From: Nocardia sp. BSTN01
GTDB lineage: Bacteria > Actinomycetota > Actinomycetes > Mycobacteriales > Mycobacteriaceae
DNA: 64,000 nucleotides
Reading direction: 5' to 3'
Assembly (NCBI RefSeq): GCF_015354405.1
Contig: NZ_JADKYP010000017.1
Coordinates: 62,001 to 126,000, forward strand
Part shown: in pieces, positions 1 through 64,000 of the stretch
Layout of the letters: every line of letters begins with the position of its first letter
Numbering within the stretch: the stretch's first letter is position 1
The notes under the pieces: model-generated
The model's database searches: none
Seen by the model: the letters and a program-made list of their open reading frames with translations, nothing else
Told to the model about the DNA's origin: nothing
Made by a program: the position numbers and the translations under genes

Positions 1-547
1 CACCTCCGATTCCGAGATCCTCGACCAGCGCCAGAAACGCCCGTGCGTACGGCGAGACCGCGGTTTCGTCCCGGGCTCGCCGCCAGTCGACCTGTTCCCG
101 CAGATCCCGGGCGATCGCCAGTAGCCGGGTGAAATCGAGCCGGTGCGGGTCGAGAACCATCAATTTGTCCACCATCAGATCGGTGCCGCTGAGCACCGGA
201 GCCGCCGCCGGGCCTATCCGCATCCAGGTCGCGCGGCCCAGCAGATCGTCGTCGACGTTGCGGTAATTGGGCCGGAAGATCAAGTCCACCAGCGTATTTC
301 CGTCGTACACCTTGGTCAGCCAGTCCTCCGGCGGGTCGACGGCATGCAGCCCGGACGCGGTCAGGATGTCGCGGGCCCGGAAGGCATCGGCCGGTTTGAC
401 GTAGATGTCGACGTCGTGGTCGCTCGCGGGCCCCCCGCGCGCGTACACCGCGCAGCCGCCGCCGACCGCGAAGTCGATCTCGTGGGCCAGCAGCGTGTTC
501 ACCACCTTGGTGAGCGTGTGCAGCAACTGCTCTATCGAGGCAGTCAT
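1..547 (-). CDS. Nucleotidyltransferase-fold protein (3' end beyond window)
   Basis: The frame is open from an ATG at 547 to the left edge (at least 182 codons), so the C-terminus is missing. Near residue 30 it has a Gly-Gly-Gly motif followed by SDHDVDIYV, the GG...D-x-D active-site pattern of the Pol-beta/MNT nucleotidyltransferase superfamily (compare AadB- or YbjN-like small transferases that move a nucleotide onto an alcohol, amine or RNA/protein substrate). A hydrophobic helix and a DLMVDKLMVLD segment follow, as in uncharacterised actinobacterial members. It is the last visible gene of a leftward run after the molybdopterin oxidoreductase and a 162-aa protein. The 32-nt gap upstream contains a possible SigB-type promoter. 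The substrate cannot be read from the sequence. Confidence 0.72.
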   Translation of the reverse strand, partial: MTASIEQLLHTLTKVVNTLLAHEIDFAVGGGCAVYARGGPASDHDVDIYVKPADAFRARDILTASGLHAVDPPEDWLTKVYDGNTLVDLIFRPNYRNVDDDLLGRATWMRIGPAAAPVLSGTDLMVDKLMVLDPHRLDFTRLLAIARDLREQVDWRRARDETAVSPYARAFLALVEDLGIGG

Positions 548-556
548 AGCGGGCGC

Positions 557-581
557 ATACCCGCTGTCGGCAGCGGTATTC
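557..581 (-). promoter_or_regulatory. Possible SigB/SigF-type promoter, nucleotidyltransferase
   Basis: On the minus strand GAAT is followed after 15 nt by GGGTAT, fitting the loose GNNT-N14-16-GGGTAT form. The -10 ends 9 nt before the ATG at 547, as at several better examples in this window. The -35 is poor (GAAT, not GTTT), so this is tentative. Confidence 0.33.
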
Positions 582-1068
582 ACGGCGTCGCGACGGCCTG
601 CGGCGCCGTCTCCTTGATCTTGGCATTGGCCCAGCGCATTTGCCGCAACGTCTCCGGATGGCAGTCGGAAGCCAGAGCCAGCAGTTCGCTGTCTCGCGCC
701 GCCTGTGCCGCCTGCGCCAGGATTTCCCAATTCACCGAGACCACCGCCGCGTGGCTGTGGATCTCGCGCAGATCGCGCAGCAACAACAGGGCGGGCGCGT
801 GGCGCCGACCGACCAGGGTGCCGAGCGCCCGGCGCGCCGATTCCACCGGTCCGGCGACCGACAGCGGGGACGCGTCCAGGTGCAGGCCACGCCGTTCCCC
901 GGTGTCGGCCAGTTTGCGGCGATGCTCGTCGGTCCAGACCAGCAGATCGCGGCACACGTGATGGACCTCGTGGTCGGTGCGGTGACGATCGGCGGTGCGG
1001 ATCAGCAGTTTGCCGAGATGGGTGTCACTGCGGTGTATTTCGGCGAGCATGGCGTCCAGGTCGTTCAT
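580..1068 (-). CDS. Hypothetical helical protein next to molybdopterin oxidoreductase
   Basis: A 162-aa protein whose ATG at 1068 overlaps the stop of the upstream molybdopterin oxidoreductase gene (ATGA), so the two are translationally coupled. The open frame continues further upstream, but that part is antisense-like and inside the oxidoreductase gene; I therefore start at the coupled ATG. It is predicted to be almost wholly alpha-helical and soluble, with histidines grouped as HEVHH near residue 35 and EIHSHAA near residue 105, which is suggestive of but not diagnostic for a metal-binding four-helix protein. No signal peptide or membrane segment is visible. I do not recognise the family. 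The tight coupling suggests an accessory or protective role for the oxidoreductase. Confidence 0.75.
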   Translation of the reverse strand: MNDLDAMLAEIHRSDTHLGKLLIRTADRHRTDHEVHHVCRDLLVWTDEHRRKLADTGERRGLHLDASPLSVAGPVESARRALGTLVGRRHAPALLLLRDLREIHSHAAVVSVNWEILAQAAQAARDSELLALASDCHPETLRQMRWANAKIKETAPQAVATP

Positions 1069-3491
1069 CGCGCACTCCGCTCCAGTTCGACCGCCGGGGT
1101 GGTGGTTCGTTCCGCTCGCCGGCCGGCACGCACGAGTTCCAACGCGGCCGCACCGGATTTGAACAGCGGTTGTTTGGATACCGGATCCCATTCGGTGGGG
1201 GTGAGCTCGTTGGCGGCGGTGCCGTCCTTCCCGGCGGGGCGATCGCCGGCCGCGGTATCCCAGTAGCCGTAGTGGAACGGGAGGAAGACCACGCCGGGAC
1301 GGATGTCGCCGATGCGCAGCCGGGCCGTCACCTGCCCGCGCGCGGTGCGCACACGCACCAGGTCGCCGTCGTCCCACCCTTCGCGCCGGGCGTCCTCGGC
1401 GGCCATCTCCACCCACACTTCCGGCGCGGCGGCCTGCAGCTGCGGAACCCGGCCGGTTTTGGTGCGGGTGTGGAAGTGGTAGAGCGTGCGACCGGTGATC
1501 AGGGCATACGGATAGTCCTCACTCGGCGATTCGTGCCGCGGCAGATACTCCGCCGCCTTGATGATCGCGCGACCCTCGGGGTTCAGCGCGCGATACTCGG
1601 TCGGCTCCAACGGTGCTCCGGTGATCAGATCACGTCCGTAGGTTTCGCAATCCTGCGGCGCGGCACGGAATTTCGCGTCGGCGTACAAGCGCTCGGTGCC
1701 CTCCGGATGTTCCTCGGTGCACGGCCACTGGATACCGCCCAGCGCCCGAAGTTTCGCGTAGCTCATGCCCGAGTAGTCGCACAGGCGTCCCGCACTGCAC
1801 CGCTTCCACTGCTCGAACACCTCTTCCGGCGTCCGCCACGGCAGCAGCGGTGCGCCGTCGGCATCGCGCAGATCCAGGCGGCGGGCGTAGTCGAGGAAGA
1901 TGTCCAGATCCGGCCGGGCGGCGCCGGGCGGCTCGACCGCCTTCTCCGACAGGTGCACGGTGCGGTCGGCGTTGGTGAAGGTGCCGGTCTTCTCGCCCCA
2001 GGTCGCCGCAGGCAGCACCACATCCGCCAATTGCGCCGTCTCGGACAGGAAGATGTCCTGCACGACGAGAAACAGCCGCCGCTGCGACAGCAGGGCGCGC
2101 ACCCGCGCGAGTTCGGGCAGCGAGACCGCCGGATTGGTGCCGTTGACATACAGGAAGCGGATCGACCCGTCCTCGACGAAGCGCAGGATCTGCATCAGAT
2201 GCGTCGGCGCGCTGAAGTGCGGTATGCGTTCCGGATCCACTTTCCACAACCGCGCCAGTTCCTCGACGTGAGAATCGTTGGCCCAGTTGCGGAATCCCGG
2301 CAGATCGCCGTCGGCGCCGCATTCGCGGGTGTTCTGCGCGGTGGGCTGGCCGTTCATCTGCAGAACGCCGCAGCCGGGCCGGCCCAGCATGCCGCGAATC
2401 AGATGAATGTTGTTGACCTGCACCGCCGCCGCGGTGGCCTGGTGGGACTGGTAGAAGCCCTGCAGCACCGTCGACAGCACCCGCTCGCCGGTGCCGATCA
2501 CCCTCGCCGCGGCCCGCAGATCGGCGGCCGGCACGTCGCAGATCTCCGCCGCGCGTTCGGGCGTGCAGCCGGCGACCTGTTTGCTCAATTCGTCGAATCC
2601 GACGGTGTGCGCGTCGATGTAGTCGCGATCGATCCACTCGTTGCGGATCAGCTCGTGCAACAGCGCGTTCATCACCATCACGTTGGTGCCCGGGCGCGGC
2701 GCCAGATGGATGGTGGCCGCGCGCGCGACCTGCGTGGTGCGCGGATCGACGCAGACGAGGGCGGGCGGATTCGGGCCGCGCAGACGGTCGAGCATGCGCG
2801 ACCACAGCACGGTCTGGGTTTCGGCGACGTTGTGGCCGTAGAGCGCGATCACGTCGGCGTGGTCGACGTCGGCGTAACTGCCGGGCTGCCCGTCGGATCC
2901 GAACGATTCCTTCAGCGCCTCACCGGCGGTGGCGGTGCACAGCCGGGTATTGCCGTCGAGATGATTGGTGCCGATGCCGCCGCGGGCAAGGACGGTGAGC
3001 GCGTAGTACTCCTCGAGGAACAACTGCCCGGTGGTGTAGAAGCCGATCGATCCCGGCCCGCGCTCGTCCAGCAGCTCCCGGGTCCGCTCGGCCACCCTCG
3101 ACATGGCTGTGTCCCAATCGGTTTCGACCAGTTTGCCGCAGCGGCGCACCAGCGGGGCTTTCAGCCGGTCGGGAGAATTGTTGGCCTGCCAGCCGAACAG
3201 GTCCTTCGGCCCCAGCCGCCCGCGGTTGACCCGATCCCCGGCGCGGCCGCGGACCCCCACGATGCGGCCCTCGTGCACGGCGATATCCATCGCGTCGCCA
3301 TTGGAATGCAGCACCGAGGCGGTCGGCACCCAGCGTTCCACCATGTCCTCGCGCACACCTTCGGCCAGGAACATATCCACGCGTTCCGGCCACGGTTGCC
3401 CGGGGCCGTACGGAGTGCGCGTCCCCCACGGGTGCGCGATGCGGTCGTGTTCGATCGCCCCGGCCGCGTGGGTACCGGATCGGATATGCAT
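1065..3491 (-). CDS. Molybdopterin oxidoreductase lacking the N-terminal Fe-S cysteines
   Basis: An 808-aa member of the DMSO-reductase superfamily (nitrate reductase/formate dehydrogenase-like), cytoplasmic because no Tat signal is present. It keeps the motif NTRLCTATA with Cys-185 in the place of the molybdenum ligand of NapA/NasA-type enzymes, bis-MGD binding segments, and a C-terminal molydopterin dinucleotide-binding domain starting near residue 680 (ITGRTLYHFHTRT). The N-terminal domain that normally carries CxxCxxxC and a later RLCPKG cysteine reads TASVLHSNGDAMDI and GRLGPKDL, so all four [4Fe-4S] ligands are absent although the surrounding sequence (IVGVRGR, VNRGRL) is conserved. The start is an ATG with GAGGTGA 5 nt upstream. 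A SigB-type promoter lies 68 nt upstream. It heads an operon with the 162-aa protein. The substrate is unknown. Confidence 0.88.
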   Translation of the reverse strand: MHIRSGTHAAGAIEHDRIAHPWGTRTPYGPGQPWPERVDMFLAEGVREDMVERWVPTASVLHSNGDAMDIAVHEGRIVGVRGRAGDRVNRGRLGPKDLFGWQANNSPDRLKAPLVRRCGKLVETDWDTAMSRVAERTRELLDERGPGSIGFYTTGQLFLEEYYALTVLARGGIGTNHLDGNTRLCTATAGEALKESFGSDGQPGSYADVDHADVIALYGHNVAETQTVLWSRMLDRLRGPNPPALVCVDPRTTQVARAATIHLAPRPGTNVMVMNALLHELIRNEWIDRDYIDAHTVGFDELSKQVAGCTPERAAEICDVPAADLRAAARVIGTGERVLSTVLQGFYQSHQATAAAVQVNNIHLIRGMLGRPGCGVLQMNGQPTAQNTRECGADGDLPGFRNWANDSHVEELARLWKVDPERIPHFSAPTHLMQILRFVEDGSIRFLYVNGTNPAVSLPELARVRALLSQRRLFLVVQDIFLSETAQLADVVLPAATWGEKTGTFTNADRTVHLSEKAVEPPGAARPDLDIFLDYARRLDLRDADGAPLLPWRTPEEVFEQWKRCSAGRLCDYSGMSYAKLRALGGIQWPCTEEHPEGTERLYADAKFRAAPQDCETYGRDLITGAPLEPTEYRALNPEGRAIIKAAEYLPRHESPSEDYPYALITGRTLYHFHTRTKTGRVPQLQAAAPEVWVEMAAEDARREGWDDGDLVRVRTARGQVTARLRIGDIRPGVVFLPFHYGYWDTAAGDRPAGKDGTAANELTPTEWDPVSKQPLFKSGAAALELVRAGRRAERTTTPAVELERSAR

Positions 3492-3558
3492 GAGTCACCT
3501 CGGAGACGAAAAGTGGCGGAGGACCCGGTCCTGGCGACAGCCCCGGTCTGTGTGCGCC

Positions 3559-3583
3559 ATACCCGCGCCGACCGGGTTGTAAC
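3559..3583 (-). promoter_or_regulatory. SigB/SigF-type promoter, molybdopterin oxidoreductase
   Basis: On the minus strand GTTA-N15-GGGTAT matches the actinobacterial SigB/SigF consensus (GTTT-N14-16-GGGTAT). It lies about 68 nt upstream of the oxidoreductase ATG. It shares the 172-bp divergent spacer with the DUF4383 gene. Confidence 0.6.
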
Positions 3584-3663
3584 GGGTTCGCGCTGTTCGC
3601 GGCGGTCCGGGGCGGCTACCGTCGGAGTTACGGGCGAATCTTCGGTATTCGAAGGGAGCAGCG

Positions 3664-4185
3664 ATGGCCACCGCATCTGTATCTCGGCATCGGGCGCGGG
3701 TTTCCCCGGTGCAGGCCGCGGCCTATGTGGTCGGGGCGGCGTTCCTGGTGGTCGGGGTGCTCGGGTTCATCCCGGGCGTGACCACGAACTACGACATGCT
3801 CACCTGGACCGGACATCATTCCGGCGCCGAACTGTTCGGCGTGTTCCAGGTCTCGGCGCTGCACAACATCGTGCATCTGGTGTTCGGCGTCGCGGGTCTG
3901 GCGATGGGCCGCACGACGATGACCGCGCGGACCTATCTCATCGCCGGCGGCGTCGTCTACCTCGCGCTCTGGGTGTACGGCCTGGTCGTGGACAAGGAGT
4001 CGACCGCGAACGTCATTCCGGTCAATACCGCGGACAACTGGCTGCATCTGGGCCTCGGCGCGGCGATGCTGCTGCTCGGGCTGTTCCTCGGTCCGGCCGA
4101 CCGTCCCATCCTGTTCGAGGGCTCACCGCAGCCGGGACGGCCGGAATCCGCTCCGCCCGGCACCGGCCACGGGCAGACCGATTGA
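3664..4185 (+). CDS. DUF4383 membrane protein
   Basis: A 173-aa integral membrane protein with four predicted transmembrane helices (about residues 18-40, 60-83, 92-110 and 124-142). It has the features of DUF4383: a first helix ending in a GFIPGVTTNYD-type loop, HNIVHLVFGVAGL, and NTADNWLHLGLG before the last helix. The ATG at 3664 has GAAGGGAG 7 nt upstream. Members are widespread in actinobacteria near stress genes, and no biochemical function is established. It is transcribed divergently from the molybdopterin oxidoreductase and converges on the SDR at 4195-5034 with only 9 nt between stops. Confidence 0.88.
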   Translation: MATASVSRHRARVSPVQAAAYVVGAAFLVVGVLGFIPGVTTNYDMLTWTGHHSGAELFGVFQVSALHNIVHLVFGVAGLAMGRTTMTARTYLIAGGVVYLALWVYGLVVDKESTANVIPVNTADNWLHLGLGAAMLLLGLFLGPADRPILFEGSPQPGRPESAPPGTGHGQTD

Positions 4186-4194
4186 ACGAGCCGA

Positions 4195-5034
4195 TCAGAG
4201 AATCGGCCGGCCGCCGGTGACGGCGAGCCGGGCGCCGGAGATGTAGCTGCCGTCGTCGGAGGCGAGCAGCACATAGGAGGCGGCCAGTTCGGCGGGCTGT
4301 CCGGCCCGCCCGAGCGGGACGTCGTCACCGAAGTTGCGGACCTTCTCCACCGGCATGGTGGACGGGATCAGTGGCGTCCAGATCGGGCCGGGCGCGACGC
4401 TGTTGACGCGAATCCCCTTCTCCCCCAGCATCTGTGCGAGGCTGGCGCAGAAGTTGGCGATGGCCGCCTTGGTGGCGGCGTAGGGCGCCAGCGTCGGTGA
4501 GGGCATATCCGAATTCACCGAGGAGCTGCCGATGATCGAACCGCCCGCCGGCATATGCGGGACGGCCGCCTTCACCAGATGGAACAGCGCACCGACGTTG
4601 AGCTTGAACGTGTAATCCCATTCGTCGCCGGAGATCTCGTCGAGACTTTCGTGCGTCATCTGATACGCGGCGTTGCTGACCAGCACATCGATCTTGCCGA
4701 ATTCGGTTGCGGCGCGGTCGATGACTGCTTTGCAGTGTTCGGGATCGGACAGGTCGCCCGGCACCGCGACCGCCTTGCGGCCGGCCTGCTCAACCAGCGC
4801 GACGACCTGTTGCGCGTCCTCGTGTTCGTCGAGGTAGGAGATCAACACATCGGCGCCCTCGCGCGCGAAGGCGATGGCCACGGCTCGGCCGATTCCGCTG
4901 TCGGCGCCGGTGATCACCGCCGCCTTCCCGGTGAGTTTGCCCGACCCTCGATAGCTGTCCTCTCCGCAGTCCGGTTGCGGGGACATCCGCTGCTGCACCC
5001 CGGGGACCTGTTGTTGCTGCTCCGGAAAACCCAT
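4195..5034 (-). CDS. SDR family oxidoreductase, general-stress-protein-39 type
   Basis: A 279-aa classical/extended short-chain dehydrogenase. It has a proline/glutamine-rich N-terminal tail (about 40 residues) typical of the GspA39/YhxC/YdaD subgroup, the NAD(P)-binding motif TGADSGIGRA, the NNAG-position motif SNAAY, catalytic Ser-Ser in SSSVNS, and the YAATK catalytic pair, then VAPGPIWTPL. It should catalyse an NAD(P)-dependent carbonyl/hydroxyl reaction on an unknown substrate. In Bacillus, related proteins belong to the SigB general-stress regulon. Consistent with that, a clear SigB-type promoter lies 76 nt upstream. The ATG has AGGAG 8 nt before it. Confidence 0.92.
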   Translation of the reverse strand: MGFPEQQQQVPGVQQRMSPQPDCGEDSYRGSGKLTGKAAVITGADSGIGRAVAIAFAREGADVLISYLDEHEDAQQVVALVEQAGRKAVAVPGDLSDPEHCKAVIDRAATEFGKIDVLVSNAAYQMTHESLDEISGDEWDYTFKLNVGALFHLVKAAVPHMPAGGSIIGSSSVNSDMPSPTLAPYAATKAAIANFCASLAQMLGEKGIRVNSVAPGPIWTPLIPSTMPVEKVRNFGDDVPLGRAGQPAELAASYVLLASDDGSYISGARLAVTGGRPIL

Positions 5035-5109
5035 CGCGATCTCCTGTCGACGTGGCGGCGGTGGGAGGCCCCCCGTTCGCGTGGAGCCCGGGGAGCCTCA
5101 GCACTCGCG

Positions 5110-5134
5110 CTACCCGCACCCGCTACGGGCAAAC
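5110..5134 (-). promoter_or_regulatory. SigB/SigF-type promoter, general-stress SDR
   Basis: On the minus strand the sequence is GTTT-N15-GGGTAG, an excellent match to the actinobacterial SigB/SigF consensus. The -10 ends 75 nt before the SDR ATG at 5034. It is one of the best copies of the motif in this window. Confidence 0.7.
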
Positions 5135-5145
5135 CAGCGCCGCGC

Positions 5146-5694
5146 TCAGGGGGCGATCAGCCGCCGGGCCGCGCGCACGGTGGCGGCGCGCCGGTCCTCG
5201 GCGTCGTCGTCGTGCAGGGCGTGGACCGCGGAGGTGCGGGCCAGATCGGTCAGCAGGGTCAGCAGGGTCAGCGGTTGAAACGTGCCGGTGATCAGCCCGG
5301 CGCGCTGACCGCGGCGGATCTCGGCGATCTTGGGTGCGACCGCGCGCCGGATCGCCTCGTCGGCGCCCGGGATGTGGGTGCGCTCGATCTCCGCCCACGC
5401 CTGCAGCCGGGCGTTGTCGGGATGTCGCAGATAGTGATCGAAGAGCCTGCCGACATAGGACGGCAGGTCGCCCGCGTCCAGCGCGGTCTCGGCGGTGGTC
5501 TCGGTCGCCCACTGCTCGGTCACCGCCGCGTAGAGGTCGTCCTTGCCGGTGAAGTAGGCGTACAGGCGATCCTTGCTGGCATGGGCCGCCTCCGCGATCC
5601 GGTTGATCCGCGCCCCGGCGATGCCGTAGCGGGCGAACTCCGCCTTGGCCGCGGCGAGGATTCGCTCCCTGGTGGCATGGCCTGCTGCGCGCAT
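5146..5694 (-). CDS. TetR family transcriptional regulator (local repressor)
   Basis: A 182-aa TetR protein. The N-terminal helix-turn-helix spans residues 5-55 (RERILAAAKAEFARYG ... SKDRLYAYFTGKDDLY), followed by an all-helical ligand domain. The open frame extends to 6099, but only the ATG at 5694 gives a normal TetR N-terminus and leaves a spacer for operators; the longer reading would run through the divergent gene. Between it and the DUF4334 gene lie two perfect palindromes, so it very likely represses itself and the DUF4334-alcohol dehydrogenase operon. The ligand is unknown, presumably an alcohol/aldehyde or related substrate. Confidence 0.9.
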   Translation of the reverse strand: MRAAGHATRERILAAAKAEFARYGIAGARINRIAEAAHASKDRLYAYFTGKDDLYAAVTEQWATETTAETALDAGDLPSYVGRLFDHYLRHPDNARLQAWAEIERTHIPGADEAIRRAVAPKIAEIRRGQRAGLITGTFQPLTLLTLLTDLARTSAVHALHDDDAEDRRAATVRAARRLIAP

Positions 5695-5712
5695 GCCGCG
5701 GATCCTATCTTG

Positions 5713-5760
5713 CCGAACCAGCTGGTTCGGGTGTAGGTTCCCGAACCAGCTGGTTCGGGA
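5713..5760. promoter_or_regulatory. Two perfect palindromic TetR operators
   Basis: The 18-bp palindrome CCGAACCAGCTGGTTCGG occurs twice, at 5713-5730 and 5741-5758. The second copy extends to a perfect 22-bp palindrome (5739-5760). Centres are 28 bp apart, close to three helical turns. They fill the 82-bp spacer between the divergent TetR and DUF4334 genes, as expected for autorepression and cooperative binding of two dimers. Confidence 0.88.
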
Positions 5761-5776
5761 AACTGTGGAGGATTCG

Positions 5777-6244
5777 ATGACCGGGACAACCGAACGCTGG
5801 CGCGAGCTGGCGGCGCAATCGAGCGGAGTGTCGACCGAGGAGCTGGACCGGCTGTGGGCCGAACTCGCGGTCGTGCGCGCCGAGGACATCCTCGGCGAAT
5901 GGAAGGGCGCCGCCTTCCGAACCGGCCACCCGCTGTGCCGCGCACTGGACAAGAGCGGCTGGTACGGCAAGACCTTCCATTCGACGATGGATGCGAAACC
6001 GCTGATCTGCCGCGCCGAGGACGGCACGCTGTACTCCGATGTCGAACTGGGCGGCGGCGAGGCCACGCTGTGGAATATCGAATTCCGCGGCGAGGTCACC
6101 GCGACGATGGTCTACGACGGCCGCGCGGTGTTCGACCACTTCAAGCGCCTCGACGACAACACGCTGATGGGCATCATGAACGGACGACCCGAACTGGTGC
6201 TGGCCGCTGGCGAATACTTCTACTTCCTGCTCGAGCGGATCTGA
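5777..6244 (+). CDS. DUF4334 / GXWXG domain protein
   Basis: A 155-aa soluble protein. It carries LGEWKG near residue 40, the signature of the GXWXG domain, followed by a DUF4334 domain containing NIEFRGEVTATMVYDG and ending in a hydrophobic FYFLLERI. The ATG at 5777 has GGAGGA 5 nt upstream. The frame is open upstream to 5645, but that would cross both operators. It is followed 3 nt later by the GTG of the alcohol dehydrogenase, so the two are one operon. The family has no known activity but is repeatedly found beside alcohol or aldehyde dehydrogenases in actinobacteria. TetR control is inferred from the operators. Confidence 0.88.
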   Translation: MTGTTERWRELAAQSSGVSTEELDRLWAELAVVRAEDILGEWKGAAFRTGHPLCRALDKSGWYGKTFHSTMDAKPLICRAEDGTLYSDVELGGGEATLWNIEFRGEVTATMVYDGRAVFDHFKRLDDNTLMGIMNGRPELVLAAGEYFYFLLERI

Positions 6245-6247
6245 GCC

Positions 6248-7336
6248 GTGCCGGTGACCACTGCCGCGCTGTCGCGCGATCCGCGGGCCGCCTTCAGCCT
6301 GGAATCCGTCACGATCGACGAACCGCGCGCCGAGGAGATCCTGGTCCGGATCGAGGCGTCGGGAATCTGTCACACCGATCTGGTCTCCCGCGCCGCCGGC
6401 GCCGCCGACCGCCCGATCCTGCTCGGCCACGAGGGCGCGGGTGTGGTGGCGGCGGTCGGCGCCGACGTGGCGGGCGTGCGGCCCGGCGACCGGGTCGTGC
6501 TGACGTTCCGGCACTGCGGCAGCTGCCGCAACTGCCGGCTCGGCCGCCTGCCGTACTGCTCTCGATCCACCGCATTGAACCAGTTCGGCGGCCGTGCCGA
6601 TCGCTCGCCCCGCATCTCCGTCGACGGCACGCGCGTGCGCGACGGCTTCTTCGGGCAGTCGAGTTTCGCCGGATACGCGCTGAGCACCGCGGACAATACG
6701 GTCGTCGTCCCCAGCGACACCGATCTCACCGTCGCCGCCGCGCTGGGCTGCGGCTTCCAGACCGGCGCGGGCGCGATCCTGAATGTGCTCGTCCCCGAAC
6801 CGGATTCGCAGCTCGTGATCTACGGCGCGGGTGCGGTCGGCATGGCCGGGCTGCTGGCCGCGCGGACACGTCCCGGCACCACGGTGCTGGTGGTCGAACC
6901 GTCCGCCGATCGCCGGGCACTCGCCCTCGAACTCGGCGCGGCCGCCGCACTGGCCCCGGGCGACGAGACGGCCGCGACGATCGCCGAACTCACCGGCGGC
7001 GGCGCCACCCACGCCCTCGACACCACCGGTCGTCCCGACGTGCTCGCGGCGGCGGTGGCGGGGCTGGCCACCGGCGGCGCGGTGGCGGTGGTCGGCCTCG
7101 GCATCGGCGTCCCGCAACTCGATATGCGCGATATCGTGTTGGGCGGCAAGACCATTCACGGCTGCCTGGAGGGCGATGCCGTGCCGCAGCGGTTCATCCC
7201 GCAACTGCTCGAGTTCTACACGGCGGGCCGGCTGCCGCTCGACCGGCTGGTCCGGTCCTACCCGTACACCGAGATCGGCGCCGCCCTGGCCGACCACCAC
7301 GCGGGACGTGTCGTCAAACCCGTTCTGACCTGGTGA
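6248..7336 (+). CDS. Zinc-dependent NAD(P) alcohol dehydrogenase
   Basis: A 362-aa medium-chain dehydrogenase of the aryl/benzyl-alcohol dehydrogenase subgroup. Visible motifs are the catalytic zinc ligands CHTD (about residue 40) and GHEGAGVV (about residue 60), the structural zinc loop with CGSCRNC and a fourth Cys at LPYC, and the nucleotide-binding segment IYGAGAVGMAGLLAA. It should oxidise an alcohol to the aldehyde with NAD(P). The GTG start lies 3 nt after the DUF4334 stop. The arrangement TetR / DUF4334-ADH with palindromic operators suggests a substrate-inducible detoxification or catabolic unit for an aromatic or terpenoid alcohol; the actual substrate is not visible. Confidence 0.92.
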   Translation: MPVTTAALSRDPRAAFSLESVTIDEPRAEEILVRIEASGICHTDLVSRAAGAADRPILLGHEGAGVVAAVGADVAGVRPGDRVVLTFRHCGSCRNCRLGRLPYCSRSTALNQFGGRADRSPRISVDGTRVRDGFFGQSSFAGYALSTADNTVVVPSDTDLTVAAALGCGFQTGAGAILNVLVPEPDSQLVIYGAGAVGMAGLLAARTRPGTTVLVVEPSADRRALALELGAAAALAPGDETAATIAELTGGGATHALDTTGRPDVLAAAVAGLATGGAVAVVGLGIGVPQLDMRDIVLGGKTIHGCLEGDAVPQRFIPQLLEFYTAGRLPLDRLVRSYPYTEIGAALADHHAGRVVKPVLTW

Positions 7337-7352
7337 CAGCGACCGGCGCCGG

Positions 7353-7377
7353 GTTTCGCCGGAAACGTCGCGGGTAG
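7353..7377 (+). promoter_or_regulatory. SigB/SigF-type promoter, FUSC operon
   Basis: GTTT-N15-GGGTAG on the plus strand, 83 nt upstream of the FUSC start codon. It probably drives the operon FUSC, SRPBCC and FAD oxidoreductase and perhaps the genes beyond. Confidence 0.68.
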
Positions 7378-7460
7378 CTCGGCGCGTAGATGCCAGGCCA
7401 CCCGCGACGAAGGGACTGTTCATTCCGCCTCTCGGATATCGCGCACGAGCGGCGCGACGA

Positions 7461-8537
7461 TTGACCACGACATGGCCGGTGCGCGCCTGCACTCGTTCCG
7501 GGCGCGAACGCGAGGCACTGATCCAGGCCGCGAAGATGGCAGGGGCCGCCGTCGCGGCCTGGGCCGTCGCCCGCGCGACGATTCCGGCGCCGCAGTCGTT
7601 CATGGCCCCCTACGCGGCGGTCTTCCTGATGACGACCACGGTGTACCGCTCGCTCACCGGCGCCGCGCAGCAGACCTGCGCACTGCTGGCCGGATTGACG
7701 GTCGCCTACCTCACCACGCTCGTCTTCCCGCAGCCGATGCTCACACTCGGTGTCGCGGTGTTCGTGGGAATGATCGTGGGGCAATGGCATCGGTTCGGCA
7801 CCAGCGGCATCTGGACCGGGGTGACCGCGCTGCTGATGGTCTGTTACGGCACCGCGCAGAATCTGACCTATCTGGCGTATTGGATGGCCGAAATCCTGTT
7901 GGGGTCGGCCATCGGAGTCGCGGTGAACATGATCGTGCTTCCGCCCATGCATCTGCGACGCACCCGCGAGGCCGTCGACACCCTCGCCGGAGAACTGCGC
8001 GAACTGCTGACCTGGATCGCCGCGGGCCTGACCGAGCACGTCGATCCCCGCACCGCGGCGCAATGGCCGCATCAGGCGCGGCTGCTCGATGCGACGGTGC
8101 GGCGCGCCGACGAGGCGCTCGGACAGGGCCGCGAGAGCCTGCGCTGGAATCCGCGCTGGCTGGTCCGCCGCCGCCGCGACTGGCATCCGGCGGTCTCCGA
8201 ATCCCCGTTCCGGGCGCTGAGCGAGGTGTCCGAACAGGTCAAGCGATTGACCGAGGCAGTGGCCACCGGCGCCGAATACGACGAATTCGGCGAGTTGTTC
8301 GCACCCCGGCTCGCTCACCTGGTCGCCGTACTGGCCGACGCCGTCGCCTGTCTCGACGCCACTCACGCCCATCCCGCGCGATTGGACGCCTACCTCGACG
8401 AACTGCGCACGGCGCATGCCGATACGGCGGCGGCCGTGCGGGATCTGTCCGAGCGGCACATCCCCGGCCACGCCCAGCAGGCCGCGCTGCTCGCGGTGGT
8501 CCGCTCGACGTACGCACTCGATGCCGGGACCGAGTGA
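7461..8537 (+). CDS. FUSC family membrane protein
   Basis: A 358-aa protein. Residues 20-160 hold five or six closely spaced transmembrane helices of the fusaric-acid-resistance (FUSC/ArAE) type, beginning AAKMAGAAVAAWAVA and including a conserved PYAAVFLMTTTVYRSL segment. The remaining 200 residues are a soluble, helical cytoplasmic domain. The family exports aromatic acids or is of unknown function in actinobacteria. The start is TTG at 7461; no ATG or GTG lies before the first membrane helix, and the ribosome site is weak. It is the first gene after a SigB-type promoter and is followed by the SRPBCC and phytoene-desaturase-like genes on the same strand. Confidence 0.85.
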   Translation: MTTTWPVRACTRSGREREALIQAAKMAGAAVAAWAVARATIPAPQSFMAPYAAVFLMTTTVYRSLTGAAQQTCALLAGLTVAYLTTLVFPQPMLTLGVAVFVGMIVGQWHRFGTSGIWTGVTALLMVCYGTAQNLTYLAYWMAEILLGSAIGVAVNMIVLPPMHLRRTREAVDTLAGELRELLTWIAAGLTEHVDPRTAAQWPHQARLLDATVRRADEALGQGRESLRWNPRWLVRRRRDWHPAVSESPFRALSEVSEQVKRLTEAVATGAEYDEFGELFAPRLAHLVAVLADAVACLDATHAHPARLDAYLDELRTAHADTAAAVRDLSERHIPGHAQQAALLAVVRSTYALDAGTE

Positions 8538-8606
8538 TCCGTGTACGAGCGCGCGGTGCGGGTATGGCGTCAGCGTTGCCCACCGAGACCATGAGGAGGT
8601 CGCAGC

Positions 8607-9068
8607 ATGACAACAGTCACCGAATCGGTCGATGTGCACGTACCGGTGACCACCGCCTACAACCAGTGGACCCAGTTCGAATCGTTCCCGCAGTTCATGC
8701 AGGGCGTCGAGCGGGTCGAGCAGCGCGACGACACGCACACCCACTGGACGGTGCACGTCGCCGGCGCGACACGCGAATTCGACGCGAAGATCACCGAACA
8801 GCACCCCGACGAGCGGGTGTCGTGGACCTCGGAGGCCGGCCCCCGGCATGCCGGAGTGATCACCTTCCATCGGCTCGACGAGGACACCACGCGCGTGACC
8901 GCGCAGATGGACATCGATCCCGACGGGTTCGTGGAGAACGTCGCCGACAAGCTCGGCATACTCGATCGTCGCGTCAAGGGTGACCTCGAGCGTTTCCGCG
9001 ACTTCATCGAATCGCGCCGGCAGGAATCCGGCGCGTGGCGCGGGGACGTCGACCGGCCCCGGCCGTAG
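8607..9068 (+). CDS. SRPBCC (cyclase/dehydrase) family protein
   Basis: A 153-aa START-like (Bet v1/polyketide cyclase) protein of the group often annotated cyclase/dehydrase. It begins with VTESVDVHVPVTTAYNQWT, has the FPQFMQGVERVEQ segment and a central RVSWTS strand, and ends in a long helix (LERFRDFIESRR). Such proteins bind hydrophobic ligands in a deep cavity; membrane-lipid or redox-cofactor roles have been proposed but not proven. ATG at 8607 with AGGAGG 7 nt upstream. It lies 69 nt after FUSC and 3 nt before the FAD oxidoreductase, so it is presumably co-transcribed and under the same stress promoter. Confidence 0.88.
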   Translation: MTTVTESVDVHVPVTTAYNQWTQFESFPQFMQGVERVEQRDDTHTHWTVHVAGATREFDAKITEQHPDERVSWTSEAGPRHAGVITFHRLDEDTTRVTAQMDIDPDGFVENVADKLGILDRRVKGDLERFRDFIESRRQESGAWRGDVDRPRP

Positions 9069-9071
9069 CGG

Positions 9072-10712
9072 ATGCCCGTGACCTCGCCCACGCCCGGCGG
9101 TTCGGCGCCGCTCGATGCCGAGCCCGTCGACGCCGTGATCATCGGCGGCGGGCACAACGGCCTGGTGAGCGCCGCGCTGCTCGCCGATCGCGGCTGGGAT
9201 GTGGTGGTGCTGGAAGCCCAGGACACCGCCGGGGGCGCCGTGCGCAGCGCCGAACTGGTGCCCGGTTACCGGATGGATCTGTTCAGCGCGTTCTATCCGA
9301 TGGCCGGCGCCTCGCCGGCGCTGCGCGACCTCGGTCTGGAAGATCACGGATTGCGGTGGAGCCGAGCGCCCATCGTCTACGGCCACCCCCGCTGTCCCGA
9401 GGACACGGATGCCGCCGTCGTACATCCGGACGCCGAGACCACGGCCGAGGCGCTGGCTCGGCGCGACAGCCGCGACGGCCGCGCCTGGATGCGGCTGGTC
9501 GAGCAGTGGCGGCAGGTGCGCGACCACCTGCTCGGGTCGTTCCTCGGCCCGTTCCCGCCCGTGCGCGGCGCGGCCGGACTGTGGCGTGACCTCGGATCCG
9601 CCGACCTGTTCCGGTACCTGCGGTTCCTGATGCTGCCGGTCGGGCGGATGGTCGACGAACTGTTCCACGACGAAGCCGCCAAATTGCTGATCATGGGCAA
9701 CGCGATGCATGCCGATGTGCCGGTGGACGCCCCCGGCAGCGGCGTCTACGGCTATCTGCTGACCATGCTGGCCCAGGAGGGCGGATTCCCGGTTCCGGTG
9801 GGCGGAGCCGGGGCGCTGAGCGCGGCCCTGGTGCGCCGCGCCGAATCGGCGGGGGCGCGGGTGCACTGCGGCCAGCCGGTGGACCGCGTCGTCATTCGCA
9901 ACGGGCGCGCCGACGGCGTGATCACGGCCGCGGGTCAGCTGGTGCGGGCGCGCAAGGCGGTCATCGCCGATATCGACGCGCCGACGCTCTACACCCGGCT
10001 GCTCGCCGACGCCGAACTGCCGCAGCTGCTGCGCGCGGATCTGGCACGATTCAGCTGGGACGCTCCCACGGTCAAGGTGAATTACGCGCTCTCCGAACCG
10101 ATTCCGTGGCGGTCGAAGCAGCTGCGCGAGGCAGGCACGGTGCATCTGGGCGCCGACCGGGCGGGGCTGGCGCGGTGGACCACCGATATCGGCACCGGCG
10201 TGGTGCCGCACACGCCGTTCATGCTGTTCGGTCAGATGACCACGGCCGATCCCAGCCGGTCGGCGCCCGGCACCGAGTCGGCATGGGCGTACACCCATCT
10301 GCCGCGCGGGGTCACCGACGACGCCGCGGCCGACCTGCTGGCCGAACGGGTCGACGCCGTTCTCGAAGCCCACGCACCCGGCTTCGGCAGCCGGATTCAC
10401 GCGCGAATCGTGCAGCGGCCCAGCGATCTGCACAGCGCCGACGGCAATCTCGTCGGCGGCGCGGTCAACGGCGGCACCTCCCAGCTGCACCAGCAGTTGG
10501 TGTTCCGGCCGGTCCCGGGACTGGGCCGGCCCGAAACCGTGGTGCCGGGACTGTATCTGGGCTCGGCCTCGGCACATCCGGGCGGCGGCGTGCACGGCAC
10601 CTGCGGCGCCAACGCCGCTCGCGCCGCGCTGGCCGACTCCCGCCCGACCGGATGGCCGCGGCGAAAGTTGTTGGCCCGCTTGCACACCGCGCTCTACGAC
10701 ATCGGCCGCTGA
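9072..10712 (+). CDS. FAD-dependent phytoene desaturase-like oxidoreductase
   Basis: A 546-aa flavoprotein of the phytoene desaturase/carotenoid isomerase (CrtI-like) superfamily. The Rossmann dinucleotide motif IIGGGHNGLVSA lies near residue 20, followed by a Glu ending beta-2 (VVLEAQDTAGG). A C-terminal FAD-contact segment reads GGGVHGTCGANAARAAL. It should be a cytoplasmic or membrane-associated oxidoreductase/isomerase. No geranylgeranyl-PP or phytoene synthase lies nearby, so carotenoid synthesis is not implied. ATG at 9072, 3 nt after the SRPBCC stop. In this stress context an oxidative or isoprenoid-quinone substrate is plausible but unproven. Confidence 0.9.
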   Translation: MPVTSPTPGGSAPLDAEPVDAVIIGGGHNGLVSAALLADRGWDVVVLEAQDTAGGAVRSAELVPGYRMDLFSAFYPMAGASPALRDLGLEDHGLRWSRAPIVYGHPRCPEDTDAAVVHPDAETTAEALARRDSRDGRAWMRLVEQWRQVRDHLLGSFLGPFPPVRGAAGLWRDLGSADLFRYLRFLMLPVGRMVDELFHDEAAKLLIMGNAMHADVPVDAPGSGVYGYLLTMLAQEGGFPVPVGGAGALSAALVRRAESAGARVHCGQPVDRVVIRNGRADGVITAAGQLVRARKAVIADIDAPTLYTRLLADAELPQLLRADLARFSWDAPTVKVNYALSEPIPWRSKQLREAGTVHLGADRAGLARWTTDIGTGVVPHTPFMLFGQMTTADPSRSAPGTESAWAYTHLPRGVTDDAAADLLAERVDAVLEAHAPGFGSRIHARIVQRPSDLHSADGNLVGGAVNGGTSQLHQQLVFRPVPGLGRPETVVPGLYLGSASAHPGGGVHGTCGANAARAALADSRPTGWPRRKLLARLHTALYDIGR

Positions 10713-10729
10713 CCGGACGGACACAGCTC

Positions 10730-11195
10730 ATGGATCTGTCGATCACCTTCGTCGGCAATGCGCTCGCTGCCGGGCCGCTACGCCCCGGCCTGGACCTGGC
10801 GCATGCTGCCGCCGGTGATGGGGACGATGTACGAATTCGGCCCCGTGGACGGGCCGGTGCACCAGCGGCGCTACGTCTCCGGCGACACCCTGCTGGTGCA
10901 GGAACTCGACCAGATTCCGCGGCGATTCGACGATATCGACGCCGGAGTCCTGCATCTGGGCGGAACCCGCCTGCCCGCCGGGCCGCGACTGCCCTTCGGC
11001 CTCACCGTCACGATGGACGGCGCACAGGGCGCCGGGCTGGTGGACCTGCTGCGGCTGCCGCGCGCGGTGCCGGTGCACTACGACGACTACACCGTCTTCG
11101 CGTCCCCGCTCGCGGAATTCCGCGACCGGATGCGACAGCGCGGATGGGCCGATCGCGTCGTGGAGATCCCGCGCGGCGACACCGTGGTGCTGTGA
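10730..11195 (+). pseudogene. Internally deleted UlaG-like MBL-fold hydrolase
   Basis: The ATG at 10730 starts MDLSITFVGNA, the first beta-strand of a UlaG-type metallo-beta-lactamase. From about 10765 the homology jumps, in another frame, to the second half of the same family: RYAP..WRMLPPVMGTM, YVSGDTLLV, DIDAGVLHLGGT, VHYDDYTVFASPL and a normal C-terminus. About 100 residues are gone, including the HxHxDH zinc motif, while the later Asp (SGDT) and His (VHYDDY) ligands remain. A 145-aa C-terminal fragment could still be translated from ATG 10758 but could not be a zinc hydrolase. Intact relatives are about 250 aa. I read this as one deletion that also shifted the frame; a sequencing error cannot explain the missing segment. 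Confidence 0.82.
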
Positions 11196-11268
11196 GCGCC
11201 GGCGGCACGTGTACGACGCGCCGCGCTGGGCATCCGGGCTGCAAATACCCGGCGAACAGGAGCACATC

Positions 11269-11793
11269 ATGAGATCACCGCATCGTCTGCTGGCCGTCAC
11301 CGCCGCCGCGGTCGGCCTCGGGCTCGGCGCGACCGCGGTCGGCACGGCTCAACCGGCCGCGCTGTCGGCGCAGGACAGCGATTTTCTCGTCGCCGTCCAC
11401 CAGGGGAACCTGACCGAAATGCTGTCCGGCGCGGGCGCGGCGGCCATGGGCACCTGTCAGCAGGTGCGCGATCTCGGCCCCGTTCTCGTGACCGACCACG
11501 CGCGGCTCGAGGCGATGGGCGCCGCGGTCGCGATCCCGAACGGCGTGGCCCTGCCGTTGATGCCGACCGCCGAGCAGTCGCAGCAGATGCGCGAGACGGC
11601 GATGAAGACCGGCCGCGATTACGACCTGGCCTGGCTGCACATGCAGGAGGGTTTCCACGTCCAGACACTGCAGGCGGGCGCCACCGAGACCGCGCAGGGC
11701 AGCAGCCCGCAGGTCACGGCGCTGGCACAGAACGCCGCGCCCGTGGTCCAGCACCATCTGGACATGATTCGCGACGCCTTGGCGGTGTGCTGA
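11269..11793 (+). CDS. Secreted DUF4142 protein
   Basis: A 174-aa protein with a Sec signal peptide (basic start MRSPHR, hydrophobic 9-25, cleavage probably after a VGTAQP region). It is followed by a helical DUF4142 domain (ferritin-like four-helix architecture) containing DSDFLVAVHQGNLTE, VLVTDHARLE and a C-terminal VVQHHLDMIRDAL. DUF4142 proteins are exported, of unknown function, and common in stress or envelope regulons. ATG at 11269 with AGGAG 5 nt upstream; the longer open frame from 11209 would lack a proper signal. Its stop overlaps the start of the following SRPBCC gene (TGATG), so the pair is co-translated. Confidence 0.88.
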   Translation: MRSPHRLLAVTAAAVGLGLGATAVGTAQPAALSAQDSDFLVAVHQGNLTEMLSGAGAAAMGTCQQVRDLGPVLVTDHARLEAMGAAVAIPNGVALPLMPTAEQSQQMRETAMKTGRDYDLAWLHMQEGFHVQTLQAGATETAQGSSPQVTALAQNAAPVVQHHLDMIRDALAVC

Positions 11794-12308
11794 TGGGCGA
11801 GGTCACGATGGGAGTTCCCGGTTCGGCCGAGCAGGTGTTCGCCGTGCTGTCCGACGGCTGGTCCTACGGCCACTGGGTGGTCGGATCCACCCACATGCGC
11901 GACGTGGACCAGGACTGGCCGCGGATCGGCTCCCGGATTCATCACAGCGTCGGCGCCTGGCCGCTGATGGCTCAGCAGGCCACTCGGGTGGTGGCCGTCG
12001 ATCCGCCGAACAGCATCGAACTGGAGGCGGAGTTGTGGCCGTTGGGGGTGGCGTGGATCCGGCTGGAGATGACGCCGATCGACGCCGACACCACCGAGGT
12101 GAGCATGAGCGAGGAAGTGATCCGCGGACCGGGCCGGTTCATCCCCGACGTGGTGCAGACCATGGCTCTCAAACCCCGCAACAAGCAATCGCTCGCGCGG
12201 CTCTGTGACCTGGTGGCCTCACATTACGTCGACACCCGCAAGCCGTACACCCGCCGGCCCGGGACCCTCGCGCCCGGAACCTTCGAGCCCGACCGCCCCG
12301 AGCCGTAG
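11793..12308 (+). CDS. SRPBCC family protein
   Basis: A 171-aa START/polyketide-cyclase-like protein. N-terminal strand VTMGVPGSAEQVFAVL, then GWSYGHWVVGSTHMRDVD, WPRIGSRIHHSVGAWP and a C-terminal helix with ALKPRNKQSLARLCDLV. The ATG at 11793 overlaps the DUF4142 stop by one base; a GTG at 11787 in the same frame is an alternative. A proline-rich, positively charged tail of about 20 residues follows the domain. Lipid or ketone ligand binding is the family expectation; no catalytic residue can be named. It converges on the epimerase gene with 10 nt between stops. Confidence 0.85.
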   Translation: MGEVTMGVPGSAEQVFAVLSDGWSYGHWVVGSTHMRDVDQDWPRIGSRIHHSVGAWPLMAQQATRVVAVDPPNSIELEAELWPLGVAWIRLEMTPIDADTTEVSMSEEVIRGPGRFIPDVVQTMALKPRNKQSLARLCDLVASHYVDTRKPYTRRPGTLAPGTFEPDRPEP

Positions 12309-12318
12309 TCACCGGCAT

Positions 12319-13383
12319 TCATCCCGGCCGATGGTCCGGCCGTTGATCCTGGTGTGTCGGGCGGCCCGGGCGACACCGCATCGGATCGGGATTCAGCGGC
12401 GGGCTGCCGCCGGAGGCGTGCTCGCGCAAACCGGCGGCAAGCTCGGCCGCCACATCGACCGCGGAATGCGTCGGCCGCCAGTCGAGTTCGCTCCGCGCCC
12501 GCTCTGCTCGCACCAGGCACGCGCGGTCGGCCAAGCCCAGCCACGCCGGATGTAAGGGCAACAGCCCCGTGCGCCAGCCGGCGAAGGCGGCGGCGGCCAG
12601 CAGCGGGCGAGGCACGGGAATTCGCATTCCCCCGAAGATCTCGGTCAGCAGCGGTGCGGTGAGCACGGGTTCGGCGGCCAGGTCGAAGGCGCCGGTGGCG
12701 CGCCGCACCAGGATGGCCCGGATCGCCGCGGCCACATCCTCGGCATGGACCAGCTGCAGGCGAAGCCGGGGCCACAGCGGTACCGGCAACCACGGCCGGG
12801 TGATCGGCGAGCGCGGCAGCCAGGGCCCGAGCAGCCAATCGCCGAGTTCCGCGGCCGCGTCGGATTGGGCGATCCCGCACGGCCGGATCCGGGCGAGACC
12901 GACGGCCGGTCGTTCGGCGGTGAAGGCGTCCAGCCGTCGTTCCAGTTCCGCCTTGTCCCGGCTGTAGACGCCGCCCGGCACGCCGCCGCGCGGTTGACGC
13001 TCGTCGACGCGGGTCCAGCGCGGCGCCGGAGAATAGGCGGCCACCGACGACGCGACGGTCAGATGCGTGACGCGGCTGTCGGCCACCGCGCCGAGCACGT
13101 GGTCGGTGCCGATCCGGTTGGTCCGTTCCAGCGGCGGGTCGGTGCGGCGCGGATGCACCGCCCAGGCCAGGTGCACCACCGCGTCCATCCCCTCGAAGGC
13201 CGCCGCCAGTATGGGGCGGGCCGCCGGGTCGCCGATATCGCACGCGACCCATCGCGCCCGCGAATACGGTTCCCGGCCTGCGGGCGGCGGGCGCCGGGCG
13301 ATCGCGACGATGTCGGCATCGGGCAGGGCTCGCAGCAGCGCCGTGCCGACGTTGCCGCTCGCGCCCGTGATCGCGATACGCAT
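12319..13383 (-). CDS. NAD-dependent epimerase/dehydratase (extended SDR)
   Basis: A 354-aa atypical/extended SDR. The motif TGASGNVGTALLRAL opens the Rossmann fold at residue 6, DAVVHLAWAV marks strand 4, SSVAAYSP carries the catalytic Ser, and YSRDKAELER the Tyr-x3-Lys pair. ATG at 13383; the frame is open further upstream but would enter the neighbouring ligase gene. It lies 13 nt downstream of the GCS2 ligase, so they form an operon. It is a paralogue of the protein at 25385-26464, with which it shares the same sequence landmarks from end to end and a proline-rich tail. The nucleotide-sugar or other substrate is unknown. Confidence 0.88.
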   Translation of the reverse strand: MRIAITGASGNVGTALLRALPDADIVAIARRPPPAGREPYSRARWVACDIGDPAARPILAAAFEGMDAVVHLAWAVHPRRTDPPLERTNRIGTDHVLGAVADSRVTHLTVASSVAAYSPAPRWTRVDERQPRGGVPGGVYSRDKAELERRLDAFTAERPAVGLARIRPCGIAQSDAAAELGDWLLGPWLPRSPITRPWLPVPLWPRLRLQLVHAEDVAAAIRAILVRRATGAFDLAAEPVLTAPLLTEIFGGMRIPVPRPLLAAAAFAGWRTGLLPLHPAWLGLADRACLVRAERARSELDWRPTHSAVDVAAELAAGLREHASGGSPPLNPDPMRCRPGRPTHQDQRPDHRPG

Positions 13384-13396
13384 CCGCGCCCCTCCC

Positions 13397-14503
13397 CTAC
13401 AGCGAACAGCCGTCCGCGGTCGCCTCGGCCAGTTCGTCCACCACATCCGCGACCGCTTCGCGCCGGTGCAACGCGGCCGACTGCCGCCGGGCCCCGTTGC
13501 CGCGGGCCGTCACCGCGTCGATCGTCTCGGTCACGAACTGCTCCTCCCCCAGTTCTCGCAGCGCCGGGGTGACGTGATCGACGAGCCGGGCCAGCCGGAT
13601 CCGGGCCGGTTCCACTCGGCCGTCCAGCGGATCGACGCCGTCGCCGTCGAGTCCTTCGCGCGCGGATTTCCAATAGGCGGCGCGCAGCGTCGCGGCCGGC
13701 ACCGCGGGCGCGCGCCGGCCGCGGCGCACCTCCGCGCGGCCGACCACGGCCGCGGCACGAACCAGGGTCGCCAGCAAGGCCGATTCCTCCGCCGTCACGG
13801 GAACGTCGCTGATGCGGATTTCCAGCGTCGGAAAGTGCGTGGAGCGGCGGATATCCCAATAGACCATGCCGGTGTCGAGGATGCTGCCGCAGGTCAGCAT
13901 CATGTCGACGGCGGCGTCGTAGTCGGCGCAGGACTGGAAATACGGTGGCGGGCCGGCACTGGGCCAGCGCCGCCACATCACGTTGCGCCAACTGGCGTAG
14001 CCGGTGTCGGTGCCGCGATAGACCGCGGAATTGGCTGTGAGCGAAAGGAATACCGGCAGCCAGGGCCGTAGATGATTACTGATCTGCACCGCGGTCTCCG
14101 GATCGTCCACCGAGACGTGGACATGGCAGCCGCACAGTCCCTGCTCGTGCGCGAGCATGCCGAAATGTTTCTCGATGCGGCGATAGCGCGGCGTATCGGT
14201 GACCGGATAGGCGTCGGGCACGGTCGGCGGCACTCCGGTGGCGAGCAGTCGGGCGCTGTTGTCGGCCGCGGCGCGCACCACGGCGGCGCGCAACTGCCGC
14301 AGCTCCCGCAGCAGATCGGCCGCGCGCGTATGCACGGAACTGCTGGTTTCCACCTGACAGCTGGTCAGCTCCAACTGCAGATCGATCCCGGCGTCGCACG
14401 CCGACCGCGCGACCTCGCGGTTATTCGGGACCGGCGCTCCGGAAACCGGATCGACCAGCAGGAATTCCTCCTCGACCCCGAACGTCACATCGGCGGCATC
14501 CAT
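13397..14503 (-). CDS. Carboxylate-amine ligase, GCS2 / YbdK family
   Basis: A 368-aa glutamate-cysteine-ligase-2 family protein. It begins TFGVEEEFLLVDP (the GVEEE motif of YbdK and EgtA-like enzymes), has QLELTSCQVE near residue 45, GCHVHVSVDD (metal/ATP-binding His pair), and LEIRISDVPVT near residue 230. The family ligates a carboxylate (glutamate) to an amine such as cysteine with ATP. YbdK itself has weak gamma-glutamylcysteine ligase activity, and the true product here is not known. ATG at 14503. A SigB-like promoter 36 nt upstream shares a divergent spacer with the Rv2629-like gene, suggesting stress induction of a thiol or peptide product. Confidence 0.88.
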   Translation of the reverse strand: MDAADVTFGVEEEFLLVDPVSGAPVPNNREVARSACDAGIDLQLELTSCQVETSSSVHTRAADLLRELRQLRAAVVRAAADNSARLLATGVPPTVPDAYPVTDTPRYRRIEKHFGMLAHEQGLCGCHVHVSVDDPETAVQISNHLRPWLPVFLSLTANSAVYRGTDTGYASWRNVMWRRWPSAGPPPYFQSCADYDAAVDMMLTCGSILDTGMVYWDIRRSTHFPTLEIRISDVPVTAEESALLATLVRAAAVVGRAEVRRGRRAPAVPAATLRAAYWKSAREGLDGDGVDPLDGRVEPARIRLARLVDHVTPALRELGEEQFVTETIDAVTARGNGARRQSAALHRREAVADVVDELAEATADGCSL

Positions 14504-14538
14504 CGGCTCACCCGCCCGGCACAGTCCATGGCTCGGTG

Positions 14539-14563
14539 ATGCCCGGCGGCCGGAACGGCAAAC
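14539..14563 (-). promoter_or_regulatory. SigB/SigF-like promoter, GCS2 ligase operon
   Basis: On the minus strand GTTT-N15-GGGCAT, one mismatch from the GGGTAT -10. It ends 35 nt before the ligase ATG. It lies back to back with the plus-strand promoter at 14585-14608. Confidence 0.5.
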
Positions 14564-14584
14564 GCATTCGGCGCGCGGATCGAG

Positions 14585-14608
14585 GTTTCACTCGCCGGGT
14601 GCGGGTAG
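14585..14608 (+). promoter_or_regulatory. SigB/SigF-type promoter, Rv2629-like gene
   Basis: GTTT-N14-GGGTAG on the plus strand. The -10 box ends only 9 nt before the GTG at 14618, so the transcript would be leaderless or nearly so. Confidence 0.66.
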
Positions 14609-14617
14609 CCGCCGCAT

Positions 14618-15688
14618 GTGACCATTTCAGGACTACGCGAGTTGACCGAGCATCCGGGACCTTTCGCCTCGGTCTACATCGAGACCGTCAGCGATACCGA
14701 GGACGCCGCACACCAGCAACGACTGCGCAGTCGTGCCGTGCGGGAGGCCCTGGACGAGGACGGCGCGGACAACGCCGTCCTCGACGCTGTCGAGCGAGGA
14801 CTGTCCGATCCGCCGCCGGGGCGTGCGGGACAGGCCGTCATCGCCGATGCCGACGGCGTCCTGCTCACCGAGGCGCTGGCGGAACCGCCCGCTCGCACCA
14901 CTGTCCGGCTCTCGTCGATGCCTTATCTGCTGCCGTTGCTGCAGTTGCGCTCGCCGGCCCTGGCCCACGTGGTCGCGGTGGTCGATGATCGCGGTGCCGA
15001 TCTGTACACGGTCGACGGCGACGGTCACCGCACCGATCGCCGGACCGAGGGCGCGCAGCATCCGGTGCACAAGGCGCACGGGGGTGGGTGGGCGCATCGC
15101 TCGATGCAGAGCCGGGTCGAGGAGACGGTGCGCCGGACCATCGATGCCACCGCGGAGGAGGTGGTGCGCCTGGCCGACGACGCCGACGCGGGCCTGATCG
15201 TGGTGGCCGGTGAGATCAGCGCGCGCACCGCACTGGTCGGCGCGCTGGCCTCGCATCACCGCCGGGTCGTGCAGATCGACGGCTTCACCCGGCAGGCGAG
15301 CGACGACCGGGCCGACCTCGACCGGCGGGTCGGTGAGGTGCTGCGGGACCGGGCCCGGACCCGAGTTCGCCACGTGCTCGACGGATTCGAGCAACGCCGC
15401 GCGCACGAACTCGCCGTACAGGGCCTGCCCGGTGTCGTCGCGGCGCTCACCGAACGCAATGTCGAGACCCTGCTGATCGACCCCGCCGTCATCGGCGACC
15501 GGGCCGTGCACGGGGGGCAGGATCCGACCGCGGTGCAGGTGCCGGATCTGCCCTCCGGCACCGGCGTCGTACGCCGCGCCGACGAGGCGCTGCCGCTGGC
15601 CGCGCTCGCCTCGGGAGCCGACATCGTGACCATCGATCGGGATCCGGCTCCGACCGACGGTGTCGCCGCCCTGCTCCGGCACCGCTGA
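14618..15688 (+). CDS. Rv2629-like bacterial archaeo-eukaryotic release-factor (baeRF family 2) protein
   Basis: A 356-aa protein resembling M. tuberculosis Rv2629 along its length. It shows EHPGPFASVYIET near the start, a central GADLYTVDGDG strand, HPVHKAHGGGWAHRSMQSRVEETV (the domain-2 region where eRF1-like proteins carry the hydrolysing loop), an LIVVAGEISARTALV segment, and a C-terminal RRADEALPLAALASGADIV of the eL30-like domain. Such baeRF proteins are suggested to act on stalled ribosomes or peptidyl-tRNA. Rv2629 belongs to the hypoxia (DosR) regulon. Start is GTG at 14618, 9 nt after a SigB-type -10, with no Shine-Dalgarno, implying leaderless translation. It is followed by a 68-aa gene. 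Confidence 0.82.
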   Translation: MTISGLRELTEHPGPFASVYIETVSDTEDAAHQQRLRSRAVREALDEDGADNAVLDAVERGLSDPPPGRAGQAVIADADGVLLTEALAEPPARTTVRLSSMPYLLPLLQLRSPALAHVVAVVDDRGADLYTVDGDGHRTDRRTEGAQHPVHKAHGGGWAHRSMQSRVEETVRRTIDATAEEVVRLADDADAGLIVVAGEISARTALVGALASHHRRVVQIDGFTRQASDDRADLDRRVGEVLRDRARTRVRHVLDGFEQRRAHELAVQGLPGVVAALTERNVETLLIDPAVIGDRAVHGGQDPTAVQVPDLPSGTGVVRRADEALPLAALASGADIVTIDRDPAPTDGVAALLRHR

Positions 15689-15709
15689 TCCGCGAAAGGA
15701 GAGAGAACG

Positions 15710-15916
15710 ATGGACCGAGGAAACACCAAACACGGTGCGCGCGAAGACGATCAATTACGGCACGAACTCCAGGGCACCCTGCGCGGTAACCGCTCCAGCC
15801 GCGCCGAGGAGTGGCGGGATCCCGAACCACCCGCCGATGACGACCCGCAGCTGACACCCCCGCGAACCACGACGCCGGAGGGGGCGGAACACGACCGGAC
15901 CGGCGAGGTCGACTGA
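15710..15916 (+). CDS. Small acidic hypothetical protein
   Basis: A 68-aa, highly charged, probably disordered protein. It begins MDRGNTKHGAREDDQLRHEL and contains RAEEWRDPEPP, a pattern I recognise from small actinobacterial proteins of unknown function that sit next to DUF2795 or stress genes. Strong ribosome site AAAGGAGAG 7 nt before the ATG; 21 nt downstream of the Rv2629-like gene, hence the same operon and SigB-type promoter. No membrane segment and no cysteine. Function is unknown. Confidence 0.75.
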   Translation: MDRGNTKHGAREDDQLRHELQGTLRGNRSSRAEEWRDPEPPADDDPQLTPPRTTTPEGAEHDRTGEVD

Positions 15917-15944
15917 TCGCATCCCCTCTCGCGAATCGGCGCCG

Positions 15945-15968
15945 GTTACGGTCGCGCGGGCGGGGTAT
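15945..15968 (+). promoter_or_regulatory. Orphan SigB/SigF-like promoter
   Basis: GTTA-N14-GGGTAT on the plus strand, but no convincing plus-strand gene follows in the next 600 bases. It may drive an untranslated RNA running antisense to the 82-aa and DUF6480 genes, or be a chance match. The 228 bases between 15917 and 16144 otherwise hold no gene I can support. Confidence 0.38.
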
Positions 15969-16144
15969 CTCTCCTGTACCGAGAACGATTCGACGTAGCG
16001 CCCTATTCGTCAACGGCGACGGATACCCGCAATTCGGTCCCGCACAACGGAGTGCGCCGGTGCGAGGCCTACGACGAATCGTCTCTCCGGACGGGGCGGT
16101 AGTTCCAGCTCGACCGGCCGACTGCCGCGCGGCCGGCATCGGCT

Positions 16145-16393
16145 TCACGGCCGGTGCCGGCCGATTTCTCCGATGATGTTGTGCCAGAAGATTTTTCGGG
16201 ACGTCATCCCACCCGATCCGGGTGGCGCGGCATGCGTCGGGCGACGCGTCGCATACGGTCGATAGCCACGCTCACGGCATCCGGGCGCCCCGCATCGGCC
16301 GCCGCGCGCGAGACCCACGATCCGCTCGCGGCCGGGCTGGTCATCGGGCTCAGGAGTCACCGGGTCGTCGTAACCCGTGTATTCGACAGACAT
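16145..16393 (-). CDS. Small hypothetical protein with CxxxxC pair
   Basis: An 82-aa reading frame that begins MSVEYTGYDDPVTPEPDD and has a GRCGAPGCRERG cysteine pair near residue 34 and an aromatic C-terminus (KIFWHNIIGEIG). The frame itself is open further upstream, but ATG 16393 has a good ribosome site (GGGAGG, 7 nt spacer) and a SigB-type promoter 45 nt before it, which is the main reason to accept it. The acidic N-terminus resembles other short stress peptides in this cluster. I do not recognise a family, and a coding function is not certain. Confidence 0.5.
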   Translation of the reverse strand: MSVEYTGYDDPVTPEPDDQPGRERIVGLARGGRCGAPGCRERGYRPYATRRPTHAAPPGSGGMTSRKIFWHNIIGEIGRHRP

Positions 16394-16437
16394 CTCGCGA
16401 CCTCCCACCGGCCCGCGCCATGGCGATATCAGCACGA

Positions 16438-16462
16438 GTACCCGCGCCCGCGGGCGGGAAAC
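16438..16462 (-). promoter_or_regulatory. SigB/SigF-type promoter, 82-aa gene
   Basis: On the minus strand GTTT-N15-GGGTAC. The -10 ends 44 nt before the ATG at 16393. It supports that small gene being real. Confidence 0.55.
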
Positions 16463-16525
16463 CGCGAATTCGACTGAGCTGGATATAGTTTCGGTCAAGG
16501 CGGCGCAGTACGGACCGCCGGCCCC

Positions 16526-16756
16526 TCAGGTCATGGAGACGATCAGCGCGATCGCGACGACGACGAACACCACCACGATCGCCGCGACGATGACGATGAG
16601 CAACGCCCCGCTGGCCGGGAAATGATGACGGGTGCTCGGCTCCGGCGCCGAGAGACCCGAGGTCTGGGCGGTATCCGGCGGGGTGGAACCGGGGGCTACA
16701 CCACCACCGGGTTCCAGGTCCGGAGTCTTGGCCGGGTCCGGATCCATTGCAGACAT
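16526..16756 (-). CDS. DUF6480 small membrane protein
   Basis: A 76-aa protein with an N-terminal Pro/Gly/Thr-rich segment (AMDPDPAKTPDLEPGGGVAPG, then TPPDTAQTSGLSAPEP) diagnostic of DUF6480. One C-terminal transmembrane helix of about 25 hydrophobic residues (51-75) follows. ATG at 16756; an internal ATG three codons later is an alternative. The protein is small, tail-anchored in appearance, and of unknown function; homologues are typical members of actinobacterial stress regulons. A SigB-type promoter lies 59 nt upstream, and the next gene upstream is hemerythrin (stop at 16869). Confidence 0.82.
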   Translation of the reverse strand: MSAMDPDPAKTPDLEPGGGVAPGSTPPDTAQTSGLSAPEPSTRHHFPASGALLIVIVAAIVVVFVVVAIALIVSMT

Positions 16757-16815
16757 GTTCGGCGTCCTGTCCGGGGCGAATGCGCCCCTGATCGTCGTCG
16801 GCTCTCACTGCAGCC

Positions 16816-16839
16816 CTACCCCGCACCGGCGAGGGCAAC
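16816..16839 (-). promoter_or_regulatory. SigB/SigF-type promoter, DUF6480
   Basis: On the minus strand GTTG-N14-GGGTAG, one base from GTTT in the -35. The -10 ends about 59 nt before the DUF6480 ATG. Confidence 0.52.
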
Positions 16840-16868
16840 CGCGCCGGTGCGGGAGAATCGGGCGAAAC

Positions 16869-17453
16869 CTATGTCGGTGGCGGGGTCGGCGGCTGATGCG
16901 CCCGGCGGCCACCCACGAAATCCCGCACCTTGTCCAGTACGGCCGCCAGCAGGCCCGCCGACTTCAGGGTCGCGGGGTTGGAGGGGGTGTTCGGATGCGG
17001 GCGAGTGGGTGCGAATTTCTTCGCCGCCTGCATCTTGTCCCCCAGTTGTTCGAGTTCGGCCGGGCTCTGCGCTTCGCTCAGCCGCGGCCACACCTGCGAT
17101 TGCTCGAATTCGATATGGGCCCGGGCGGCGGGAATGAACCGGTCCAGCGCCTCCTCGAATTCGCGGCTGCCGGCACCGAAATCCTCCAGTTGCTGCAACA
17201 GTTCCTTGGCCGAATCCTCTTGTGACACCGCTCGATCGGCGAGGTTGTCGCCGTCGGGCAGCGCCCGGCGCACCGCCGGCCAGAAGAACTGCTCCTCGAT
17301 CGCCTCGTGCTGCGATTCGGCCATCACCAGGCTCGTCACCAGATCGCCCCGGGCCTTCACTTCGGCCTCGCCGGTGCCGCGGCCCCGTTCGAGCGATTCG
17401 AGCATGCCGAGCACACTTTCGTGGTCGTTGCGCAGAAAGGTCAATGCATCCAT
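16869..17453 (-). CDS. Hemerythrin domain protein
   Basis: A 194-aa protein with an N-terminal hemerythrin four-helix domain. Diiron ligand candidates are DHESV near residue 10, QHEAIEEQFFWP near 58 (HxxxE) and HIEFEQSQVWP near 112. The C-terminal 50 residues are basic and proline-rich. It should bind O2, NO or iron as a sensor/buffer. I take ATG 17453 because GGAG lies 7 nt before it; the upstream in-frame GTG at 17471 has no such site. It starts 33 nt after the manganese catalase stop, so the two oxygen-handling proteins are probably one transcript from the SigB-type promoter at 18415-18439. Confidence 0.88.
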   Translation of the reverse strand: MDALTFLRNDHESVLGMLESLERGRGTGEAEVKARGDLVTSLVMAESQHEAIEEQFFWPAVRRALPDGDNLADRAVSQEDSAKELLQQLEDFGAGSREFEEALDRFIPAARAHIEFEQSQVWPRLSEAQSPAELEQLGDKMQAAKKFAPTRPHPNTPSNPATLKSAGLLAAVLDKVRDFVGGRRAHQPPTPPPT

Positions 17454-17486
17454 CGGTTGCTCCGTTCTCACACTGCGAGGGGTAGC

Positions 17487-18374
17487 TCAGCCCGGAACGT
17501 GCTGTTCGTGGGTGAAGGGCTTGGTGCCGTCGACGGCGGGTTCGCCCTGCGGATTGTTCTCCGCACCGTGGTTGCGCCCCTTGCCGGCGCTCAACCACCC
17601 CGACACCGGATCTTCCACGTAATCCCAGCTCATCCCCTGCGGCCACGGGCCCTGTCCCTCGTTCCACGGCCCGCGGCTGGAGTCGCCGTTCGACATGTTG
17701 AACGCCAGATTCTGGAAACGGTCGTCACCCGGCAGCGCACCGGGAGGGAAATTCACCGGCAGATCGTTCAACGCCGCGGTGAACTGCTGGAAATGCGCGA
17801 CCTCACGGGTCATCAGGAACGACAGGGTTTCCTGAACGCCCGGGTCGTCGGTGAACTGCTTCAGATATTCGTAGACGATTTTCGCTCGTGTCTCCGCGGC
17901 GAGGTTGCTGCGCAGATCCACCGACGGTTCGCCGTTGGAATTGACGTAGGCGCCCGTCCACGGGACACCGGCCGAATTGCCCACATCCGGGCCGCCGCCG
18001 CGCAGCGCGAAGAACAGCGGATCGGCCGCCACCTGGTGGATCGCGGCATCCCGGCCGTCGGAGCGGGAGACGACCGGCATCCAGTCACAGCGCTCGTTGG
18101 CCTGTTTCAAATCGTCGTTGAGCCCGTCGAGCAGCATCGTGATCATCGATCCCACGATTTCGAGGTGACTGAATTCCTCGGTCGCGATATCCATGAACAG
18201 GTCGTACGTTTTGGGGTGTTTGCGGCGTAGCACGAACGCCTGGCTGAAATATTGCATCGCCGCCTTCAATTCACCGTTCGCGCCGCCGAACTGCTCCTGC
18301 AGCAGCGTCGCGAACCGCGGATCCGGGCGGTCGACCCGGACCTCGAATTGCAAGTCCTTGTTGTGAGTGAACAT
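17487..18374 (-). CDS. Manganese catalase
   Basis: A 295-aa non-haem dimanganese catalase that disproportionates H2O2 in the cytoplasm. The ferritin-like bundle carries the metal ligands in FGGANGELKAAMQYF (first Glu), ATEEFSHLEIVGSM (E..H pair) and TREVAHFQQF (E..H pair). The C-terminal tail is loop-rich with PVNFPPGALPG. Length is normal for the family. ATG at 18374; a strong SigB-type promoter is 40 nt upstream. Its hemerythrin neighbour follows in the same operon. It diverges from the SDR at 18513 over a 138-bp spacer that contains stress promoters on both strands. Confidence 0.94.
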   Translation of the reverse strand: MFTHNKDLQFEVRVDRPDPRFATLLQEQFGGANGELKAAMQYFSQAFVLRRKHPKTYDLFMDIATEEFSHLEIVGSMITMLLDGLNDDLKQANERCDWMPVVSRSDGRDAAIHQVAADPLFFALRGGGPDVGNSAGVPWTGAYVNSNGEPSVDLRSNLAAETRAKIVYEYLKQFTDDPGVQETLSFLMTREVAHFQQFTAALNDLPVNFPPGALPGDDRFQNLAFNMSNGDSSRGPWNEGQGPWPQGMSWDYVEDPVSGWLSAGKGRNHGAENNPQGEPAVDGTKPFTHEQHVPG

Positions 18375-18414
18375 ATAGGCCTCGAATCATGTCGTGGACA
18401 CAGATGTGCGGCGG

Positions 18415-18439
18415 CTACCCCGGCGCTTCGAGCGGAAAC
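18415..18439 (-). promoter_or_regulatory. SigB/SigF-type promoter, manganese catalase-hemerythrin
   Basis: On the minus strand GTTT-N15-GGGTAG. The -10 ends 40 nt before the catalase ATG. A perfect match to the consensus shared by this region. Confidence 0.72.
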
Positions 18440-18478
18440 GCACACACACGAACGAGCTGCCGCGATTGCGACGCACAG

Positions 18479-18503
18479 GTATGTGTTCGCACTGTCCGGG
18501 TAG
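18479..18503 (+). promoter_or_regulatory. SigB/SigF-type promoter, SDR operon
   Basis: GTAT-N15-GGGTAG on the plus strand. The -10 ends 9 nt before the SDR ATG, again implying a leaderless message. The GGGAGG at 18505-18510 would then be at or before the transcription start. Confidence 0.52.
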
Positions 18504-18512
18504 GCGGGAGGT

Positions 18513-19292
18513 ATGACCGACACACCTCCCCTGGCCCTGGTGACCGGCGCGTCCAGCGGTATCGGGTTCGAGCTCGCCAGACAGTTCGCCGAACGCGGAT
18601 ACGACGTGGTCATCGCCGCCGAGGACGCCGCCATCGACGTGGCCGCCGAATCGCTGCGCCGGTCCGGTGCGCACGTGCGGCCGCTGCGCATCGATCTGCA
18701 CAGCGCCAACGGACCGGAGCAGCTGTACGCCACGGCCACCGAGGACGGCCGCGCGCTCGATGCGGTGGCCTTCAACGCGGGCATCGGGCGCGGCGGCGAT
18801 TTCCTGTCGACCGACCTCGACGACGAGCTCGCGGTGATCGACCTCAACGTGCGCTCGACCGTGCGCCTGGCGAAACCGGTGGTCGCCGATATGGCCGCGC
18901 GCGGCTCGGGACGGCTGCTGTTCACCTCGTCGATCGCGGCCATGATTCCCGGCCCCGAGCAGGCCGTCTACCACGCGTCGAAGTCGTTCGTGCAGTCGTT
19001 CGCCGAGGCGCTGCGCCAGGAATTGCGCGACAAGGGCATCACCGTCACGGCCTTGCTGCCGGGCCCCACCGACACCGACTTCTTCCGGCGCGCGAAGATG
19101 CTGGACACCCGCATCGGCCGCGGCCCCAAGGACGATCCCGCCGAGGTCGCCCGCCAGGGGGTCGACGCGCTGCTGGCGGGCGAGCAGAAGGTCGTCGCCG
19201 CCTCGCTGCCCACGAAGGTGATGGGCCTGGTCAGCCGCGTCGTCCCCGACGCGCTGAAAGCCAGAGCGGGACAAATCATCTCGGGGCGCTGA
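18513..19292 (+). CDS. SDR family NAD(P)-dependent oxidoreductase
   Basis: A 259-aa classical SDR. TGASSGIGFELA near residue 11, an acidic AAEDAAID after strand 2, FNAGIG in the NNAG position, catalytic Ser in FTSSIAAM, and YHASKSFVQ with the Tyr/Lys pair. The C-terminal half keeps LLPGPTDTDFFRRA, as in the YqjQ/DltE-like subgroup. Substrate unknown. ATG at 18513. It opens a plus-strand operon with a small membrane protein (2-nt gap), the cytochrome b/molybdopterin fusion and a zinc-ribbon protein. A SigB-type promoter immediately precedes it. Confidence 0.92.
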   Translation: MTDTPPLALVTGASSGIGFELARQFAERGYDVVIAAEDAAIDVAAESLRRSGAHVRPLRIDLHSANGPEQLYATATEDGRALDAVAFNAGIGRGGDFLSTDLDDELAVIDLNVRSTVRLAKPVVADMAARGSGRLLFTSSIAAMIPGPEQAVYHASKSFVQSFAEALRQELRDKGITVTALLPGPTDTDFFRRAKMLDTRIGRGPKDDPAEVARQGVDALLAGEQKVVAASLPTKVMGLVSRVVPDALKARAGQIISGR

Positions 19293-19294
19293 TC

Positions 19295-19717
19295 GTGGAC
19301 CGTTACGCCGCCGTCGACCTTCCCCGCACGACCACCGCGGCCGGGGCGGCACTGTTGCTCGGTCTGGGCGGGGTGCATCTGGACGTGCTGGTGCGCGAGG
19401 ACGCGCTGCCGACCTATCTGCGCGTGGGTTTCGCGATCCTGATCGCCTTCTGCGCTGTGGCCGCGGCGCTGGTGTGCGGCGCCCGTACCGCGCGCGCCGG
19501 CTGGGCCCTGGGCGGGCTCGCCGCCCTCACCTTCCTGGTGGTGTATGTGCTCAGCAGGCTCACCGGACTCCCCGGCCTGCCCGAGGTGCGGGGCTGGTGG
19601 GACAGCGCTCCGGGCAGTGTGGCCGGGACCTGCGCGCTGGGCTTCCTGGCGGTGACCGCCGCGATCGTGCTGGGTGTCACCGTCGCCCGGCCGCAACGAC
19701 AGCAGTGGCACGACTGA
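19295..19717 (+). CDS. Small hypothetical membrane protein
   Basis: A 140-aa integral membrane protein starting at GTG 19295, 2 nt after the SDR stop. Four transmembrane helices are predicted: residues 12-30, 42-63, 69-88 and 112-132, with a Trp-rich loop (VRGWWDSAPG) before the last. The frame is open through the SDR gene in another phase, but that upstream part is antisense noise. No family is recognised; similar four-helix proteins in actinobacteria are annotated as hypothetical. The context suggests a partner for the following membrane-bound redox enzyme, for example in quinone or haem handling, but this is inference. Confidence 0.7.
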   Translation: MDRYAAVDLPRTTTAAGAALLLGLGGVHLDVLVREDALPTYLRVGFAILIAFCAVAAALVCGARTARAGWALGGLAALTFLVVYVLSRLTGLPGLPEVRGWWDSAPGSVAGTCALGFLAVTAAIVLGVTVARPQRQQWHD

Positions 19718-19738
19718 GCGGAAATGGGGTGAGACACG

Positions 19739-21229
19739 ATGACCACCTTGGATTTTCCGGCCTGGCTGCGGATCGAACACTGGCTCAATGTGCTGTTTCT
19801 TACCTTCGCGATGCGCAGCGGGGTGGAAATCCTGTCCAGTTACCCGAAACTCTTCTGGCGCGACGACAGCAAACCCGGCACCGAATGGGCGCGATTCACC
19901 CGCAAGCGCATGCCGACCGACAAGCTCTACGACACCCTCGACGAGGAGGAGAGCTACTCGTCACTGATCGCGCTGCCCGGCCACAAGAAATTGGGCCTGG
20001 GCCGGCATTGGCATTTCGCGACGGTCGCCGGTTGGATACTCGTCGGGCTCGCCTATTACGTGCTGCTGTTCGCGACCGGCCAGTGGCGGCGCTACATCCC
20101 GACCTCGTGGTCGCTGTTTCCCGCGGCCTGGCACGACGTCGTGACCTATATGAGTTTCAACCTGCCGCCGCTGCTGCCGGGACAGCCCTTCGACGCGGTG
20201 CAGAAACTCGCCTACGCCGGCGTGATCTTTGTGCTCGCGCCGTTCCAGATCCTCACCGGCGCAGCGCAATCACCGGCCGTGGAGGCTCGTTTTCCCTGGT
20301 TCGTACGAATGTTCGGCGGACGGCAGTCGGCGCGCAGCCTGCATTTCCTGGGCCTGCTGGCATTCGCCGTGTTCATCGTCATCCACGTGTCGATGGTGTT
20401 CTTCTGGAGCTGGGGTCAGCTCACCGCGCTGATGATCTTCGGGCAGGTCCGCAATATCGACTGGGCGATCGCGCTGTCGTTCGTGATCATCGGCGCGATC
20501 GTGCTGTTGCATATCGCGGCCACGGTGTGGAGCCTGCGCGATCCGCGGTCGGTGCAGCGGGTGCTGGGCGCCTTCGTGCGCCGACTGCGGCTGGGCTTGC
20601 TCCGGCCGCTGACCTCGCGGCAGGACTACTCGACGCACGCGCTCTCGCCGGAACACCGGGTGAACGGGAAACCGCCGACGGCGCTGCCGTACAAGGTGAT
20701 GGCCGCACACAATTTCGCCGATTGGCGCCTGGACGTCGGTGGTCTCGTCGAACACCCGATGCACCTGAGCCTGGACGATCTGCGCGCGCTCGGCGAACCG
20801 CAGACCCAGCGGGTCCTGCACAACTGCGTGCAGGGCTGGTCGAGTATCGGGGAATGGACCGGGCTGCCGCTGTGCGAACTCGTCGCCCAGGTCCGCCCCC
20901 TGCCGGACGCGAAATATCTGTGCTTCCTCACCATGCAGGACACCGGACGCGACGATCCGAGCGCCGACGGCGTCGGCCAGTTCTACGAGGTGCTGGATCT
21001 GGAACTGGCCGGCAACCCGCAGACGCTGCTCGCCTACCGGATGAACGGCGCACCGCTGCCCATCGAACACGGTGCGCCGCTGCGGCTCCGGGTGGAGAAC
21101 CAGGTCGGTTTCAAGATGGCGAAGTGGATCGACCGGATCGAGTTCGTCTCCGACTACTCCCATATCGGCCGCGGCATGGGCGGCTGGCGGGAGGACAACA
21201 TCTACTACGACAAGGACGTCGAGATATGA
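19739..21229 (+). CDS. Cytochrome b / sulfite-oxidase-fold molybdopterin fusion protein
   Basis: A 496-aa two-domain protein. Residues 1-290 form a four-helix b-type cytochrome (histidines in RIEHWLN, GRHWHFATVAG, SLHFLGLLAF and IHVSMVFF as candidate haem ligands). Residues 310-496 form a sulfite-oxidase/YedY (MsrP)-type molybdenum domain with MAAHNFADWRLDVGGLVEHP and the Mo-ligand cysteine in VLHNCVQGWSSIGEWTG. In E. coli MsrP and its haem partner MsrQ are separate; here both halves are one chain, and no Tat signal is present, so the orientation of the Mo domain needs checking. RBS GGGGTGAG before ATG 19739. It is likely a quinone-linked oxidoreductase. Confidence 0.88.
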   Translation: MTTLDFPAWLRIEHWLNVLFLTFAMRSGVEILSSYPKLFWRDDSKPGTEWARFTRKRMPTDKLYDTLDEEESYSSLIALPGHKKLGLGRHWHFATVAGWILVGLAYYVLLFATGQWRRYIPTSWSLFPAAWHDVVTYMSFNLPPLLPGQPFDAVQKLAYAGVIFVLAPFQILTGAAQSPAVEARFPWFVRMFGGRQSARSLHFLGLLAFAVFIVIHVSMVFFWSWGQLTALMIFGQVRNIDWAIALSFVIIGAIVLLHIAATVWSLRDPRSVQRVLGAFVRRLRLGLLRPLTSRQDYSTHALSPEHRVNGKPPTALPYKVMAAHNFADWRLDVGGLVEHPMHLSLDDLRALGEPQTQRVLHNCVQGWSSIGEWTGLPLCELVAQVRPLPDAKYLCFLTMQDTGRDDPSADGVGQFYEVLDLELAGNPQTLLAYRMNGAPLPIEHGAPLRLRVENQVGFKMAKWIDRIEFVSDYSHIGRGMGGWREDNIYYDKDVEI

Positions 21230-21504
21230 CGACGACCCAGCGGCGACCGGAGAACATCGCACTGACCGAGCGGCAACGCGATCGCGTCCTCGCCTACCTC
21301 GACCGTCGGCGCGCACGCTGCCGAGCTTGTGGCGCAACGGATTTCCGTGTGGGCGACGCGCTGTATCTGGGGTTCCTGTTCCTCGACGAGAATCTCGACG
21401 CCTATATGGTCGCACTGACCTGCGCGAATCCCGCATGTCCGGTGCCGCACACCGGAATCCGGATGCGCCGCGATCAGCTGTGGCTCGCTCCGGTGGCCGA
21501 GTGA
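21226..21504 (+). CDS. Zinc-ribbon-like small protein
   Basis: A 92-aa protein whose ATG overlaps the stop of the molybdopterin fusion (ATGA), so they are coupled. It has CRACGATDF near residue 32 and CANPACPVPHTG near residue 66, which together could coordinate one zinc in a treble-clef or ribbon, with hydrophobic strands between (LYLGFLFL, YMVALTC). No membrane segment. I do not recognise the family. Its 3' end overlaps the convergent 116-aa gene by 31 bp. Confidence 0.78.
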   Translation: MTTTQRRPENIALTERQRDRVLAYLDRRRARCRACGATDFRVGDALYLGFLFLDENLDAYMVALTCANPACPVPHTGIRMRRDQLWLAPVAE

Positions 21505-21824
21505 GCGTGCTGCGAGCGACCGGCCGTGCGCGCCGGGGCCAGCCGGAAGCGTTCGATCGTCGCGGCGGCGTCGGCGAATTCCTCGATCAGCCGGTCGAAT
21601 CGGTCCCGATCGGCCACCGACAGCGCACCACGCTCCCGGTAGTACACGACCCGCGGCAGCCGTCCCGACATCATCGCGCCCCACCGGATGCCGAAGTCGT
21701 AGACGACGCCGTCTGCCGCGGTCAGATCCGGATCGGCGGCCAACTCCCGCAGCCCGCGCAGCTGCTCACTCAGAATGTCCAGATCCTCGCCGACATCGAC
21801 TGTGCCGGAACGGTTTTCGCCCAC
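21474..21824 (-). CDS. Hypothetical protein
   Basis: A 116-aa soluble protein, predicted mostly alpha-helical, with YDFGIRWGAMMSGRLPRVVYY in the middle and a charged helix RDRFDRLIEEFADAAATIERF. I start at GTG 21824, 12 nt after the lipoprotein stop and with GAGAGG upstream; the frame is open far upstream through the lipoprotein gene, but that is a shadow. It is the third gene of the Dps-lipoprotein operon. The family is not recognised. Confidence 0.68.
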   Translation of the reverse strand: MGENRSGTVDVGEDLDILSEQLRGLRELAADPDLTAADGVVYDFGIRWGAMMSGRLPRVVYYRERGALSVADRDRFDRLIEEFADAAATIERFRLAPARTAGRSQHAHSATGASHS

Positions 21825-21835
21825 GACGGCACCTC

Positions 21836-22882
21836 TCACAGTTGCGGCTTGGCGACGGAGACCACTTCGGGCAGGTCGCGGACGGTCAGATAGACCCGAT
21901 GCGGGCCCACGGCGATTCCCGACCACGCCGGCGCCTGCGCTTGCCGCACCGGCAGATCGAATCGGCGCAGCACCGGAATGGTTCCGTTCGCATACCCTTC
22001 GAAACTGCGGGTTTCGAGCACCACCAGCTGCCGGTCCGTGGCGGCGTAGATGCGGGTGTCGTCGGTGGCCAGATAGCGGATCGGCGCGCCCAGGTCGACG
22101 GATCCGGCCGTCTCGCTTCCGGATCCGTCGCGACGGGAGTCCAGGGCGATCAGTTCGCCCCCGGGCCGGGCCACATACAACCGGGTGACCTTCGTGCCGT
22201 CCCCCGCGGCCGCGAGGACGGGTTCGTCGTCGGCGCCGGTTTCGTCCGCGGGTGAGGAACTGCCCTTGTAGTGCGCGCTGCCCCGGGGTCCGTAGATGTG
22301 GAACTCCACTTCGCGGCTCCGGTTCGCCCCGTCGAGCCGGGCCTCCGGGCCCGCGTTCACGACCGTCGGCGCCAACGCGGTGCGGCGGTGCAGATCCACC
22401 GGCGTGACCGTGGCGCCGTCCTGCGAGAGCGCCAGCAACATCCGCTCCCCCGAATCGAGGGCCAGATACGACGGCCGCGGCCCCGCGGACAGTGTGCCGG
22501 TATCGACCAGATCGGACAGCCGAATCGAGGCCACCGCCTGCCGATCCGCGGCGCTGACCAGCGCCGTGCCGTCGTCCACCGGACTGATCTGCAGATTCGG
22601 TCCCAGCCCCGACAGGCGTGCCGAGGTGACGGTGTCGCCGCGGCCGTCGGCCAGGCCGTTCACCTTCACGACCCGGTCCGACGCCAGCGCCACGAGCGCG
22701 TCCGACCGGTAGGACCACACCGGGGCGTGCACGATCGCCCCGATCGGTGTCACCCGCACGGCATCGGGCGCTTCCAGTCGCGACCCAGGCGCGGAGCAAC
22801 CGGCGACGGCCAGGACGGCCGCCGCCGGAACCAGATATCGGCGCAGCGCGCGCGTCAGGCGGCCTGGGCCTGCCACATCCAA
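21836..22882 (-). CDS. Lipoprotein with beta-propeller-like repeats
   Basis: A 348-aa exported lipoprotein: basic N-terminus, hydrophobic segment, lipobox LAVAGC (Cys near 29), then a domain of short repeated strands (ALVALASDRVVKVNG, TALVSAADRQAVASI, RIYAATDRQLVVLET) like a beta-propeller or PQQ/WD-type sheet. It probably sits on the outer face of the cytoplasmic membrane. Start TTG 22882 is preceded by GGAG at 8 nt; GTG 22876 is the alternative. Either start lies inside the 3' end of dps (about 20-28 bp overlap), which indicates translational coupling. Ligand unknown. Confidence 0.8.
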   Translation of the reverse strand: MDVAGPGRLTRALRRYLVPAAAVLAVAGCSAPGSRLEAPDAVRVTPIGAIVHAPVWSYRSDALVALASDRVVKVNGLADGRGDTVTSARLSGLGPNLQISPVDDGTALVSAADRQAVASIRLSDLVDTGTLSAGPRPSYLALDSGERMLLALSQDGATVTPVDLHRRTALAPTVVNAGPEARLDGANRSREVEFHIYGPRGSAHYKGSSSPADETGADDEPVLAAAGDGTKVTRLYVARPGGELIALDSRRDGSGSETAGSVDLGAPIRYLATDDTRIYAATDRQLVVLETRSFEGYANGTIPVLRRFDLPVRQAQAPAWSGIAVGPHRVYLTVRDLPEVVSVAKPQL

Positions 22883-23346
22883 TGCAGTTGCTCCAACCGG
22901 GCGGCGATATCGATGAGCAGATCCTGGGTGACCGGATCGGCCTTCTCCGAGGCATCGATCCGCTCACGCAGCCGGCGCACGACCGCGGCCAGGGTGGCGA
23001 CGATCGCCGCGATCACGTCACCGTCCTGCTGCCATCCCGAAGGGAACGATTCCGCGCTGGAACTCTCCGCGACCGTGCGGGCGCGCCCGTCCGGGCTCAC
23101 CCCGATGGCGGTGGCCCGCTCGGCCGCCGCGTCGGTGAAGCCGCGCGCGGTCTCGACCAGTTCGTCCAACGCCAGATGCACGGTGCGGAACCGGGGGCCG
23201 ATCACATTCCAGTGCGCCTGCTTGCCGATCAGGCTCAGATCGATCAGATCGACGACGGTGGCGCACAGCGCGTCACCGGCGATCCGTTGCTGTTCCGGCT
23301 CCAGCACCGTCGCGATCGGATCGGTGGTCGTGGAGGTCTTGGCCAC
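22855..23346 (-). CDS. Dps family DNA-protecting/ferritin-like protein
   Basis: A 163-aa Dps protein with the family core SLIGKQAHWNVIGPRF and HLALDELVE, supplying the inter-subunit ferroxidase His, Asp and Glu, and a C-terminal LEQLHWMWQAQ. It should form a dodecamer that stores iron, consumes H2O2 and coats DNA. ATG 23346 with AAGGAG 8 nt upstream. A consensus SigB-type promoter lies 56 nt upstream. A lipoprotein gene starts within its 3' end and a 116-aa gene follows, so this Dps is the head of a three-gene stress operon. Confidence 0.94.
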   Translation of the reverse strand: MAKTSTTTDPIATVLEPEQQRIAGDALCATVVDLIDLSLIGKQAHWNVIGPRFRTVHLALDELVETARGFTDAAAERATAIGVSPDGRARTVAESSSAESFPSGWQQDGDVIAAIVATLAAVVRRLRERIDASEKADPVTQDLLIDIAARLEQLHWMWQAQAA

Positions 23347-23402
23347 GATGGTCTCCTTCCTCGCTGACAGTCATCACCTAGGCGACTGCTTGCGTGCACG
23401 AC

Positions 23403-23427
23403 CTACCCGCTGCCGGCGACTCCAAAC
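23403..23427 (-). promoter_or_regulatory. SigB/SigF-type promoter, dps operon
   Basis: On the minus strand GTTT-N15-GGGTAG. The -10 ends 56 nt before the dps ATG. Perfect consensus match. Confidence 0.72.
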
Positions 23428-23439
23428 GAGCGGCGCGGT

Positions 23440-23790
23440 TCAGCCGGCGGCCATCGCCATCGCCAGATACACCACCATCACCGCGAACAGGAACCAGCCC
23501 GCGCCCTGCCATACCGGCCACGGCCGCCCGCCGCGCCACTGCCGCACGGTGATGACGAACGCGCCGATGCCGCCCAGTAACAACACGATTCCGGGCACCA
23601 GACCGACGGCCAGCCGCGACGCGGTATCGCAGGCCACGTGGTCGGCGTTCGCGCACTGCTCCCGCGAGGCCGCCCAGCCCAGCGCCACACCGGCGACGAT
23701 CGCCGCCACCACCAGCACACCGACCGCGTACCGCACAGCCCGCCGGAAACTCGGCGGGTCACTCCAGCGGGGATTGACCTCGCGTGCCAT
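23440..23790 (-). CDS. Small membrane protein
   Basis: A 116-aa protein with three predicted transmembrane helices (about 22-42, 60-82 and 92-114). A short external loop holds two cysteines (EQCANADHVACDT), possibly a disulfide. The ATG at 23790 has GGAGGTG 3 nt upstream; an in-frame ATG 6 nt earlier (23796) lacks that spacing. It lies alone between the dps promoter and the divergent P450 gene. A GGGTAG box on the minus strand at 23833-23838 lacks a good -35. Function unknown; similar three-helix proteins are common near stress genes in Nocardia and Rhodococcus (recalled, not verified). Confidence 0.72.
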   Translation of the reverse strand: MAREVNPRWSDPPSFRRAVRYAVGVLVVAAIVAGVALGWAASREQCANADHVACDTASRLAVGLVPGIVLLLGGIGAFVITVRQWRGGRPWPVWQGAGWFLFAVMVVYLAMAMAAG

Positions 23791-23876
23791 CGTCACCTCC
23801 GGCCCGTTCGTCGTGCGCTCGTCACCCTGGCACTACCCGGAGCATCCGCGAATATTCGATCGAGGCCCGGGCGCTC

Positions 23877-23901
23877 GTTTCGCCCGATCCCTCCCGGGTA
23901 G
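23877..23901 (+). promoter_or_regulatory. SigB/SigF-type promoter, cytochrome P450
   Basis: GTTT-N15-GGGTAG on the plus strand, with the -10 ending 29 nt before the P450 start codon. Perfect consensus match. Confidence 0.7.
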
Positions 23902-23930
23902 GCGGTCGCTGAGGACCAAAGGAGGCCGAT

Positions 23931-25379
23931 GTGCACCGTGAACCCGATCCGCACGGCGACACCGATCCGCGCAGCCCAGCCGACCCTGTCCGCCCCGAGC
24001 CGGCCCCCGGCCGAGCCGCCCGCCGGCTGACCGGACCGCGCGCCGCGGCGGCACTGGCCGATCTGGGCCTGGCACCGGTCGCCGCCGGGGTGATCGCCCG
24101 GCGCCGCGGCATGATGGCGGTGCTGGAACGCCTCGGCGCCGACGACCGTGCGGTCCGCAGGATGCACCGGCTGCGCCGCGAATTCGGCAGCGGGCCGGTA
24201 GAACTGGTGCTGCCGGGGCGGCGGGTGCTGGTGCCGCTGGATCCCGCCGACGTCTCGCGGATACTCGACGGCGCGCCGACTCCGTTCCATCCCGCCAATC
24301 GGGAGAAGATCGCCGCACTGCGCACCTTCCAGCCGCACGGGGTGCTCATCTCCGAGGGCGCGGCCCGCGAACAACGCCGCCGCCTGAACGAACAGGCGCT
24401 CGACACCGACCGGCCGCTGCACCATCTGGCCGATCCGTTCGCCGGGGTGGTCGCCGATGCCGCCCGCGAGCAGATCCGCACCGCGATGCAGCGTGGCGGG
24501 CTGGACGCGGCGCACTTCACCACCGATTGGTGGCGGCTCGTGCGCCGGATCGTGCTGGGCCGCCGTGCGCGCGAGGACGACTCGATCACGGATCGGCTGT
24601 GGCGGCTGCGCGCGGCGGGCAACTGGTCGTACTTCGCGCGGCCGCATCGGCGGCTGCGCGAGCGCTTCTACGAGCAACTCTACGATTACGTGCAGACCGC
24701 CGAAACCGACAGTCTCGCAGGCGCATTGACGCAACTGCCGACAGCGGGCACCGTCGATCCGGTCGGCCAGATCCCGCATTGGCTGTTCGCCTTCGACGCC
24801 GCCGGTATGGCGACCGTCCGCGCTCTCGCCGTCCTGTCCACGCATCCCGAGCAGCTCGCCCGCGCCCGGCTGGACGCGCAGGAACCCGAGCGCGCCATGC
24901 CACGGCCGTATCTGCGTGCCTGCATCCTGGAGTCGGTGCGGCTGTGGCCGACCACCCCGGCAATATTGCGCGACACCACCGAGGACACCGAATGGGGCCG
25001 CGGCGAGGACCGGTTCACCGTGGCCGCGGGCGCGGCCCTGCTCATCCCGGTTCCGGCCTTCCACCGCGACCCCGACACCCTGCCGTTCGCGCACACCTTC
25101 GAACCCGATATCTGGCTCGACGGACGCGCCGAGCGGTACCCGCAGCTGGTGCCGTTCAGCGCCGGGCCGGCCCGGTGTCCCGGTCGCGATCTGGTCCTGT
25201 TCCTCACCACGAGCCTGCTGGCGCATCTGATCGACGAACTGGATCTGGAGCTGCGCTCGCATCCGCGGCCCAGCCCCGAGGCGGCGCTGCCGATCACCTT
25301 CGACAACTTCCGCATCGACTTCACCGCGCGGGCGCGTGCACTGCAAGCGGCGCACTCTTCTTCGCCGGCGGGGAGGTGA
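23931..25379 (+). CDS. Cytochrome P450
   Basis: A 482-aa haem monooxygenase. The Cys-ligand loop is FSAGPARCPGRD (Cys about 416), the K-helix motif ESVRLWPT (ExxR) lies near 330, and the I-helix reads FDAAGMATVRAL, an AG-x-x-T without the usual acidic residue before Thr. The first 40 residues are Pro/Arg-rich. GTG 23931 follows AAAGGAGG. A SigB-type promoter is 29 nt upstream, which is unusual for a P450 and suggests a role in stress-induced lipid or redox chemistry. It is followed 5 nt later by the epimerase at 25385, so the two are an operon. The substrate and redox partners are not visible; no ferredoxin gene is adjacent. Confidence 0.92.
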   Translation: MHREPDPHGDTDPRSPADPVRPEPAPGRAARRLTGPRAAAALADLGLAPVAAGVIARRRGMMAVLERLGADDRAVRRMHRLRREFGSGPVELVLPGRRVLVPLDPADVSRILDGAPTPFHPANREKIAALRTFQPHGVLISEGAAREQRRRLNEQALDTDRPLHHLADPFAGVVADAAREQIRTAMQRGGLDAAHFTTDWWRLVRRIVLGRRAREDDSITDRLWRLRAAGNWSYFARPHRRLRERFYEQLYDYVQTAETDSLAGALTQLPTAGTVDPVGQIPHWLFAFDAAGMATVRALAVLSTHPEQLARARLDAQEPERAMPRPYLRACILESVRLWPTTPAILRDTTEDTEWGRGEDRFTVAAGAALLIPVPAFHRDPDTLPFAHTFEPDIWLDGRAERYPQLVPFSAGPARCPGRDLVLFLTTSLLAHLIDELDLELRSHPRPSPEAALPITFDNFRIDFTARARALQAAHSSSPAGR

Positions 25380-25384
25380 CGGTC

Positions 25385-26464
25385 ATGCGTGTGGTCGTGG
25401 TCGGAGCCACCGGGAACGTCGGCACCGCCGTCGTGTCCGCGCTGGCCCGGCGCCCGGAGATCGACGGGATCGTCGGCCTGGCACGGCGGCTGCCGCGGCA
25501 GCCGGCCGAAGGGGTGCGGTGGGCGCGCGCCGACATGCGCTGCGACGATCTGCTCACCGAATTCCGTGGCGCCGACGTGGTGGTCCATCTCGCGTGGGTG
25601 TTCCAGCCGACGCATCGCCCGCTCGAGACCTGGCGCGCGAACGTGCAGGGAACCGAACGGGTCCTGCGCGCGGTCGCGCAGGCCGGCGTCCCGTCGCTGG
25701 TGTACGCGTCGTCGGTGGGCGCGTATTCCCCTGTGCACCACGATGATCCGGTCGGCGAGGACTGGCCCACGGAAGGCTGGCCGCCGGCCGGGTACATGCG
25801 GGAGAAGGCCTACGTCGAGCGATTGCTCGACCTGTTCGAGAACGAACATCCGGATCGGCGGGTGGTGCGGATGCGCCCCGCCTTCACCTTCCAGGAGGCC
25901 TCCGCCAGCCAACAGCGCCGCCTGTTCGCGGGCCCGCTGGTGCCGGGCAGCGTGCTGCGTCCTCCCCTGATCCCGGTGCTGCCCGTGCCGGCGGGTCTGC
26001 GGCTGCAGGCGGTGCACGCCGACGACATCGGCAGCGCCTACAGCCTCGCCGTCGTCGACCCGAGCGTGCACGGCGCGTTCAACCTGGCCGCCGACCCGGT
26101 GATCGATCGCGCGAAACTCGGCGCGTTGTTCGACGCGCCGACGGTTTCCGTACCGCCCGGGGCCGTGCGCGCCGCATTGGCCGTCGGCTGGCGCCTGCGC
26201 CTGGTCCCCGCCCCGCCCGAACTGTTCGACGCGATGAGGCGCCTGCCGATCATGGACACCACCCGCGCCAGACGCGATCTCGGGTGGGCACCACGCGTCG
26301 ACGCCGTCTCCGCCCTGCGCGAGGTCCTCATCGGAATGAGTCACGGATCCGGCGGCCCCACACCGCCGTTGGCGTCCGACGCCGGTGGGCGTCTGCGGGT
26401 GCGGGAGTTCGCCTCCGGCGTCGGCGGCAGCGACCCGGTCGACCGCTGGGGCGCGGACCTGTGA
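25385..26464 (+). CDS. NAD-dependent epimerase/dehydratase (extended SDR)
   Basis: A 359-aa extended SDR paralogous to the protein at 12319-13383. VGATGNVGTAVVSAL at the N-terminus binds NAD(P), DVVVHLAWVFQ marks strand 4, SSVGAYSP holds the catalytic Ser, and YMREKAYVERLL supplies Tyr and Lys. RMRPAFTFQ and AVHADDIGSAY follow as in nucleotide-sugar epimerases, with a proline-rich acidic tail of 30 residues. ATG 25385, 5 nt after the P450 stop. The P450-epimerase pair suggests modification of one hydrophobic or sugar-like substrate, but that is inference. Confidence 0.88.
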   Translation: MRVVVVGATGNVGTAVVSALARRPEIDGIVGLARRLPRQPAEGVRWARADMRCDDLLTEFRGADVVVHLAWVFQPTHRPLETWRANVQGTERVLRAVAQAGVPSLVYASSVGAYSPVHHDDPVGEDWPTEGWPPAGYMREKAYVERLLDLFENEHPDRRVVRMRPAFTFQEASASQQRRLFAGPLVPGSVLRPPLIPVLPVPAGLRLQAVHADDIGSAYSLAVVDPSVHGAFNLAADPVIDRAKLGALFDAPTVSVPPGAVRAALAVGWRLRLVPAPPELFDAMRRLPIMDTTRARRDLGWAPRVDAVSALREVLIGMSHGSGGPTPPLASDAGGRLRVREFASGVGGSDPVDRWGADL

Positions 26465-26519
26465 GCGTCCGCGGATGCCCCGGCCACACGCTGAACCACG
26501 CGTTTCGCCACCGCGTGGG

Positions 26520-26545
26520 ACCTGTGGGGGATTCACACCACAGGT
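26520..26545 (+). repeat. Inverted repeat in the leader of the Met-rich gene
   Basis: ACCTGTGG (26520-26527) and CCACAGGT (26538-26545) form a perfect 8-bp inverted repeat with a 10-base spacer. The right arm ends 1 nt before the AGGAGG ribosome site of the Met-rich peptide gene. It could be a dyad operator or, in RNA, a hairpin that affects the ribosome site. Confidence 0.6.
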
Positions 26546-26560
26546 AGGAGGTGATCGACG

Positions 26561-26629
26561 ATGTGCATGCAGATGATGGCGATGATGCGCAACATGTGGA
26601 ACATGATGTTCCCGATGATGCCCATGTAA
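26561..26629 (+). CDS. Methionine-rich 22-residue peptide
   Basis: ATG 26561 to TAA 26627-26629 gives 22 residues, of which 12 are Met (positions 1, 3, 5, 6, 8, 9, 12, 15, 16, 19, 20 and 22), with one Cys (2), one Trp (13), one Phe, two Pro and a single Arg. The ribosome site AGGAGGTGAT (26547-26556), 4 nt before the ATG, matches the 16S 3' end over ten bases, far better than most genes here, and TAA is otherwise rare in this window. The Met pattern (MM pairs every 3-4 residues) resembles Cu(I)-binding Met motifs of CopC/CtrN/CusF-type proteins and could make a membrane-inserting helix. No homologue is known to me. Expression is not shown by the sequence alone. Confidence 0.62.
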   Translation: MCMQMMAMMRNMWNMMFPMMPM

Positions 26630-26677
26630 TCCGGACGACGGGAGAGCGAACCACGCCGGATCGTCGTCGGCGCCGTG

Positions 26678-27622
26678 CTACCCGGGAGCGTTGACCTCGT
26701 CCGGCGTCTTGTCCGGCCGCAATCCGCGCCAGGACGGGTGACGCAAGCGCCCGTCCCCGGTCCGCTCCGTGAACGACACCTCGCCCACCAGTACGGGTTC
26801 CACCCAGATCGCGTCCTTCACCGGTGCCACGACCGTGGGGCTCTGCCGTCGCAGCGGCCGCAGCTTGGCCTGCAGATCGTCGAGCATGGCCTGGGTGAAG
26901 CCGGTGCCCACGTTGCCGATGTAGACCAATTCCCCCGTCTCGTCGTGCACGCCCATGAGCAGTGAGCCGATGCGTCCCGCGCGCCGGCCCGCGCCGGGCC
27001 GCCACCCGACGATGACGATCTCCTGATCGTTGACGTTCTTGACCTTCGTCCACAGTGGACTGCGCCGGCCGGGAAGATACGGACTGTCCAGCCGCTTGCA
27101 CACGATGCCCTCGAGTCCCAGCCGCGCCGATTCGGCGAGGACGTCGGTGCCGCTGCCGGTCAGCCGGGGCGGAATGCGCCAGCTCGGGCCGCGCAAGCCG
27201 AGTTGTTCCAGCAAATGGCGGCGTTGCTCGTAGGGCAGATCGATCAGCGGCCGGTCGCCGATGTGCAGCAGGTCGAAGATGAGGTAGGTGGCGGGGACCG
27301 AGCGGGTCAGTGCGCGGATCATGGCCGGATTGCGCTGGTGCATGCGCGGTTGCAGTGCGGTGAAGGAGGTACGCCCGTCCGCGGCGAAGGCGACGATTTC
27401 GCCGTCGACGACGATCGGCGGCGCCGCCGGGGCGAGATCGGCGAGTTCCGGCCAGGCAGCGGTCACGTCGTTGCCGTTGCGCGAGATCAGTCGCAATTCC
27501 CGATCGACGTAACCGATGGCGCGGATACCGTCGAATTTCACCTCGTACGCCCACGCCGCACTGTCGGCGGGCAGAGCACCGGCCGTCGCCAGCATCGCCG
27601 CATACCGCGGCAATCCGCTCAT
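26678..27622 (-). CDS. ATP-dependent DNA ligase, LigC/LigD ligase-domain type
   Basis: A 314-aa ligase consisting of the adenylation and OB domains only. EVKFDGIRAIGYV (residues 28-40) is motif I with the AMP-accepting Lys; SRNGND is motif III; EIVAF motif IIIa; GIVCKRLDSPY motif IV; and WTKVKN motif V. The C-terminal VGEVSFTERTGDGRLRHPSWRGLRPDK is a LigD/LigC-type ending. There is no polymerase or nuclease domain and no ku gene nearby, so it is a stand-alone repair ligase (LigC-like). Start ATG 27622; an in-frame ATG at 27643 is the alternative. It converges on the Met-rich peptide gene with 48 nt between stops. A GGGTAG box at 27661-27666 (minus strand) with a weak -35 may be its promoter. 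Confidence 0.9.
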   Translation of the reverse strand: MSGLPRYAAMLATAGALPADSAAWAYEVKFDGIRAIGYVDRELRLISRNGNDVTAAWPELADLAPAAPPIVVDGEIVAFAADGRTSFTALQPRMHQRNPAMIRALTRSVPATYLIFDLLHIGDRPLIDLPYEQRRHLLEQLGLRGPSWRIPPRLTGSGTDVLAESARLGLEGIVCKRLDSPYLPGRRSPLWTKVKNVNDQEIVIVGWRPGAGRRAGRIGSLLMGVHDETGELVYIGNVGTGFTQAMLDDLQAKLRPLRRQSPTVVAPVKDAIWVEPVLVGEVSFTERTGDGRLRHPSWRGLRPDKTPDEVNAPG

Positions 27623-27761
27623 CAGAACCCACCCTTCAATCAATGGCTACTTCTCGGTTACTACCCTGAAATCCTCCTCTTACAGCACAGACGACGTTGA
27701 CATTTCGGTCACGACCCGACCTCGCAACCACCCGATTGACCGACCGAACCGCAATTCCGTA

Positions 27762-27875
27762 TGGTTGTGCGAGCGACGATTCGAGGAATCCGGCGAAAAT
27801 CCGGGACGGTCGCGCCACTGTGAGCCTTTCCGCCGGGCGGAAAGCGAGTCAGATACTCGGATCGCGCGGTAACCA
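27762..27875 (+). ncRNA. Cobalamin riboswitch
   Basis: The leader of cbtB has the signature of the AdoCbl/cobalamin aptamer: closing bases TGGTT (27762-27766) pairing with AACCA (27871-27875), the conserved GGAATCCGGCGAAAATCCGG (27785-27804, P4-P5 loops), GCCACTG (27814-27820), and the B12-box-like AGCGAGTCAGATAC (27843-27856). It therefore should sense adenosyl- or hydroxocobalamin and control the cobalt importer below it. A short stem just before the ribosome site (27884-27902) is the probable expression platform. Confidence 0.9.
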
Positions 27876-27883
27876 CCATCGAG

Positions 27884-27902
27884 CGGGGACGCGCAATCCC
27901 CG
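27884..27902 (+). promoter_or_regulatory. Ribosome-site hairpin (riboswitch expression platform)
   Basis: CGGGGA (27884-27889) pairs with TCCCCG (27897-27902). The right arm runs into the ribosome site GGAGGAG (27902-27908) ahead of the cbtB ATG at 27915. This fits a translational ON/OFF switch; no oligo-U terminator is present. Confidence 0.6.
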
Positions 27903-27914
27903 GAGGAGAGTCAC

Positions 27915-28130
27915 ATGGCGACGTCCTATGTTCCCCGGTCCGGCCTGGAGTCGATTCGACTCTCCATTCCCACGACGGCCCTGTGGCTGGGCGGCACCAC
28001 CGTCCTGGCTCTGCTCGCCCTCTACTTCATCGGTATCGATCAGGGCGCGGTCTCGATCTTCGGCGACGATATGCACGTGCACGAATTCGTCCACGACGCA
28101 CGGCATTTCCTCGGCTACCCCTGCCACTGA
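27915..28130 (+). CDS. cbtB: CbtB cobalt transporter subunit
   Basis: A 71-aa membrane protein with one transmembrane helix (residues 22-45) and a histidine-rich C-terminal tail (DDMHVHEFVHDARHFLGYPCH) that should bind Co2+ outside. This one-helix plus His-tail layout is diagnostic of CbtB. ATG 27915 follows a cobalamin riboswitch and its ribosome site. It works with CbtA, encoded 21 nt downstream, as a cobalt uptake system that supplies cobalamin synthesis; B12 should repress it. Confidence 0.93.
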   Translation: MATSYVPRSGLESIRLSIPTTALWLGGTTVLALLALYFIGIDQGAVSIFGDDMHVHEFVHDARHFLGYPCH

Positions 28131-28151
28131 CCGCAGGATCGAGCCCCCACA

Positions 28152-29006
28152 ATGGAAAAACGAATCATCGCCCGCGGCGTGCTGGTCGGCGCCATCGGCG
28201 GGCTGCTGGCCTTCGTGTTCGCGCGGATTCTGGCCGAGCCGATCATCGATCGCGCCATCGCTTACGAGGGCGGGCGCGACGAGGCGCACACGACACTCGA
28301 GCAGGCCGCCGGTCACTCGATGACCGGTATGGAAGAGGGCGAACTGTTCACCAGATCGGTGCAGGCGAGTATCGGCGTCGGCTTCGGCATGATCGTGTTC
28401 GGCGCGGCGATGGGTGCGCTGTTCGCGGTCGTGTACTGCCTGTTCGTGGGCCGCGTCGGATCGTTGAGCCCGCGCAATCTCGCGCTGTGCGTGGCGGGCG
28501 GCATGTTCGGCGTGCTGTACGCCGTGCCGTTCTTCAAGTATCCGGCCAATCCGCCCTCGATCGGCAATCCCGACACGATCGGGCAACGCACCGGCCTGTA
28601 CCTGTCGATGGTGGTGATCGCCGCGGTCTGCGCGATGGGCGCCGTGTGGCTGGGCCGAACACTGCAAGCGCGCCTGGGCAATTGGACGGCGACCATCGCC
28701 GCGGGCCTGGCCTTCGTCGTCGTGGTGACCGCGATCGCCGCGCTGCTGCCCTCACTCGGGCATCTGGCCGCCAACCGGGCCCTGGGCGACGCGGCCACCG
28801 AAACACCGCGGCCGCTCACCGATTCGAACGGCCGGATCGTCTATCCGGGCTTCCCCGCCGACGATCTGTACTACTTCCGCTTCTATTCCCTTGCCGCACA
28901 GGTCATTCTGTGGTCGGTCATCGGAGTGGGGTTCGCGACGCTGGCGCCGCGGCTGTTCCAGCGCGCGGACGACTCCGGCGCGGCCGCGCCGGCAGCGGCG
29001 GTATGA
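28152..29006 (+). CDS. cbtA: CbtA cobalt transporter subunit
   Basis: A 284-aa membrane protein with five to six transmembrane helices, starting GVLVGAIGGLLAFVFARI. It has the CbtA features: an external loop with HTTLEQAAGHS, FKYPANPPSIGNPDTIGQRT between helices 3 and 4, and SLAAQVILWSVIGVGFATL at the last helix. It forms the channel-like partner of CbtB for cobalt uptake. ATG 28152, 21 nt after cbtB. Its stop overlaps the ATG of the histidine phosphatase (ATGA). Regulated with cbtB by the cobalamin riboswitch. Confidence 0.93.
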   Translation: MEKRIIARGVLVGAIGGLLAFVFARILAEPIIDRAIAYEGGRDEAHTTLEQAAGHSMTGMEEGELFTRSVQASIGVGFGMIVFGAAMGALFAVVYCLFVGRVGSLSPRNLALCVAGGMFGVLYAVPFFKYPANPPSIGNPDTIGQRTGLYLSMVVIAAVCAMGAVWLGRTLQARLGNWTATIAAGLAFVVVVTAIAALLPSLGHLAANRALGDAATETPRPLTDSNGRIVYPGFPADDLYYFRFYSLAAQVILWSVIGVGFATLAPRLFQRADDSGAAAPAAAV

Positions 29007-29560
29007 GCGCGACCGTCACCCGGCTCACGCTGATCAGCCACGGCATGACCGCCGCGATGCGGTCGGCCCGCTTCCCCGTCGACGAACCGCTCGACGAGCT
29101 GCCCCGCGGCGCCGCCTCCCCCGCGGCGCCGCCGGCCGACCGGGTCCTGGCCGCCCCGGAGCTGCGGGCGACCGCGACCGCCACCCTGCTGACGCTGCGG
29201 GCCACCGTCGAACCCGCCCTGCGCGACCTCGACTGCGGCGACTGGGCGGGCAGGCCGATGGACACCCTGGACCCGGCCGACCTCATGTCCTGGATGACCG
29301 ATCCCGCCTACCGCGGCCACGGCGGTGAAGCGATCACCGACCTGCTCGACCGGGTACGCGGCTGGCTCGACACGGTGGTCGCCGACCGACGCCGCATCGT
29401 CGCGATCACCCATCCCGCGGTCGTCCGCGCGAGCGTTCTGCTCGCCCTCGCCGCACCGCCGGAATCGTTCTGGCGCATGGACATTCCGCCGCTGAGTGCC
29501 ACCACACTGCACAGCCGCGGCCCGGCCTGGACCGTGCGGCACACCGCGAATCCGCTCTGA
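29003..29560 (+). CDS. Histidine phosphatase family protein (CobC-like)
   Basis: A 185-aa phosphoglycerate-mutase-superfamily protein. The usual RHG motif reads LISHGMTAAMRS, i.e. Ser replaces the Arg before the catalytic His, while the later ITHPAVVR still carries the second His. A central DLDCGDWAGRPMDTL is the acid region. It starts at ATG 29003 inside the cbtA stop, so it belongs to the riboswitch operon. That context makes it likely to act in cobalamin synthesis (CobC, alpha-ribazole-5'-phosphate phosphatase, or a related step). The S-for-R change may lower activity or alter specificity. Confidence 0.8.
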   Translation: MSATVTRLTLISHGMTAAMRSARFPVDEPLDELPRGAASPAAPPADRVLAAPELRATATATLLTLRATVEPALRDLDCGDWAGRPMDTLDPADLMSWMTDPAYRGHGGEAITDLLDRVRGWLDTVVADRRRIVAITHPAVVRASVLLALAAPPESFWRMDIPPLSATTLHSRGPAWTVRHTANPL

Positions 29561-29590
29561 GATCGCGCGGCGCGGCCGTGCCGGTCCACC

Positions 29591-29971
29591 TCAGTGCGGC
29601 GCCGACTTCTTCTCGACCAGATCGGCGAGCACCGCTGCCTCGCTGATGTCGATCCGCTTGGTGGCCGACAACAGAGTGAGCATGCCGCGCCCGGCCAGTT
29701 CGCGAAGATGATCCAGGTCGGCGGCGCGCTCCGGATCGTGCAGTTCCTCCCGGTAGCGGCGGCCGAATTCGTCGAATTTGGCGGGGTCGTGGCCGTACCA
29801 GGTGCGCAGTTCGGTGGAGGGCGCGATCGTTTTGCACCATTCGTCGAGGTGGGCGTTCTCCTTGCTCATCCCGCGCGGCCAGAGGCGATCGACCAGCACT
29901 CGCATCCCGTCGTCGGGATCGGGATCGTCGTAGATCCGCCGGACCTGGACTCGCGGTCGTGTGCTCGCCAT
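29591..29971 (-). CDS. DUF488 family protein
   Basis: A 126-aa soluble protein typical of DUF488 (YeaO type): VRRIYDDPDPDDGMRVLVDRL, WPRGMSKENAHLDEW, PAKFDEFGRRYREEL and LTLLSATKRIDISEA. Length is normal. ATG at 29971; the longer open frame would add an improbable Arg-rich N-terminus. RBS AAGGGAGC upstream. Homologues are conserved and uncharacterised. It converges on the riboswitch operon with 30 nt between stops and is transcribed alone. Confidence 0.85.
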   Translation of the reverse strand: MASTRPRVQVRRIYDDPDPDDGMRVLVDRLWPRGMSKENAHLDEWCKTIAPSTELRTWYGHDPAKFDEFGRRYREELHDPERAADLDHLRELAGRGMLTLLSATKRIDISEAAVLADLVEKKSAPH

Positions 29972-30104
29972 CGCGGTGCTCCCTTCGGTCGGCCGTCTCG
30001 CCCGGCACCCGCCGCGCGGGATGGCCGGTCCCCTTCCCGCTTCGAGAGTAATCACGCGAGCGGCCGCTTTCGCCCGCTCACGGGACCGCGGTCGCGGAAC
30101 CACT

Positions 30105-30127
30105 ACCTACGTAGCCGTAGGTTACGG
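30105..30127. promoter_or_regulatory. Overlapping palindromes upstream of acyltransferase gene
   Basis: Three nested dyads overlap: ACCTACG/CGTAGGT (30105-30111 with 30116-30122), CTACGTAG (30107-30114), and CCGTA/TACGG (30115-30119 with 30123-30127). They end 14 nt before the ATG at 30141, where a TetR-type repressor would block transcription. Similar CTACG-containing operators are found ahead of mycobacterial lipid genes (recalled, not verified). Confidence 0.55.
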
Positions 30128-30140
30128 TAGCGTAGGTTGA

Positions 30141-30902
30141 ATGAACGCCCCGATCTCGACCGCCGATCCCGTTGCCCTACCCCCGTCGGTCGAATTCGAC
30201 AATCGCGACGCCGTCTACGAGTACTACCGCACCCACCGGGCGCCCCGCACCCGTGCGCGCCTGTTCTACGCGATCACCGCCTATCGCAAACGCCCCGTGG
30301 TCCGCTATGCGGACGGCGCCCGCGCGGCGATCCGGCAGCTGATCCGCGACGACCGCCGCATGATCATCGCGATCAACCATGTGAGCGTGGAAGATCCGCG
30401 CACCGTCGCCGCCCTCGCCTGGCGCAGCGTGTTCCGGCCGCGGATCGGCCACATCCGGGTGCTGGCCAAGGACGAACTGTTCACCGAGCCGGGACAGCGG
30501 TCACGCATCGACGTCATGGGCGCCATCCCGGTGTTCCGCGGCAAGGATCACGGCGCGCGCGCCGCCTACGCCGCCGGCCAGCAACTGATGGACGTCTGCG
30601 TCGGGCGCATGGTCGATGGTGACGACCTCGCGCTGTTCCCCGAAGGTACCTGCAACGAGACCGATCCGGCCCGGGTGCAGGCCATCGGCACCGGCATCGG
30701 GCACATCGCCGCGCGCGCCCGCAACGCCGGGGCGGCACCGGTTTTCATCTTCCTCGGCCTGACCTACGGCCCCGGTGGCCGCGCCACGTTCTACCTCGAC
30801 GAGCCGCTGCCGGACTTCCCGGACCGACCGGCACAGATCACGCGGGTCGTCGGCGCCCGGATGCAGCGCGCCCTCGACGGGGCGATCGCGGCCGTCCGGT
30901 AA
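30141..30902 (+). CDS. PlsC-type acyltransferase
   Basis: A 253-aa 1-acyl-glycerol-3-phosphate acyltransferase-fold protein. Catalytic motif NHVSVED (H-x4-D) lies near residue 77, and FPEGTCN near residue 173 is the third PlsC block. There are no transmembrane helices, so it is likely a soluble or peripheral enzyme that acylates a lysolipid, glycolipid or alcohol. ATG 30141 has no obvious Shine-Dalgarno; the message may be leaderless. It is preceded by a cluster of overlapping palindromes, which suggests an unlinked TetR-type repressor responding to acyl-CoA. Divergent from the DUF488 gene. Confidence 0.86.
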   Translation: MNAPISTADPVALPPSVEFDNRDAVYEYYRTHRAPRTRARLFYAITAYRKRPVVRYADGARAAIRQLIRDDRRMIIAINHVSVEDPRTVAALAWRSVFRPRIGHIRVLAKDELFTEPGQRSRIDVMGAIPVFRGKDHGARAAYAAGQQLMDVCVGRMVDGDDLALFPEGTCNETDPARVQAIGTGIGHIAARARNAGAAPVFIFLGLTYGPGGRATFYLDEPLPDFPDRPAQITRVVGARMQRALDGAIAAVR

Positions 30903-30908
30903 CGCGCG

Positions 30909-31508
30909 TCAACCGGCAGGCAGCGTGCGCACACCCGACCCGGCGGCCACCGCACCGACCACCGCGCGGAAGGATTCGACATCACGGGCCGGTGGCTTCA
31001 TGCCCACGGCCTCCAGCGCATAGGCCTTGAAGGCTCGCGCCGCCCGGCTCGGCACGTACGGCGTCGGCGAGGCCTGCGCGAAAGATGTTTCGCCGCAGTA
31101 TGTTTCGCCCCAGAACCGGACGTCGGTGCGGGCGCTGCCGATATACCGGTGGGCCCATTCGCGCGCCGGCTCGCCCAGTGCGGATAGATCCCCGGCGACG
31201 GCGAAGGCGTGCGGTATGGGCACCTGCCGCCGGCAGCGCAGCACGCAGCCCAGGTCGAGCACGCCCAGCCCGAGGATCGTCAGTGGCCGGATATCGCCGG
31301 GTGACTCGACCGCGACGGTGACCTCCCAGCCGGCGACGGCGCGGTCGAACAGCCACCCGCCGGCGCACGAGACGACCTCGACCGGGTTGTCCGCGATCAC
31401 GATCAGCTGATATCGCAGCGAGCGCCGGCCGGATTCGGCGACGGCGCATTCGCGCGGAGATTCCGCCGCGTGGGCGTTCGTTGGATACCGGTGCGACACA
31501 GCAGACAT
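30909..31508 (-). CDS. Hypothetical protein divergent to TetR
   Basis: A 199-aa soluble protein of no family I recognise. Its middle has short hydrophobic strands (RYQLIVIADN, WLFDRAVAGWEVTVAV, ILGLGVLDLGCVL) and a C-terminal SRAARAFKAYALEAVG helix. ATG 31508; upstream in-frame ATGs would run into the operator spacer. It converges on the acyltransferase gene (6 nt). Divergent pairing with the TetR at 31680 over a spacer with one strong dyad makes it the probable regulated gene. Confidence 0.72.
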   Translation of the reverse strand: MSAVSHRYPTNAHAAESPRECAVAESGRRSLRYQLIVIADNPVEVVSCAGGWLFDRAVAGWEVTVAVESPGDIRPLTILGLGVLDLGCVLRCRRQVPIPHAFAVAGDLSALGEPAREWAHRYIGSARTDVRFWGETYCGETSFAQASPTPYVPSRAARAFKAYALEAVGMKPPARDVESFRAVVGAVAAGSGVRTLPAG

Positions 31509-31585
31509 AGCACTTCCGTTCCGATCACAACCACCACTGCCTTCCCCGCCTCGGGCGGCCCACATCGCCCGAGCAGAGACTAGTT

Positions 31586-31610
31586 TATTTTCCCCCAGCG
31601 GGAGAAAATA
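31586..31610. promoter_or_regulatory. AT-rich palindromic operator
   Basis: TATTTTCCCCC (31586-31596) and GGGAGAAAATA (31600-31610) form an 11-bp inverted repeat with a 3-base centre and one mismatch. It is strikingly AT-rich compared with its surroundings. It lies midway between the divergent TetR (31680) and 199-aa (31508) genes, so it is the likely TetR binding site. Confidence 0.78.
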
Positions 31611-31679
31611 TTGGCCAAACTCGTACCATCCACCGGACGCGTTGTCCGAACCCGCCGACGACATCCGTAGCCTGAGAGA

Positions 31680-32390
31680 GTGAGCGGCGGGAATACAACC
31701 GGGTCCGGGGCTGGAATCGTGCAGGCATCGCGGCGCGGGCGCGGGCGGCCGCCCCGGCTGAGCCGCGATCGCATCGTCGCCGCCGCACGCGCGCTGCCAC
31801 CGGAAACACTCACCATGAAAGCGGTCGCCGACGCGCTGGGCGTGGATCGCAAATCGCTGAACTATTACGTCAGCGACCGCGACGGGTTACTGGAACTGGT
31901 CGCACTCGACGCCTTCGAAACCGAGATCCGCCGCCTCGACCTGCCCGCCGACGGTGATTGGCGGCAGTTGCTGCACCTGTTCGCCGTCGCGGTCACCGAA
32001 GCCCTCACCCAGGTCGGGGTGCTGATCTCCCATGTGCGATTCCGTGGCCGAGGCGGACTGTCGGCGCTGGCGGAGATCGAGCGGATCTTCCAATCGCTGG
32101 TCTCCGCCGGGTTCGAGCCGATGGAGGCGGGGCGCACCCTGCGGCTGCTCGCCGATATCGCGTACTCGGCGGCGCGCGAGTCCGTGGAGGCGACCCGGGG
32201 CCATGTGGACCTGCAGGCCGAACACGTCGCGCGGACACTGAATTCGGAAGTGGGAGAAGAGTTTCCACTCCTGCGGCAGGTGGCGATCACGCGCGAGAGC
32301 GCCGGGCGGGTGGGCGAGCAGTTCGCATTCGACGTCGACCTCGTGATCGCCGGGCTGGAACGCAAGCTCGAGGCCCGCGCCCGGTCCTGA
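31680..32390 (+). CDS. TetR family transcriptional regulator
   Basis: A 236-aa TetR protein. A 20-residue basic/Gly-rich leader is followed by the DNA-binding domain (RDRIVAAARALPPETLTMKAVADALGVDRKSLNYYVSDRDGLLELV in residues 34-78), with KSLNYYVSDR the recognition region, then a helical ligand domain with SHVRFRGRGG. Start is GTG 31680; a Met at the centre of the helix-turn-helix cannot be used. It probably represses the divergent 199-aa gene and itself through the AT-rich dyad at 31586-31610. Ligand unknown. Confidence 0.88.
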   Translation: MSGGNTTGSGAGIVQASRRGRGRPPRLSRDRIVAAARALPPETLTMKAVADALGVDRKSLNYYVSDRDGLLELVALDAFETEIRRLDLPADGDWRQLLHLFAVAVTEALTQVGVLISHVRFRGRGGLSALAEIERIFQSLVSAGFEPMEAGRTLRLLADIAYSAARESVEATRGHVDLQAEHVARTLNSEVGEEFPLLRQVAITRESAGRVGEQFAFDVDLVIAGLERKLEARARS

Positions 32391-32490
32391 GACCACCGGA
32401 TTTCGATCCCGGTGACCGTAACGCTGGCCGGACCCGGCCGGCGGGTGGTTACCTACCGCACGTCCGGCAGGCTGGAAGAGAGGTCGTGCG

Positions 32491-33423
32491 ATGTCCGTCG
32501 ACGAGGCAACCGATACCGCGGTGCGAGTGGTCCGGCTGGGTAACCACATCGGCGCCCGGATCGAGGGAGTTCGCCTCCGCGGCTCGCTGAACACGGACAT
32601 CGTCGCCACGATCCGCGCGGCCCTGCACCGGCACAAGGTGATCTTCTTCCGCGGCCAGGACCACCTCACCGAGGACGGGCAGTACGAATTCGCGCAACTG
32701 CTCGGCACCCCCACCACGCCGCATCCGACGCTCACCTCCGCGGGGGTGAAGAGTCTGGCCATCGATTCACAGCACGGCCGCTCCAACGTCTGGCACACCG
32801 ACGTCACCTTCGTCGATCGCGTGCCGAAAACCTCGATCCTGCGCGCGGTGTCCCTGCCGTCCTACGGCGGATCCACCACCTGGGCCTCCACCGTGGCCGC
32901 CTACGACTCGCTGGCGCAGCCGCTGCGCGTGCTGGCCGAGAATCTGCGCGCCCGCCACACCAACCGCTACGACTACGCCGCCGAGGCCGACGACCGGCCC
33001 GATGCCGGAACCCGTTCGTACCGAACCGAATTCGAGTCCCGCTACTTCGAGACCGAACATCCGGTGGTGCACGTCCATCCGGAAACCGGGGAACGCGCGC
33101 TGCTGCTGGGCTGCTTCGTCAAGGAGATCGTCGGTGTGTCCACCGCCGAATCGCGGGCGCTGTTTCGCCTGTTCCAGGATCGGGTGACCCGGCTCGAGCA
33201 CACCACCCGCTGGGATTGGGCGCCCGGCGATGTGGCGATCTGGGACAACCACGCCACCCAGCACTACGCGATCGACGACTACGACGGCGCCGAACACCGC
33301 CGGCTCACCCGCATCACGCTGGCCGGCGACGTACCCGTCGGCGTCGACGGCCGTCCCAGTACGGTGATATCCGGTGACGCTGCGGCCTATTCCCGCCCGC
33401 AGTCGCTGTCGCGGGCGGCGTGA
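32491..33423 (+). CDS. TauD/TfdA family Fe(II)/2-oxoglutarate dioxygenase
   Basis: A 310-aa alpha-ketoglutarate-dependent dioxygenase. The facial-triad HxD appears in [10 protein letters not shown] (about residue 102) and the distal His plus the 2OG-binding Arg in [20 protein letters not shown] near residue 265. [10 protein letters not shown] and the KVIFFRGQ strand are typical of TauD/AtsK. It should hydroxylate a sulfonate, sulfate ester or similar small organic acid. ATG 32491 with AGAGAGG upstream. It lies on its own ahead of the osmoprotectant transporter; no sulfonate transporter is present, so the substrate stays open. Confidence 0.9.
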
Positions 33424-33582
33424 CGGCTACGTGCCGCGGGCGGCACGAAGGCTACTGCCCGGCGCGGCGTGCACCGCGCGGCGTGCGGAACCGGAGCCGT
33501 ACTGTCATTTAGTCTTTGACCAACCTGCGCCCGGTGGCGGCGCGCGGACAGGTGCCGGCGCAGGGCTGACGATGGGAGTCCC

Positions 33583-34227
33583 GTGAACCTGTGGAACTAC
33601 ATCCGAGGGCGGGGTGACACTCTGGCCTTCCTCACCTATCAGCATGCGTCACTGGCGTTTCAGACAGTTCTGGTCGGCACGATCGTCGCCGTACTCATCG
33701 CGATGGCGGTCTACCGGCTGCCGCTGCTGTCGCAGCTCTCGCTCACCTCGAGCCGGGTCGCGCTGACCATTCCGTCGCTGGCGCTGCTGGCCCTGCTACT
33801 GGTCCCGTTCGGGCTGGGTGTGGTCCCGTCGTTCATCATGCTGGCGTTCTTCGCCGCCCTGCCGGTGATCGGCAACGCGATCGTGGGGTTGCGCTCGGTA
33901 CCGCCCTCGGTGGTGGAATCCGCACGCGGAATCGGTTTTTCACGCACCCGCATCCTGCTCACCGTCGAGTTGCCGATCGCGTGGCCGGTGATCCTGACCG
34001 GTATCCGGGTCTCCACGCAGATGATCGTCGGTGTCGCCGCCATCGTCGCCTACGTTCTCGGGCCGGGCCTGGGATCGCTGATCTTCAACGGCCTGTCGCG
34101 ACTGGGCGGCGCGAACGCGCTGGAGACCGCGGCCACGGGCACCATCCTCATCGTCATCGTGGCGCTGGTGTTCGACGCGCTACTCGTTCTGCTGGGCCGC
34201 CTCACCATCGCCGAAGGACTCTCATGA
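33583..34227 (+). CDS. Osmoprotectant ABC transporter permease (OpuCB/OsmW-like)
   Basis: A 214-aa inner-membrane permease with five to six helices. ALTIPSLALLALLLVPFGLG and the EAA-like loop GLRSVPPSVVESARGIGFSRTRIL are typical of glycine-betaine/choline permeases. GTG 33583 follows the sequence GGGAGTCCC. Its stop overlaps the ATG of the ATPase gene (ATGA). With the second permease (35507), the ATPase and the lipoprotein it forms an OpuC/OsmVWXY-type importer for quaternary-amine osmoprotectants. Confidence 0.9.
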   Translation: MNLWNYIRGRGDTLAFLTYQHASLAFQTVLVGTIVAVLIAMAVYRLPLLSQLSLTSSRVALTIPSLALLALLLVPFGLGVVPSFIMLAFFAALPVIGNAIVGLRSVPPSVVESARGIGFSRTRILLTVELPIAWPVILTGIRVSTQMIVGVAAIVAYVLGPGLGSLIFNGLSRLGGANALETAATGTILIVIVALVFDALLVLLGRLTIAEGLS

Positions 34228-35510
34228 CCGACGCTGTGACCGAACGGCCCGGACCGGCGACGCCGGAACGCAATGTCACCGGGGCGTCCATCGTCCTCGA
34301 CTCGGTCGTCAAGAGGTACAAGGGCCAGGACAAGCCGGCCGTCGCCCGCCTCGACCTCGAGATCGAGGCAGGACAGATCGTCGCCTTCGTCGGCCCCTCC
34401 GGATGCGGGAAGACGACCACTCTCAAGATGATCAACCGCCTCATCGAGCCGACCGAGGGCCGCATCTTCATCGGCGGGCGCGACGTCACCCGCGAGGACC
34501 CGGACAAACTCCGGCAGTCGATCGGCTACGTCATCCAATCCGGCGGCCTGTTTCCGCACTGGTCGGTGCGCAAGAACGTCGGCGCGATCCCCCGGGTTCT
34601 CGGCTGGGACAAGAAGCGGATCGCCGAACGCACCGACTATCTGCTCGAACTCGTCGGTCTGGATCCCGGAACATTCGCCGACCGGCTCCCCAAGGACATG
34701 TCCGGCGGCCAGCAGCAGCGCGTCGGAGTCGCGCGGGCGCTGGCCGCCGATCCGCCGGTACTGCTGATGGACGAGCCGTTCGGCGCCGTCGACCCGATCA
34801 CCCGAGTTCGCCTGCAGGACAGCCTCATCGGGATTCAGCACGAACTCGGCAAGACGATCGTCGTCGTCACCCACGATTTCGAGGAGGCCACCAAACTCGG
34901 CGACAAGGTGCTGATCCTGTCCGAGGGCGGGCATGTCGAACAGTACGCACGGCCCGAGGAGATCCTCACCGCACCGGCCACGCCCTTCGTCGAGGAATTC
35001 GTCGGCTCCGGCGCCAAACTCGCCTATCTGACCGTGCAGCGGGTGCGTGACGTGGAGTGGGACGACGTCGTCACCGCCCGCATCGGAGAGCCGTCGCAGG
35101 CGGTGATCCAGCGCGCGCGGGCCGCCGGGCAGACCTGGGTGGTGGTCGTCGACGCCGCCGGGCGGCCGCGGTCGTGGCCCTCGCTCACCGAACTGGCGAG
35201 CAAACCGGAGGTGTCGGACTACCTCGATCGGCGGTTGCCGGTCGTCGCGCGCTCCTCGACGCTCAACGACGCCCTCGACGCGATGCTGGCGGCCAGTCAG
35301 GGCGCGGCCCTGGTGACCGACGGACGCGGCGCGGTCGTCGGCTCGATCGGCATCGGCGCGGTGACCGAGACCATCCAGGCCGCACTCGCCGACGTGCGCT
35401 CCGAGGAACACGACACCTCCTACGAAACCTACGTCGACGGAACCGATCCCGCGCCCACCCCGGTGGTCGCCGCCGACGACGACGAGCACGAATCGGCCGG
35501 GCAGTCATGA
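34224..35510 (+). CDS. Osmoprotectant ABC transporter ATP-binding protein
   Basis: A 428-aa ATPase. Walker A GPSGCGKTTT near residue 57, signature SGGQQQRVGVARALA near 158, Walker B VLLMDEPFGAVD and the H-loop VVVTHDFEEA. A C-terminal pair of CBS-like segments (about 260-390) is expected for OpuCA/ProV-type proteins and would sense ionic strength, followed by an acidic tail rich in Asp and Glu. ATG 34224 inside the permease stop; ATGA overlap to the next permease at 35507. The longer open frame from 33981 is a shadow of the permease gene. Confidence 0.95.
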   Translation: MTDAVTERPGPATPERNVTGASIVLDSVVKRYKGQDKPAVARLDLEIEAGQIVAFVGPSGCGKTTTLKMINRLIEPTEGRIFIGGRDVTREDPDKLRQSIGYVIQSGGLFPHWSVRKNVGAIPRVLGWDKKRIAERTDYLLELVGLDPGTFADRLPKDMSGGQQQRVGVARALAADPPVLLMDEPFGAVDPITRVRLQDSLIGIQHELGKTIVVVTHDFEEATKLGDKVLILSEGGHVEQYARPEEILTAPATPFVEEFVGSGAKLAYLTVQRVRDVEWDDVVTARIGEPSQAVIQRARAAGQTWVVVVDAAGRPRSWPSLTELASKPEVSDYLDRRLPVVARSSTLNDALDAMLAASQGAALVTDGRGAVVGSIGIGAVTETIQAALADVRSEEHDTSYETYVDGTDPAPTPVVAADDDEHESAGQS

Positions 35511-36244
35511 CCCGCCTGCGCCGGCTGCCGATGGACGTCTGGTTCGAGCCGTTGATCATCCTCGTCATCGGCATCGGCTACATCGTCTGGTATCGGTCGA
35601 CGACGTTCACCCCGACCGAGCAGGCCTCGCTGGCCTGGTCCAACCTGCAGACCACGATCTGGTCGCATATCAAGCTGACCGTGGTGGCCACGGTGATCGT
35701 GGTCGTCGTCGCGATTCCGCTGGGTATCGCGCTGACCCGGCCGTCGCTGAAACGCCTGGAGCCGATCGCGGTCAACATCGCCAACATCGGCCAGGCGGCA
35801 CCGGCGGTCGGGCTGCTGGTGTTGTTCACCTTCTGGCTCGGCACCGGGTTTCGCACGGCGGTCGTCGGTTTGGTGGTGTACGCGATTCTGCCGATCCTGC
35901 AGAACACCATCATCGGCCTGCGACAGGTGGATCAGCGCACCATCGAGGCCTCGCGCGGGATCGGGTTCTCCGCCGCCCGCACCCTGGTACGGGTGGAGTT
36001 GCCGCTCGCGGTGCCCGTGATCCTCAACGGGGTGCGCACCGCCCTGGTGATCCTGGTCGGCACCGCCACCCTGAGCACCTTCATCGGCGCCACCAGCCTC
36101 GGCACCCTGATCACCACGGGCGTCACCCTGTTCCTGCCGAAACTGCTCGTGTCCGGAGCGATTCTGGTCGGACTGCTGGCGTTGATCATCGACTGGCTGG
36201 GCCGACTCGTCGAACTGGCCGCGACCCCGCGAGGTGTGTCATGA
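35507..36244 (+). CDS. Osmoprotectant ABC transporter permease (second)
   Basis: A 245-aa permease of the OpuCD/OsmY class. A first hydrophobic segment IILVIGIGYIVWY lies outside the conserved BPD domain. Five helices follow with the EAA loop GLRQVDQRTIEASRGIGFSAARTL. ATG 35507 overlaps the ATPase stop; stop 36244 overlaps the start of the binding protein. It is a paralogue of the permease at 33583, and together they are expected to form the heterodimeric channel. Confidence 0.93.
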   Translation: MTRLRRLPMDVWFEPLIILVIGIGYIVWYRSTTFTPTEQASLAWSNLQTTIWSHIKLTVVATVIVVVVAIPLGIALTRPSLKRLEPIAVNIANIGQAAPAVGLLVLFTFWLGTGFRTAVVGLVVYAILPILQNTIIGLRQVDQRTIEASRGIGFSAARTLVRVELPLAVPVILNGVRTALVILVGTATLSTFIGATSLGTLITTGVTLFLPKLLVSGAILVGLLALIIDWLGRLVELAATPRGVS

Positions 36245-37218
36245 GGTCTATACGGGCCCTGACACTGTGCGCGATCGTGCTCGCGGTGTCGATGATCGGC
36301 GGCTGCGGGCTGGTCAGCTCGTCGGGAACCTTCCACGATGCCGCCCTGCCCGGCGGGCAACGACCGCTCGACGGCGCGAAACTCGTGGTGACGTCGAAAA
36401 GTTTCACCGAGGGCGTGCTGCTGGGCAAGATCACCGCGACCTATCTGGCCGCGGCCGGCGCGAAAGTCACCGACCTGACCGGCGCACCGGGTTCGGCGTC
36501 GTCGCGGCAGGCTCAGCTCAACGGTGACGCCGACATCCTGTGGGAGTACGCCGGTACCGGCTGGGTCAACTACCACAACGAAACCGAGACGATCTCCGAT
36601 CCGCAGGAACTCTGGCAGCGCGTGCACGACATCGAGAAGCGTGAGCACAACCTGGAGTGGCTGCCGCCGGCGAATTTCAACGACACCTACGCCTTCGGGG
36701 TGTCGACGCCGACCGCGCAACGGCTCGGGGTGAAGTCGCTGTCGGATGTGGCGGCATTGCCGGTGCGCGACCGCACGTTCTGCGTCGACGACGAATTCTT
36801 CAGCCGCGCCGACGGTTTCATTCCGATGCTGCAGAAATACGGTATCCCCTACAACGATCCGAACGGGGTGCCCACCTCCAACGTCACCCGGATGGACGCC
36901 GGCGTCGTCTACACCGCGACGGCCAAGAGCGCGCCGTGCAATTTCGGCATGATCTACACCACCGACGGCCGGGTGAAGAATCTGAATCTCGTCGTGCTCG
37001 ACGACGACGAGAAGTTCTTTCTGCCCTACAGCGGCGCCGCCGTCGTGCGCGGGGAGATCCTGGACCGCTATCCGCAGTTGCGTCAGCTGCTGGGCACGAT
37101 TTCCGAGCGGCTGACCAATGATCTGATGCAGGAACTCAACGGCCGCGTCGACATCGACGGCGAGGATCCCGCCGATGTCGCCTACGACTGGTTGAAGAGC
37201 GAAAAGCTCATCGAGTAG
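36241..37218 (+). CDS. Osmoprotectant-binding lipoprotein (OpuCC/ProX-type)
   Basis: A 325-aa exported lipoprotein with lipobox MIGGC (Cys near 22) after a hydrophobic leader. It is a type II periplasmic-binding fold with the family start KLVVTSKSFTEGVLLGKI. A conserved DILWEYAGTGWV segment and FNDTYAFGV lie in the ligand cleft. It binds glycine betaine, choline or carnitine and hands them to the permeases. ATG 36241 (ATGA overlap). Last gene of the operon; the convergent aconitase follows after 6 nt. Confidence 0.93.
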   Translation: MRSIRALTLCAIVLAVSMIGGCGLVSSSGTFHDAALPGGQRPLDGAKLVVTSKSFTEGVLLGKITATYLAAAGAKVTDLTGAPGSASSRQAQLNGDADILWEYAGTGWVNYHNETETISDPQELWQRVHDIEKREHNLEWLPPANFNDTYAFGVSTPTAQRLGVKSLSDVAALPVRDRTFCVDDEFFSRADGFIPMLQKYGIPYNDPNGVPTSNVTRMDAGVVYTATAKSAPCNFGMIYTTDGRVKNLNLVVLDDDEKFFLPYSGAAVVRGEILDRYPQLRQLLGTISERLTNDLMQELNGRVDIDGEDPADVAYDWLKSEKLIE

Positions 37219-37224
37219 AAACGC

Positions 37225-39231
37225 TCAGCGATCCGACATCTCCCGTGCCGCCTGCGCTGCCGCGAGCCGCGGAATGATGCCGCCGGCCAGGACCGTTTCC
37301 ACCTGCCGGCCCGAAAGCCGGTGGCGCAGTGGAATATCCACGTTCGCGGTGACGTCGTGGGCGGTGACCACGGAACCGGCGGTGAGGGCCGCCCGTAGCT
37401 CCTCGATGCGCAGCACGTCACCCACCCCGATCCGGCCGTAATCGGCGGGGTCGGCGAATTCGAGGGCGACGATGCCGAAATTGGCCAGATTCTGCCAGTG
37501 GATACGCGCATACGATTTCGCGATCACCGCCCGCAACCCCAGATACCGCGGCGCGATCGCGGCATGTTCGCGCGACGATCCCTGCCCGTAATTGTCGCCG
37601 CCCACGACGATATGTCCGGTGGTACCGGAGATCTCGGCCGCGTGCCGCGGATAGTCCGGATCGATACGGGTGAAAGCGAATTCGGCGAGTTTCGGGATAT
37701 TCGAGCGGAACGGCAGTGCCCGCGCTCCGGCCGGGGAGATGTCGTCGGTGGAAATGTTGTCACCGACCACGAGCAGGACCGGCGCCTCGATCACATTCGG
37801 CAGCGGATCGAAATCCGGCAGCGCGGAGATGTTGGGGCCCTTCACCAATTCCACCGTGCGCGCCTCGGCCACCGGCAGCGGCGGCACCAGCATCGCGGTG
37901 TTGACCGAGGCGTGTGCGGGCAGGTTCAGCACCGGATGGTCGAGGCCCAGTTCGTCGGCGAGATCGCGCGGATCGGTGATCGTCGCGGTCAGCGCGGACG
38001 CGGCGGCGGTCTCCGGCGAACACAACCACACCGCGTCCTCGTCGGTGCCCGAACGGCCCGGAAAATTGCGCGGCATCGTGCGCAGGGAATTGCGGCCGAC
38101 GGCCGGCGCCTGCCCCATACCGATACAGCCCATACATCCGGACTGGTGGATGCGCGCCCCGGCGCGGATCAGTTCGAACGTGGCGCCCATCCTGGTCAGA
38201 TCCTCGAAGATCTCCCGCGAGGACGGATTGACGTCGAAGCTGACGTCGCTGTGGGTCTGCCGGCCGGAGACGATGGCGGCGGCCATCGCGAAATCCCGCA
38301 GCCCGGGGTTGGCCGACGACCCGATCACCACCTGCGCGACCGGTTCCCCGGCGACCTCGCGCACCGGAACCACGTCGCCGGGTGAGGAGGGCCGGGCGAT
38401 CAGCGGCTCGATCGCGGACAGGTCGATGTGCTCGTCGAGGTCGTAGGCCGCGCCCGCGTCGGCCACCAGTTCGGTGAAGTCGCCGGCACGATCCTCGGCG
38501 CGCAGGAATTCGCGCACCGCGTCGTCGGCCGGAAAGACCGTGGTGGTGGCGCCGAGTTCGGCGCCCATATTCGCGATCACGTGCCGATCCATCGCCGTGA
38601 GTCCCGCCAGGCCGGGACCGTGATACTCGATGATCCGGTTCACGCCGCCCTTGACGCCGTGGCGGCGCAACATCTCCAGGATCACATCCTTGGCCGAACA
38701 CCAGGGCGGCAGCTCTCCGGTCAGTTCGACGCCCCAGATCTGGGGCATGGTGATGTAGAGCGGCTCGCCGGCCATGGCGAGCGCCACCTCGAGACCGCCG
38801 ACGCCGATCGCGAGCATGCCCAGCGACCCGCCGGCCGGCGTATGTGAATCCGAGCCGACCATCGTGACGCCGGGTCTGCCGAAACGCTGCATATGGGTCG
38901 GATGCGAGACACCGTTGCCCGGTTTCGAGAACCACAGCCCGTAGCGGCGGCAGGCCGACAGCAGGAATTCGTGGTCCTGGGCGTTCTTGTCGTCGGTCTG
39001 CAACAGGTTGTGGTCGACGTACTGTGCGCTGAGTTCGGTGCGCACCCGGTCGAGCCCGAGCGCCTCGAGTTCCTGCATCACCAGGGTGCCGGTGGCGTCC
39101 TGGGTGAGCGTCTGGTCGATGCGCAGCGCGATCTCCTCCCCCGGGCGCATCCGGCCCGACACCAGATGGGACTCGATCAACTTCTGGGCGACGGTGCGCG
39201 GGCCGTCCGTGTGCGGCTGCTGGCCGGTCAT
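37225..39231 (-). CDS. Aconitate hydratase, compact (TIGR01342-like) type
   Basis: A 668-aa aconitase, shorter than the 890-aa AcnA and about the length of the putative-aconitase subgroup. It has SDSHTPAGGSLGMLAIGVGG (substrate/metal-binding), HQSGCMGCIGMGQAP with two cluster cysteines, and the C-terminal swivel domain with GGDNYGQGSSREHAA. Where most aconitases read GSCTNS the sequence is IGSSANPG, so the first cluster Cys is missing at its canonical place. It should interconvert citrate and isocitrate, or process the methylcitrate made by the prp genes at 48-52 kb, if the cluster assembles. ATG 39231 with GGAGGGCAG upstream; the open frame continues to 39471 but is not needed. Confidence 0.86.
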   Translation of the reverse strand: MTGQQPHTDGPRTVAQKLIESHLVSGRMRPGEEIALRIDQTLTQDATGTLVMQELEALGLDRVRTELSAQYVDHNLLQTDDKNAQDHEFLLSACRRYGLWFSKPGNGVSHPTHMQRFGRPGVTMVGSDSHTPAGGSLGMLAIGVGGLEVALAMAGEPLYITMPQIWGVELTGELPPWCSAKDVILEMLRRHGVKGGVNRIIEYHGPGLAGLTAMDRHVIANMGAELGATTTVFPADDAVREFLRAEDRAGDFTELVADAGAAYDLDEHIDLSAIEPLIARPSSPGDVVPVREVAGEPVAQVVIGSSANPGLRDFAMAAAIVSGRQTHSDVSFDVNPSSREIFEDLTRMGATFELIRAGARIHQSGCMGCIGMGQAPAVGRNSLRTMPRNFPGRSGTDEDAVWLCSPETAAASALTATITDPRDLADELGLDHPVLNLPAHASVNTAMLVPPLPVAEARTVELVKGPNISALPDFDPLPNVIEAPVLLVVGDNISTDDISPAGARALPFRSNIPKLAEFAFTRIDPDYPRHAAEISGTTGHIVVGGDNYGQGSSREHAAIAPRYLGLRAVIAKSYARIHWQNLANFGIVALEFADPADYGRIGVGDVLRIEELRAALTAGSVVTAHDVTANVDIPLRHRLSGRQVETVLAGGIIPRLAAAQAAREMSDR

Positions 39232-39377
39232 CTGCCCTCCTCTGCCCGGGTCCGCGGGATCGCCGGGGCCGGGCGCGTCGTCGGTGCGCCAGTCCCTTCC
39301 AGGATGCGCCGATCTACGCCGGCGCGCCGCAACCGGTCCCGGGACCTGCACACCGGCTCGCGCCCTGGAGGGCCCCT

Positions 39378-40127
39378 TCAGCGCGGGCCGCGCCGAAATA
39401 CCTTGCCGGTCAACGGGTCTCGCTCCGTGAGGCAGTACACCCCGCCCACCGGATCGTTCATCACCAGCCACTGCGCGCCGCGGTGCGCGCGCCGGGCGCC
39501 CAGCGATTCGTGCCAGGTCGCCACCGCCTCGACATCGGCGCAGGCGATATCGATATGGGCCCCCGGCATCTGTTCGCTGTCCAGGCGCTGCATCAGGATC
39601 CGGACCGGCAGGTGTGCGGGGACGAGCAGCCGGGTGAACTCGGCGCGACCGGTGCGCTGCACGGGCCAGCCGGTGAGCGCGGCCCAGAATTCGACCTCGC
39701 CGTCGTAGCCGGACGGCGGGATATCGAAACAGAGCTGATCGACCCGGCTGAGACTGCCGTCGGGTCCGGTCACCGGCGCGGGGATATGCCGCCCGTCGCC
39801 GGTGGTCAGGCAGAACGGCAGGCCGTGCGGGGACCGCGCGAGCGACCAGGTGTCGTGATCGGCGACCAGGGTCGCGCCGAGAGCACGCGCCGCGCGGCGA
39901 GCGCGGTCGAGATCGACGACATCGATGTCGAGATGGGCGCCACCGTCCCCGCCGACCGCCTGCGCCGCCTGGTAGGCGTCACCGGTCGCCGGGTCGAGAG
40001 TCGCGAACTCGGCGTGCTCACCCTGACGGGCCGACAGCCCGGTGCCGGTCACCGCTGTCCAGAAGGCGAAGGCGTCGTCGAACCGCGCGGCGGGCCGGTC
40101 GATGTACATCCAGCTCCAGCGAATCAT
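39378..40127 (-). CDS. VOC family protein (two glyoxalase-like domains)
   Basis: A 249-aa protein with two vicinal-oxygen-chelate repeats, each about 115 residues. The first begins MYIDRPAARFDDAFAFWTAVTG and the second DQLCFDIPPSGYDGEVEFW; each ends with a dxxGhpFCL- or DPVGGVYCL-type strand. Metal binding is possible, though several canonical His/Glu positions look altered. ATG 40127 has GGAGGAACGC immediately upstream, the best ribosome site of the frame. It is the second of two minus-strand genes after the enoyl-CoA hydratase (26-nt gap), perhaps one unit. Substrate unknown. Confidence 0.86.
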   Translation of the reverse strand: MIRWSWMYIDRPAARFDDAFAFWTAVTGTGLSARQGEHAEFATLDPATGDAYQAAQAVGGDGGAHLDIDVVDLDRARRAARALGATLVADHDTWSLARSPHGLPFCLTTGDGRHIPAPVTGPDGSLSRVDQLCFDIPPSGYDGEVEFWAALTGWPVQRTGRAEFTRLLVPAHLPVRILMQRLDSEQMPGAHIDIACADVEAVATWHESLGARRAHRGAQWLVMNDPVGGVYCLTERDPLTGKVFRRGPR

Positions 40128-40153
40128 GCGTTCCTCCAGGGGCACCGGTCGGT

Positions 40154-40999
40154 TCAGGCGGGTCGGAAAGGTGGAGTCGCGAGGTCACCGGCGAACACAT
40201 CGGGCAGGTCGTGCTCGACGCTGTCGGGGAATCGCGCGGGCCGCTTCTCGAGGAAGGCCGAGACGCCTTCGCGGGCGTCGGCGCTGGCACCGCGCTGGTT
40301 GATACCGCGCGATTCGACGCGATGCGAGATCATCGGATGGTCGGCGCCGAGGCCGCGCCACAGCATCTGCCGCGACAACGCCACCGAGACCGGCGCCGAA
40401 TGTTCGGTGAGCCGTCGCGCCAGAGCCTGTGCCTGGTCCAGCAGATCGCCGACCGGATGCAGGGCGTAGAACAGGCCCGCGTCCAACGCCTCGTCGGCCT
40501 CGACCAGCCGGCCGGAGTACACCCAGTCCAGCGCGGTCTGCAGGGGCACCAGGCGGGGCAGGAACCAGCTGGAGCACGATTCCGGCACGATGCCGCGGCG
40601 ATTGAACACGAATCCGATGCGCGCGGTGTCGGCGGCGAGCCGGAAGTCCGCGGCCAGGGTCATGGTGATACCGACGCCGACGGCGGGACCGTTGATCGCG
40701 GCGATGATCGGCTTCTGTGATTCGAACATCCGCAGCGCCACCTCGCCGCCGCCGTCGCGGAAGGTATCGGTCGACTCGGCGGCGAAGGTTTCGGCTCCGG
40801 CCGACAGATCCGCGCCGGCGCAGAACGCGCGGCCCGCGCCGGTGACGATGATCGCGCGCACCCGGTCGTCGCGGTCGAAGTCGTCGAAGGCGGCGATCAG
40901 TTCCTCGCCCATCGCGGTGGTGAAGGCGTTGAGCTGCTGCGGGCGATCGAGCGTGATGGTGGCGATGGAGTCGGAGATTTCCCAGCGGATGTCGGCCAT
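40154..40999 (-). CDS. Enoyl-CoA hydratase/isomerase family protein
   Basis: A 281-aa crotonase-fold protein. TLDRPQQLNAFTTAMGEEL at the N-terminus, VTGAGRAFCAGADLSAG supplying the first oxyanion-hole NH, and AAINGPAVGVGITMTLAADFRLA the second. The usual catalytic Glu region is FVFNRRGIVPESCSSWFLPRLV with a Glu. It should hydrate or isomerise a 2-enoyl-CoA in beta-oxidation or acyl-CoA modification. ATG 40999. It is divergent from the PknK-like kinase over a 209-bp spacer that holds no gene I can support. Confidence 0.93.
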   Translation of the reverse strand: MADIRWEISDSIATITLDRPQQLNAFTTAMGEELIAAFDDFDRDDRVRAIIVTGAGRAFCAGADLSAGAETFAAESTDTFRDGGGEVALRMFESQKPIIAAINGPAVGVGITMTLAADFRLAADTARIGFVFNRRGIVPESCSSWFLPRLVPLQTALDWVYSGRLVEADEALDAGLFYALHPVGDLLDQAQALARRLTEHSAPVSVALSRQMLWRGLGADHPMISHRVESRGINQRGASADAREGVSAFLEKRPARFPDSVEHDLPDVFAGDLATPPFRPA

Positions 41000-41148
41000 A
41001 TCGACAGCATGCCAGCAGCCTCCGGACGGTGACCATCCCCCGTGGCCGATCCCGCCCTGCCCGGCACGCGAATCCCGTTGCGTCGCCCGCCGTTTCGGCC
41101 GCCGGGTGAGCGAACGGTCTCGGCCACGGCATCCGCGCAGGCCGCGCC

Positions 41149-41154
41149 TATACT
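41149..41154 (+). promoter_or_regulatory. Vegetative -10 box for the PknK-like gene
   Basis: TATACT at 41149-41154 lies 54 nt upstream of the ATG at 41209, in an otherwise GC-rich spacer. No good -35 (TTGACA-like) is visible 17-18 nt upstream, as usual for actinobacterial vegetative promoters. Confidence 0.42.
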
Positions 41155-41208
41155 TGACATGCCAGCGCGACGGGCTCCGCGGAAGCAGTACAGACGGAAA
41201 CGGTGCCG

Positions 41209-44200
41209 ATGGCCGACAAGGACCCCATGGCAACCCAGCGCGACCGCTCCCTGGTGATCGATGACGATCTGCGAGCGGCCGGGTTCGCGGATGCGCACAT
41301 CATCGGGCGGGGCGGATTCGGCGTCGTCTATCGCTGCCGCGAACTCGCACTGGGACGCACCGTCGCGGTGAAGGTACTCACCGCCACATCCGAATTCGGC
41401 GACGAGAATCTCGAACGATTCCTGCGTGAACAGCGGGCCATGGGCGGGCTCCCGGAACATCCGAACATCGTCGCGATCCTGCAGGTCGGCACGACCGGCG
41501 GCGGGCGGCCCTATCTGGTGATGCCGTATCACCCGAAGGGCTCGCTGGAACAGCGGATCCAGCACGGCGGGCCCCTGGATATCACTGCCGCGCTGCGCAT
41601 GTCGGTGAAGCTGTCCGGAGCGCTGGAAACCGTGCACCGCGCCGGCATCCTGCATCGGGATATCAAGCCGGGCAACGTGCTTCTCAGCGACTACGGCGAA
41701 CCGCAATTGACCGATTTCGGTATCGCCCGGGTGGAGGGCGGTTTCCGCACCACCACCGGCGTGGTGACGGCGTCGCCGGCGTTCACCGCTCCCGAGGTGC
41801 TGCGCGACGGCACCCCGACGGTCCCCTCCGACATCTACAGCCTGGGCGCCACCCTGTTCTGCATGCTCACCGGCCACGCCGCCTTCCAGCGCCGCTCCGG
41901 TGAGCGGCTGGTCGCCCAATTCGTGCGCATCACCGAGGAACCGATTCCCGATCTGCGTCCCGGCGGCATTCCCGACGACATCTGCGCACTGATCGAGGAC
42001 AGTATGGCCACCGACCCGGCACAGCGCCCGGTCTCCGCGGTGGAGTTCGGCCGGCGGGCGCAGCAGTTGCAGCGCCACCGCGGGATTCGCGTGGACGAGA
42101 TGGCGATTCCGACCCCGGAGACTCCCGCGGCCGAACCCGCCTCCGCCGCCGATCGCGTCGGCGAACCGACCCGGCTCGGTCTGCTTCCCCCGGCCGACCC
42201 GGTGACGACACCGCCGACCGCCGAGACCAAATTCCATCCCGCGCTCTCCGCGCGTCCGCTGGTGCGCCGTCCCCGCCTGCTGGATTCGATGGATCGCGAT
42301 CGCTGGCCGCGCCTGATCGTCGTCCACGCGCCGGCGGGTTTCGGTAAGAGCACGCTCGCCGCCCAGTGGGGGCAGCGGATGGTGGGCCGCGGGGTCGCCA
42401 CCTGCTGGCTCAATATCGATGACGACGACAACAATCCGGTGTGGTTCCTGCTGCACCTCGTCGAAGCCGTCGGCCGGGCGCGGCCCGCCCTGACCACCGA
42501 ACTGCTGCGCGTCGTCGAGGAACACGGCAACGATGTGATGCGCTATGTACTGACCACGCTGATCAACCGCATCCACGCCGACGGCGAACGGATCGTGATG
42601 ATCATCGAGGACTGGCATCGCGTCACCGATGCCGATACCACCGCCGCCCTGCGTTTCCTGCTCGACAACGCCTGCCACCATCTGCAACTGCTGATCACCA
42701 GCCGCGAGATGATCGGACTACCGCTCTCGGCCATCCGCGTTCGCGACGATCTGATCGAAATAGACTCCGCGGCATTGCGTTTCGATCAGAACGAGACGGC
42801 GGACTTCCTGACCCGGGTGGGCGGGCCGGCATTGGACGCCGCCGATATCGACCGGCTGCGTACCGGCACCGACGGCTGGGTCGCCGGGTTGCAACTGGCA
42901 TCGATCTCGCTGCGCGGGCGCGAGGATCCGGGCAGCGCGATCGCCACCATGTCCGGACGGCATCAGGCGATCAGCGAATATCTGACCGACAACGTGCTCG
43001 ACGCACTCGAACCCGAACTGCTGGCCGCGTTGCTGGAAACCGCTGTCACGGAGAAGGTGTGCGGATCGCTCGCCTCGGAGCTGACCGGACGGCCGCAGGG
43101 GCGCGCGCTGCTCGAGGACATCGAGCGACGGGACCTGTTCCTGCGCCGCCTCGACGACGACGGCGAATGGTTCCGCTACCACACGCTGTTCTCGGATTTC
43201 CTGCGCCAGCGGCTCGAGCGCGACCACCCCGACCGCGTACCGCGCCTGCACCGCCGGGCCGCCGAATGGTTCGCCGCCCACGACATGCTCAGCGAGGCGA
43301 TCGACCACGCGATGGCGGCGGGCGACCCCGGACGCGCGGTGGCGCTGGTCTCCGCGCACGCCCGCGAACTGGTGCAGCATTCGCATCTGGCCACCTTGGC
43401 GGCGCTGGCGGCGAAACTGCCCGTCACCGACGCCGCGACCGATCCGACCCTGCAGATCACGCTGGCCTGGGCGGCGGTGTTGTTGCGGCGGCCGAGCCGC
43501 ATGCACACCGCACTGCAGCTGGCGCTGGCCGCCGATTCGGCGAAACAGCCTCCGAGACACCGGAAATCCGATCTCGCGGTCGAGGCGTCGATTCTGTGCG
43601 GGGTTGAGGCGGCGCTCGCCGATCATCTCGACGGACTGGAGGACATCGTCGAACAGAGTTGCGCCCGTGCGGATTCGCTGGCGCCGTTCGTGCTGTCGGC
43701 GGCGGCCAACCTGGGCGCCTTCACCGCCCTGCACCGGTTCGACTTCGACCGCGTCCACGAATGGCACCGGTGGGGGCGGACCTATTTCCGGCACATCACC
43801 GGGGCGCTGAGCATCATGTACAGCCACTGTTTCGCGGGGATGGCGGCGCGGGAGCAACTCGACAGCGAGGCGGCCGAGGAACACTTGCGCACGGCGCTGC
43901 ATCTGGCGCGCACCACGACCGGGGAGAGTTCCCTCACCGCTCGGCTGGCCTCGGCCGCACTCGGCGATTTCCTCTACGACCGCGGCGAGATCGCGGAGGC
44001 GCACCATCTGCTCGGCGTGGCGGTGGAATTCGGATTCGACGGCGGCACAGTCGATTTCCTGACCGCGGTCTACGGCACGGGTGCGCGCATCGAGGCGCTG
44101 CGCGGGGACCGTGAGGCAGCGCGGCGACTACTCGCCGACGGCACCGAGGTCGCCACCGCACACGCCCTGCCGCGGCTGTCGGCACGCATCGAACTCGAGC

Positions 44201-44643
44201 GAATCCGGCTGGGGATCAGCGAATCCGGCCCCGGCGAGCCGCCCGCACCCCGCGGGGCGTCCGACGGCGTGGCGACCACGATTCACGACCTCACCGAGGA
44301 AGCGGCCGTCCGGTGGCTGTTGCGCGCGGAACCCGGGCGGGCACTGGCCCGCGCCCGCGCCCTGCGCGAGTCGATCGATGCCGCCGCGCGGCCGCGCGCC
44401 GCCCTGTGCGCCACGCTGTTGTTCGCGAATTGCCTCGAGACCGTGGGGCGGTCGGAGGAGGCGGAGGCGGTTCTCGCGCCGGCGCTGCGCCGCTGCGTCG
44501 AAGCGGGACTGGTGCGACCGCTGATCGACGAGGGCCCGGCACTGCTCGCCGTCGTCCGGCGGCTCTCGGGCGAGGCGGGGCGACATTGCGCGGGCACTCC
44601 CGCTGTCGCGCTGCCGCGAACCTTCCTCGACCAGCTCGGGTGA
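41209..44643 (+). CDS. pknK: PknK-like Ser/Thr kinase-ATPase signalling protein
   Basis: A 1144-aa protein. Residues 20-280 are a Hanks-type kinase: IGRGGFGVVY, VAVKV with the ATP-binding Lys, HRDIKPGNVL, DFGIARV and APEVL. After a short linker a STAND ATPase follows with Walker A HAPAGFGKSTLAAQW (about residue 370) and IIEDWHRV as Walker B. From about 650 comes a MalT/TPR-like helical region. Architecture, length and order match M. tuberculosis PknK (Rv3080c), a growth-phase regulator of cell-wall and translation genes. A C-terminal LuxR helix-turn-helix is not visible. GTG 41203, two codons upstream, is an alternative start. No membrane segment is predicted. Confidence 0.9.
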   Translation: MADKDPMATQRDRSLVIDDDLRAAGFADAHIIGRGGFGVVYRCRELALGRTVAVKVLTATSEFGDENLERFLREQRAMGGLPEHPNIVAILQVGTTGGGRPYLVMPYHPKGSLEQRIQHGGPLDITAALRMSVKLSGALETVHRAGILHRDIKPGNVLLSDYGEPQLTDFGIARVEGGFRTTTGVVTASPAFTAPEVLRDGTPTVPSDIYSLGATLFCMLTGHAAFQRRSGERLVAQFVRITEEPIPDLRPGGIPDDICALIEDSMATDPAQRPVSAVEFGRRAQQLQRHRGIRVDEMAIPTPETPAAEPASAADRVGEPTRLGLLPPADPVTTPPTAETKFHPALSARPLVRRPRLLDSMDRDRWPRLIVVHAPAGFGKSTLAAQWGQRMVGRGVATCWLNIDDDDNNPVWFLLHLVEAVGRARPALTTELLRVVEEHGNDVMRYVLTTLINRIHADGERIVMIIEDWHRVTDADTTAALRFLLDNACHHLQLLITSREMIGLPLSAIRVRDDLIEIDSAALRFDQNETADFLTRVGGPALDAADIDRLRTGTDGWVAGLQLASISLRGREDPGSAIATMSGRHQAISEYLTDNVLDALEPELLAALLETAVTEKVCGSLASELTGRPQGRALLEDIERRDLFLRRLDDDGEWFRYHTLFSDFLRQRLERDHPDRVPRLHRRAAEWFAAHDMLSEAIDHAMAAGDPGRAVALVSAHARELVQHSHLATLAALAAKLPVTDAATDPTLQITLAWAAVLLRRPSRMHTALQLALAADSAKQPPRHRKSDLAVEASILCGVEAALADHLDGLEDIVEQSCARADSLAPFVLSAAANLGAFTALHRFDFDRVHEWHRWGRTYFRHITGALSIMYSHCFAGMAAREQLDSEAAEEHLRTALHLARTTTGESSLTARLASAALGDFLYDRGEIAEAHHLLGVAVEFGFDGGTVDFLTAVYGTGARIEALRGDREAARRLLADGTEVATAHALPRLSARIELERIRLGISESGPGEPPAPRGASDGVATTIHDLTEEAAVRWLLRAEPGRALARARALRESIDAAARPRAALCATLLFANCLETVGRSEEAEAVLAPALRRCVEAGLVRPLIDEGPALLAVVRRLSGEAGRHCAGTPAVALPRTFLDQLG

Positions 44644-44655
44644 TCCGCCGGTCCG

Positions 44656-45423
44656 TCAGGAGGGCACGTCCGTGCGAGTCACCGTCAGCCCCGCGGACCG
44701 CGCCAGCCCGGCGAACACCACCGCGTCGTGGACGGCCGCGCCGCCCGGGTCGTTGTTGAAATACACGTAGCCGTCGGCGGGACCGAAGGTGTCCGCCAGC
44801 CGATGCGCCCATGCGGTCAGGGCGCGCCGGCCGTACCGGGGTTGCGGGCGCGCCAGCCCGGAATGCAGACGCAGATACGACCAGTCGGTGGTGCGCCACA
44901 GCGGCGTCACCGGGCGCGAGCGCGCGTCCGCCCAGCACAGCGCGGCGCCGCGTTCCTCCAGCACGGCACGGATCCGCGGTGTCCACCAGGACTCGTGGCG
45001 TGGTTCGACGGCCACGCGCACCGTCGCCGGGAACTCTCGCAGACAGTCGTCGAGCAGATTCGCGTCCGCCCGCAGGGTCGGCGGCAGCTGCACCAGGATC
45101 GGACCCAGCCGATCGCCCAGGCCCGCGGCGTGTTCGAGGAGCCGCTGCACCGGCTCGGCCGGCTCGCGTAGTCGTTTGACATGGGTGAGGAAGCGGCTGG
45201 CCTTCACGGCCACGACGAAATCGTCCGGCGTCCGTTCCCGCCAGGCGGCGAAGACCTCGCGACTGGGCAGCCGATAGAAGGCGTTGTTGCTCTCGACGGT
45301 CGCGAAGGCGGCCGCATACCGTTCCAGCCACAGCCGCTGCGGTACGCCCGGCGGATAGAGCACGCCGCGCCAGTCCCGGTACTGCCAGCCGGAAGTCCCG
45401 ACGAACAGGGTCACATCGTCCAT
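44656..45423 (-). CDS. DUF72 family protein
   Basis: A 255-aa DUF72 protein with a TIM-barrel-like fold. It opens VGTSGWQYRDWRGVLYPPGVPQ, with RFLTHVKRLREP and VAVEPRHESWWTP, and YVYFNNDPGGAAVHDAVVF near the C-terminus. These are the conserved motifs (GTSGW, KxSRF, E-R-H, NND) of the family. A glycosidase- or nuclease-like activity has been proposed for the family but is not established. ATG 45423. It diverges from a TetR gene over a spacer containing two operators, so it may also be controlled by that regulator. It converges on pknK with 12 nt between stops. Confidence 0.9.
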   Translation of the reverse strand: MDDVTLFVGTSGWQYRDWRGVLYPPGVPQRLWLERYAAAFATVESNNAFYRLPSREVFAAWRERTPDDFVVAVKASRFLTHVKRLREPAEPVQRLLEHAAGLGDRLGPILVQLPPTLRADANLLDDCLREFPATVRVAVEPRHESWWTPRIRAVLEERGAALCWADARSRPVTPLWRTTDWSYLRLHSGLARPQPRYGRRALTAWAHRLADTFGPADGYVYFNNDPGGAAVHDAVVFAGLARSAGLTVTRTDVPS

Positions 45424-45470
45424 CGAACCAGACTCGCCCCGGCTCCGCTGGGACCTCGCCGCACACCCGC

Positions 45471-45519
45471 CTAAGACGATCGTTATAGTGGGCGAGCTAC
45501 GCTATGACGAACGTTATAG
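45471..45519. promoter_or_regulatory. Two TetR operator sites between DUF72 and TetR genes
   Basis: Two 18-bp near-palindromes, 45471-45488 (core ACGATCGT, 8-bp perfect) and 45502-45519 (CTATGACG..CGTTATAG), share the form CTAnnACGAwCGTTATAG with centres 31 bp apart. They occupy the divergent DUF72/TetR spacer; the second ends just before the ribosome site AGGAGGTG. Confidence 0.76.
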
Positions 45520-45531
45520 GAGGTGGGGGAT

Positions 45532-46155
45532 ATGAACAGCACACCGGATGATTCGCGTGCGAAATTGGTGGCGGGCGCCGCCGAGATGATTCGCCGGCGC
45601 GGTCTCGCCGGCACGAGTGTGCGCGACCTCGCCGACTTCGCGGACGCTCCACTCGGCTCGACCTACCACTACTTCCCCGGCGGCAAGGCCGAACTGGCCA
45701 CCGAGGCCGTCGCCCTCGCCGGCGATCTGACCGCGGCGACGCTGTCGCGCGAATTGCGCAAGGGTTCGATCGAGGGCCTGCGCTCGTTCCTGCGCGGTTG
45801 GCGAAAGAATCTGCTGGCCAGCGACTTTCGCGCCGGATGTCCCGTGCTGGCGGTCTCGGTGGAGGACGTGCCGGATGCCGAGGGCCGCCCACGCGAGGCG
45901 GCGGCGACCGCCTTCGTGCGATGGACCGACCTGCTGGCGCAATCGCTGCGCGACGAGGGGGCCGAGCAGGCGCAGGCCGAACGCACCGCCACCCTGATCA
46001 TCGCGGCGTTCGAGGGCAGCGTGGCGATGTGCCGGGCCGAACGCAGCACCACCGCCCTGGACCGCGTCGGCGACCAACTCGAATCATCGCTGCGGGCCGC
46101 GATCCCGGCGTCCGCCACGAACCCACCATCCCGGACAAGGAGTACCCGCCCGTGA
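45532..46155 (+). CDS. TetR family regulator, LmrA/YxaF type
   Basis: A 207-aa TetR protein with the DNA-binding helix (SVRDLADFADAPLGSTYHYFPGGKAEL) typical of the LmrA/YxaF/QacR-like subgroup and the conserved FRAGCPVLAVSVEDVP ligand-domain motif. ATG 45532 with AGGAGGTG 6 nt upstream. Its stop overlaps the GTG of the thioesterase gene (GTGA), forming one operon. Two operator-like dyads directly upstream suggest autorepression. A fatty-acyl or phenylpropanoid-type effector would fit the thioesterase partner. Confidence 0.9.
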   Translation: MNSTPDDSRAKLVAGAAEMIRRRGLAGTSVRDLADFADAPLGSTYHYFPGGKAELATEAVALAGDLTAATLSRELRKGSIEGLRSFLRGWRKNLLASDFRAGCPVLAVSVEDVPDAEGRPREAAATAFVRWTDLLAQSLRDEGAEQAQAERTATLIIAAFEGSVAMCRAERSTTALDRVGDQLESSLRAAIPASATNPPSRTRSTRP

Positions 46156-46976
46156 ATCGCACCGATCTCGGCACCCACCCGTTCGATCTCGCCACCGCGC
46201 CGGAGCCCGCCGGCGCGGGCCGCTACCAGGCCCGTACCGCGGCGTCGTATTCGAATATGGTGGGCCCCTTCGGCGGAGTCACCGCGGCCACCGCCGTGCG
46301 CGCGGTCCTCGACGATCCGCGGTGCGCGGCCGAACCGGTGTCGATCACCGTCAACTACGCGGGCCCGATCGCCGACGGACCGTTCACGATCGACAGCCGG
46401 CCGGTACGAACCAATCGCAGCACCCAGCACTGGATGCTGACGCTGAGCCAGGACGACGCGGTGACCACCACCGCGACCGTCGTCTGCGGCGCCCGGCGGC
46501 CCACCTGGTCCGATACCGAGATCGAACCGCCGGCCGCGCCGCCCGCCGAGTCGGTGCCCGTGGCACAACCGCCGGAATTCCCGGTGTGGATGCGCAACTA
46601 CGAGATGCGGTTCATCGAGGGCGGTGGGCCGATCACTCCGGAGCCGCGGGAACAGCCGACCTCCACGAGCACCCTGTGGGTGCGCGACCTCCCGGCTCGC
46701 CCGCTGGATTTTCCCGCGCTGACGGCCCTGGCGGATGTGTTCATCCCGCGGGTGATGGTGCGCCAGGGCCGGATGGTCGCCGCCAGTACCGTCTCGCTCA
46801 CCGTCTACTTCCACGCCGACGCCGCCGCGCTCGCCGCCCACGGTGATCGTCCGCTGCTCGCCACCGCCCGGGGGCAGCATTTCGGCGGCGGTTACTTCGA
46901 TCAGTCCGCACAGCTGTGGGGCGCCGAGGGCAGGCCGCTGGCCACCACCCATCAGCTGGTGTACTTCAAGGACTGA
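46152..46976 (+). CDS. Acyl-CoA thioesterase family protein
   Basis: A 274-aa double hotdog (4HBT_3/TesB-like) protein. ASYSNMVGPFGGVTAATAVRA near residue 40 and VTVNYAGPIADGPF mark the first hotdog; FPALTALADVFIPRVMVRQGRM and STVSLTVYFHAD mark the second with its catalytic Asp region, and GQHFGGGYFDQSAQLWG near the C-terminus is typical. It should hydrolyse acyl-CoA. GTG 46152 overlaps the TetR stop; a possible ribosome site is AAGGAGTA. TetR-controlled thioesterases usually respond to the acyl-CoA they cleave. Confidence 0.88.
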   Translation: MNRTDLGTHPFDLATAPEPAGAGRYQARTAASYSNMVGPFGGVTAATAVRAVLDDPRCAAEPVSITVNYAGPIADGPFTIDSRPVRTNRSTQHWMLTLSQDDAVTTTATVVCGARRPTWSDTEIEPPAAPPAESVPVAQPPEFPVWMRNYEMRFIEGGGPITPEPREQPTSTSTLWVRDLPARPLDFPALTALADVFIPRVMVRQGRMVAASTVSLTVYFHADAAALAAHGDRPLLATARGQHFGGGYFDQSAQLWGAEGRPLATTHQLVYFKD

Positions 46977-47016
46977 ACCCGGCATCGCGACCGGCGGCAG
47001 CGGGTATGCCCCGAGC

Positions 47017-48462
47017 ATGCAGTGGTTCACGGCGCCCGACTACTGGTTCGCGCGCGAGGTGTTCCAACGCGGCCTCGCGGTCGTCTATCTGATCGCGTTC
47101 GTGGGCGCCGCGCGGCAGTTCCGGGCGCTCATCGGCGCCGGCGGCATGCTGCCGGTGCCCGCGTTCCTGGCCCGATCCTCCTTCCGGAGTTCGCCGAGCC
47201 TGTTCCATCTGCACTATTCGGACCGGTTCTTCGCCGGTGTCGCCTGGGCCGGGGCGGCGCTGGCGGTGGCCTTGGCGGCCGGGGCGGACGATCGAGTGCC
47301 GCTGTGGGCGGCGATGCTGCTGTGGCTGGCGGCGTGGGCGCTGTATCTGTCGATCGTCAACGTGGGCCAGGCCTGGTATTCGTTCGGCTGGGAATCGCTG
47401 CTGCTGGAGACGGGATTCCTGGCGATCTTTCTCGGCAACGACCACATCGCGCCACCGATTCTCGTGCTGTGGCTTGCGCGCTGGCTGCTGTTCCGGGTGG
47501 AGTTCGGCGCGGGGTTGATCAAACTGCGCGGCGACCCCTGCTGGCGCGATCTGACCTGCCTCTACTACCACCACGAAACCCAGCCCATGCCCGGCCCGCT
47601 GAGCTGGCTGTTCCACCACCTGCCCCGACCGCTGCACCGTGTGGAAGTGGCCGCGAACCATATCGCGCAGCTGGTCGTGCCGTTCGCGCTGTTCACTCCG
47701 CAGCCGGTCGCGAGCATCGCCGCGGCGGTCGTCGTGGTCACCCAGTTGTGGCTGGTCCTGTCCGGCAATTTCGCCTGGCTCAACTGGTTGACGATTCTGC
47801 TGGCCTGCACCGCGATCGACGCCCGCTCGGCCGCGACCGTCCTGCCGCTGCCCGACCGGACCGCGTTCCCGGACCCGCCGATGTGGTTCGTCGTGGGGGT
47901 GGTCGCCTTCACCGCCGCGGTGGTCGTGCTCAGCTATTGGCCGATCCGTAACCTGATGTCCGGGCACCAGCAGATGAACGCCAGCTTCAATCGGTACCAC
48001 CTGGTGAACACCTACGGCGCGTTCGGGCGGATCGAGCGCCGGCGCTGGGAACTGGTGGTGGAGGGCACCCGCGACCGGCACATCACCGACCAAACCCGGT
48101 GGGAGGAATACGATTTCAAGGGCAAGCCCGGTGATCCGCACCGGCTGCCGCGCCAGTGGGCGCCCTATCATCTGCGCCTGGACTGGCTGATGTGGTTCGC
48201 CGCCATCTCCCCGATCTACGCCCGCTCCTGGCTGGGCCCGTTCCTGCGGCGACTGCTGACCAACGACCCGGCCACCCTGCAGCTGTTGCGGCACAATCCT
48301 TTTCCGGACACCCCGCCCGCCCATGTGCGAATCCGGCACTACCTCTACCGATTCAGCACCCGCGACGAACTCCGCCGCGACCACGTGTGGTGGCACCGCG
48401 AGGCGGTCGGCGACTACGTCCCACCGACGGCCCTCGCCTCCCCTCGCATCCGGCACGGCTGA
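47017..48462 (+). CDS. Lipase maturation factor family membrane protein
   Basis: A 481-aa protein resembling LMF1/LMF2. It has eight or nine transmembrane helices in residues 15-320, with the conserved RLIGAGGMLP-like RALIGAGGMLPVP, SFGWESLLLETGFLAIFLG, FRVEFGAGLIKLRGDPCW and TCLYYHHETQPMPGP. A soluble C-terminal domain contains WEEYDFKGKPGDP and HLRLDWLMWFAA. The eukaryotic proteins help fold lipases in the ER; the bacterial role is unknown. ATG 47017. A GGGTAT box 10 nt before it may be a SigB-like -10, with weak -35. Divergently oriented from nothing; it converges on prpC. Confidence 0.88.
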   Translation: MQWFTAPDYWFAREVFQRGLAVVYLIAFVGAARQFRALIGAGGMLPVPAFLARSSFRSSPSLFHLHYSDRFFAGVAWAGAALAVALAAGADDRVPLWAAMLLWLAAWALYLSIVNVGQAWYSFGWESLLLETGFLAIFLGNDHIAPPILVLWLARWLLFRVEFGAGLIKLRGDPCWRDLTCLYYHHETQPMPGPLSWLFHHLPRPLHRVEVAANHIAQLVVPFALFTPQPVASIAAAVVVVTQLWLVLSGNFAWLNWLTILLACTAIDARSAATVLPLPDRTAFPDPPMWFVVGVVAFTAAVVVLSYWPIRNLMSGHQQMNASFNRYHLVNTYGAFGRIERRRWELVVEGTRDRHITDQTRWEEYDFKGKPGDPHRLPRQWAPYHLRLDWLMWFAAISPIYARSWLGPFLRRLLTNDPATLQLLRHNPFPDTPPAHVRIRHYLYRFSTRDELRRDHVWWHREAVGDYVPPTALASPRIRHG

Positions 48463-48482
48463 TCCGCCCGCCCCGGAGGCGG

Positions 48483-49607
48483 TCAGGCCAGGACCGAGCG
48501 CTGGCCGACGCCGACGTATTCGCTGAGCGGGCGGATCAGCGCGTTCGAGGCGCCCTGTTCGATGATGTGGGCGGCCCAGCCGGTGATCCGGCTCATGACG
48601 AAGATCGGGGTGAAGGTTTCGATGTCGAAGCCGAGCAGGTAATACGCGGGGCCCGTGGGGAAGTCGAGATTCGGCGCGATTCCGGTGGCCTCGGACATCG
48701 TATGTTCGAGTATCTCGTACATACGCACCCACCGGCCGCCGTCGGTGGCGGCGGCGATATCGAGCAACGCCCGCTTCATCGTCGGCACCCGGGAATCGCC
48801 GTTCTTGTAGACCCGGTGGCCGAAGCCCATCACCTTCTGCTTGTCCGCCAGCTTCTTCCGCAACCATGCCTCGGCTCGCTCGGGCTCGCCGATGTCGAGC
48901 ATGTCCCGCATGACCGCCTCGTTCGCCCCACCGTGCAGCGGCCCCTTCAGCGCGCCGATCGCGGCGGTGACCGCGCTGTAGATGTCCGACTGCGTCGAGG
49001 TCACCACGCGCGCCGCGAACGTGGAGGCGTTGAAACTGTGCTCGGCGTAGAGAATCAGCGAGACTTCGAAGGCCCGCACCAGTTCCGGCGCCGGTACCGT
49101 CCCGAAACACATGTTCAGGAAGTTCTGCGCATATCCCATATGCGAATGCGGGGCGATCGGGTCCAGTCCGTGCCGGCGGCGATGGTCGGCGGCCACGATG
49201 GTCGGCAGCACCGCCAGCATGCGTAACGCCTTGGCGCGGTTGGCCTTCGGCGAGTTGTCGTCCTCGAGCGGGTCCTCGGCGCCCAGGTAGCTGATCGCGG
49301 TGCGCACCACATCCATCGGATGGCAGGTGTCGGGCAGTTTGGTCACCAGCGACAGCAGTGACCGATCGGCTCGCCGCGCCGCGCGTTCCTGCTGGCAGAA
49401 CCGTTCCAGCTGGGCATCGTTCGGCAGTTCGCCGTACCACAGCAGGTAGGCGACCTGCTCGAACGTGCAGTGCGCCGCCAGATCCTGGACGGCATATCCC
49501 CGGTAGGTCAGCGAATTCGTTTCCGGCACCACCTTCGAGATCGCGGTGGTGTCGACGACGACGCCCGCCAGGCCCTTGTTGATCACCGGAGTCGCGGCCT
49601 TCGTCAT
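48483..49607 (-). CDS. prpC: 2-methylcitrate synthase / citrate synthase
   Basis: A 374-aa citrate-synthase family enzyme. LTYRGYAVQDLAAHCTFEQVAYLL at the N-terminus, HSFNASTFAARVV and GPLHGGANEAVMRDML, then MGFGHRVYKNGDSRVPTMK with the catalytic His, and NLDFPTGPAYYLLGF with the catalytic Asp. Context fixes it as 2-methylcitrate synthase: it condenses propionyl-CoA with oxaloacetate. The ATG at 49607 overlaps the prpB stop by one base. It is the last gene of the prpDBC operon, with neither a regulator nor methylcitrate isomerase gene attached. Confidence 0.93.
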   Translation of the reverse strand: MTKAATPVINKGLAGVVVDTTAISKVVPETNSLTYRGYAVQDLAAHCTFEQVAYLLWYGELPNDAQLERFCQQERAARRADRSLLSLVTKLPDTCHPMDVVRTAISYLGAEDPLEDDNSPKANRAKALRMLAVLPTIVAADHRRRHGLDPIAPHSHMGYAQNFLNMCFGTVPAPELVRAFEVSLILYAEHSFNASTFAARVVTSTQSDIYSAVTAAIGALKGPLHGGANEAVMRDMLDIGEPERAEAWLRKKLADKQKVMGFGHRVYKNGDSRVPTMKRALLDIAAATDGGRWVRMYEILEHTMSEATGIAPNLDFPTGPAYYLLGFDIETFTPIFVMSRITGWAAHIIEQGASNALIRPLSEYVGVGQRSVLA

Positions 49608-50521
49608 CACTGGTTCCTTCCCAGGGTGAAGGTGAAGATGTCGGAATCGAATTCGTTGTAGCGCTCGTACTGCAGCAGGTCGTAGAGGCGGCTGCGATGT
49701 TGCATCCGATCCAGCAACCCCGCCTGAGTGCCGGTCTCGTGGATTTCGCGCAGCCCGGTCTCGGCCGCCCACATCGCCAGGCGCAGGGTGGACACCGGAT
49801 AGATCACCGCGTTGTAGCCGATGGATTCCAGCGTCCGCGCCGGCAACAGGTCGGATTTGCCGAACTCGGTCATATTGGCCAGCAGCGGAATCGAGACCGC
49901 GGCCCGGAATTTCTCGAAATCAGCTGCGCCGCTGAGCGCTTCGGTGAAGATCAGGTCGGCCCCGGCGTCGGCGTAGGCGCGGGCGCGGTCGATCGCCGCG
50001 TCGATGCCCTCGATGCCGGCGGCGTCGGTGCGGGCGCAGATCACGAAATTCGGGTCCCGCCGCGCCGAGACGGCCGCGCGCAGGCGCCGCACCATCTCGT
50101 CGGCAGGCACGACGGCCTTGCCGTCGAGGTGGCCGCAGCGCTTGGGATTCACCTGATCCTCCAGGTGGCAGCCCGCGAGTCCGGCGTCCTCGAGCAGCGT
50201 CACGGTGCGGGCGGCGTTCATCGGCTCACCGAAGCCGGTGTCGGCGTCGATGAGCACCGGCAGATCGGTCACCCGGGCGACCTGTCCGCCGCGGCCCGCG
50301 ACCTCGCTCAGCGTGGTGAGCCCGATATCGGGCAGCCCCAGTTCCGCCGACACGACCGCACCCGAGACGTAGACCCCTTCGAACCCGATCTCCTGAATCA
50401 GCTTGGCCACCAACGGATTGAAGGCGCCGGGGAACCGCTGGATCGTCCCCGAGGCGAGTCCGGCGCGGAAGGCGACGCGTTTATCGGCGGCGGAGGTGGT
50501 GGCGGCGAGCAATCCGGTCAT
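49607..50521 (-). CDS. prpB: Methylisocitrate lyase
   Basis: A 304-aa ICL/PEPM superfamily TIM-barrel enzyme. [14 protein letters not shown]-like motif [31 protein letters not shown] (PrpB signature KKCGH motif), [20 protein letters not shown] and [12 protein letters not shown]. It cleaves 2-methylisocitrate to pyruvate and succinate, with Mg2+. ATG 50521 overlaps the prpD stop (50518) by 4 nt and its stop overlaps prpC by 1 nt, giving a tightly coupled operon. Confidence 0.95.
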
Positions 50522-52023
50522 CGGAACAATCCCTTCGGCGATTTCGGGGCGCGGGCGAGCACCTCGTCGGACACCGTGAACGTCAGGTGCGCGAGTTCGC
50601 CCGGCGCGAGCGAGCCCGCCCGCTGCGCGGCGTCGAGGAAGCGGTCCTGTTCGGCCGCGTCGACGACTCCCTCGGCGAGCGTGCGGAATTTGGCGATGTA
50701 CTGCTCGCGGGCGAACGGCCGCGCGCCGAGCGGATGGGCGTCGGCGACCGCGAGTTCGTCGACGATCACCTCACCGCTGGTCAGCGTCACCTCGGCGCGG
50801 GCGCCGAACGCCTTCTCGGCGGGATCGGTGGAGTGGTAGCGCCGGGTCCATTCCGGGTCCTCGGCGGTGGAGATCTTGTGCCACAACGCGATCGTGTCGG
50901 GCCGGCGGGCACGCTCGGGTGCGTAGGACCGCTCGTGATGCCAGGTGCCGTCCTGCAGCGCGACCGCGAAGATGTACATGACCGAGTGGTCGAGGGTTTC
51001 GCGCGAGGCCTCGGGATCGAATTTCTGTGGGTCGCCGGAGCCGGTGCCGATCACCACGTGGGTGTGGTGGCTGGTGTGCAACACGATCGAGGCGACTTGG
51101 TCGAGGTCCCCGATGCGCGCGCGCATCCGCCGGGCCAGATCGATCGGCGCCTGGCTCTGATATTCGGCCGAATGTTCCTTGGTGTAGGAGTCGAGAATCG
51201 CCCGCTTGGGCTCGCCGGGACTCGGCAGTGGCACCGAATACTCGGCCTCGGGCCCGGCCAGCAACCGGGCGATCACTCCGTCTTCGCCTTCCCAGATGGG
51301 TGCGGGCGCGCCCTCGCCGCGCATGGCCCGGTCGACGGCTTCGATGGCCATCTTCCCCGCGAAGGCCGGCGCATAGGCCTTCCAGCTGGAGATCTCCCCC
51401 TTGCGCGACTGCCGGGTCGCGGTCGTGGTGTGCAAGGCCTGACCGATGGCCTGATAGATGGTTTCGGTGTCGAGGCCGAGGGCCGTACCGATGCCTGCGG
51501 CGGCCGAGGGTCCCAAGTGTGCGACGTGGTCGATCTTGTGTTCGTGCAGGCAGATCGCCCGCACCAGATCGATCTGGATCTCGTAGCCGGTGGCCAGACC
51601 GCGAATGAGGTCGCGGCCGCTGCGTCCGGCATGGTGGGCGGCGGCCAGAATCGGCGGGATGTTGTCACCCGGATGGGAGTATTCGGCGGCGAGGAATGTG
51701 TCGTGGAAATCCAGTTCGCGCACCGCGACGCCGTTGGCCCAGGCCGCCCACTCCGGCGAATAGGTGCCGGCGACGCCGAACACCGAGGAGCCCGGTCGAT
51801 ACGGATGCGCCTGCGCCTGAGCCCGGGCGGCGGCCACCGGGCGCCGAGTGATCGACGCGGCGGCGACCGCCGCGTTGTCGATGATCCGATTGACGATCAT
51901 CTCTTCGGTGTCCGGTGCCACCGCGACCGGATCCGTGGCGACTTCGGCGATCCGCCACGCGAGGTGTTCCGTCCGCGGGAACACCTCGGCCGAGCGGTGC
52001 GTGCGAACGAGGTGATTCTTCAC
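50518..52023 (-). CDS. prpD: 2-methylcitrate dehydratase
   Basis: A 501-aa MmgE/PrpD family protein. GVREDFHD-like [57 protein letters not shown], and [14 protein letters not shown] match the family. It dehydrates 2-methylcitrate to 2-methylaconitate (cis). Start GTG 52023 with GGGAGGTC 7 nt upstream. The operon order prpD-prpB-prpC matches other actinobacteria, but the prpR activator gene is not adjacent; a perfect GACGGGTACCCGTC palindrome sits 54 bp upstream of the start codon. Confidence 0.94.
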
Positions 52024-52076
52024 AGTCGGGACCTCCCGAATACGTCGTCGAATTCCATGATTCGGACGCTACTCAG

Positions 52077-52090
52077 GACGGGTACCCGTC
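52077..52090. promoter_or_regulatory. Perfect 14-bp palindrome upstream of prpD
   Basis: GACGGGTACCCGTC at 52077-52090, about 54 bp before the prpD start codon. The spacer also has GTTGCAACT and AAGTTGCGAAC, which resemble RamB/PrpR half sites only loosely. It is the best candidate operator for the prp operon. Confidence 0.42.
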
Positions 52091-52175
52091 GAAATACGTT
52101 GCAACTGCCTAGTTCTGCGTAAGGGATCCGGCGAAGTTGCGAACCTTGCGGACGGTGTCGTCGGCCGCGGACCGT

Positions 52176-52640
52176 TTATCGATCGGCGGTCAGACGGTCC
52201 AGCAGACAGCTCAGCGCGAAGCGCACCGTCTGTTCCAGGACCTCTTCCGGTTCACCGTCGAATTCGGCCCGGCACGCGGTGACCGCGGTCTCGGAGGCGG
52301 TGGCGAACCATACCGTGCCGGGCTCTTCGCCGTCACTCGGTTCGGGGCCACCGACACCGGTGACCGCGACCGAATAGCTCGCGCCGAGCAGTTTCCGCAC
52401 GTTCGCCGCCAACGCCTCCGCGGCCGGCCGCGACACCACGGGAACATCGGGCATGTCCAGGACGGAGCGTTTGACCTCCGGGCTGTAGGCGACGACCCCG
52501 CCGCGGAACCACTGTCCCGCATCCGGTGCCGCGCCGAGGGCGGCCGCGATCTTGCCCGAGGTCAGCGATTCCGCCACCGCGATCGTCGAACCGGCCGCCG
52601 CGGCCAGTTCGGCGATCCGCTCGGCGGCACCCTCGGTCAT
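52176..52640 (-). CDS. CinA family nicotinamide-nucleotide amidohydrolase-like protein
   Basis: A 154-aa stand-alone CinA C-terminal (PncC) domain. IAVAESLTSGKIAAALG (usually AESCTGG), FRGGVVAYSPEVK, VSRPAAEALAANVRKLLGASYSVAVTGVGGP and a C-terminal ALSCLLDRLTADR. It should deamidate NMN to nicotinic acid mononucleotide in pyridine salvage; the Cys of the canonical motif is Leu here, and it lacks the N-terminal ADP-ribose pyrophosphatase part of CinA. Start ATG 52640; a longer frame extends upstream through the 51-aa gene. Confidence 0.86.
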   Translation of the reverse strand: MTEGAAERIAELAAAAGSTIAVAESLTSGKIAAALGAAPDAGQWFRGGVVAYSPEVKRSVLDMPDVPVVSRPAAEALAANVRKLLGASYSVAVTGVGGPEPSDGEEPGTVWFATASETAVTACRAEFDGEPEEVLEQTVRFALSCLLDRLTADR

Positions 52641-52671
52641 CGCCCCGCCTCCCGGGCGGCCACGGTGTCGC

Positions 52672-52827
52672 TCATTCCGCTCCTCGTTCGTCGTCTCCGC
52701 TCTCGCGGTACGCCTGCAGCGCGGTGTCGAGTTCGCGTTGCAGCCGTTGCACTTCGGCCTCGTCTCCGGCATCGGACGCAGTGGTGATGTCCTGGCGAAG
52801 CTGGGCGATGACGTCGTGTGAAACCAC
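52672..52827 (-). CDS. 51-aa helical hypothetical protein
   Basis: A reading frame too short for many gene callers: GTG 52827 to TGA 52672-52674, with a strong ribosome site GGAGGAGGTT about 4 nt before the start. The 51 residues are highly charged and strongly helical, predicted as a coiled coil: Leu/Ile/Val recur in RQDITTASDA, DEAEVQRLQR and ELDTALQAYRE. Its stop lies 32 nt before the CinA ATG, so it is in the same minus-strand run from CsbD. I do not recognise it; two-stranded coiled-coil partner proteins of this size are common in stress operons. Confidence 0.6.
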   Translation of the reverse strand: MVSHDVIAQLRQDITTASDAGDEAEVQRLQRELDTALQAYRESGDDERGAE

Positions 52828-52868
52828 GAGAACCTCCTCCGGCACGGAACGGGTGAGCGGTCGGGAAA

Positions 52869-53114
52869 TCAGCTTCCCTGCTGGTGAGACTGCTGACGCG
52901 CCTCGTCGACGTTGGCTTCGGCCCGGGCCTTCTCGGCCTGCGCCTCCTTCTCGGCCGCCTCGCGTTGCGATTCGGCCTTGTCCTGCTGCGCGCGGCCCTC
53001 CGACTCGAGGTCGTTGTTGCCGGTGACGATGCCGGCCGCCTCCTTGGCCTTACCCTTCACATCCTCGACGACGCCCTTGATGCCCTCACGCGGGCCACTG
53101 TTGTGGTCGGACAC
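52869..53114 (-). CDS. CsbD family stress protein
   Basis: An 81-aa, Lys/Glu/Ala/Gln-rich hydrophilic protein with the CsbD repeats REGIKGVVEDVKGKAKEAAG and a low-complexity C-terminal half (AEKARAEANVDEARQQS). Predicted natively disordered or coiled coil. In Bacillus CsbD is SigB-controlled; here a GGGTAG box with a weak -35 lies 40 nt upstream. ATG 53114 with GGAAGGGGAC upstream. It is divergent in meaning from the HxlR gene to its right (both minus strand). Confidence 0.9.
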   Translation of the reverse strand: MSDHNSGPREGIKGVVEDVKGKAKEAAGIVTGNNDLESEGRAQQDKAESQREAAEKEAQAEKARAEANVDEARQQSHQQGS

Positions 53115-53153
53115 GGAGTCCCCTTCCGTCGCAATTTCCTGACATGCAACGAC

Positions 53154-53177
53154 CTACCCAGCGCAGCGGTGCTCAAT
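53154..53177 (-). promoter_or_regulatory. Possible SigB/SigF-type promoter, csbD
   Basis: On the minus strand ATTG-N14-GGGTAG; the -10 is perfect, the -35 is weak. It ends 39 nt before the CsbD ATG. The CsbD family supports the assignment. Confidence 0.48.
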
Positions 53178-53210
53178 CGGACGATTACCGGTGCCGGTAC
53201 GGTTCTGCGC

Positions 53211-53669
53211 TCAGCCCGCCCTGCGCACGGAGGTCAGATCCGAGTCCACGGCCCCGCCGCTCGAACTCGCGGGCCGGAGCTCGGGAATCGGGACACCGCG
53301 TTCGTCGACGAGGACGGAGTGTTCCTCGGCCGGGCCGAAGGCGTGCCGCTCACCCCACTGCCGCAAGGCGACGACGACGGTGAACAGATCGCGCCCGGCG
53401 GGAGTGAGGGTGTAGATGTGGCGCCGGCCCGACGGACCCGGCGTACGTTCGAGGATGCCGCGCGCGACCAGACGCCGGAGCCGGTCGGTGAGGATGTTGC
53501 GCGCAATTCCGGTGGCCTGCTGGAAATCCCGGAATGCCCGGGCGCCGTCCATCGCGTCGCGCACGATCAGCAGACTCCACCGATCGCCGACCAGGTCGAG
53601 TGTGCGCGCGACCGGACACGCCGGATCGGTCCACTCGGTGTCGGCGAGTACCAGCCTCCTGTTCGCCAC
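53211..53669 (-). CDS. HxlR family transcriptional regulator
   Basis: A 152-aa winged-helix regulator of the HxlR family: ACPVARTLDLVGDRWSLLIVRDAMDGARAFRDFQQATG with the N-terminal Cys often used for redox or thiol sensing, then NILTDRLRRLVARGILER, GRRHIYTLTPAGRDL and an acidic, Pro-rich tail. Start GTG 53669; no other start lies before the conserved helix. Its first 32 bp overlap the divergent 5' end of an MFS transporter fragment on the opposite strand, so its own promoter region is damaged or lies inside that fragment. Confidence 0.85.
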   Translation of the reverse strand: MANRRLVLADTEWTDPACPVARTLDLVGDRWSLLIVRDAMDGARAFRDFQQATGIARNILTDRLRRLVARGILERTPGPSGRRHIYTLTPAGRDLFTVVVALRQWGERHAFGPAEEHSVLVDERGVPIPELRPASSSGGAVDSDLTSVRRAG

Positions 53670-53958
53670 GATCTGCGCGGTGTCGGTCGCGACCGTCTAC
53701 TCCGCCCAGCCGATCCTCACCCAGATCGGCGACGACCTGGGTGTGCCGCCCGGCGAGCTGGGATGGATCGTCACGGTCGGGCAGCTCGGGTACCTGGCCG
53801 GATTGGCCTTGCTCGTTCCCCTGGGCGACACGATCGACCGGCGCACGCTCATCGCCGCACATCTGCTGCTCACCGCGGTGGGGGTCGTGATCGCCGCGAC
53901 CGCCGCGCGCACGTGGGTGCTGCTCATCGGACTGACCCTCGCCGGCCTGTTCGCGGTC
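53638..53958 (+). pseudogene. N-terminal fragment of an MFS transporter
   Basis: About 105 codons read as the first three or four helices of a drug/sugar-type MFS transporter (SLLFATICAVSVATVYSAQP, LGYLAGLALLVPLGDTIDRR containing the GDTIDRR loop-2,3 motif, HLLLTAVGVVIAA). The match stops at about 53958, where sequence with no MFS similarity follows; the other ten helices are absent. The frame then runs open into the VOC gene at 54031. The start (GTG 53638) lies inside the HxlR gene. It is the remains of a deleted transporter, possibly the old target of the HxlR regulator. Confidence 0.78.
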
Positions 53959-54030
53959 GATCGCGGGGGCTCCCGGAGTGATCAGGAATCGAGAAGCGAC
54001 GGGCCCGCGGTCGCCGATAACGTCTTCGAC

Positions 54031-54660
54031 ATGAACATCACCACTGCTCAGAGCACCATCGCATCGGTCGTCGTCGAAACCCCGGACCCGGCTGCCGCCG
54101 CGGCCTTCTACGAATCCGCGTTCGGTCTCGGCGACCGGCTGCGGGTCCGTAAGTCGGACGCGGAGACCACCGGCTTCCGCGGATACATCCTCTCCCTCGT
54201 GGTGTCCCAGCCGAGCACCGTGGACAGCTTCATCGGTTCCGCGGTCGCGGCGGGCGCGACGACGGTGAAGCCGGCCAAGAAGAGTTTCTGGGGCTACGGC
54301 GGCGTCGTGCAGGCTCCCGACGGCGCGGTCTGGAAGATCGCGACCTCGGCGAAGAAGGACACCGGACCAGCCACCCGCGAGGTCGACGATTTCGTCCTGC
54401 TGCTCGGGGTCGACAGCGTCAAGGCGACCAAGCAGTTCTACGTCGAACGCGGCTTGACCGTGGCGAAGAGTTTCGGCGGCAAGTACGCCGAATTCGAGTC
54501 GCCGGCCGGTTCGGTCAAGCTCGCGCTCTACGGGCGTAAAGCCGCCGCCAAGGACGCGGGTGTCCCGGCCGAGGGCTCCGGGTCGCATCGGATCGCCGTC
54601 ACCAGCCCCCTTGGTTCCTTCACCGATCCCGACGGATTCGTGTGGGAGGTCGAGGCCTGA
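54031..54660 (+). CDS. VOC (glyoxalase-like) family protein
   Basis: A 209-aa protein with one or two vicinal-oxygen-chelate folds. The first half begins MNITTAQSTIASVVVETPDP and has AFYESAFGLGDRLRV; the second has VVQAPDGAVWKIATSAKK; the tail ends TDPDGFVWEVEA. Metal ligands His/Glu are only partly visible. ATG 54031. The open frame continues upstream through an MFS fragment without a stop, so a fusion protein is possible but the ATG gives a normal length for the family. A GATAAC -10-like box just before it could give a leaderless message. Confidence 0.86.
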   Translation: MNITTAQSTIASVVVETPDPAAAAAFYESAFGLGDRLRVRKSDAETTGFRGYILSLVVSQPSTVDSFIGSAVAAGATTVKPAKKSFWGYGGVVQAPDGAVWKIATSAKKDTGPATREVDDFVLLLGVDSVKATKQFYVERGLTVAKSFGGKYAEFESPAGSVKLALYGRKAAAKDAGVPAEGSGSHRIAVTSPLGSFTDPDGFVWEVEA

Positions 54661-54677
54661 GCCGGGTGCTGCCGGAA

Positions 54678-55106
54678 TCAGGCCGCCCGCAACGGAACTC
54701 GCAAGGATTTGCGCAGCGACGACGGGCCGGCCAGGGGAAGCAGCGCGGCGAGGAGCTTCCCCTTGAAGGCCCGCGGCGTCCGAGTCAGTTCGACGTCGAC
54801 ACGGCTGCCCTCCGGGGCAGGTGTGGCACGGAAGACCCAGCCACCACCGGCGCCGAAGAGTTTGGAATCCCGGGTGGTGACGGTCACCGTGTCACCCGAC
54901 GGGTCCCACTCGTAGCGGGCACGCTCCCAGGCGGCCTCCGTCCCCTCGGTGACCTCGGCCCAGCCCTCACCCTGCTCGTGCACGACGAAGTGCTCGGCGT
55001 CGATCGTCGGCCACACCTGCGCCCGGGATGGGCCGAAATCGGTGAGGACCTGCACCACCTCGGCGGGGACCAGGGTGGAGACGAGGTGAAAACGGACGGT
55101 GGTCAT
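54678..55106 (-). CDS. SRPBCC family protein
   Basis: A 142-aa START-like protein. MTTVRFHLVSTLVPAEVVQVLTDFGPSRAQVWP opens the domain, EHFVVHEQGEGWAEVTEGT and the strand-rich YEWDPSGDTVTVTTRDSKLF follow, and the last helix is LAALLPLAGPSSLRKSLRVPL. ATG 55106 has GAGGAG 6 nt upstream. It lies 17 nt from the VOC gene stop (convergent) and 174 nt from the hydrolase, in a spacer that holds nothing else I can support. Ligand unknown. Confidence 0.85.
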   Translation of the reverse strand: MTTVRFHLVSTLVPAEVVQVLTDFGPSRAQVWPTIDAEHFVVHEQGEGWAEVTEGTEAAWERARYEWDPSGDTVTVTTRDSKLFGAGGGWVFRATPAPEGSRVDVELTRTPRAFKGKLLAALLPLAGPSSLRKSLRVPLRAA

Positions 55107-55280
55107 GGGGAACTCCTCGAAACCGGTAGGTCCATCGGCCGCGGGGAGCGGCCGACGGATGTCCTCGTGGGGTGCGTGGTTCGCGCTCGGGGACACTTAT
55201 CGAGCATGGCCGCCGCCGGGGTTCCGGCGAATCCGTCGGATGACGCTGCGGTGACGTAATCCGCCGCGAGACCTTCGGTT

Positions 55281-56126
55281 CTACCCGCGATCGGGCGTGC
55301 TCGCGGGCTCCGCCGCCAGCACCTCGATCAGCTGGTGCGCGAACTCCACCGCCTCGGTCCGGATACCGTTGTGCGCGCCGGGGAACTCGACCACCGCCGA
55401 TCCGAGCCGGGCGGCGATCTCGGCGGCGGGCCGATAGGGCAGGCATCCGCGGGTCTCGCGGCCGACCGCGAGCACCAGCCGGTCGGACACGAGGGCCAGC
55501 GCCGGGTAATCCGGTGTGTACGAAGTGAATTCGCGCAACTCGTGTTCGATCATGAGCGGGCCGTTGGCGGCGAGGCGAGCCCACATCCGCGCGGCACGCT
55601 CCGACAGCTGCGACACCTCGGGCGACGGTTTCATCGCCGGACCGATGCTCGCGAGGAATCTCGCACCGGCCGCGGCGACTCCCTCGGTGTGCAGCAGCGC
55701 ATACACCTCCTCGACCATCGCGAGGTGCAGGTCGGCGTCCGGCAGGACGGCGAAGCACGGTGGTTCGTGCGCGACCAGTGTGCGGACCCTGCCGGGATGT
55801 CTCGCCAGCAGGTCGAGCCCGACAATCGCGCCGTTGCTCGTACCGAAGACGAACGCCGGCTCGTCGTTCAGATGCGCGAGCAGCCGCGCCGCGTCGTCGG
55901 CTTGCACGGCAACCTGCTGCCGCTCAGGTCCGTGGTCGAGAACGCTGCGCGAATATCCGCGCGGATCGAGCGCCACGACGGTGAAGTGGCGCTGCAGGAC
56001 CTCGGCCATCTCATCGAAGACGCCCGCGTCACCACCGCCACCGGGAATCGACAGCAGTAGTGGCCCGTCACCGCGCAATTCGTAGTACAGGGTGGCGCCG
56101 GGTACGGCCAGCGTGTCGGATCTCAT
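55281..56126 (-). CDS. Alpha/beta hydrolase
   Basis: A 281-aa alpha/beta-fold hydrolase. The oxyanion segment LLSIPGGGGDAG, VVALDPRGYS, and the nucleophile elbow FGTSNGAIVGLDLL (Ser in G-x-S-x-G variant TSNGA) are visible; a central Asp lies after RTLVAHEPPCFAVLPDA and a C-terminal EFPGAHNGIRTEA holds the His. It is similar to epoxide hydrolases/aryl esterases. ATG 56126 overlaps the TetR stop (ATGA). It is therefore an operon under the TetR and its two operators. Confidence 0.9.
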   Translation of the reverse strand: MRSDTLAVPGATLYYELRGDGPLLLSIPGGGGDAGVFDEMAEVLQRHFTVVALDPRGYSRSVLDHGPERQQVAVQADDAARLLAHLNDEPAFVFGTSNGAIVGLDLLARHPGRVRTLVAHEPPCFAVLPDADLHLAMVEEVYALLHTEGVAAAGARFLASIGPAMKPSPEVSQLSERAARMWARLAANGPLMIEHELREFTSYTPDYPALALVSDRLVLAVGRETRGCLPYRPAAEIAARLGSAVVEFPGAHNGIRTEAVEFAHQLIEVLAAEPASTPDRG

Positions 56127-56716
56127 TGCGCTGCTTTCTCTTCGGTGGGAATCGGCCACTGCGTCAGGGTGCGGTGCAGGGCGTCGAGAATGTGGTGCCA
56201 GCTGGCGTCGACGGGTCTGGAGTGGGCGAATCCGCCCGCCGCCTCCAAGGTGGCGAAACCGTGAAATGTGCTGCGCAGCAGGCGGCCGGCGTCGGTCGAC
56301 GCGGGTTCACTCAGCCCGTAGCCGCGCAGCAGCGCCGCGGTGAGCTCGATACCGCGCAGCATGGCCGGCTCTCCGGCGACCTCATCGGGATCCATGTGGA
56401 TCTGCGTTGCCGCGTACCGGCCCGGATGGTCGAGGGCGTAGGAGCGATACGCGTCGCCGAAGGCGAACAGCGCGTCACGACCGGACCGCCCCGCCACCGC
56501 CGCACCGATCCGCTCGTTCATCTCCGCCCCCGCCAGCAATCCCACCTGGACCTGCAGATCCCGCAGGTTGCGCACATGGGTGTAGAGACTGGGATCCTTC
56601 ACCCCGAACCGGCGGGCCACCGCCGCCAGGGTGACATGAGCGAATCCGACCTCATCGGCCAGTTCCGCTGCGGCACGGGCGATTCGCTCCTTCGACAGAC
56701 CGGCACGGGGGGACAT
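56123..56716 (-). CDS. TetR family transcriptional regulator
   Basis: A 197-aa TetR protein with the helix-turn-helix LSKERIARAAAELADEVGFAHVTLAAVARRFGVKDPSLYTHVRN and a TetR_C_WHG-type ligand domain (SYALDHPGRYAATQIHMDPDE, RSTFHGFATLEAAGGF). I start at ATG 56716, which has GGAG 5 nt upstream; the in-frame ATG 56749 would put the operator inside codons 2-8. Its stop overlaps the hydrolase start. Operators directly upstream point to autorepression. Confidence 0.9.
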   Translation of the reverse strand: MSPRAGLSKERIARAAAELADEVGFAHVTLAAVARRFGVKDPSLYTHVRNLRDLQVQVGLLAGAEMNERIGAAVAGRSGRDALFAFGDAYRSYALDHPGRYAATQIHMDPDEVAGEPAMLRGIELTAALLRGYGLSEPASTDAGRLLRSTFHGFATLEAAGGFAHSRPVDASWHHILDALHRTLTQWPIPTEEKAAQ

Positions 56717-56725
56717 CCAGGCTCC

Positions 56726-56767
56726 AATCCTAACCACCTTAGGATTCATCCTACTCTAATTAGGTTT
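56726..56767. promoter_or_regulatory. Two abutting 21-bp TetR operators
   Basis: AATCCTAA (56726-56733) and TTAGGATT (56739-56746), perfect arms with a 5-base centre, form site 1. A second, imperfect copy of the same 21-bp pattern (56747-56767: CATCCTAC, then TTAGGTTT) follows with no gap. Both lie immediately upstream of the TetR start at 56716. Confidence 0.85.
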
Positions 56768-56855
56768 CGTGCGGCCACGGATAATTCACCACTCGCCTTT
56801 CGGGCGAGCATCGGACCGGCGGATGGTCGTGAAACCGGGCCCCGCGGCCATGGCG

Positions 56856-57698
56856 TTATGGTGTCAGCGATTGCGTGCCCAGCACGATCGCCAGGTCGAG
56901 CCGCGCGGCATCCTCGGTGCCGGGCTCGGCCGTGTAGACGGAAATGCGCAGATCGTCGAGAGCGACGAACAGGGTGTCGCAGTCGAGGGTGATCAGGCCG
57001 ACCGCCGGGTGGTCGATCGTCTTGCGCCGCGACGGATCCGGCGCGGGCGGCGGCTCGGCGTTCCAGAGTTCGGTGAAACGCGCACCCGCTGCGCCGAGGT
57101 CGGCGATCAGGCGTCGCAGCGCCCGATCGGCGGGATAGCGCGAGGCGGTCAAGCGCAGATCGGCCACCAGCCTGGCCTCGTGTTCGGCCTGCTCCCGCTC
57201 GGAGTGCACGACCCGGGTCGGCATGCGAGTGATGTTGCGCCACACCGCATTGCGTTCCAGACCGCGCCAGGAGGTGGTGTCGCCCAGCAGCGCGTTGTAG
57301 GGCGCGTTGGCCAGTACGAGCGTCCAACTGGCGTCGTAGACGACCACCGGCGTGTGCGACAACCGGTCGAGCACCCGGTGCACACTCGCGGTGACGCGCG
57401 AGGGCACCACATCCGGTCCGGGCGCGGCGTGCCCGGCGAGCCGGTAGAGCACATCGCGTTCGCTGTCCGACACGCGCAGGGCTCGGGCCAATGCCTCCAC
57501 CACCTGCGCCGACGGCGCGGTCGCGCGCCCCTGTTCGAGGCGGGTGAGGTAATCGGCGGAGATGCCGGCGAGCGCGGCCAGCTCCTCCCGGCGCAGTCCG
57601 GCGGCGCGGCGGCGGGGCCCCACCGGCACACCGACGGCCTCGGGCGCCACCCGGTCGCGCCACCGGCGCACCGTCCGGCCGAATTCCCACGTTTCCAC
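56856..57698 (-). CDS. XRE/MmyB-like transcriptional regulator
   Basis: A 280-aa regulator. The helix-turn-helix RRAAGLRREELAALAGISADYLTRLEQGRATAPS occupies residues 31-65, followed by the MmyB ligand-binding domain (HTPVVVYDASWTLVLANAPYNALLG, LTASRYPADRALRRLIADLG, LITLDCDTLFVALDDLRISVYTAEPG), which in some members binds a fatty acid. Start GTG 57698. It is divergent from the SDR at 57802, 103 bp apart, an arrangement common for this family, with the SDR the probable target. The open frame runs beyond 57698, but this would overlap the SDR promoter. Confidence 0.9.
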   Translation of the reverse strand: METWEFGRTVRRWRDRVAPEAVGVPVGPRRRAAGLRREELAALAGISADYLTRLEQGRATAPSAQVVEALARALRVSDSERDVLYRLAGHAAPGPDVVPSRVTASVHRVLDRLSHTPVVVYDASWTLVLANAPYNALLGDTTSWRGLERNAVWRNITRMPTRVVHSEREQAEHEARLVADLRLTASRYPADRALRRLIADLGAAGARFTELWNAEPPPAPDPSRRKTIDHPAVGLITLDCDTLFVALDDLRISVYTAEPGTEDAARLDLAIVLGTQSLTP

Positions 57699-57801
57699 GC
57701 ACTCCAGTCTGCGCGAACCGCCGCGGGCGTGTCCTGGCCCTGGCAGTCCTACGACAACCGGACGACTGCCTACGGTGCGGCCCGGCCCGCAGGCTGGGGA
57801 C

Positions 57802-58734
57802 ATGACCGAAACCGGAACTGTTCTCATCACCGGCCCGACCCGCAATCTGGGCCGCGCCACCGCACTGGCCATGGCCGCCAGACCGGAGGGGCAGCGTCCC
57901 GATCTTCTCCTGGTCGGCCGCGCCGGGCGGGATCTGACCGAGGTCGCCGAGCAGGCCCGCGCGCGGGGCGCCCGGGTCCGCGAAATCGGTTGCGACCTGG
58001 CGGATCTCACCGATGTGCGCGCCGCCGCAACCACCGTGCGCGAACTCCTCGCCGCCGGTGCCGTGCGACCGCTGCGCGCGCTGATCGCCAATGCCGGCAC
58101 CATGTCCGCCGACACCCGGCAGGCCACACGCGACGGTTACGAGACGACCTTCGCCGTCAACTACCTGGCCCACGCCCAGCTCATCGGCGACCTTCTCGAC
58201 GCGTTCACCGCGCCGGCGCGGGTGGTGCTGCTCGGATCGAACACCTACCACGCCAATTTCTGGCGCAGAGTGCTCAATGTCGCGGAGGCCGACTGGGCCG
58301 ATCCCCTCGACCTCGCTCGCCCGGCCACCGGCGACCACGTCCCCGGCATGACCGCGTCGGGTGTCGCCTACTCCAATGCCAAGCTGGCGATCCTCTACTA
58401 CGCCCACGAACTACAGCGCCACGCCGGCCCCGGGATCAACGTCTCGGTCTTCGAACCGGGATGGATGCCCGGTACCGCACTCGGCCGCGGCGCCCCCGCT
58501 CCGGTGCGAGCGATCGGCCGCGTTCTCGGCCGGCTCCCCGGCGTATCGACACCGCAACGCTCGGGACCGCTTCTGGCCTCGGTCGCCCTCGACGACACAT
58601 GGGCACACCTGCGCGACGGTGCGTTCGTGGTGAAGACCCGGCTCACCGAGGTGCAGCCCATCGCCCACGATCGCGACCGGGAGCGCCGCCTGTGGGAGGC
58701 GACCGCCGAACTGCTGGACCGCGTGCGGACGTAG
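57802..58734 (+). CDS. SDR family oxidoreductase (retinol-dehydrogenase/WWOX-like)
   Basis: A 310-aa SDR of the divergent protochlorophyllide reductase/retinol-dehydrogenase-like class. TGPTRNLGRATALAMA near residue 9, NAGTMSADTRQATRDGYE near residue 96, catalytic Ser in VVLLGSNTYHAN, and YSNAKLAILYYAHEL with Tyr and Lys. VFEPGWMPGTALGRG follows. It should oxidise or reduce a hydrophobic alcohol or ketone with NADP. ATG 57802 with GGGGA upstream. Probably controlled by the divergent XRE/MmyB regulator. Confidence 0.92.
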   Translation: MTETGTVLITGPTRNLGRATALAMAARPEGQRPDLLLVGRAGRDLTEVAEQARARGARVREIGCDLADLTDVRAAATTVRELLAAGAVRPLRALIANAGTMSADTRQATRDGYETTFAVNYLAHAQLIGDLLDAFTAPARVVLLGSNTYHANFWRRVLNVAEADWADPLDLARPATGDHVPGMTASGVAYSNAKLAILYYAHELQRHAGPGINVSVFEPGWMPGTALGRGAPAPVRAIGRVLGRLPGVSTPQRSGPLLASVALDDTWAHLRDGAFVVKTRLTEVQPIAHDRDRERRLWEATAELLDRVRT

Positions 58735-58936
58735 TCATCGCCGCGATGTTCGATCGCAGAGCCTCTGACGGCCCCGCCGTGGTGAGCACTTCTGCGCGCG
58801 AAGTACGAGAGCGTTCTCCGCCGGGAACCCACGTCGGATGGCGGGAAACACGTGGTGGCGGCGGTTTCGTGGCGGATTGGCGCGGGTGCGGCGCGGGGTC
58901 CCGGCCGTGCCCGGCCCGGTGGGTAGGTTGGCGATC

Positions 58937-59815
58937 ATGCGTACCGACGAGGATTCCTGGGATATCAACACCGGTGTCGGATCCACGGCCTTGTTCGTCG
59001 CGGCAGCCCGCGCCCTGGGCGGACGCGCGGCCGACGCCCCGGCTCGGGACCCGCTCGCCGAGCTGTTCGTCTCGGCGGCCGGCGGCGAATGGGCGGATCT
59101 GCTGGCCGGGCGTCTGCCCGAACATCCTTTGCTGACAACCGATTTCGGCATCCCGTTCCAGCAGCACCAACTCTTCCGGACCCGGTATTTCGACGACTAT
59201 CTGGATGCCGCCGTGGCATCGGGAATCCGGCAGGTGGTGGTGCTCGCGGCGGGCCTGGACGCGCGGGCCTATCGACTGCCGTCGCTGGCGGGCTGCACCG
59301 TGTACGAACTGGATCGGCCGCAGGTCCTCGGCTACAAGCGTGAGACCGTCGCGCAGGCCGGGCGCGAACCGATCGCGGATCGCCGGGAGGTGGCGGTCGA
59401 TCTGCGGGGCGACTGGCCGAAAGCCTTGCGCGACAGCGGCTTCGATTCCGATCGGCCGACCGCGTGGCTGATCGAGGGGCTGCTGATCTATGTGACACCA
59501 GCGGCCCAGGACCAGCTGTTCGATACCGTCCACTCACTCAGCGCACCCGGCAGCCGAGCCGCCGTCGAACAGATGGATCCCCTGCCCGCCGAGGCGGCCG
59601 AAGCCCTGGCAGCCGACGGAGAATCCGGCTCGGAGTGGGTGAAGTTGATCTACAACGAGCCGCGCAGCGACGCCACCGCCTGGTTCACCGACCGCGGATG
59701 GACCGGCGAACGCATCTCCCTTCCCGACTACATCCGCAGCCTCGGCCACACACCCGAGAGCCCCGAGGGACGCCAGCAGTCACTGATCAATCTGGTGACC
59801 GTCACCCGCCCGTGA
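58937..59815 (+). CDS. SAM-dependent methyltransferase, TIGR00027 / leucine carboxyl methyltransferase-like
   Basis: A 292-aa class I methyltransferase with the large mycobacterial/Nocardia family signature: WDINTGVGSTALFVAAARAL at the N-terminus, FRTRYFDDYLDAAVASGIRQVVVLAAGLDARAYRL as SAM motif I, YELDRPQVLGYKRETV as motif post I, and AWLIEGLLIYVTPAAQDQLFDTV. It probably O-methylates a small acid or alcohol. ATG 58937; a GGGTAG box 11 nt before it (no good -35) may be a -10. Its transcript ends at the hairpin at 59836-59875. Confidence 0.9.
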   Translation: MRTDEDSWDINTGVGSTALFVAAARALGGRAADAPARDPLAELFVSAAGGEWADLLAGRLPEHPLLTTDFGIPFQQHQLFRTRYFDDYLDAAVASGIRQVVVLAAGLDARAYRLPSLAGCTVYELDRPQVLGYKRETVAQAGREPIADRREVAVDLRGDWPKALRDSGFDSDRPTAWLIEGLLIYVTPAAQDQLFDTVHSLSAPGSRAAVEQMDPLPAEAAEALAADGESGSEWVKLIYNEPRSDATAWFTDRGWTGERISLPDYIRSLGHTPESPEGRQQSLINLVTVTRP

Positions 59816-59835
59816 CGCGGGGGCGCGACGAGAAC

Positions 59836-59875
59836 AGGGCTTGGCGGGCAACGGATACGTTGCCCGCCAAGCCCT
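59836..59875. terminator. Bidirectional intrinsic terminator
   Basis: An 18-bp perfect stem (AGGGCTTGGCGGGCAACG at 59836-59853, its complement at 59858-59875) closes a GATA loop. It sits between the convergent methyltransferase (stop 59815) and GT39 gene (stop 59888). There is only a short T run, as is usual in actinobacteria. Confidence 0.86.
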
Positions 59876-59887
59876 TTGGACGTCTTA

Positions 59888-61987
59888 CTACCCTCGGTAG
59901 CCGCTCAGGTTGTACACCGTGGCGTTGCCGATGTGCTGGGCGGGGAAGGTGGTGGTGACCCACGTGGTGATGTCGGCGTGCTGATTGCGGCCGAAACCGC
60001 CCGGCCCGCCGGCATTCTCGGTGGTATGCGGCTGCGACTGCCCCGGCGTGTTTCCGGGTGCCGCCTGCTCCCGGCCCGCACCCCGGCCTGTTGTCGCACC
60101 CTCGGCGCGACCGGTCGTGCCGGGATTCCGGTTGCCGGTCACGCCCTGCTCGCGCGCATCCGCCGGACTCTGATTGCGGCCGTCGGCCTGGACGACGTAG
60201 TAGGCGATCTTGCCGTCCTTCACGTCGGCCTGGAACTGTGCCAGTGTCGGCACCGGGTCGCTGCCGGAGAATCCACCGATCGCCATCACCGGCCTGTCGC
60301 TGTCCAATTCCAGTGCGGCGGCCGCGGACGAACCGTTGGTCGCCGCCGCCCAGGTCGCAGTCGTCGCCCGCAACATCGCCGAGAGCTGCGGATCCGGACG
60401 GCTCTGACCGAAGCCGCCACGCCCGTTCGCCTGCGCCGGGCCGACCGTCGGCCCACCACCGGAGTGCGCGGTCGCGACGGTCGCGAACGAGTAGGCCGCA
60501 CCGCCCGCCAGGCCCCCGATCAGCCCCGCCGTCAGGACGACGGCCGCGAGACGGCGATGCGCCGCATAGGTCCAGGGCATCGCCAGCAGCACCGCGGTGA
60601 TGAGCGTCACCACCAGAATCGTCCAGCGCAGCTCCGGATACCAGCCGCTGTTGCGGTGCAGCAGAACGACACTCCACACGCCCGTCACCACGAGCAGTGC
60701 GGCCGTGCCGAATCGGCCGAACGCGGTGTCGCGCCGGTTCCACAGTTCGGCGATACCGACAGCGAACATTCCGGCGACCGCCGGGGCGATCGAGAGGCAG
60801 TAGTACGGATGCACCATGCCGTTCATGTAGCTGAGCACGCCGCCGTCGATCACGATCCAGCCGCCGAAGACGATGGCGGCCGCACGCATCCGGTCGGTGC
60901 GCGGCGCGCGACCGCGCGAGACGAGCACCAGCACCATCGCCAGCAACGCGGCCGGCAGCAACCAGCCGATCTCGAACCCGAATTCACCGGTGAACAACCG
61001 CTGCACACCGTGCACTTGCCCGCCGAAGCCACCGAATCCGTTGCGCGCACCCGCAGGCGGGCCGGCATGCGCCGCCGCTTGGGTCGCCGCGGCGGGATCG
61101 TGGGCCGGGGCTGCCCCGCCACCGTGATTGCGGCCGAGCACGCGAGCGAAACCGTTGTATCCGAGCACCAGATTCATGAAGTTGTTGTCGGTCGACCCGG
61201 CCAGGTACGGCCGGGTCGAGGCCGGCCACCACAGCGTGAGCAGCACATACCAGCCGCTGGACACCAGCAGCGCGATGAGCCCGCCGAGCAGTTGCAGCAG
61301 GCGTCTGCGCAGCGATGCCGGAGCGGCGAGCAGATAGGCCACCCCCAGCGCGGGCAGTACCATCAGCCCCTCGAGCATCTTCGCCAGGAATGCGAAGCCC
61401 AGCGCAGCCCCGGCCAGCATCAGCCAGGTCGTGGACGCGCGGTCCAGTGCCCGCACGGTGGCGTAGGCGGCGGCCGTCATGAGCAGCACCATCACCGCGT
61501 CGGGGTTGTCGAACCGGAACATCAGCGCCGCCACCGGCGTCAATGCCAGCGCCGCTCCCGCCAGCAGCGCCATCCAATGATTCGTCGTGATCCGCCGGAC
61601 CGCGCCGTAGAGCAGCGCGACCGCGGCCACGGCCATCACTGCCTGCGGAACGAGCAGGCTCGCGCTGGAGAAACCGAAGATGCGGCCGGAAAGCCCCATC
61701 ACCCACTGGGATACGGGAGGCTTGTCGACGGTGATGAAGTTGGCCGGATCCAGGGAGCCGAACAGCAGCGCCTCCCAATTCTTCGACCCGGCCCAGGCGG
61801 CGCCGGCGTAGAACTGGTTTCCCATCCCGTTGACGGTGATGTTCCACAGGTACATCACCGCCGTCGCGATCAGGAGCACCGCCAGACCGGCCCGCTCGAC
61901 GGCACTGCCGCCGAATCTGCGGGCGGCGCCGGACTTCGCGGGCTCGGGCGGTACCACCGGCGAATTCTCGAGGAGTGATGTAGTCAC
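59888..61987 (-). CDS. Glycosyltransferase family 39 (GT-C, ArnT/PMT-like) with external tail
   Basis: A 699-aa multi-pass membrane protein. About a dozen helices lie in residues 35-500, with the conserved FITVDKPPVSQWVMGL acidic loop, FRFDNPDAVMVLL, and LGFAFLAKMLEGLMVLPALG. A large external loop is rich in Ala, His and Gly (about 290-320), and a C-terminal 180-residue soluble part contains low-complexity Gly/Asn/Pro/Arg stretches. GT39 enzymes use a polyprenyl-phosphate sugar to glycosylate proteins or lipids outside the membrane. Start GTG 61987. Transcribed alone; terminator shared with the methyltransferase. Confidence 0.92.
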   Translation of the reverse strand: MTTSLLENSPVVPPEPAKSGAARRFGGSAVERAGLAVLLIATAVMYLWNITVNGMGNQFYAGAAWAGSKNWEALLFGSLDPANFITVDKPPVSQWVMGLSGRIFGFSSASLLVPQAVMAVAAVALLYGAVRRITTNHWMALLAGAALALTPVAALMFRFDNPDAVMVLLMTAAAYATVRALDRASTTWLMLAGAALGFAFLAKMLEGLMVLPALGVAYLLAAPASLRRRLLQLLGGLIALLVSSGWYVLLTLWWPASTRPYLAGSTDNNFMNLVLGYNGFARVLGRNHGGGAAPAHDPAAATQAAAHAGPPAGARNGFGGFGGQVHGVQRLFTGEFGFEIGWLLPAALLAMVLVLVSRGRAPRTDRMRAAAIVFGGWIVIDGGVLSYMNGMVHPYYCLSIAPAVAGMFAVGIAELWNRRDTAFGRFGTAALLVVTGVWSVVLLHRNSGWYPELRWTILVVTLITAVLLAMPWTYAAHRRLAAVVLTAGLIGGLAGGAAYSFATVATAHSGGGPTVGPAQANGRGGFGQSRPDPQLSAMLRATTATWAAATNGSSAAAALELDSDRPVMAIGGFSGSDPVPTLAQFQADVKDGKIAYYVVQADGRNQSPADAREQGVTGNRNPGTTGRAEGATTGRGAGREQAAPGNTPGQSQPHTTENAGGPGGFGRNQHADITTWVTTTFPAQHIGNATVYNLSGYRG

Positions 61988-62053
61988 GGTGCCTATTCAG
62001 CCCGTGCAGCTCCACAGCTAGCTGTGAGCGAGCAGTGAGGTTGCGATGAACGC

Positions 62054-62536
62054 CTAGCGGGCCTGCTTCTCCCCCGCACCCACGGCAGCCCGGCGGCGAG
62101 GCCGCTCACCCGGCACGAGCAGCGCGAGGATGGCGACCACCACCGCGCCGCCGAACAGATACAGCCCCCAGGTGCCGGTGAGCAGATGTTGATAGTCGTC
62201 GCGCAACTCGCTGTCGAACCGCTGATTCAGTCGCCAGGCCGGGACCGCGAGCGCCGCGATTCCGGCCAGCACCGCGAGCCATCCCAGAATCCGCGAGCCG
62301 AACAGCCCGGCAAGCAGCATCACCAGGGCGACGAGCAGCAACACCACCGTGTAGGACGCGCGCAGTTGCGGCGACTGGGCCTGCACCCCGTCCAGCGGAA
62401 TTCCGGTCGCGAAGCCGTCGCGGATGTCGACGAGCCGGATGTGGCGGGCCTGCACGACCCCGACGAACGGCCCGAACGCTCCGACCGCCATCACTACCCC
62501 ACAGGCGAACAGCACCAGATGGACGACAGCGCGCAT
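62054..62536 (-). CDS. Hypothetical membrane protein
   Basis: A 160-aa protein with four transmembrane helices (3-27, 62-83, 86-108 and 128-152) and an exterior loop after helix 1 containing QARHIRLVDIRDGFATGIPLDG. A basic tail RPRRRAAVGAGEKQAR ends it. ATG 62536. No family recognised. It is alone between the GT39 gene and the DUF2269-like protein, all on the minus strand. Confidence 0.72.
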   Translation of the reverse strand: MRAVVHLVLFACGVVMAVGAFGPFVGVVQARHIRLVDIRDGFATGIPLDGVQAQSPQLRASYTVVLLLVALVMLLAGLFGSRILGWLAVLAGIAALAVPAWRLNQRFDSELRDDYQHLLTGTWGLYLFGGAVVVAILALLVPGERPRRRAAVGAGEKQAR

Positions 62537-62618
62537 AGGTCCACGGTATTCCGGCCGGCGCCGCAGTGCACCGACCCGGCGGAATCCTCGTCGTGTCGCG
62601 ACCGGACACGCCGGGGGT

Positions 62619-63068
62619 TCAGGCGCCTGTGGTCGAACCGGGGCGCACCACCATCAGCACCGCGACGGTCGCCCACAGCAGATTGAAGATGCCGGCCGAC
62701 ATGGCCAGGCGTGCGGCCGTGGCATCGACGCGACCGGGTGCGAGGGAGGTGAGGGCGGCGCGTTGGTCGGGCAGGATCATCGTGGCCAGAATCGCCGCGG
62801 CCGCGGCGGTGAGGGCGATCGATGTGATCAACCATCCGGTCCCGAGTACGCCCAGGGCGGCGCCGGTGGCCAGCCCGAAGATCGGGACCGCGAGGCCGAC
62901 GGCGGCATAGACCCGGCAAATACGATGCAGCACGCGCAGATTCGCGGTGGCGTCCGCCGATCCGGCGGCGCGGCGCAGGGCCGGGGGAAACATGCTCGCG
63001 GCGACGGCGACCGGGCCGATCGCGATCACCGCAGCCAGAACATGCAGCGACAGCAGCACTTTCGTCAC
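62619..63068 (-). CDS. DUF2269-like membrane protein
   Basis: A 149-aa membrane protein with four helices, starting LLSLHVLAAVIAIGPVAVAASMFPPALRR (a cytochrome-b-like His-containing first helix), then AVGLAVPIFGLATGAALG, LITSIALTAAAAAILATMIL and a final LLWATVAVLMVV. It resembles the DUF2269/small integral membrane family that may carry haem. ATG 63068 overlaps the stop of the 105-aa gene (ATGA). The functional role is not known. Confidence 0.72.
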   Translation of the reverse strand: MTKVLLSLHVLAAVIAIGPVAVAASMFPPALRRAAGSADATANLRVLHRICRVYAAVGLAVPIFGLATGAALGVLGTGWLITSIALTAAAAAILATMILPDQRAALTSLAPGRVDATAARLAMSAGIFNLLWATVAVLMVVRPGSTTGA

Positions 63069-63382
63069 CGGGCGCGCTCCGCTCCGCCGCGGCGCACGCC
63101 GGTGACCTTCGACGCGGGCAGGCGGCCGGCCTTGGCGGTGCCGGTGAGAGTGTCGCCCGCCACCGTGACCGCGAAGGCGAGATTCAATCGCATCGGTGAC
63201 GTGACGGCCTGATTCCAGGTGAGCCGATCACCGTCGAGCACGACGTCGCGAAGCGAAACCCGTTCGCCCGCACCGCTTGCCGTGCCGACGAGAGTGCCGT
63301 CCTCGCGATGGAGCTCGAGTTCGACGGCAATCCTGCCGATCGGGGTGGAGATGGACAGATCCCACATGCCTTCGTCGGACAT
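63065..63382 (-). CDS. Hypothetical beta-rich small protein
   Basis: A 105-aa soluble protein of beta-strand character (WDLSISTPIGRIAVELELH, GTLVGTASGAGERVSLRDVVL, LNLAFAVTVAGDTLTGTAKAG). It resembles conserved actinobacterial proteins of unknown function with a lipocalin-like or single-sheet fold. ATG 63382 has AGGAGT 9 nt upstream; an in-frame ATG 18 nt upstream is the alternative. Its stop overlaps the DUF2269-like gene start. Confidence 0.7.
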   Translation of the reverse strand: MSDEGMWDLSISTPIGRIAVELELHREDGTLVGTASGAGERVSLRDVVLDGDRLTWNQAVTSPMRLNLAFAVTVAGDTLTGTAKAGRLPASKVTGVRRGGAERAR

Positions 63383-63443
63383 GACGCGGTTACTCCTCAT
63401 GTTTCGTGGATCGAGTGATGTGTCGTGGATCGAGCAGGTCGGG

Positions 63444-64000
63444 TCAGACGGTGGCGGGAGCGGGGCCCTGGCGGCGCCAGACGGTGCCGCGGCGTTCGTG
63501 CGCGAACAGCCGCTCGACCGCATGGGCGATGCGCGGCCCGATCTCGCGTTCGAGCAGATACAGACCGAGGTCGAGACCGGAGGTGACGCCCGCGCCGGTG
63601 ACGAGATCGCCGTCGTCGACCACGCGCGCGTCCACGGCCTGCACGCCTGTGGCATCGAGCAGATCCAGTCCCAGGTGATGAGTGGTCGCCGGGCGCCCCT
63701 CCAGCAGTCCCGCCATGGCGAGAATCAGCGACCCACCGCAGACGGCGGCGACCGTGATCCGCGGGTTGGCCATCGCCGCGCGGAGCAGGTCGGGCAGGCC
63801 GGTGGTCAGGGTGCGGCCGAGGAGAACCGGGATGAATTCGTCGCGGCGCCACTCGCCGGCGGTCCCGGCATCCTGGTCCGGCACCTCCCCCGGCTCACCG
63901 ATACGGCCCGAGGCGCCGGGGATCAGCACCACACCGGGTCGCGCCGGATCGAGTGCCGCGGTGGCGCGCAACTCCAGCCCGCCGCTGCCGCTCACCACCT
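63444..64000 (-). CDS. DJ-1/PfpI (GlxA-like) family protein, 5' end beyond window
   Basis: At least 185 codons to the right edge, so the N-terminus is missing. The sequence is DJ-1/PfpI type: VAAVCGGSLILAMAGLLEGRPATTHH with the nucleophilic Cys at the elbow, VVDDGDLVTGAGVTSGLDLGLYLLEREIGP as in GlxA-like/isonitrile hydratase proteins. Without a C-terminal AraC helix-turn-helix it is a hydrolase/chaperone-type member, not a GlxA regulator. Followed by the 105-aa gene after 61 nt. Confidence 0.85.
   Translation of the reverse strand, partial: VVSGSGGLELRATAALDPARPGVVLIPGASGRIGEPGEVPDQDAGTAGEWRRDEFIPVLLGRTLTTGLPDLLRAAMANPRITVAAVCGGSLILAMAGLLEGRPATTHHLGLDLLDATGVQAVDARVVDDGDLVTGAGVTSGLDLGLYLLEREIGPRIAHAVERLFAHERRGTVWRRQGPAPATV

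Follow-up and report, generated by a model that had tools for sequence, protein, structure and literature searches.

A methionine-rich mini-ORF with a strong ribosome-binding site

Does a frame of only 22 codons, 12 of them for Met, encode a real peptide, and what could such a peptide do? We addressed this question for an ORF at 26561..26629 (+) of a 64-kb window, the whole stretch of Nocardia DNA analyzed here. Its translation, MCMQMMAMMRNMWNMMFPMMPM, starts with the ATG at 26561, is closed by a TAA ending at 26629 and contains 12 Met, one Cys and one Trp in 22 residues, in agreement with a first-pass annotation made from the letters alone. That annotation had also described a ten-base Shine–Dalgarno (SD) sequence, among the strongest in the window, 4 nt before the start codon. 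The SD, AGGAGGTGAT (26546..26555, +), proved to be the single exact copy on both strands of the 64-kb window, with 0.02 expected in shuffled sequences; the spacer to the ATG is CGACG and, thus, 5 nt instead of 4 nt. Among 60 sequences of 64 kb simulated from a first-order Markov model of the window, ORFs of up to 40 codons held at most six Met. Together with the orthologs, family copies, conserved residues and selection described below, this Met count led us to reject a chance ORF.

The SD is abutted by a perfect 8-bp inverted repeat, ACCTGTGG / CCACAGGT (26520..26545), located as annotated before the SD, with arms at 26520-26527 and 26538-26545 and a 10-nt spacer. Conservation of the repeat is partial; it is kept in the orthologs from genomes G112 and G002, retains six of eight pairs in G117 and is lost in G035. 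We rejected a conserved operator because of the loss in G035, although G112 and G002 keep the repeat. A 7-bp inverted repeat further upstream (CCACGCG / CGCGTGG, 26496..26518) lies within a block conserved among five orthologs, and this block may represent the promoter region of the window copy, without a SigB-type box. On the 3' side of the ORF, the inverted repeat GACGACG / CGTCGTC (26634..26668, +) is a weak candidate terminator, with no significant folding downstream of the window copy (z −1.0). An Rfam scan of 25300-29600 detected no known RNA at the ORF. Elsewhere in the window, the 27783-29006 region includes a cobalamin-riboswitch-like element that scores 31.3 bits against a cut-off of 31.5 and precedes the cobalt transporter genes for CbtB (27915-28130) and CbtA (28152-29006).

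A peptide family of Nocardia and one related genus

A profile built from 15 peptides (A1) recovered 58 copies (E ≤ 8.8e-4), distributed over 48 of the 151 Nocardia genomes, with eight genomes carrying two or three copies each. The 58 were drawn from 69 matches, the others being two pieces of a split Nocardia paucivorans copy and nine hits (E 0.07–0.92) that were left out. Members range from 22 to 34 residues, and 44 of the 58 copies have an SD match of at least eight bases, a number to be read with the caveat that two start codons were set by hand and the others partly by SD match. At the DNA level, comparison of a 226-bp region with 60 genomes (the window's own, 35 of the same genus and 24 of the same order) gave near-full-length alignments in G002, G035 and the own genome, while a strong match spanned the ORF in eight more genomes of the genus and included the SD bases in three of them. 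When 84,980 species genomes were scanned with a DNA pattern, all 31 stretches returned came from Nocardia. With 58 family copies across Nocardia genomes, the annotated peptide corresponds to a genuine conserved gene, and the protein family that it represents is confined, among the genomes searched, to Nocardia and a single related genus.

Searches beyond the genus were consistent with this narrow distribution. In an order-level sample, seven of 298 genomes, including two Nocardia, matched at E ≤ 0.1; in a phylum-level sample, four of 396 matched at E ≤ 0.05, including the window's own. Genomes other than Nocardia contributed eight weak matches to these two samples; each was inspected and judged to be chance. 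A broader profile of 28 peptides (A2), applied to 401 genomes spanning 31 genera of the taxonomic family, matched 18 at E ≤ 0.01, comprising 17 Nocardia and G842 from another genus, with the peptide MMWPQMMAMFRTWWNHMFPMWPM preceded by GAGGAGGTGAGC. After addition of the G842 peptide (profile A3), three of 121 G842 relatives matched, namely, G842, one Nocardia and, weakly, G392 (E 0.0175), and the window's own genome was the one match among 335 genomes of the class.

Profiles from NCBIfam, Pfam, PHROGs and PADLOC did not match the window peptide; for other family members, the only matches had E values of at least 0.07 in Pfam and of 0.16 in PHROGs. Searching PDB sequences with a profile yielded two matches, both at chance level (E 0.92 and 0.93), and did not return CusF, the periplasmic Cu(I)/Ag(I) chaperone discussed below. 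The family is missing from the profile libraries searched because it is so short. No described relative was recognized in a literature search covering parts of the published texts. The first-pass annotation knew of no comparable family, and the searches of NCBIfam, Pfam, PHROGs, PADLOC and the PDB sequences bear this out; the family was previously unnamed.

A phage or plasmid origin was rejected; a phage search with one peptide was empty, a single Sinorhizobium plasmid match was weak (E 0.3) and a pattern match in a viral contig (L142, 5484-5513, −), reading WNAMFPEMPM in frame inside a 548-aa ORF, was taken as chance. A second pattern had zero matches in viral contigs.

Could the product be a type I toxin-like or otherwise membrane-perturbing peptide, kept in check by a regulator or an antisense RNA? 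Members are tiny, hydrophobic and patchily distributed, occur as multiple copies in the eight genomes mentioned and include two on a second contig of 175 kb in G150. However, no long transmembrane stretch is visible by eye, seven peptides have net charges of only −1 to +1 and the strong ribosome site is exposed, and we give this reading little credence. The two copies on the second contig (L115 and L116 on G150:C2, 174.6 kb) are flanked by the same genes, oppositely oriented; a third copy in this genome sits on the large contig.

A fixed frame with replaceable methionines

Residue conservation was counted in 41 distinct cores drawn from the 58 copies, with the consensus Q..M-x-R-x-x-W-N-x-M-F-P-x-M-P-M. 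Arg, the first Pro and Met(+10) are present in all 41 cores, Met(−2) and Met(+12) in 40, Gln(−6) and Trp(+3) in 39, Asn(+4) and Phe(+7) in 38, Met(+6) in 37, the second Pro in 36 and Met(−4) in 33. Thus, M(−2), M(+6), M(+10) and M(+12) are near-invariant, and there is no invariant His or Cys; none of the 46 distinct peptides from Nocardia contains His, and Cys(−8) appears in just 16 of 41 cores. In the other-genus relative G842, Met(+10) is replaced by Trp.

About half (six of 12) of the Met positions in the window peptide vary across the family. Position −7 is Met in 20 of 41 cores and otherwise mostly Asp or Glu, position −5 is Met in 26, with Ile and Leu as alternatives, position −1 is Met in three, with Ala and Leu as alternatives, position +2 is Met in 18 and Trp in 19, position +5 is Met in 20, with Arg, Gln and Ser as alternatives, and position +9 is Met in four, with Gly and Asn as alternatives. 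Nevertheless, Met accounts for 37% of residues in the 46 distinct peptides versus 1.9% in background ORFs. Met as such is favored, yet the fixed frame is M-x-R-x-x-W-N-x-M-F-P-x-M-P-M. An amphipathic helix part was significant (P < 0.05) in 23 of the 46 distinct peptides but not in the window peptide (P 0.20). Certain members end in Met-Pro tails or repeat an FPGMPM unit, and this C-terminal unit is duplicated or extended in L117 and L131.

These patterns bear on the proposal, made in the first-pass annotation, that the peptide buffers Cu(I) or Ag(I). Such a soft-metal buffer would bind the ions through Met and the near-invariant Trp, with some resemblance to CusF, whose Met site is capped by a Trp. 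The enrichment in Met and the Met-Pro tails fit, as does W-N-x-M-F-P-x-M-P-M, where a Trp three residues before a Met (W-x-x-M) and an M-x-M pair recall the spacing of W44, M47 and M49 in CusF as given in the available portion of PMC6235853. CusF differs in being a periplasmic chaperone with a Met2His site; the window peptide has 22 residues and lacks His, Cys(−8) is inconstant, the G842 relative has a Trp for Met(+10), and export signals or signal-peptide-like starts are not visible by eye in the peptides. Only about five Met positions are kept, while six of those in the window peptide are often replaced by Asp, Ile, Leu, Ala, Trp, Arg, Gln, Gly or Asn. With the Cu(I)-binding, Met-rich segments of CopC/CusB-type proteins, cited in the first-pass annotation, the family shares a high Met density; it differs from these in that half of the window's Met are replaceable and that its fixed residues include Arg, Trp, Asn and Pro. 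A further point against soft-metal buffering is that thioether-only Cu(I) sites are weak compared with cytosolic thiols. Similarly, the Met-rich site of CupA is its low-affinity one, according to the accessible part of PMC7558416.

Selection on the peptide and loss of the gene

Uncorrected pN/pS values, computed on 26 of the 58 copies, were 0.22 for ortholog group A (11 sequences), 0.07 for group B (six of 11) and 0.23 for group D (four sequences); purifying selection at the protein level is, thus, evident in these three groups. The window's own group C (five sequences) has 18 nonsynonymous and zero synonymous pairwise differences, and because of this lack of synonymous differences it has no selection ratio. 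In these five orthologs, the 18 differences fall on 690 pairwise ORF sites as opposed to 48 on about 600 in the next 60 nt; group C, therefore, reveals slower change in the ORF than in the flank and nothing more. Its substitutions sit at family-variable positions.

A frame broken in close relatives had been named as evidence against a functional gene. The outcome of this check was mixed: among eight genomes in which the neighboring ligase is at least 95% identical, the window's genome included, the frame is intact in five and disrupted or absent in three. G064 keeps the upstream part as far as ATGTGCATG and then continues with other sequence, resulting in a broken frame. The gene is missing at this site in G123, which has a long minus-strand ORF there, and in G125, where the epimerase gene runs straight into the ligase flank. 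In two loci from related species (L182 and L183) compared with window positions 26522-26682, a minus-strand ORF that resembles a membrane protein by eye lies between epimerase and ligase, an interval in which the window carries the peptide gene alone. The N. paucivorans copy (L141; G128:C3:10184-12476) is split by about 2.2 kb of inserted DNA, presumably an IS21-type element. Absence of the family from about two thirds of the searched Nocardia genomes, along with its breakage in some, marks the peptide gene as dispensable, as judged from genome content.

Probable SigB-type promoters in many members

Upstream of many family ORFs, a GGGTA motif recurs. It lies at −42 to −60 in 20 of 26 loci, hand-picked representatives of the 58 copies that underlie the promoter and terminator counts, as compared with four of 26 on the reverse strand, a mean of 3.2 of 26 (maximum 10) in 2000 shuffles and 100 of 873 other genes (within 110 nt). 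Across all copies, GGGTA is present within −62..−38 in 35 of 58, versus 44 of 3536 tiled windows. Some of the 26 loci are related: flanks are common to L127/L135 and to L110/L122, and the pairs L127/L129 and L091/L113 have neighbor genes in common, in another order. Dropping one of each flank-sharing pair left the motif in 19 of 24 loci. When the 20 sequences were aligned on GGGTA, G was found at −19 in 17, A or T at −17 in 18 and T at −16 in 16. The exact combination GNNT-N14..16-GGGTA is present at 15 of the 26 loci versus 37 of 873 genes, and at 27 of all 58 copies. The motif was first noticed by eye in the same loci in which it was later counted, and the only outside test is, therefore, G842, which was not used for motif finding and carries GTGT-N15-GGGTA with GGGTA at −49.

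According to the portion of PMC8346170 available, Streptomyces SigB homologs recognize GNNT or GTTT as the −35 element and a GGGTAT-like −10 element. Many family members share GNNT and GGGTA at similar spacing with such SigB/SigF regulon genes of actinobacteria, including those of the S. coelicolor SigB homologs (PMC8346170, same portion), and differ from them in being linked to the regulon by promoter resemblance alone. This strongly suggests that many members belong to a SigB/SigF-type general stress regulon. GGGTA within −62..−38 is missing at 23 of 58 copies, including all 11 of group A and all five of the window's group. Within 110 nt upstream, none of the five sequences comprising the window copy and its orthologs has GGGTA, and the window copy lacks a recognizable SigB-type promoter. 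A link to stress had originally been drawn from the genes around the window ORF, among them an ORF at 22855-23346 (−) that, by eye, we take to be Dps-type-like. The link gained support for the family through its promoters, but not for the window copy.

The stress-type promoters at many loci and the extreme Met content would both suit a methionine-oxidation sink, a cheap stress peptide that absorbs oxidants and that methionine sulfoxide reductases regenerate. This scheme leaves the fixed Arg, Trp, Asn, Phe and Pro unexplained, and half of the Met positions in the window peptide vary freely; we regard it as improbable. General-stress promoters, as distinct from metal-type control, also count against the soft-metal buffer.

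Diverse neighborhoods and downstream regions

As delineated with our own simple gene caller, family copies occupy many different neighborhoods, and no general partner gene family was found across loci. Pfam names among 39 scanned neighbors comprised NicO, DUF2231, TetR, DUF305, K+ transporter, GTP cyclohydrolase I, NAD-dependent ligase, ANTAR/PAS, sigma-70 factor, hemerythrin, AraC, MerR, MerB, CMAS, STAS and Transgly_assoc. Some recur, such as DUF2231 at groups A and E, GTP cyclohydrolase I at L110 and L122, and an AraC regulator plus an MFS-like transporter (by eye) beside the peptide at L091/L093 and L113 in differing order and orientation. AMP-binding enzymes at L138 and L140 are 26–37% alike with that of L124, and L127 and L129 have two genes in common. 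A P450 upstream of the window ORF raised the idea of a RiPP precursor, which was rejected; the P450 cluster occurs at four of 58 loci, all in group C, and the window P450 is the sole one among the 39 scanned neighbors.

Metal-related genes adjoin some groups. A DUF305-cluster gene lies 3' of all 11 group B copies (one scanned; L104 8413-9033 and orthologs), a NicO-cluster gene 5' of ten of 11 group A copies (one scanned), MerR and MerB genes beside one copy, and CbtAB near the window copy. These neighbors favor a soft-metal buffer, and their restriction to some groups speaks against it. With half of the Met positions replaceable and metal genes beside some groups only, the metal role originally put forward is not supported; judged from residues and gene context, Cu(I)/Ag(I) buffering by the peptide is possible but, in our estimation, unlikely.

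At 11 of 26 loci, the closest gene downstream shares the strand of the peptide ORF; at 15, including the window, it lies on the opposite strand, as assigned by the same gene caller. At all 11 group B and ten of 11 group A loci, a same-strand gene follows that starts about 120–450 nt past the ORF start. Strong hairpins lie 3' of the stop at several loci, and the mean downstream folding z was −1.43 compared with −0.55 for 146 control genes, a modest difference. Tiny ORFs rich in one sulfur amino acid are known from the Cys-rich leader peptides of mycobacteria, from which the family differs in lacking a same-strand next gene at 15 of 26 loci. A Met-rich ORF followed by hairpins and, in groups A and B, a same-strand gene could be a leader peptide that acts as a Met-sensing attenuator for the downstream gene. 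The 15 opposite-strand downstream genes led us to reject this as a general model, a rejection that does not extend to groups A and B taken alone. Given also the fixed non-Met residues and low pN/pS, we consider an attenuator barely credible.

A possible Met-faced stress microprotein

The interpretation that we favor, with confidence just short of even, is a stand-alone stress mini-gene encoding a docking, Met-faced microprotein that is SigB/SigF-linked in many members. The unit would consist of a strong ribosome site, the tiny ORF and, at several loci, a hairpin after the ORF. The first ~16 residues would form an amphipathic, Met-faced helix, followed by a Pro-containing Met tail, and the helix might dock on a membrane surface or a partner protein. 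Fixed Arg, Trp-Asn and Phe-Pro-x-Met-Pro-Met would confer specificity, while the flexible, oxidizable Met face could provide adaptable and possibly redox-tuned binding. The window copy would encode the same kind of peptide, but without a recognizable SigB-type promoter. A bolder version, which we deem decidedly unlikely, is an undescribed class of general-stress effectors, in which leaderless Met-faced microproteins encoded in ~200-bp promoter–ORF–terminator mini-genes would have spread within one bacterial lineage, be switched by Met oxidation or a soft metal and dock on a specific target through R/W-N/F-P. If translated, the peptides would add an unstudied Met-rich microprotein to the Nocardia stress response and offer a clean test of what Met-rich faces do inside cells. 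The family was read first from raw sequence and later supported by orthologs, selection and promoters.

Similarities between otherwise different loci

Several flanks resemble each other across loci. L110 and L122 represent two subfamilies that follow GTP cyclohydrolase I at apparently the same genomic site in different species. L122 and L127, without a detected common flank, both carry a GACTGGACAG/CTGTCCAGTC stem. Lastly, the upstream flank of L138 has 105–143 nt of similarity to the downstream flank of L086 and the upstream flank of L122, the loci being otherwise different.
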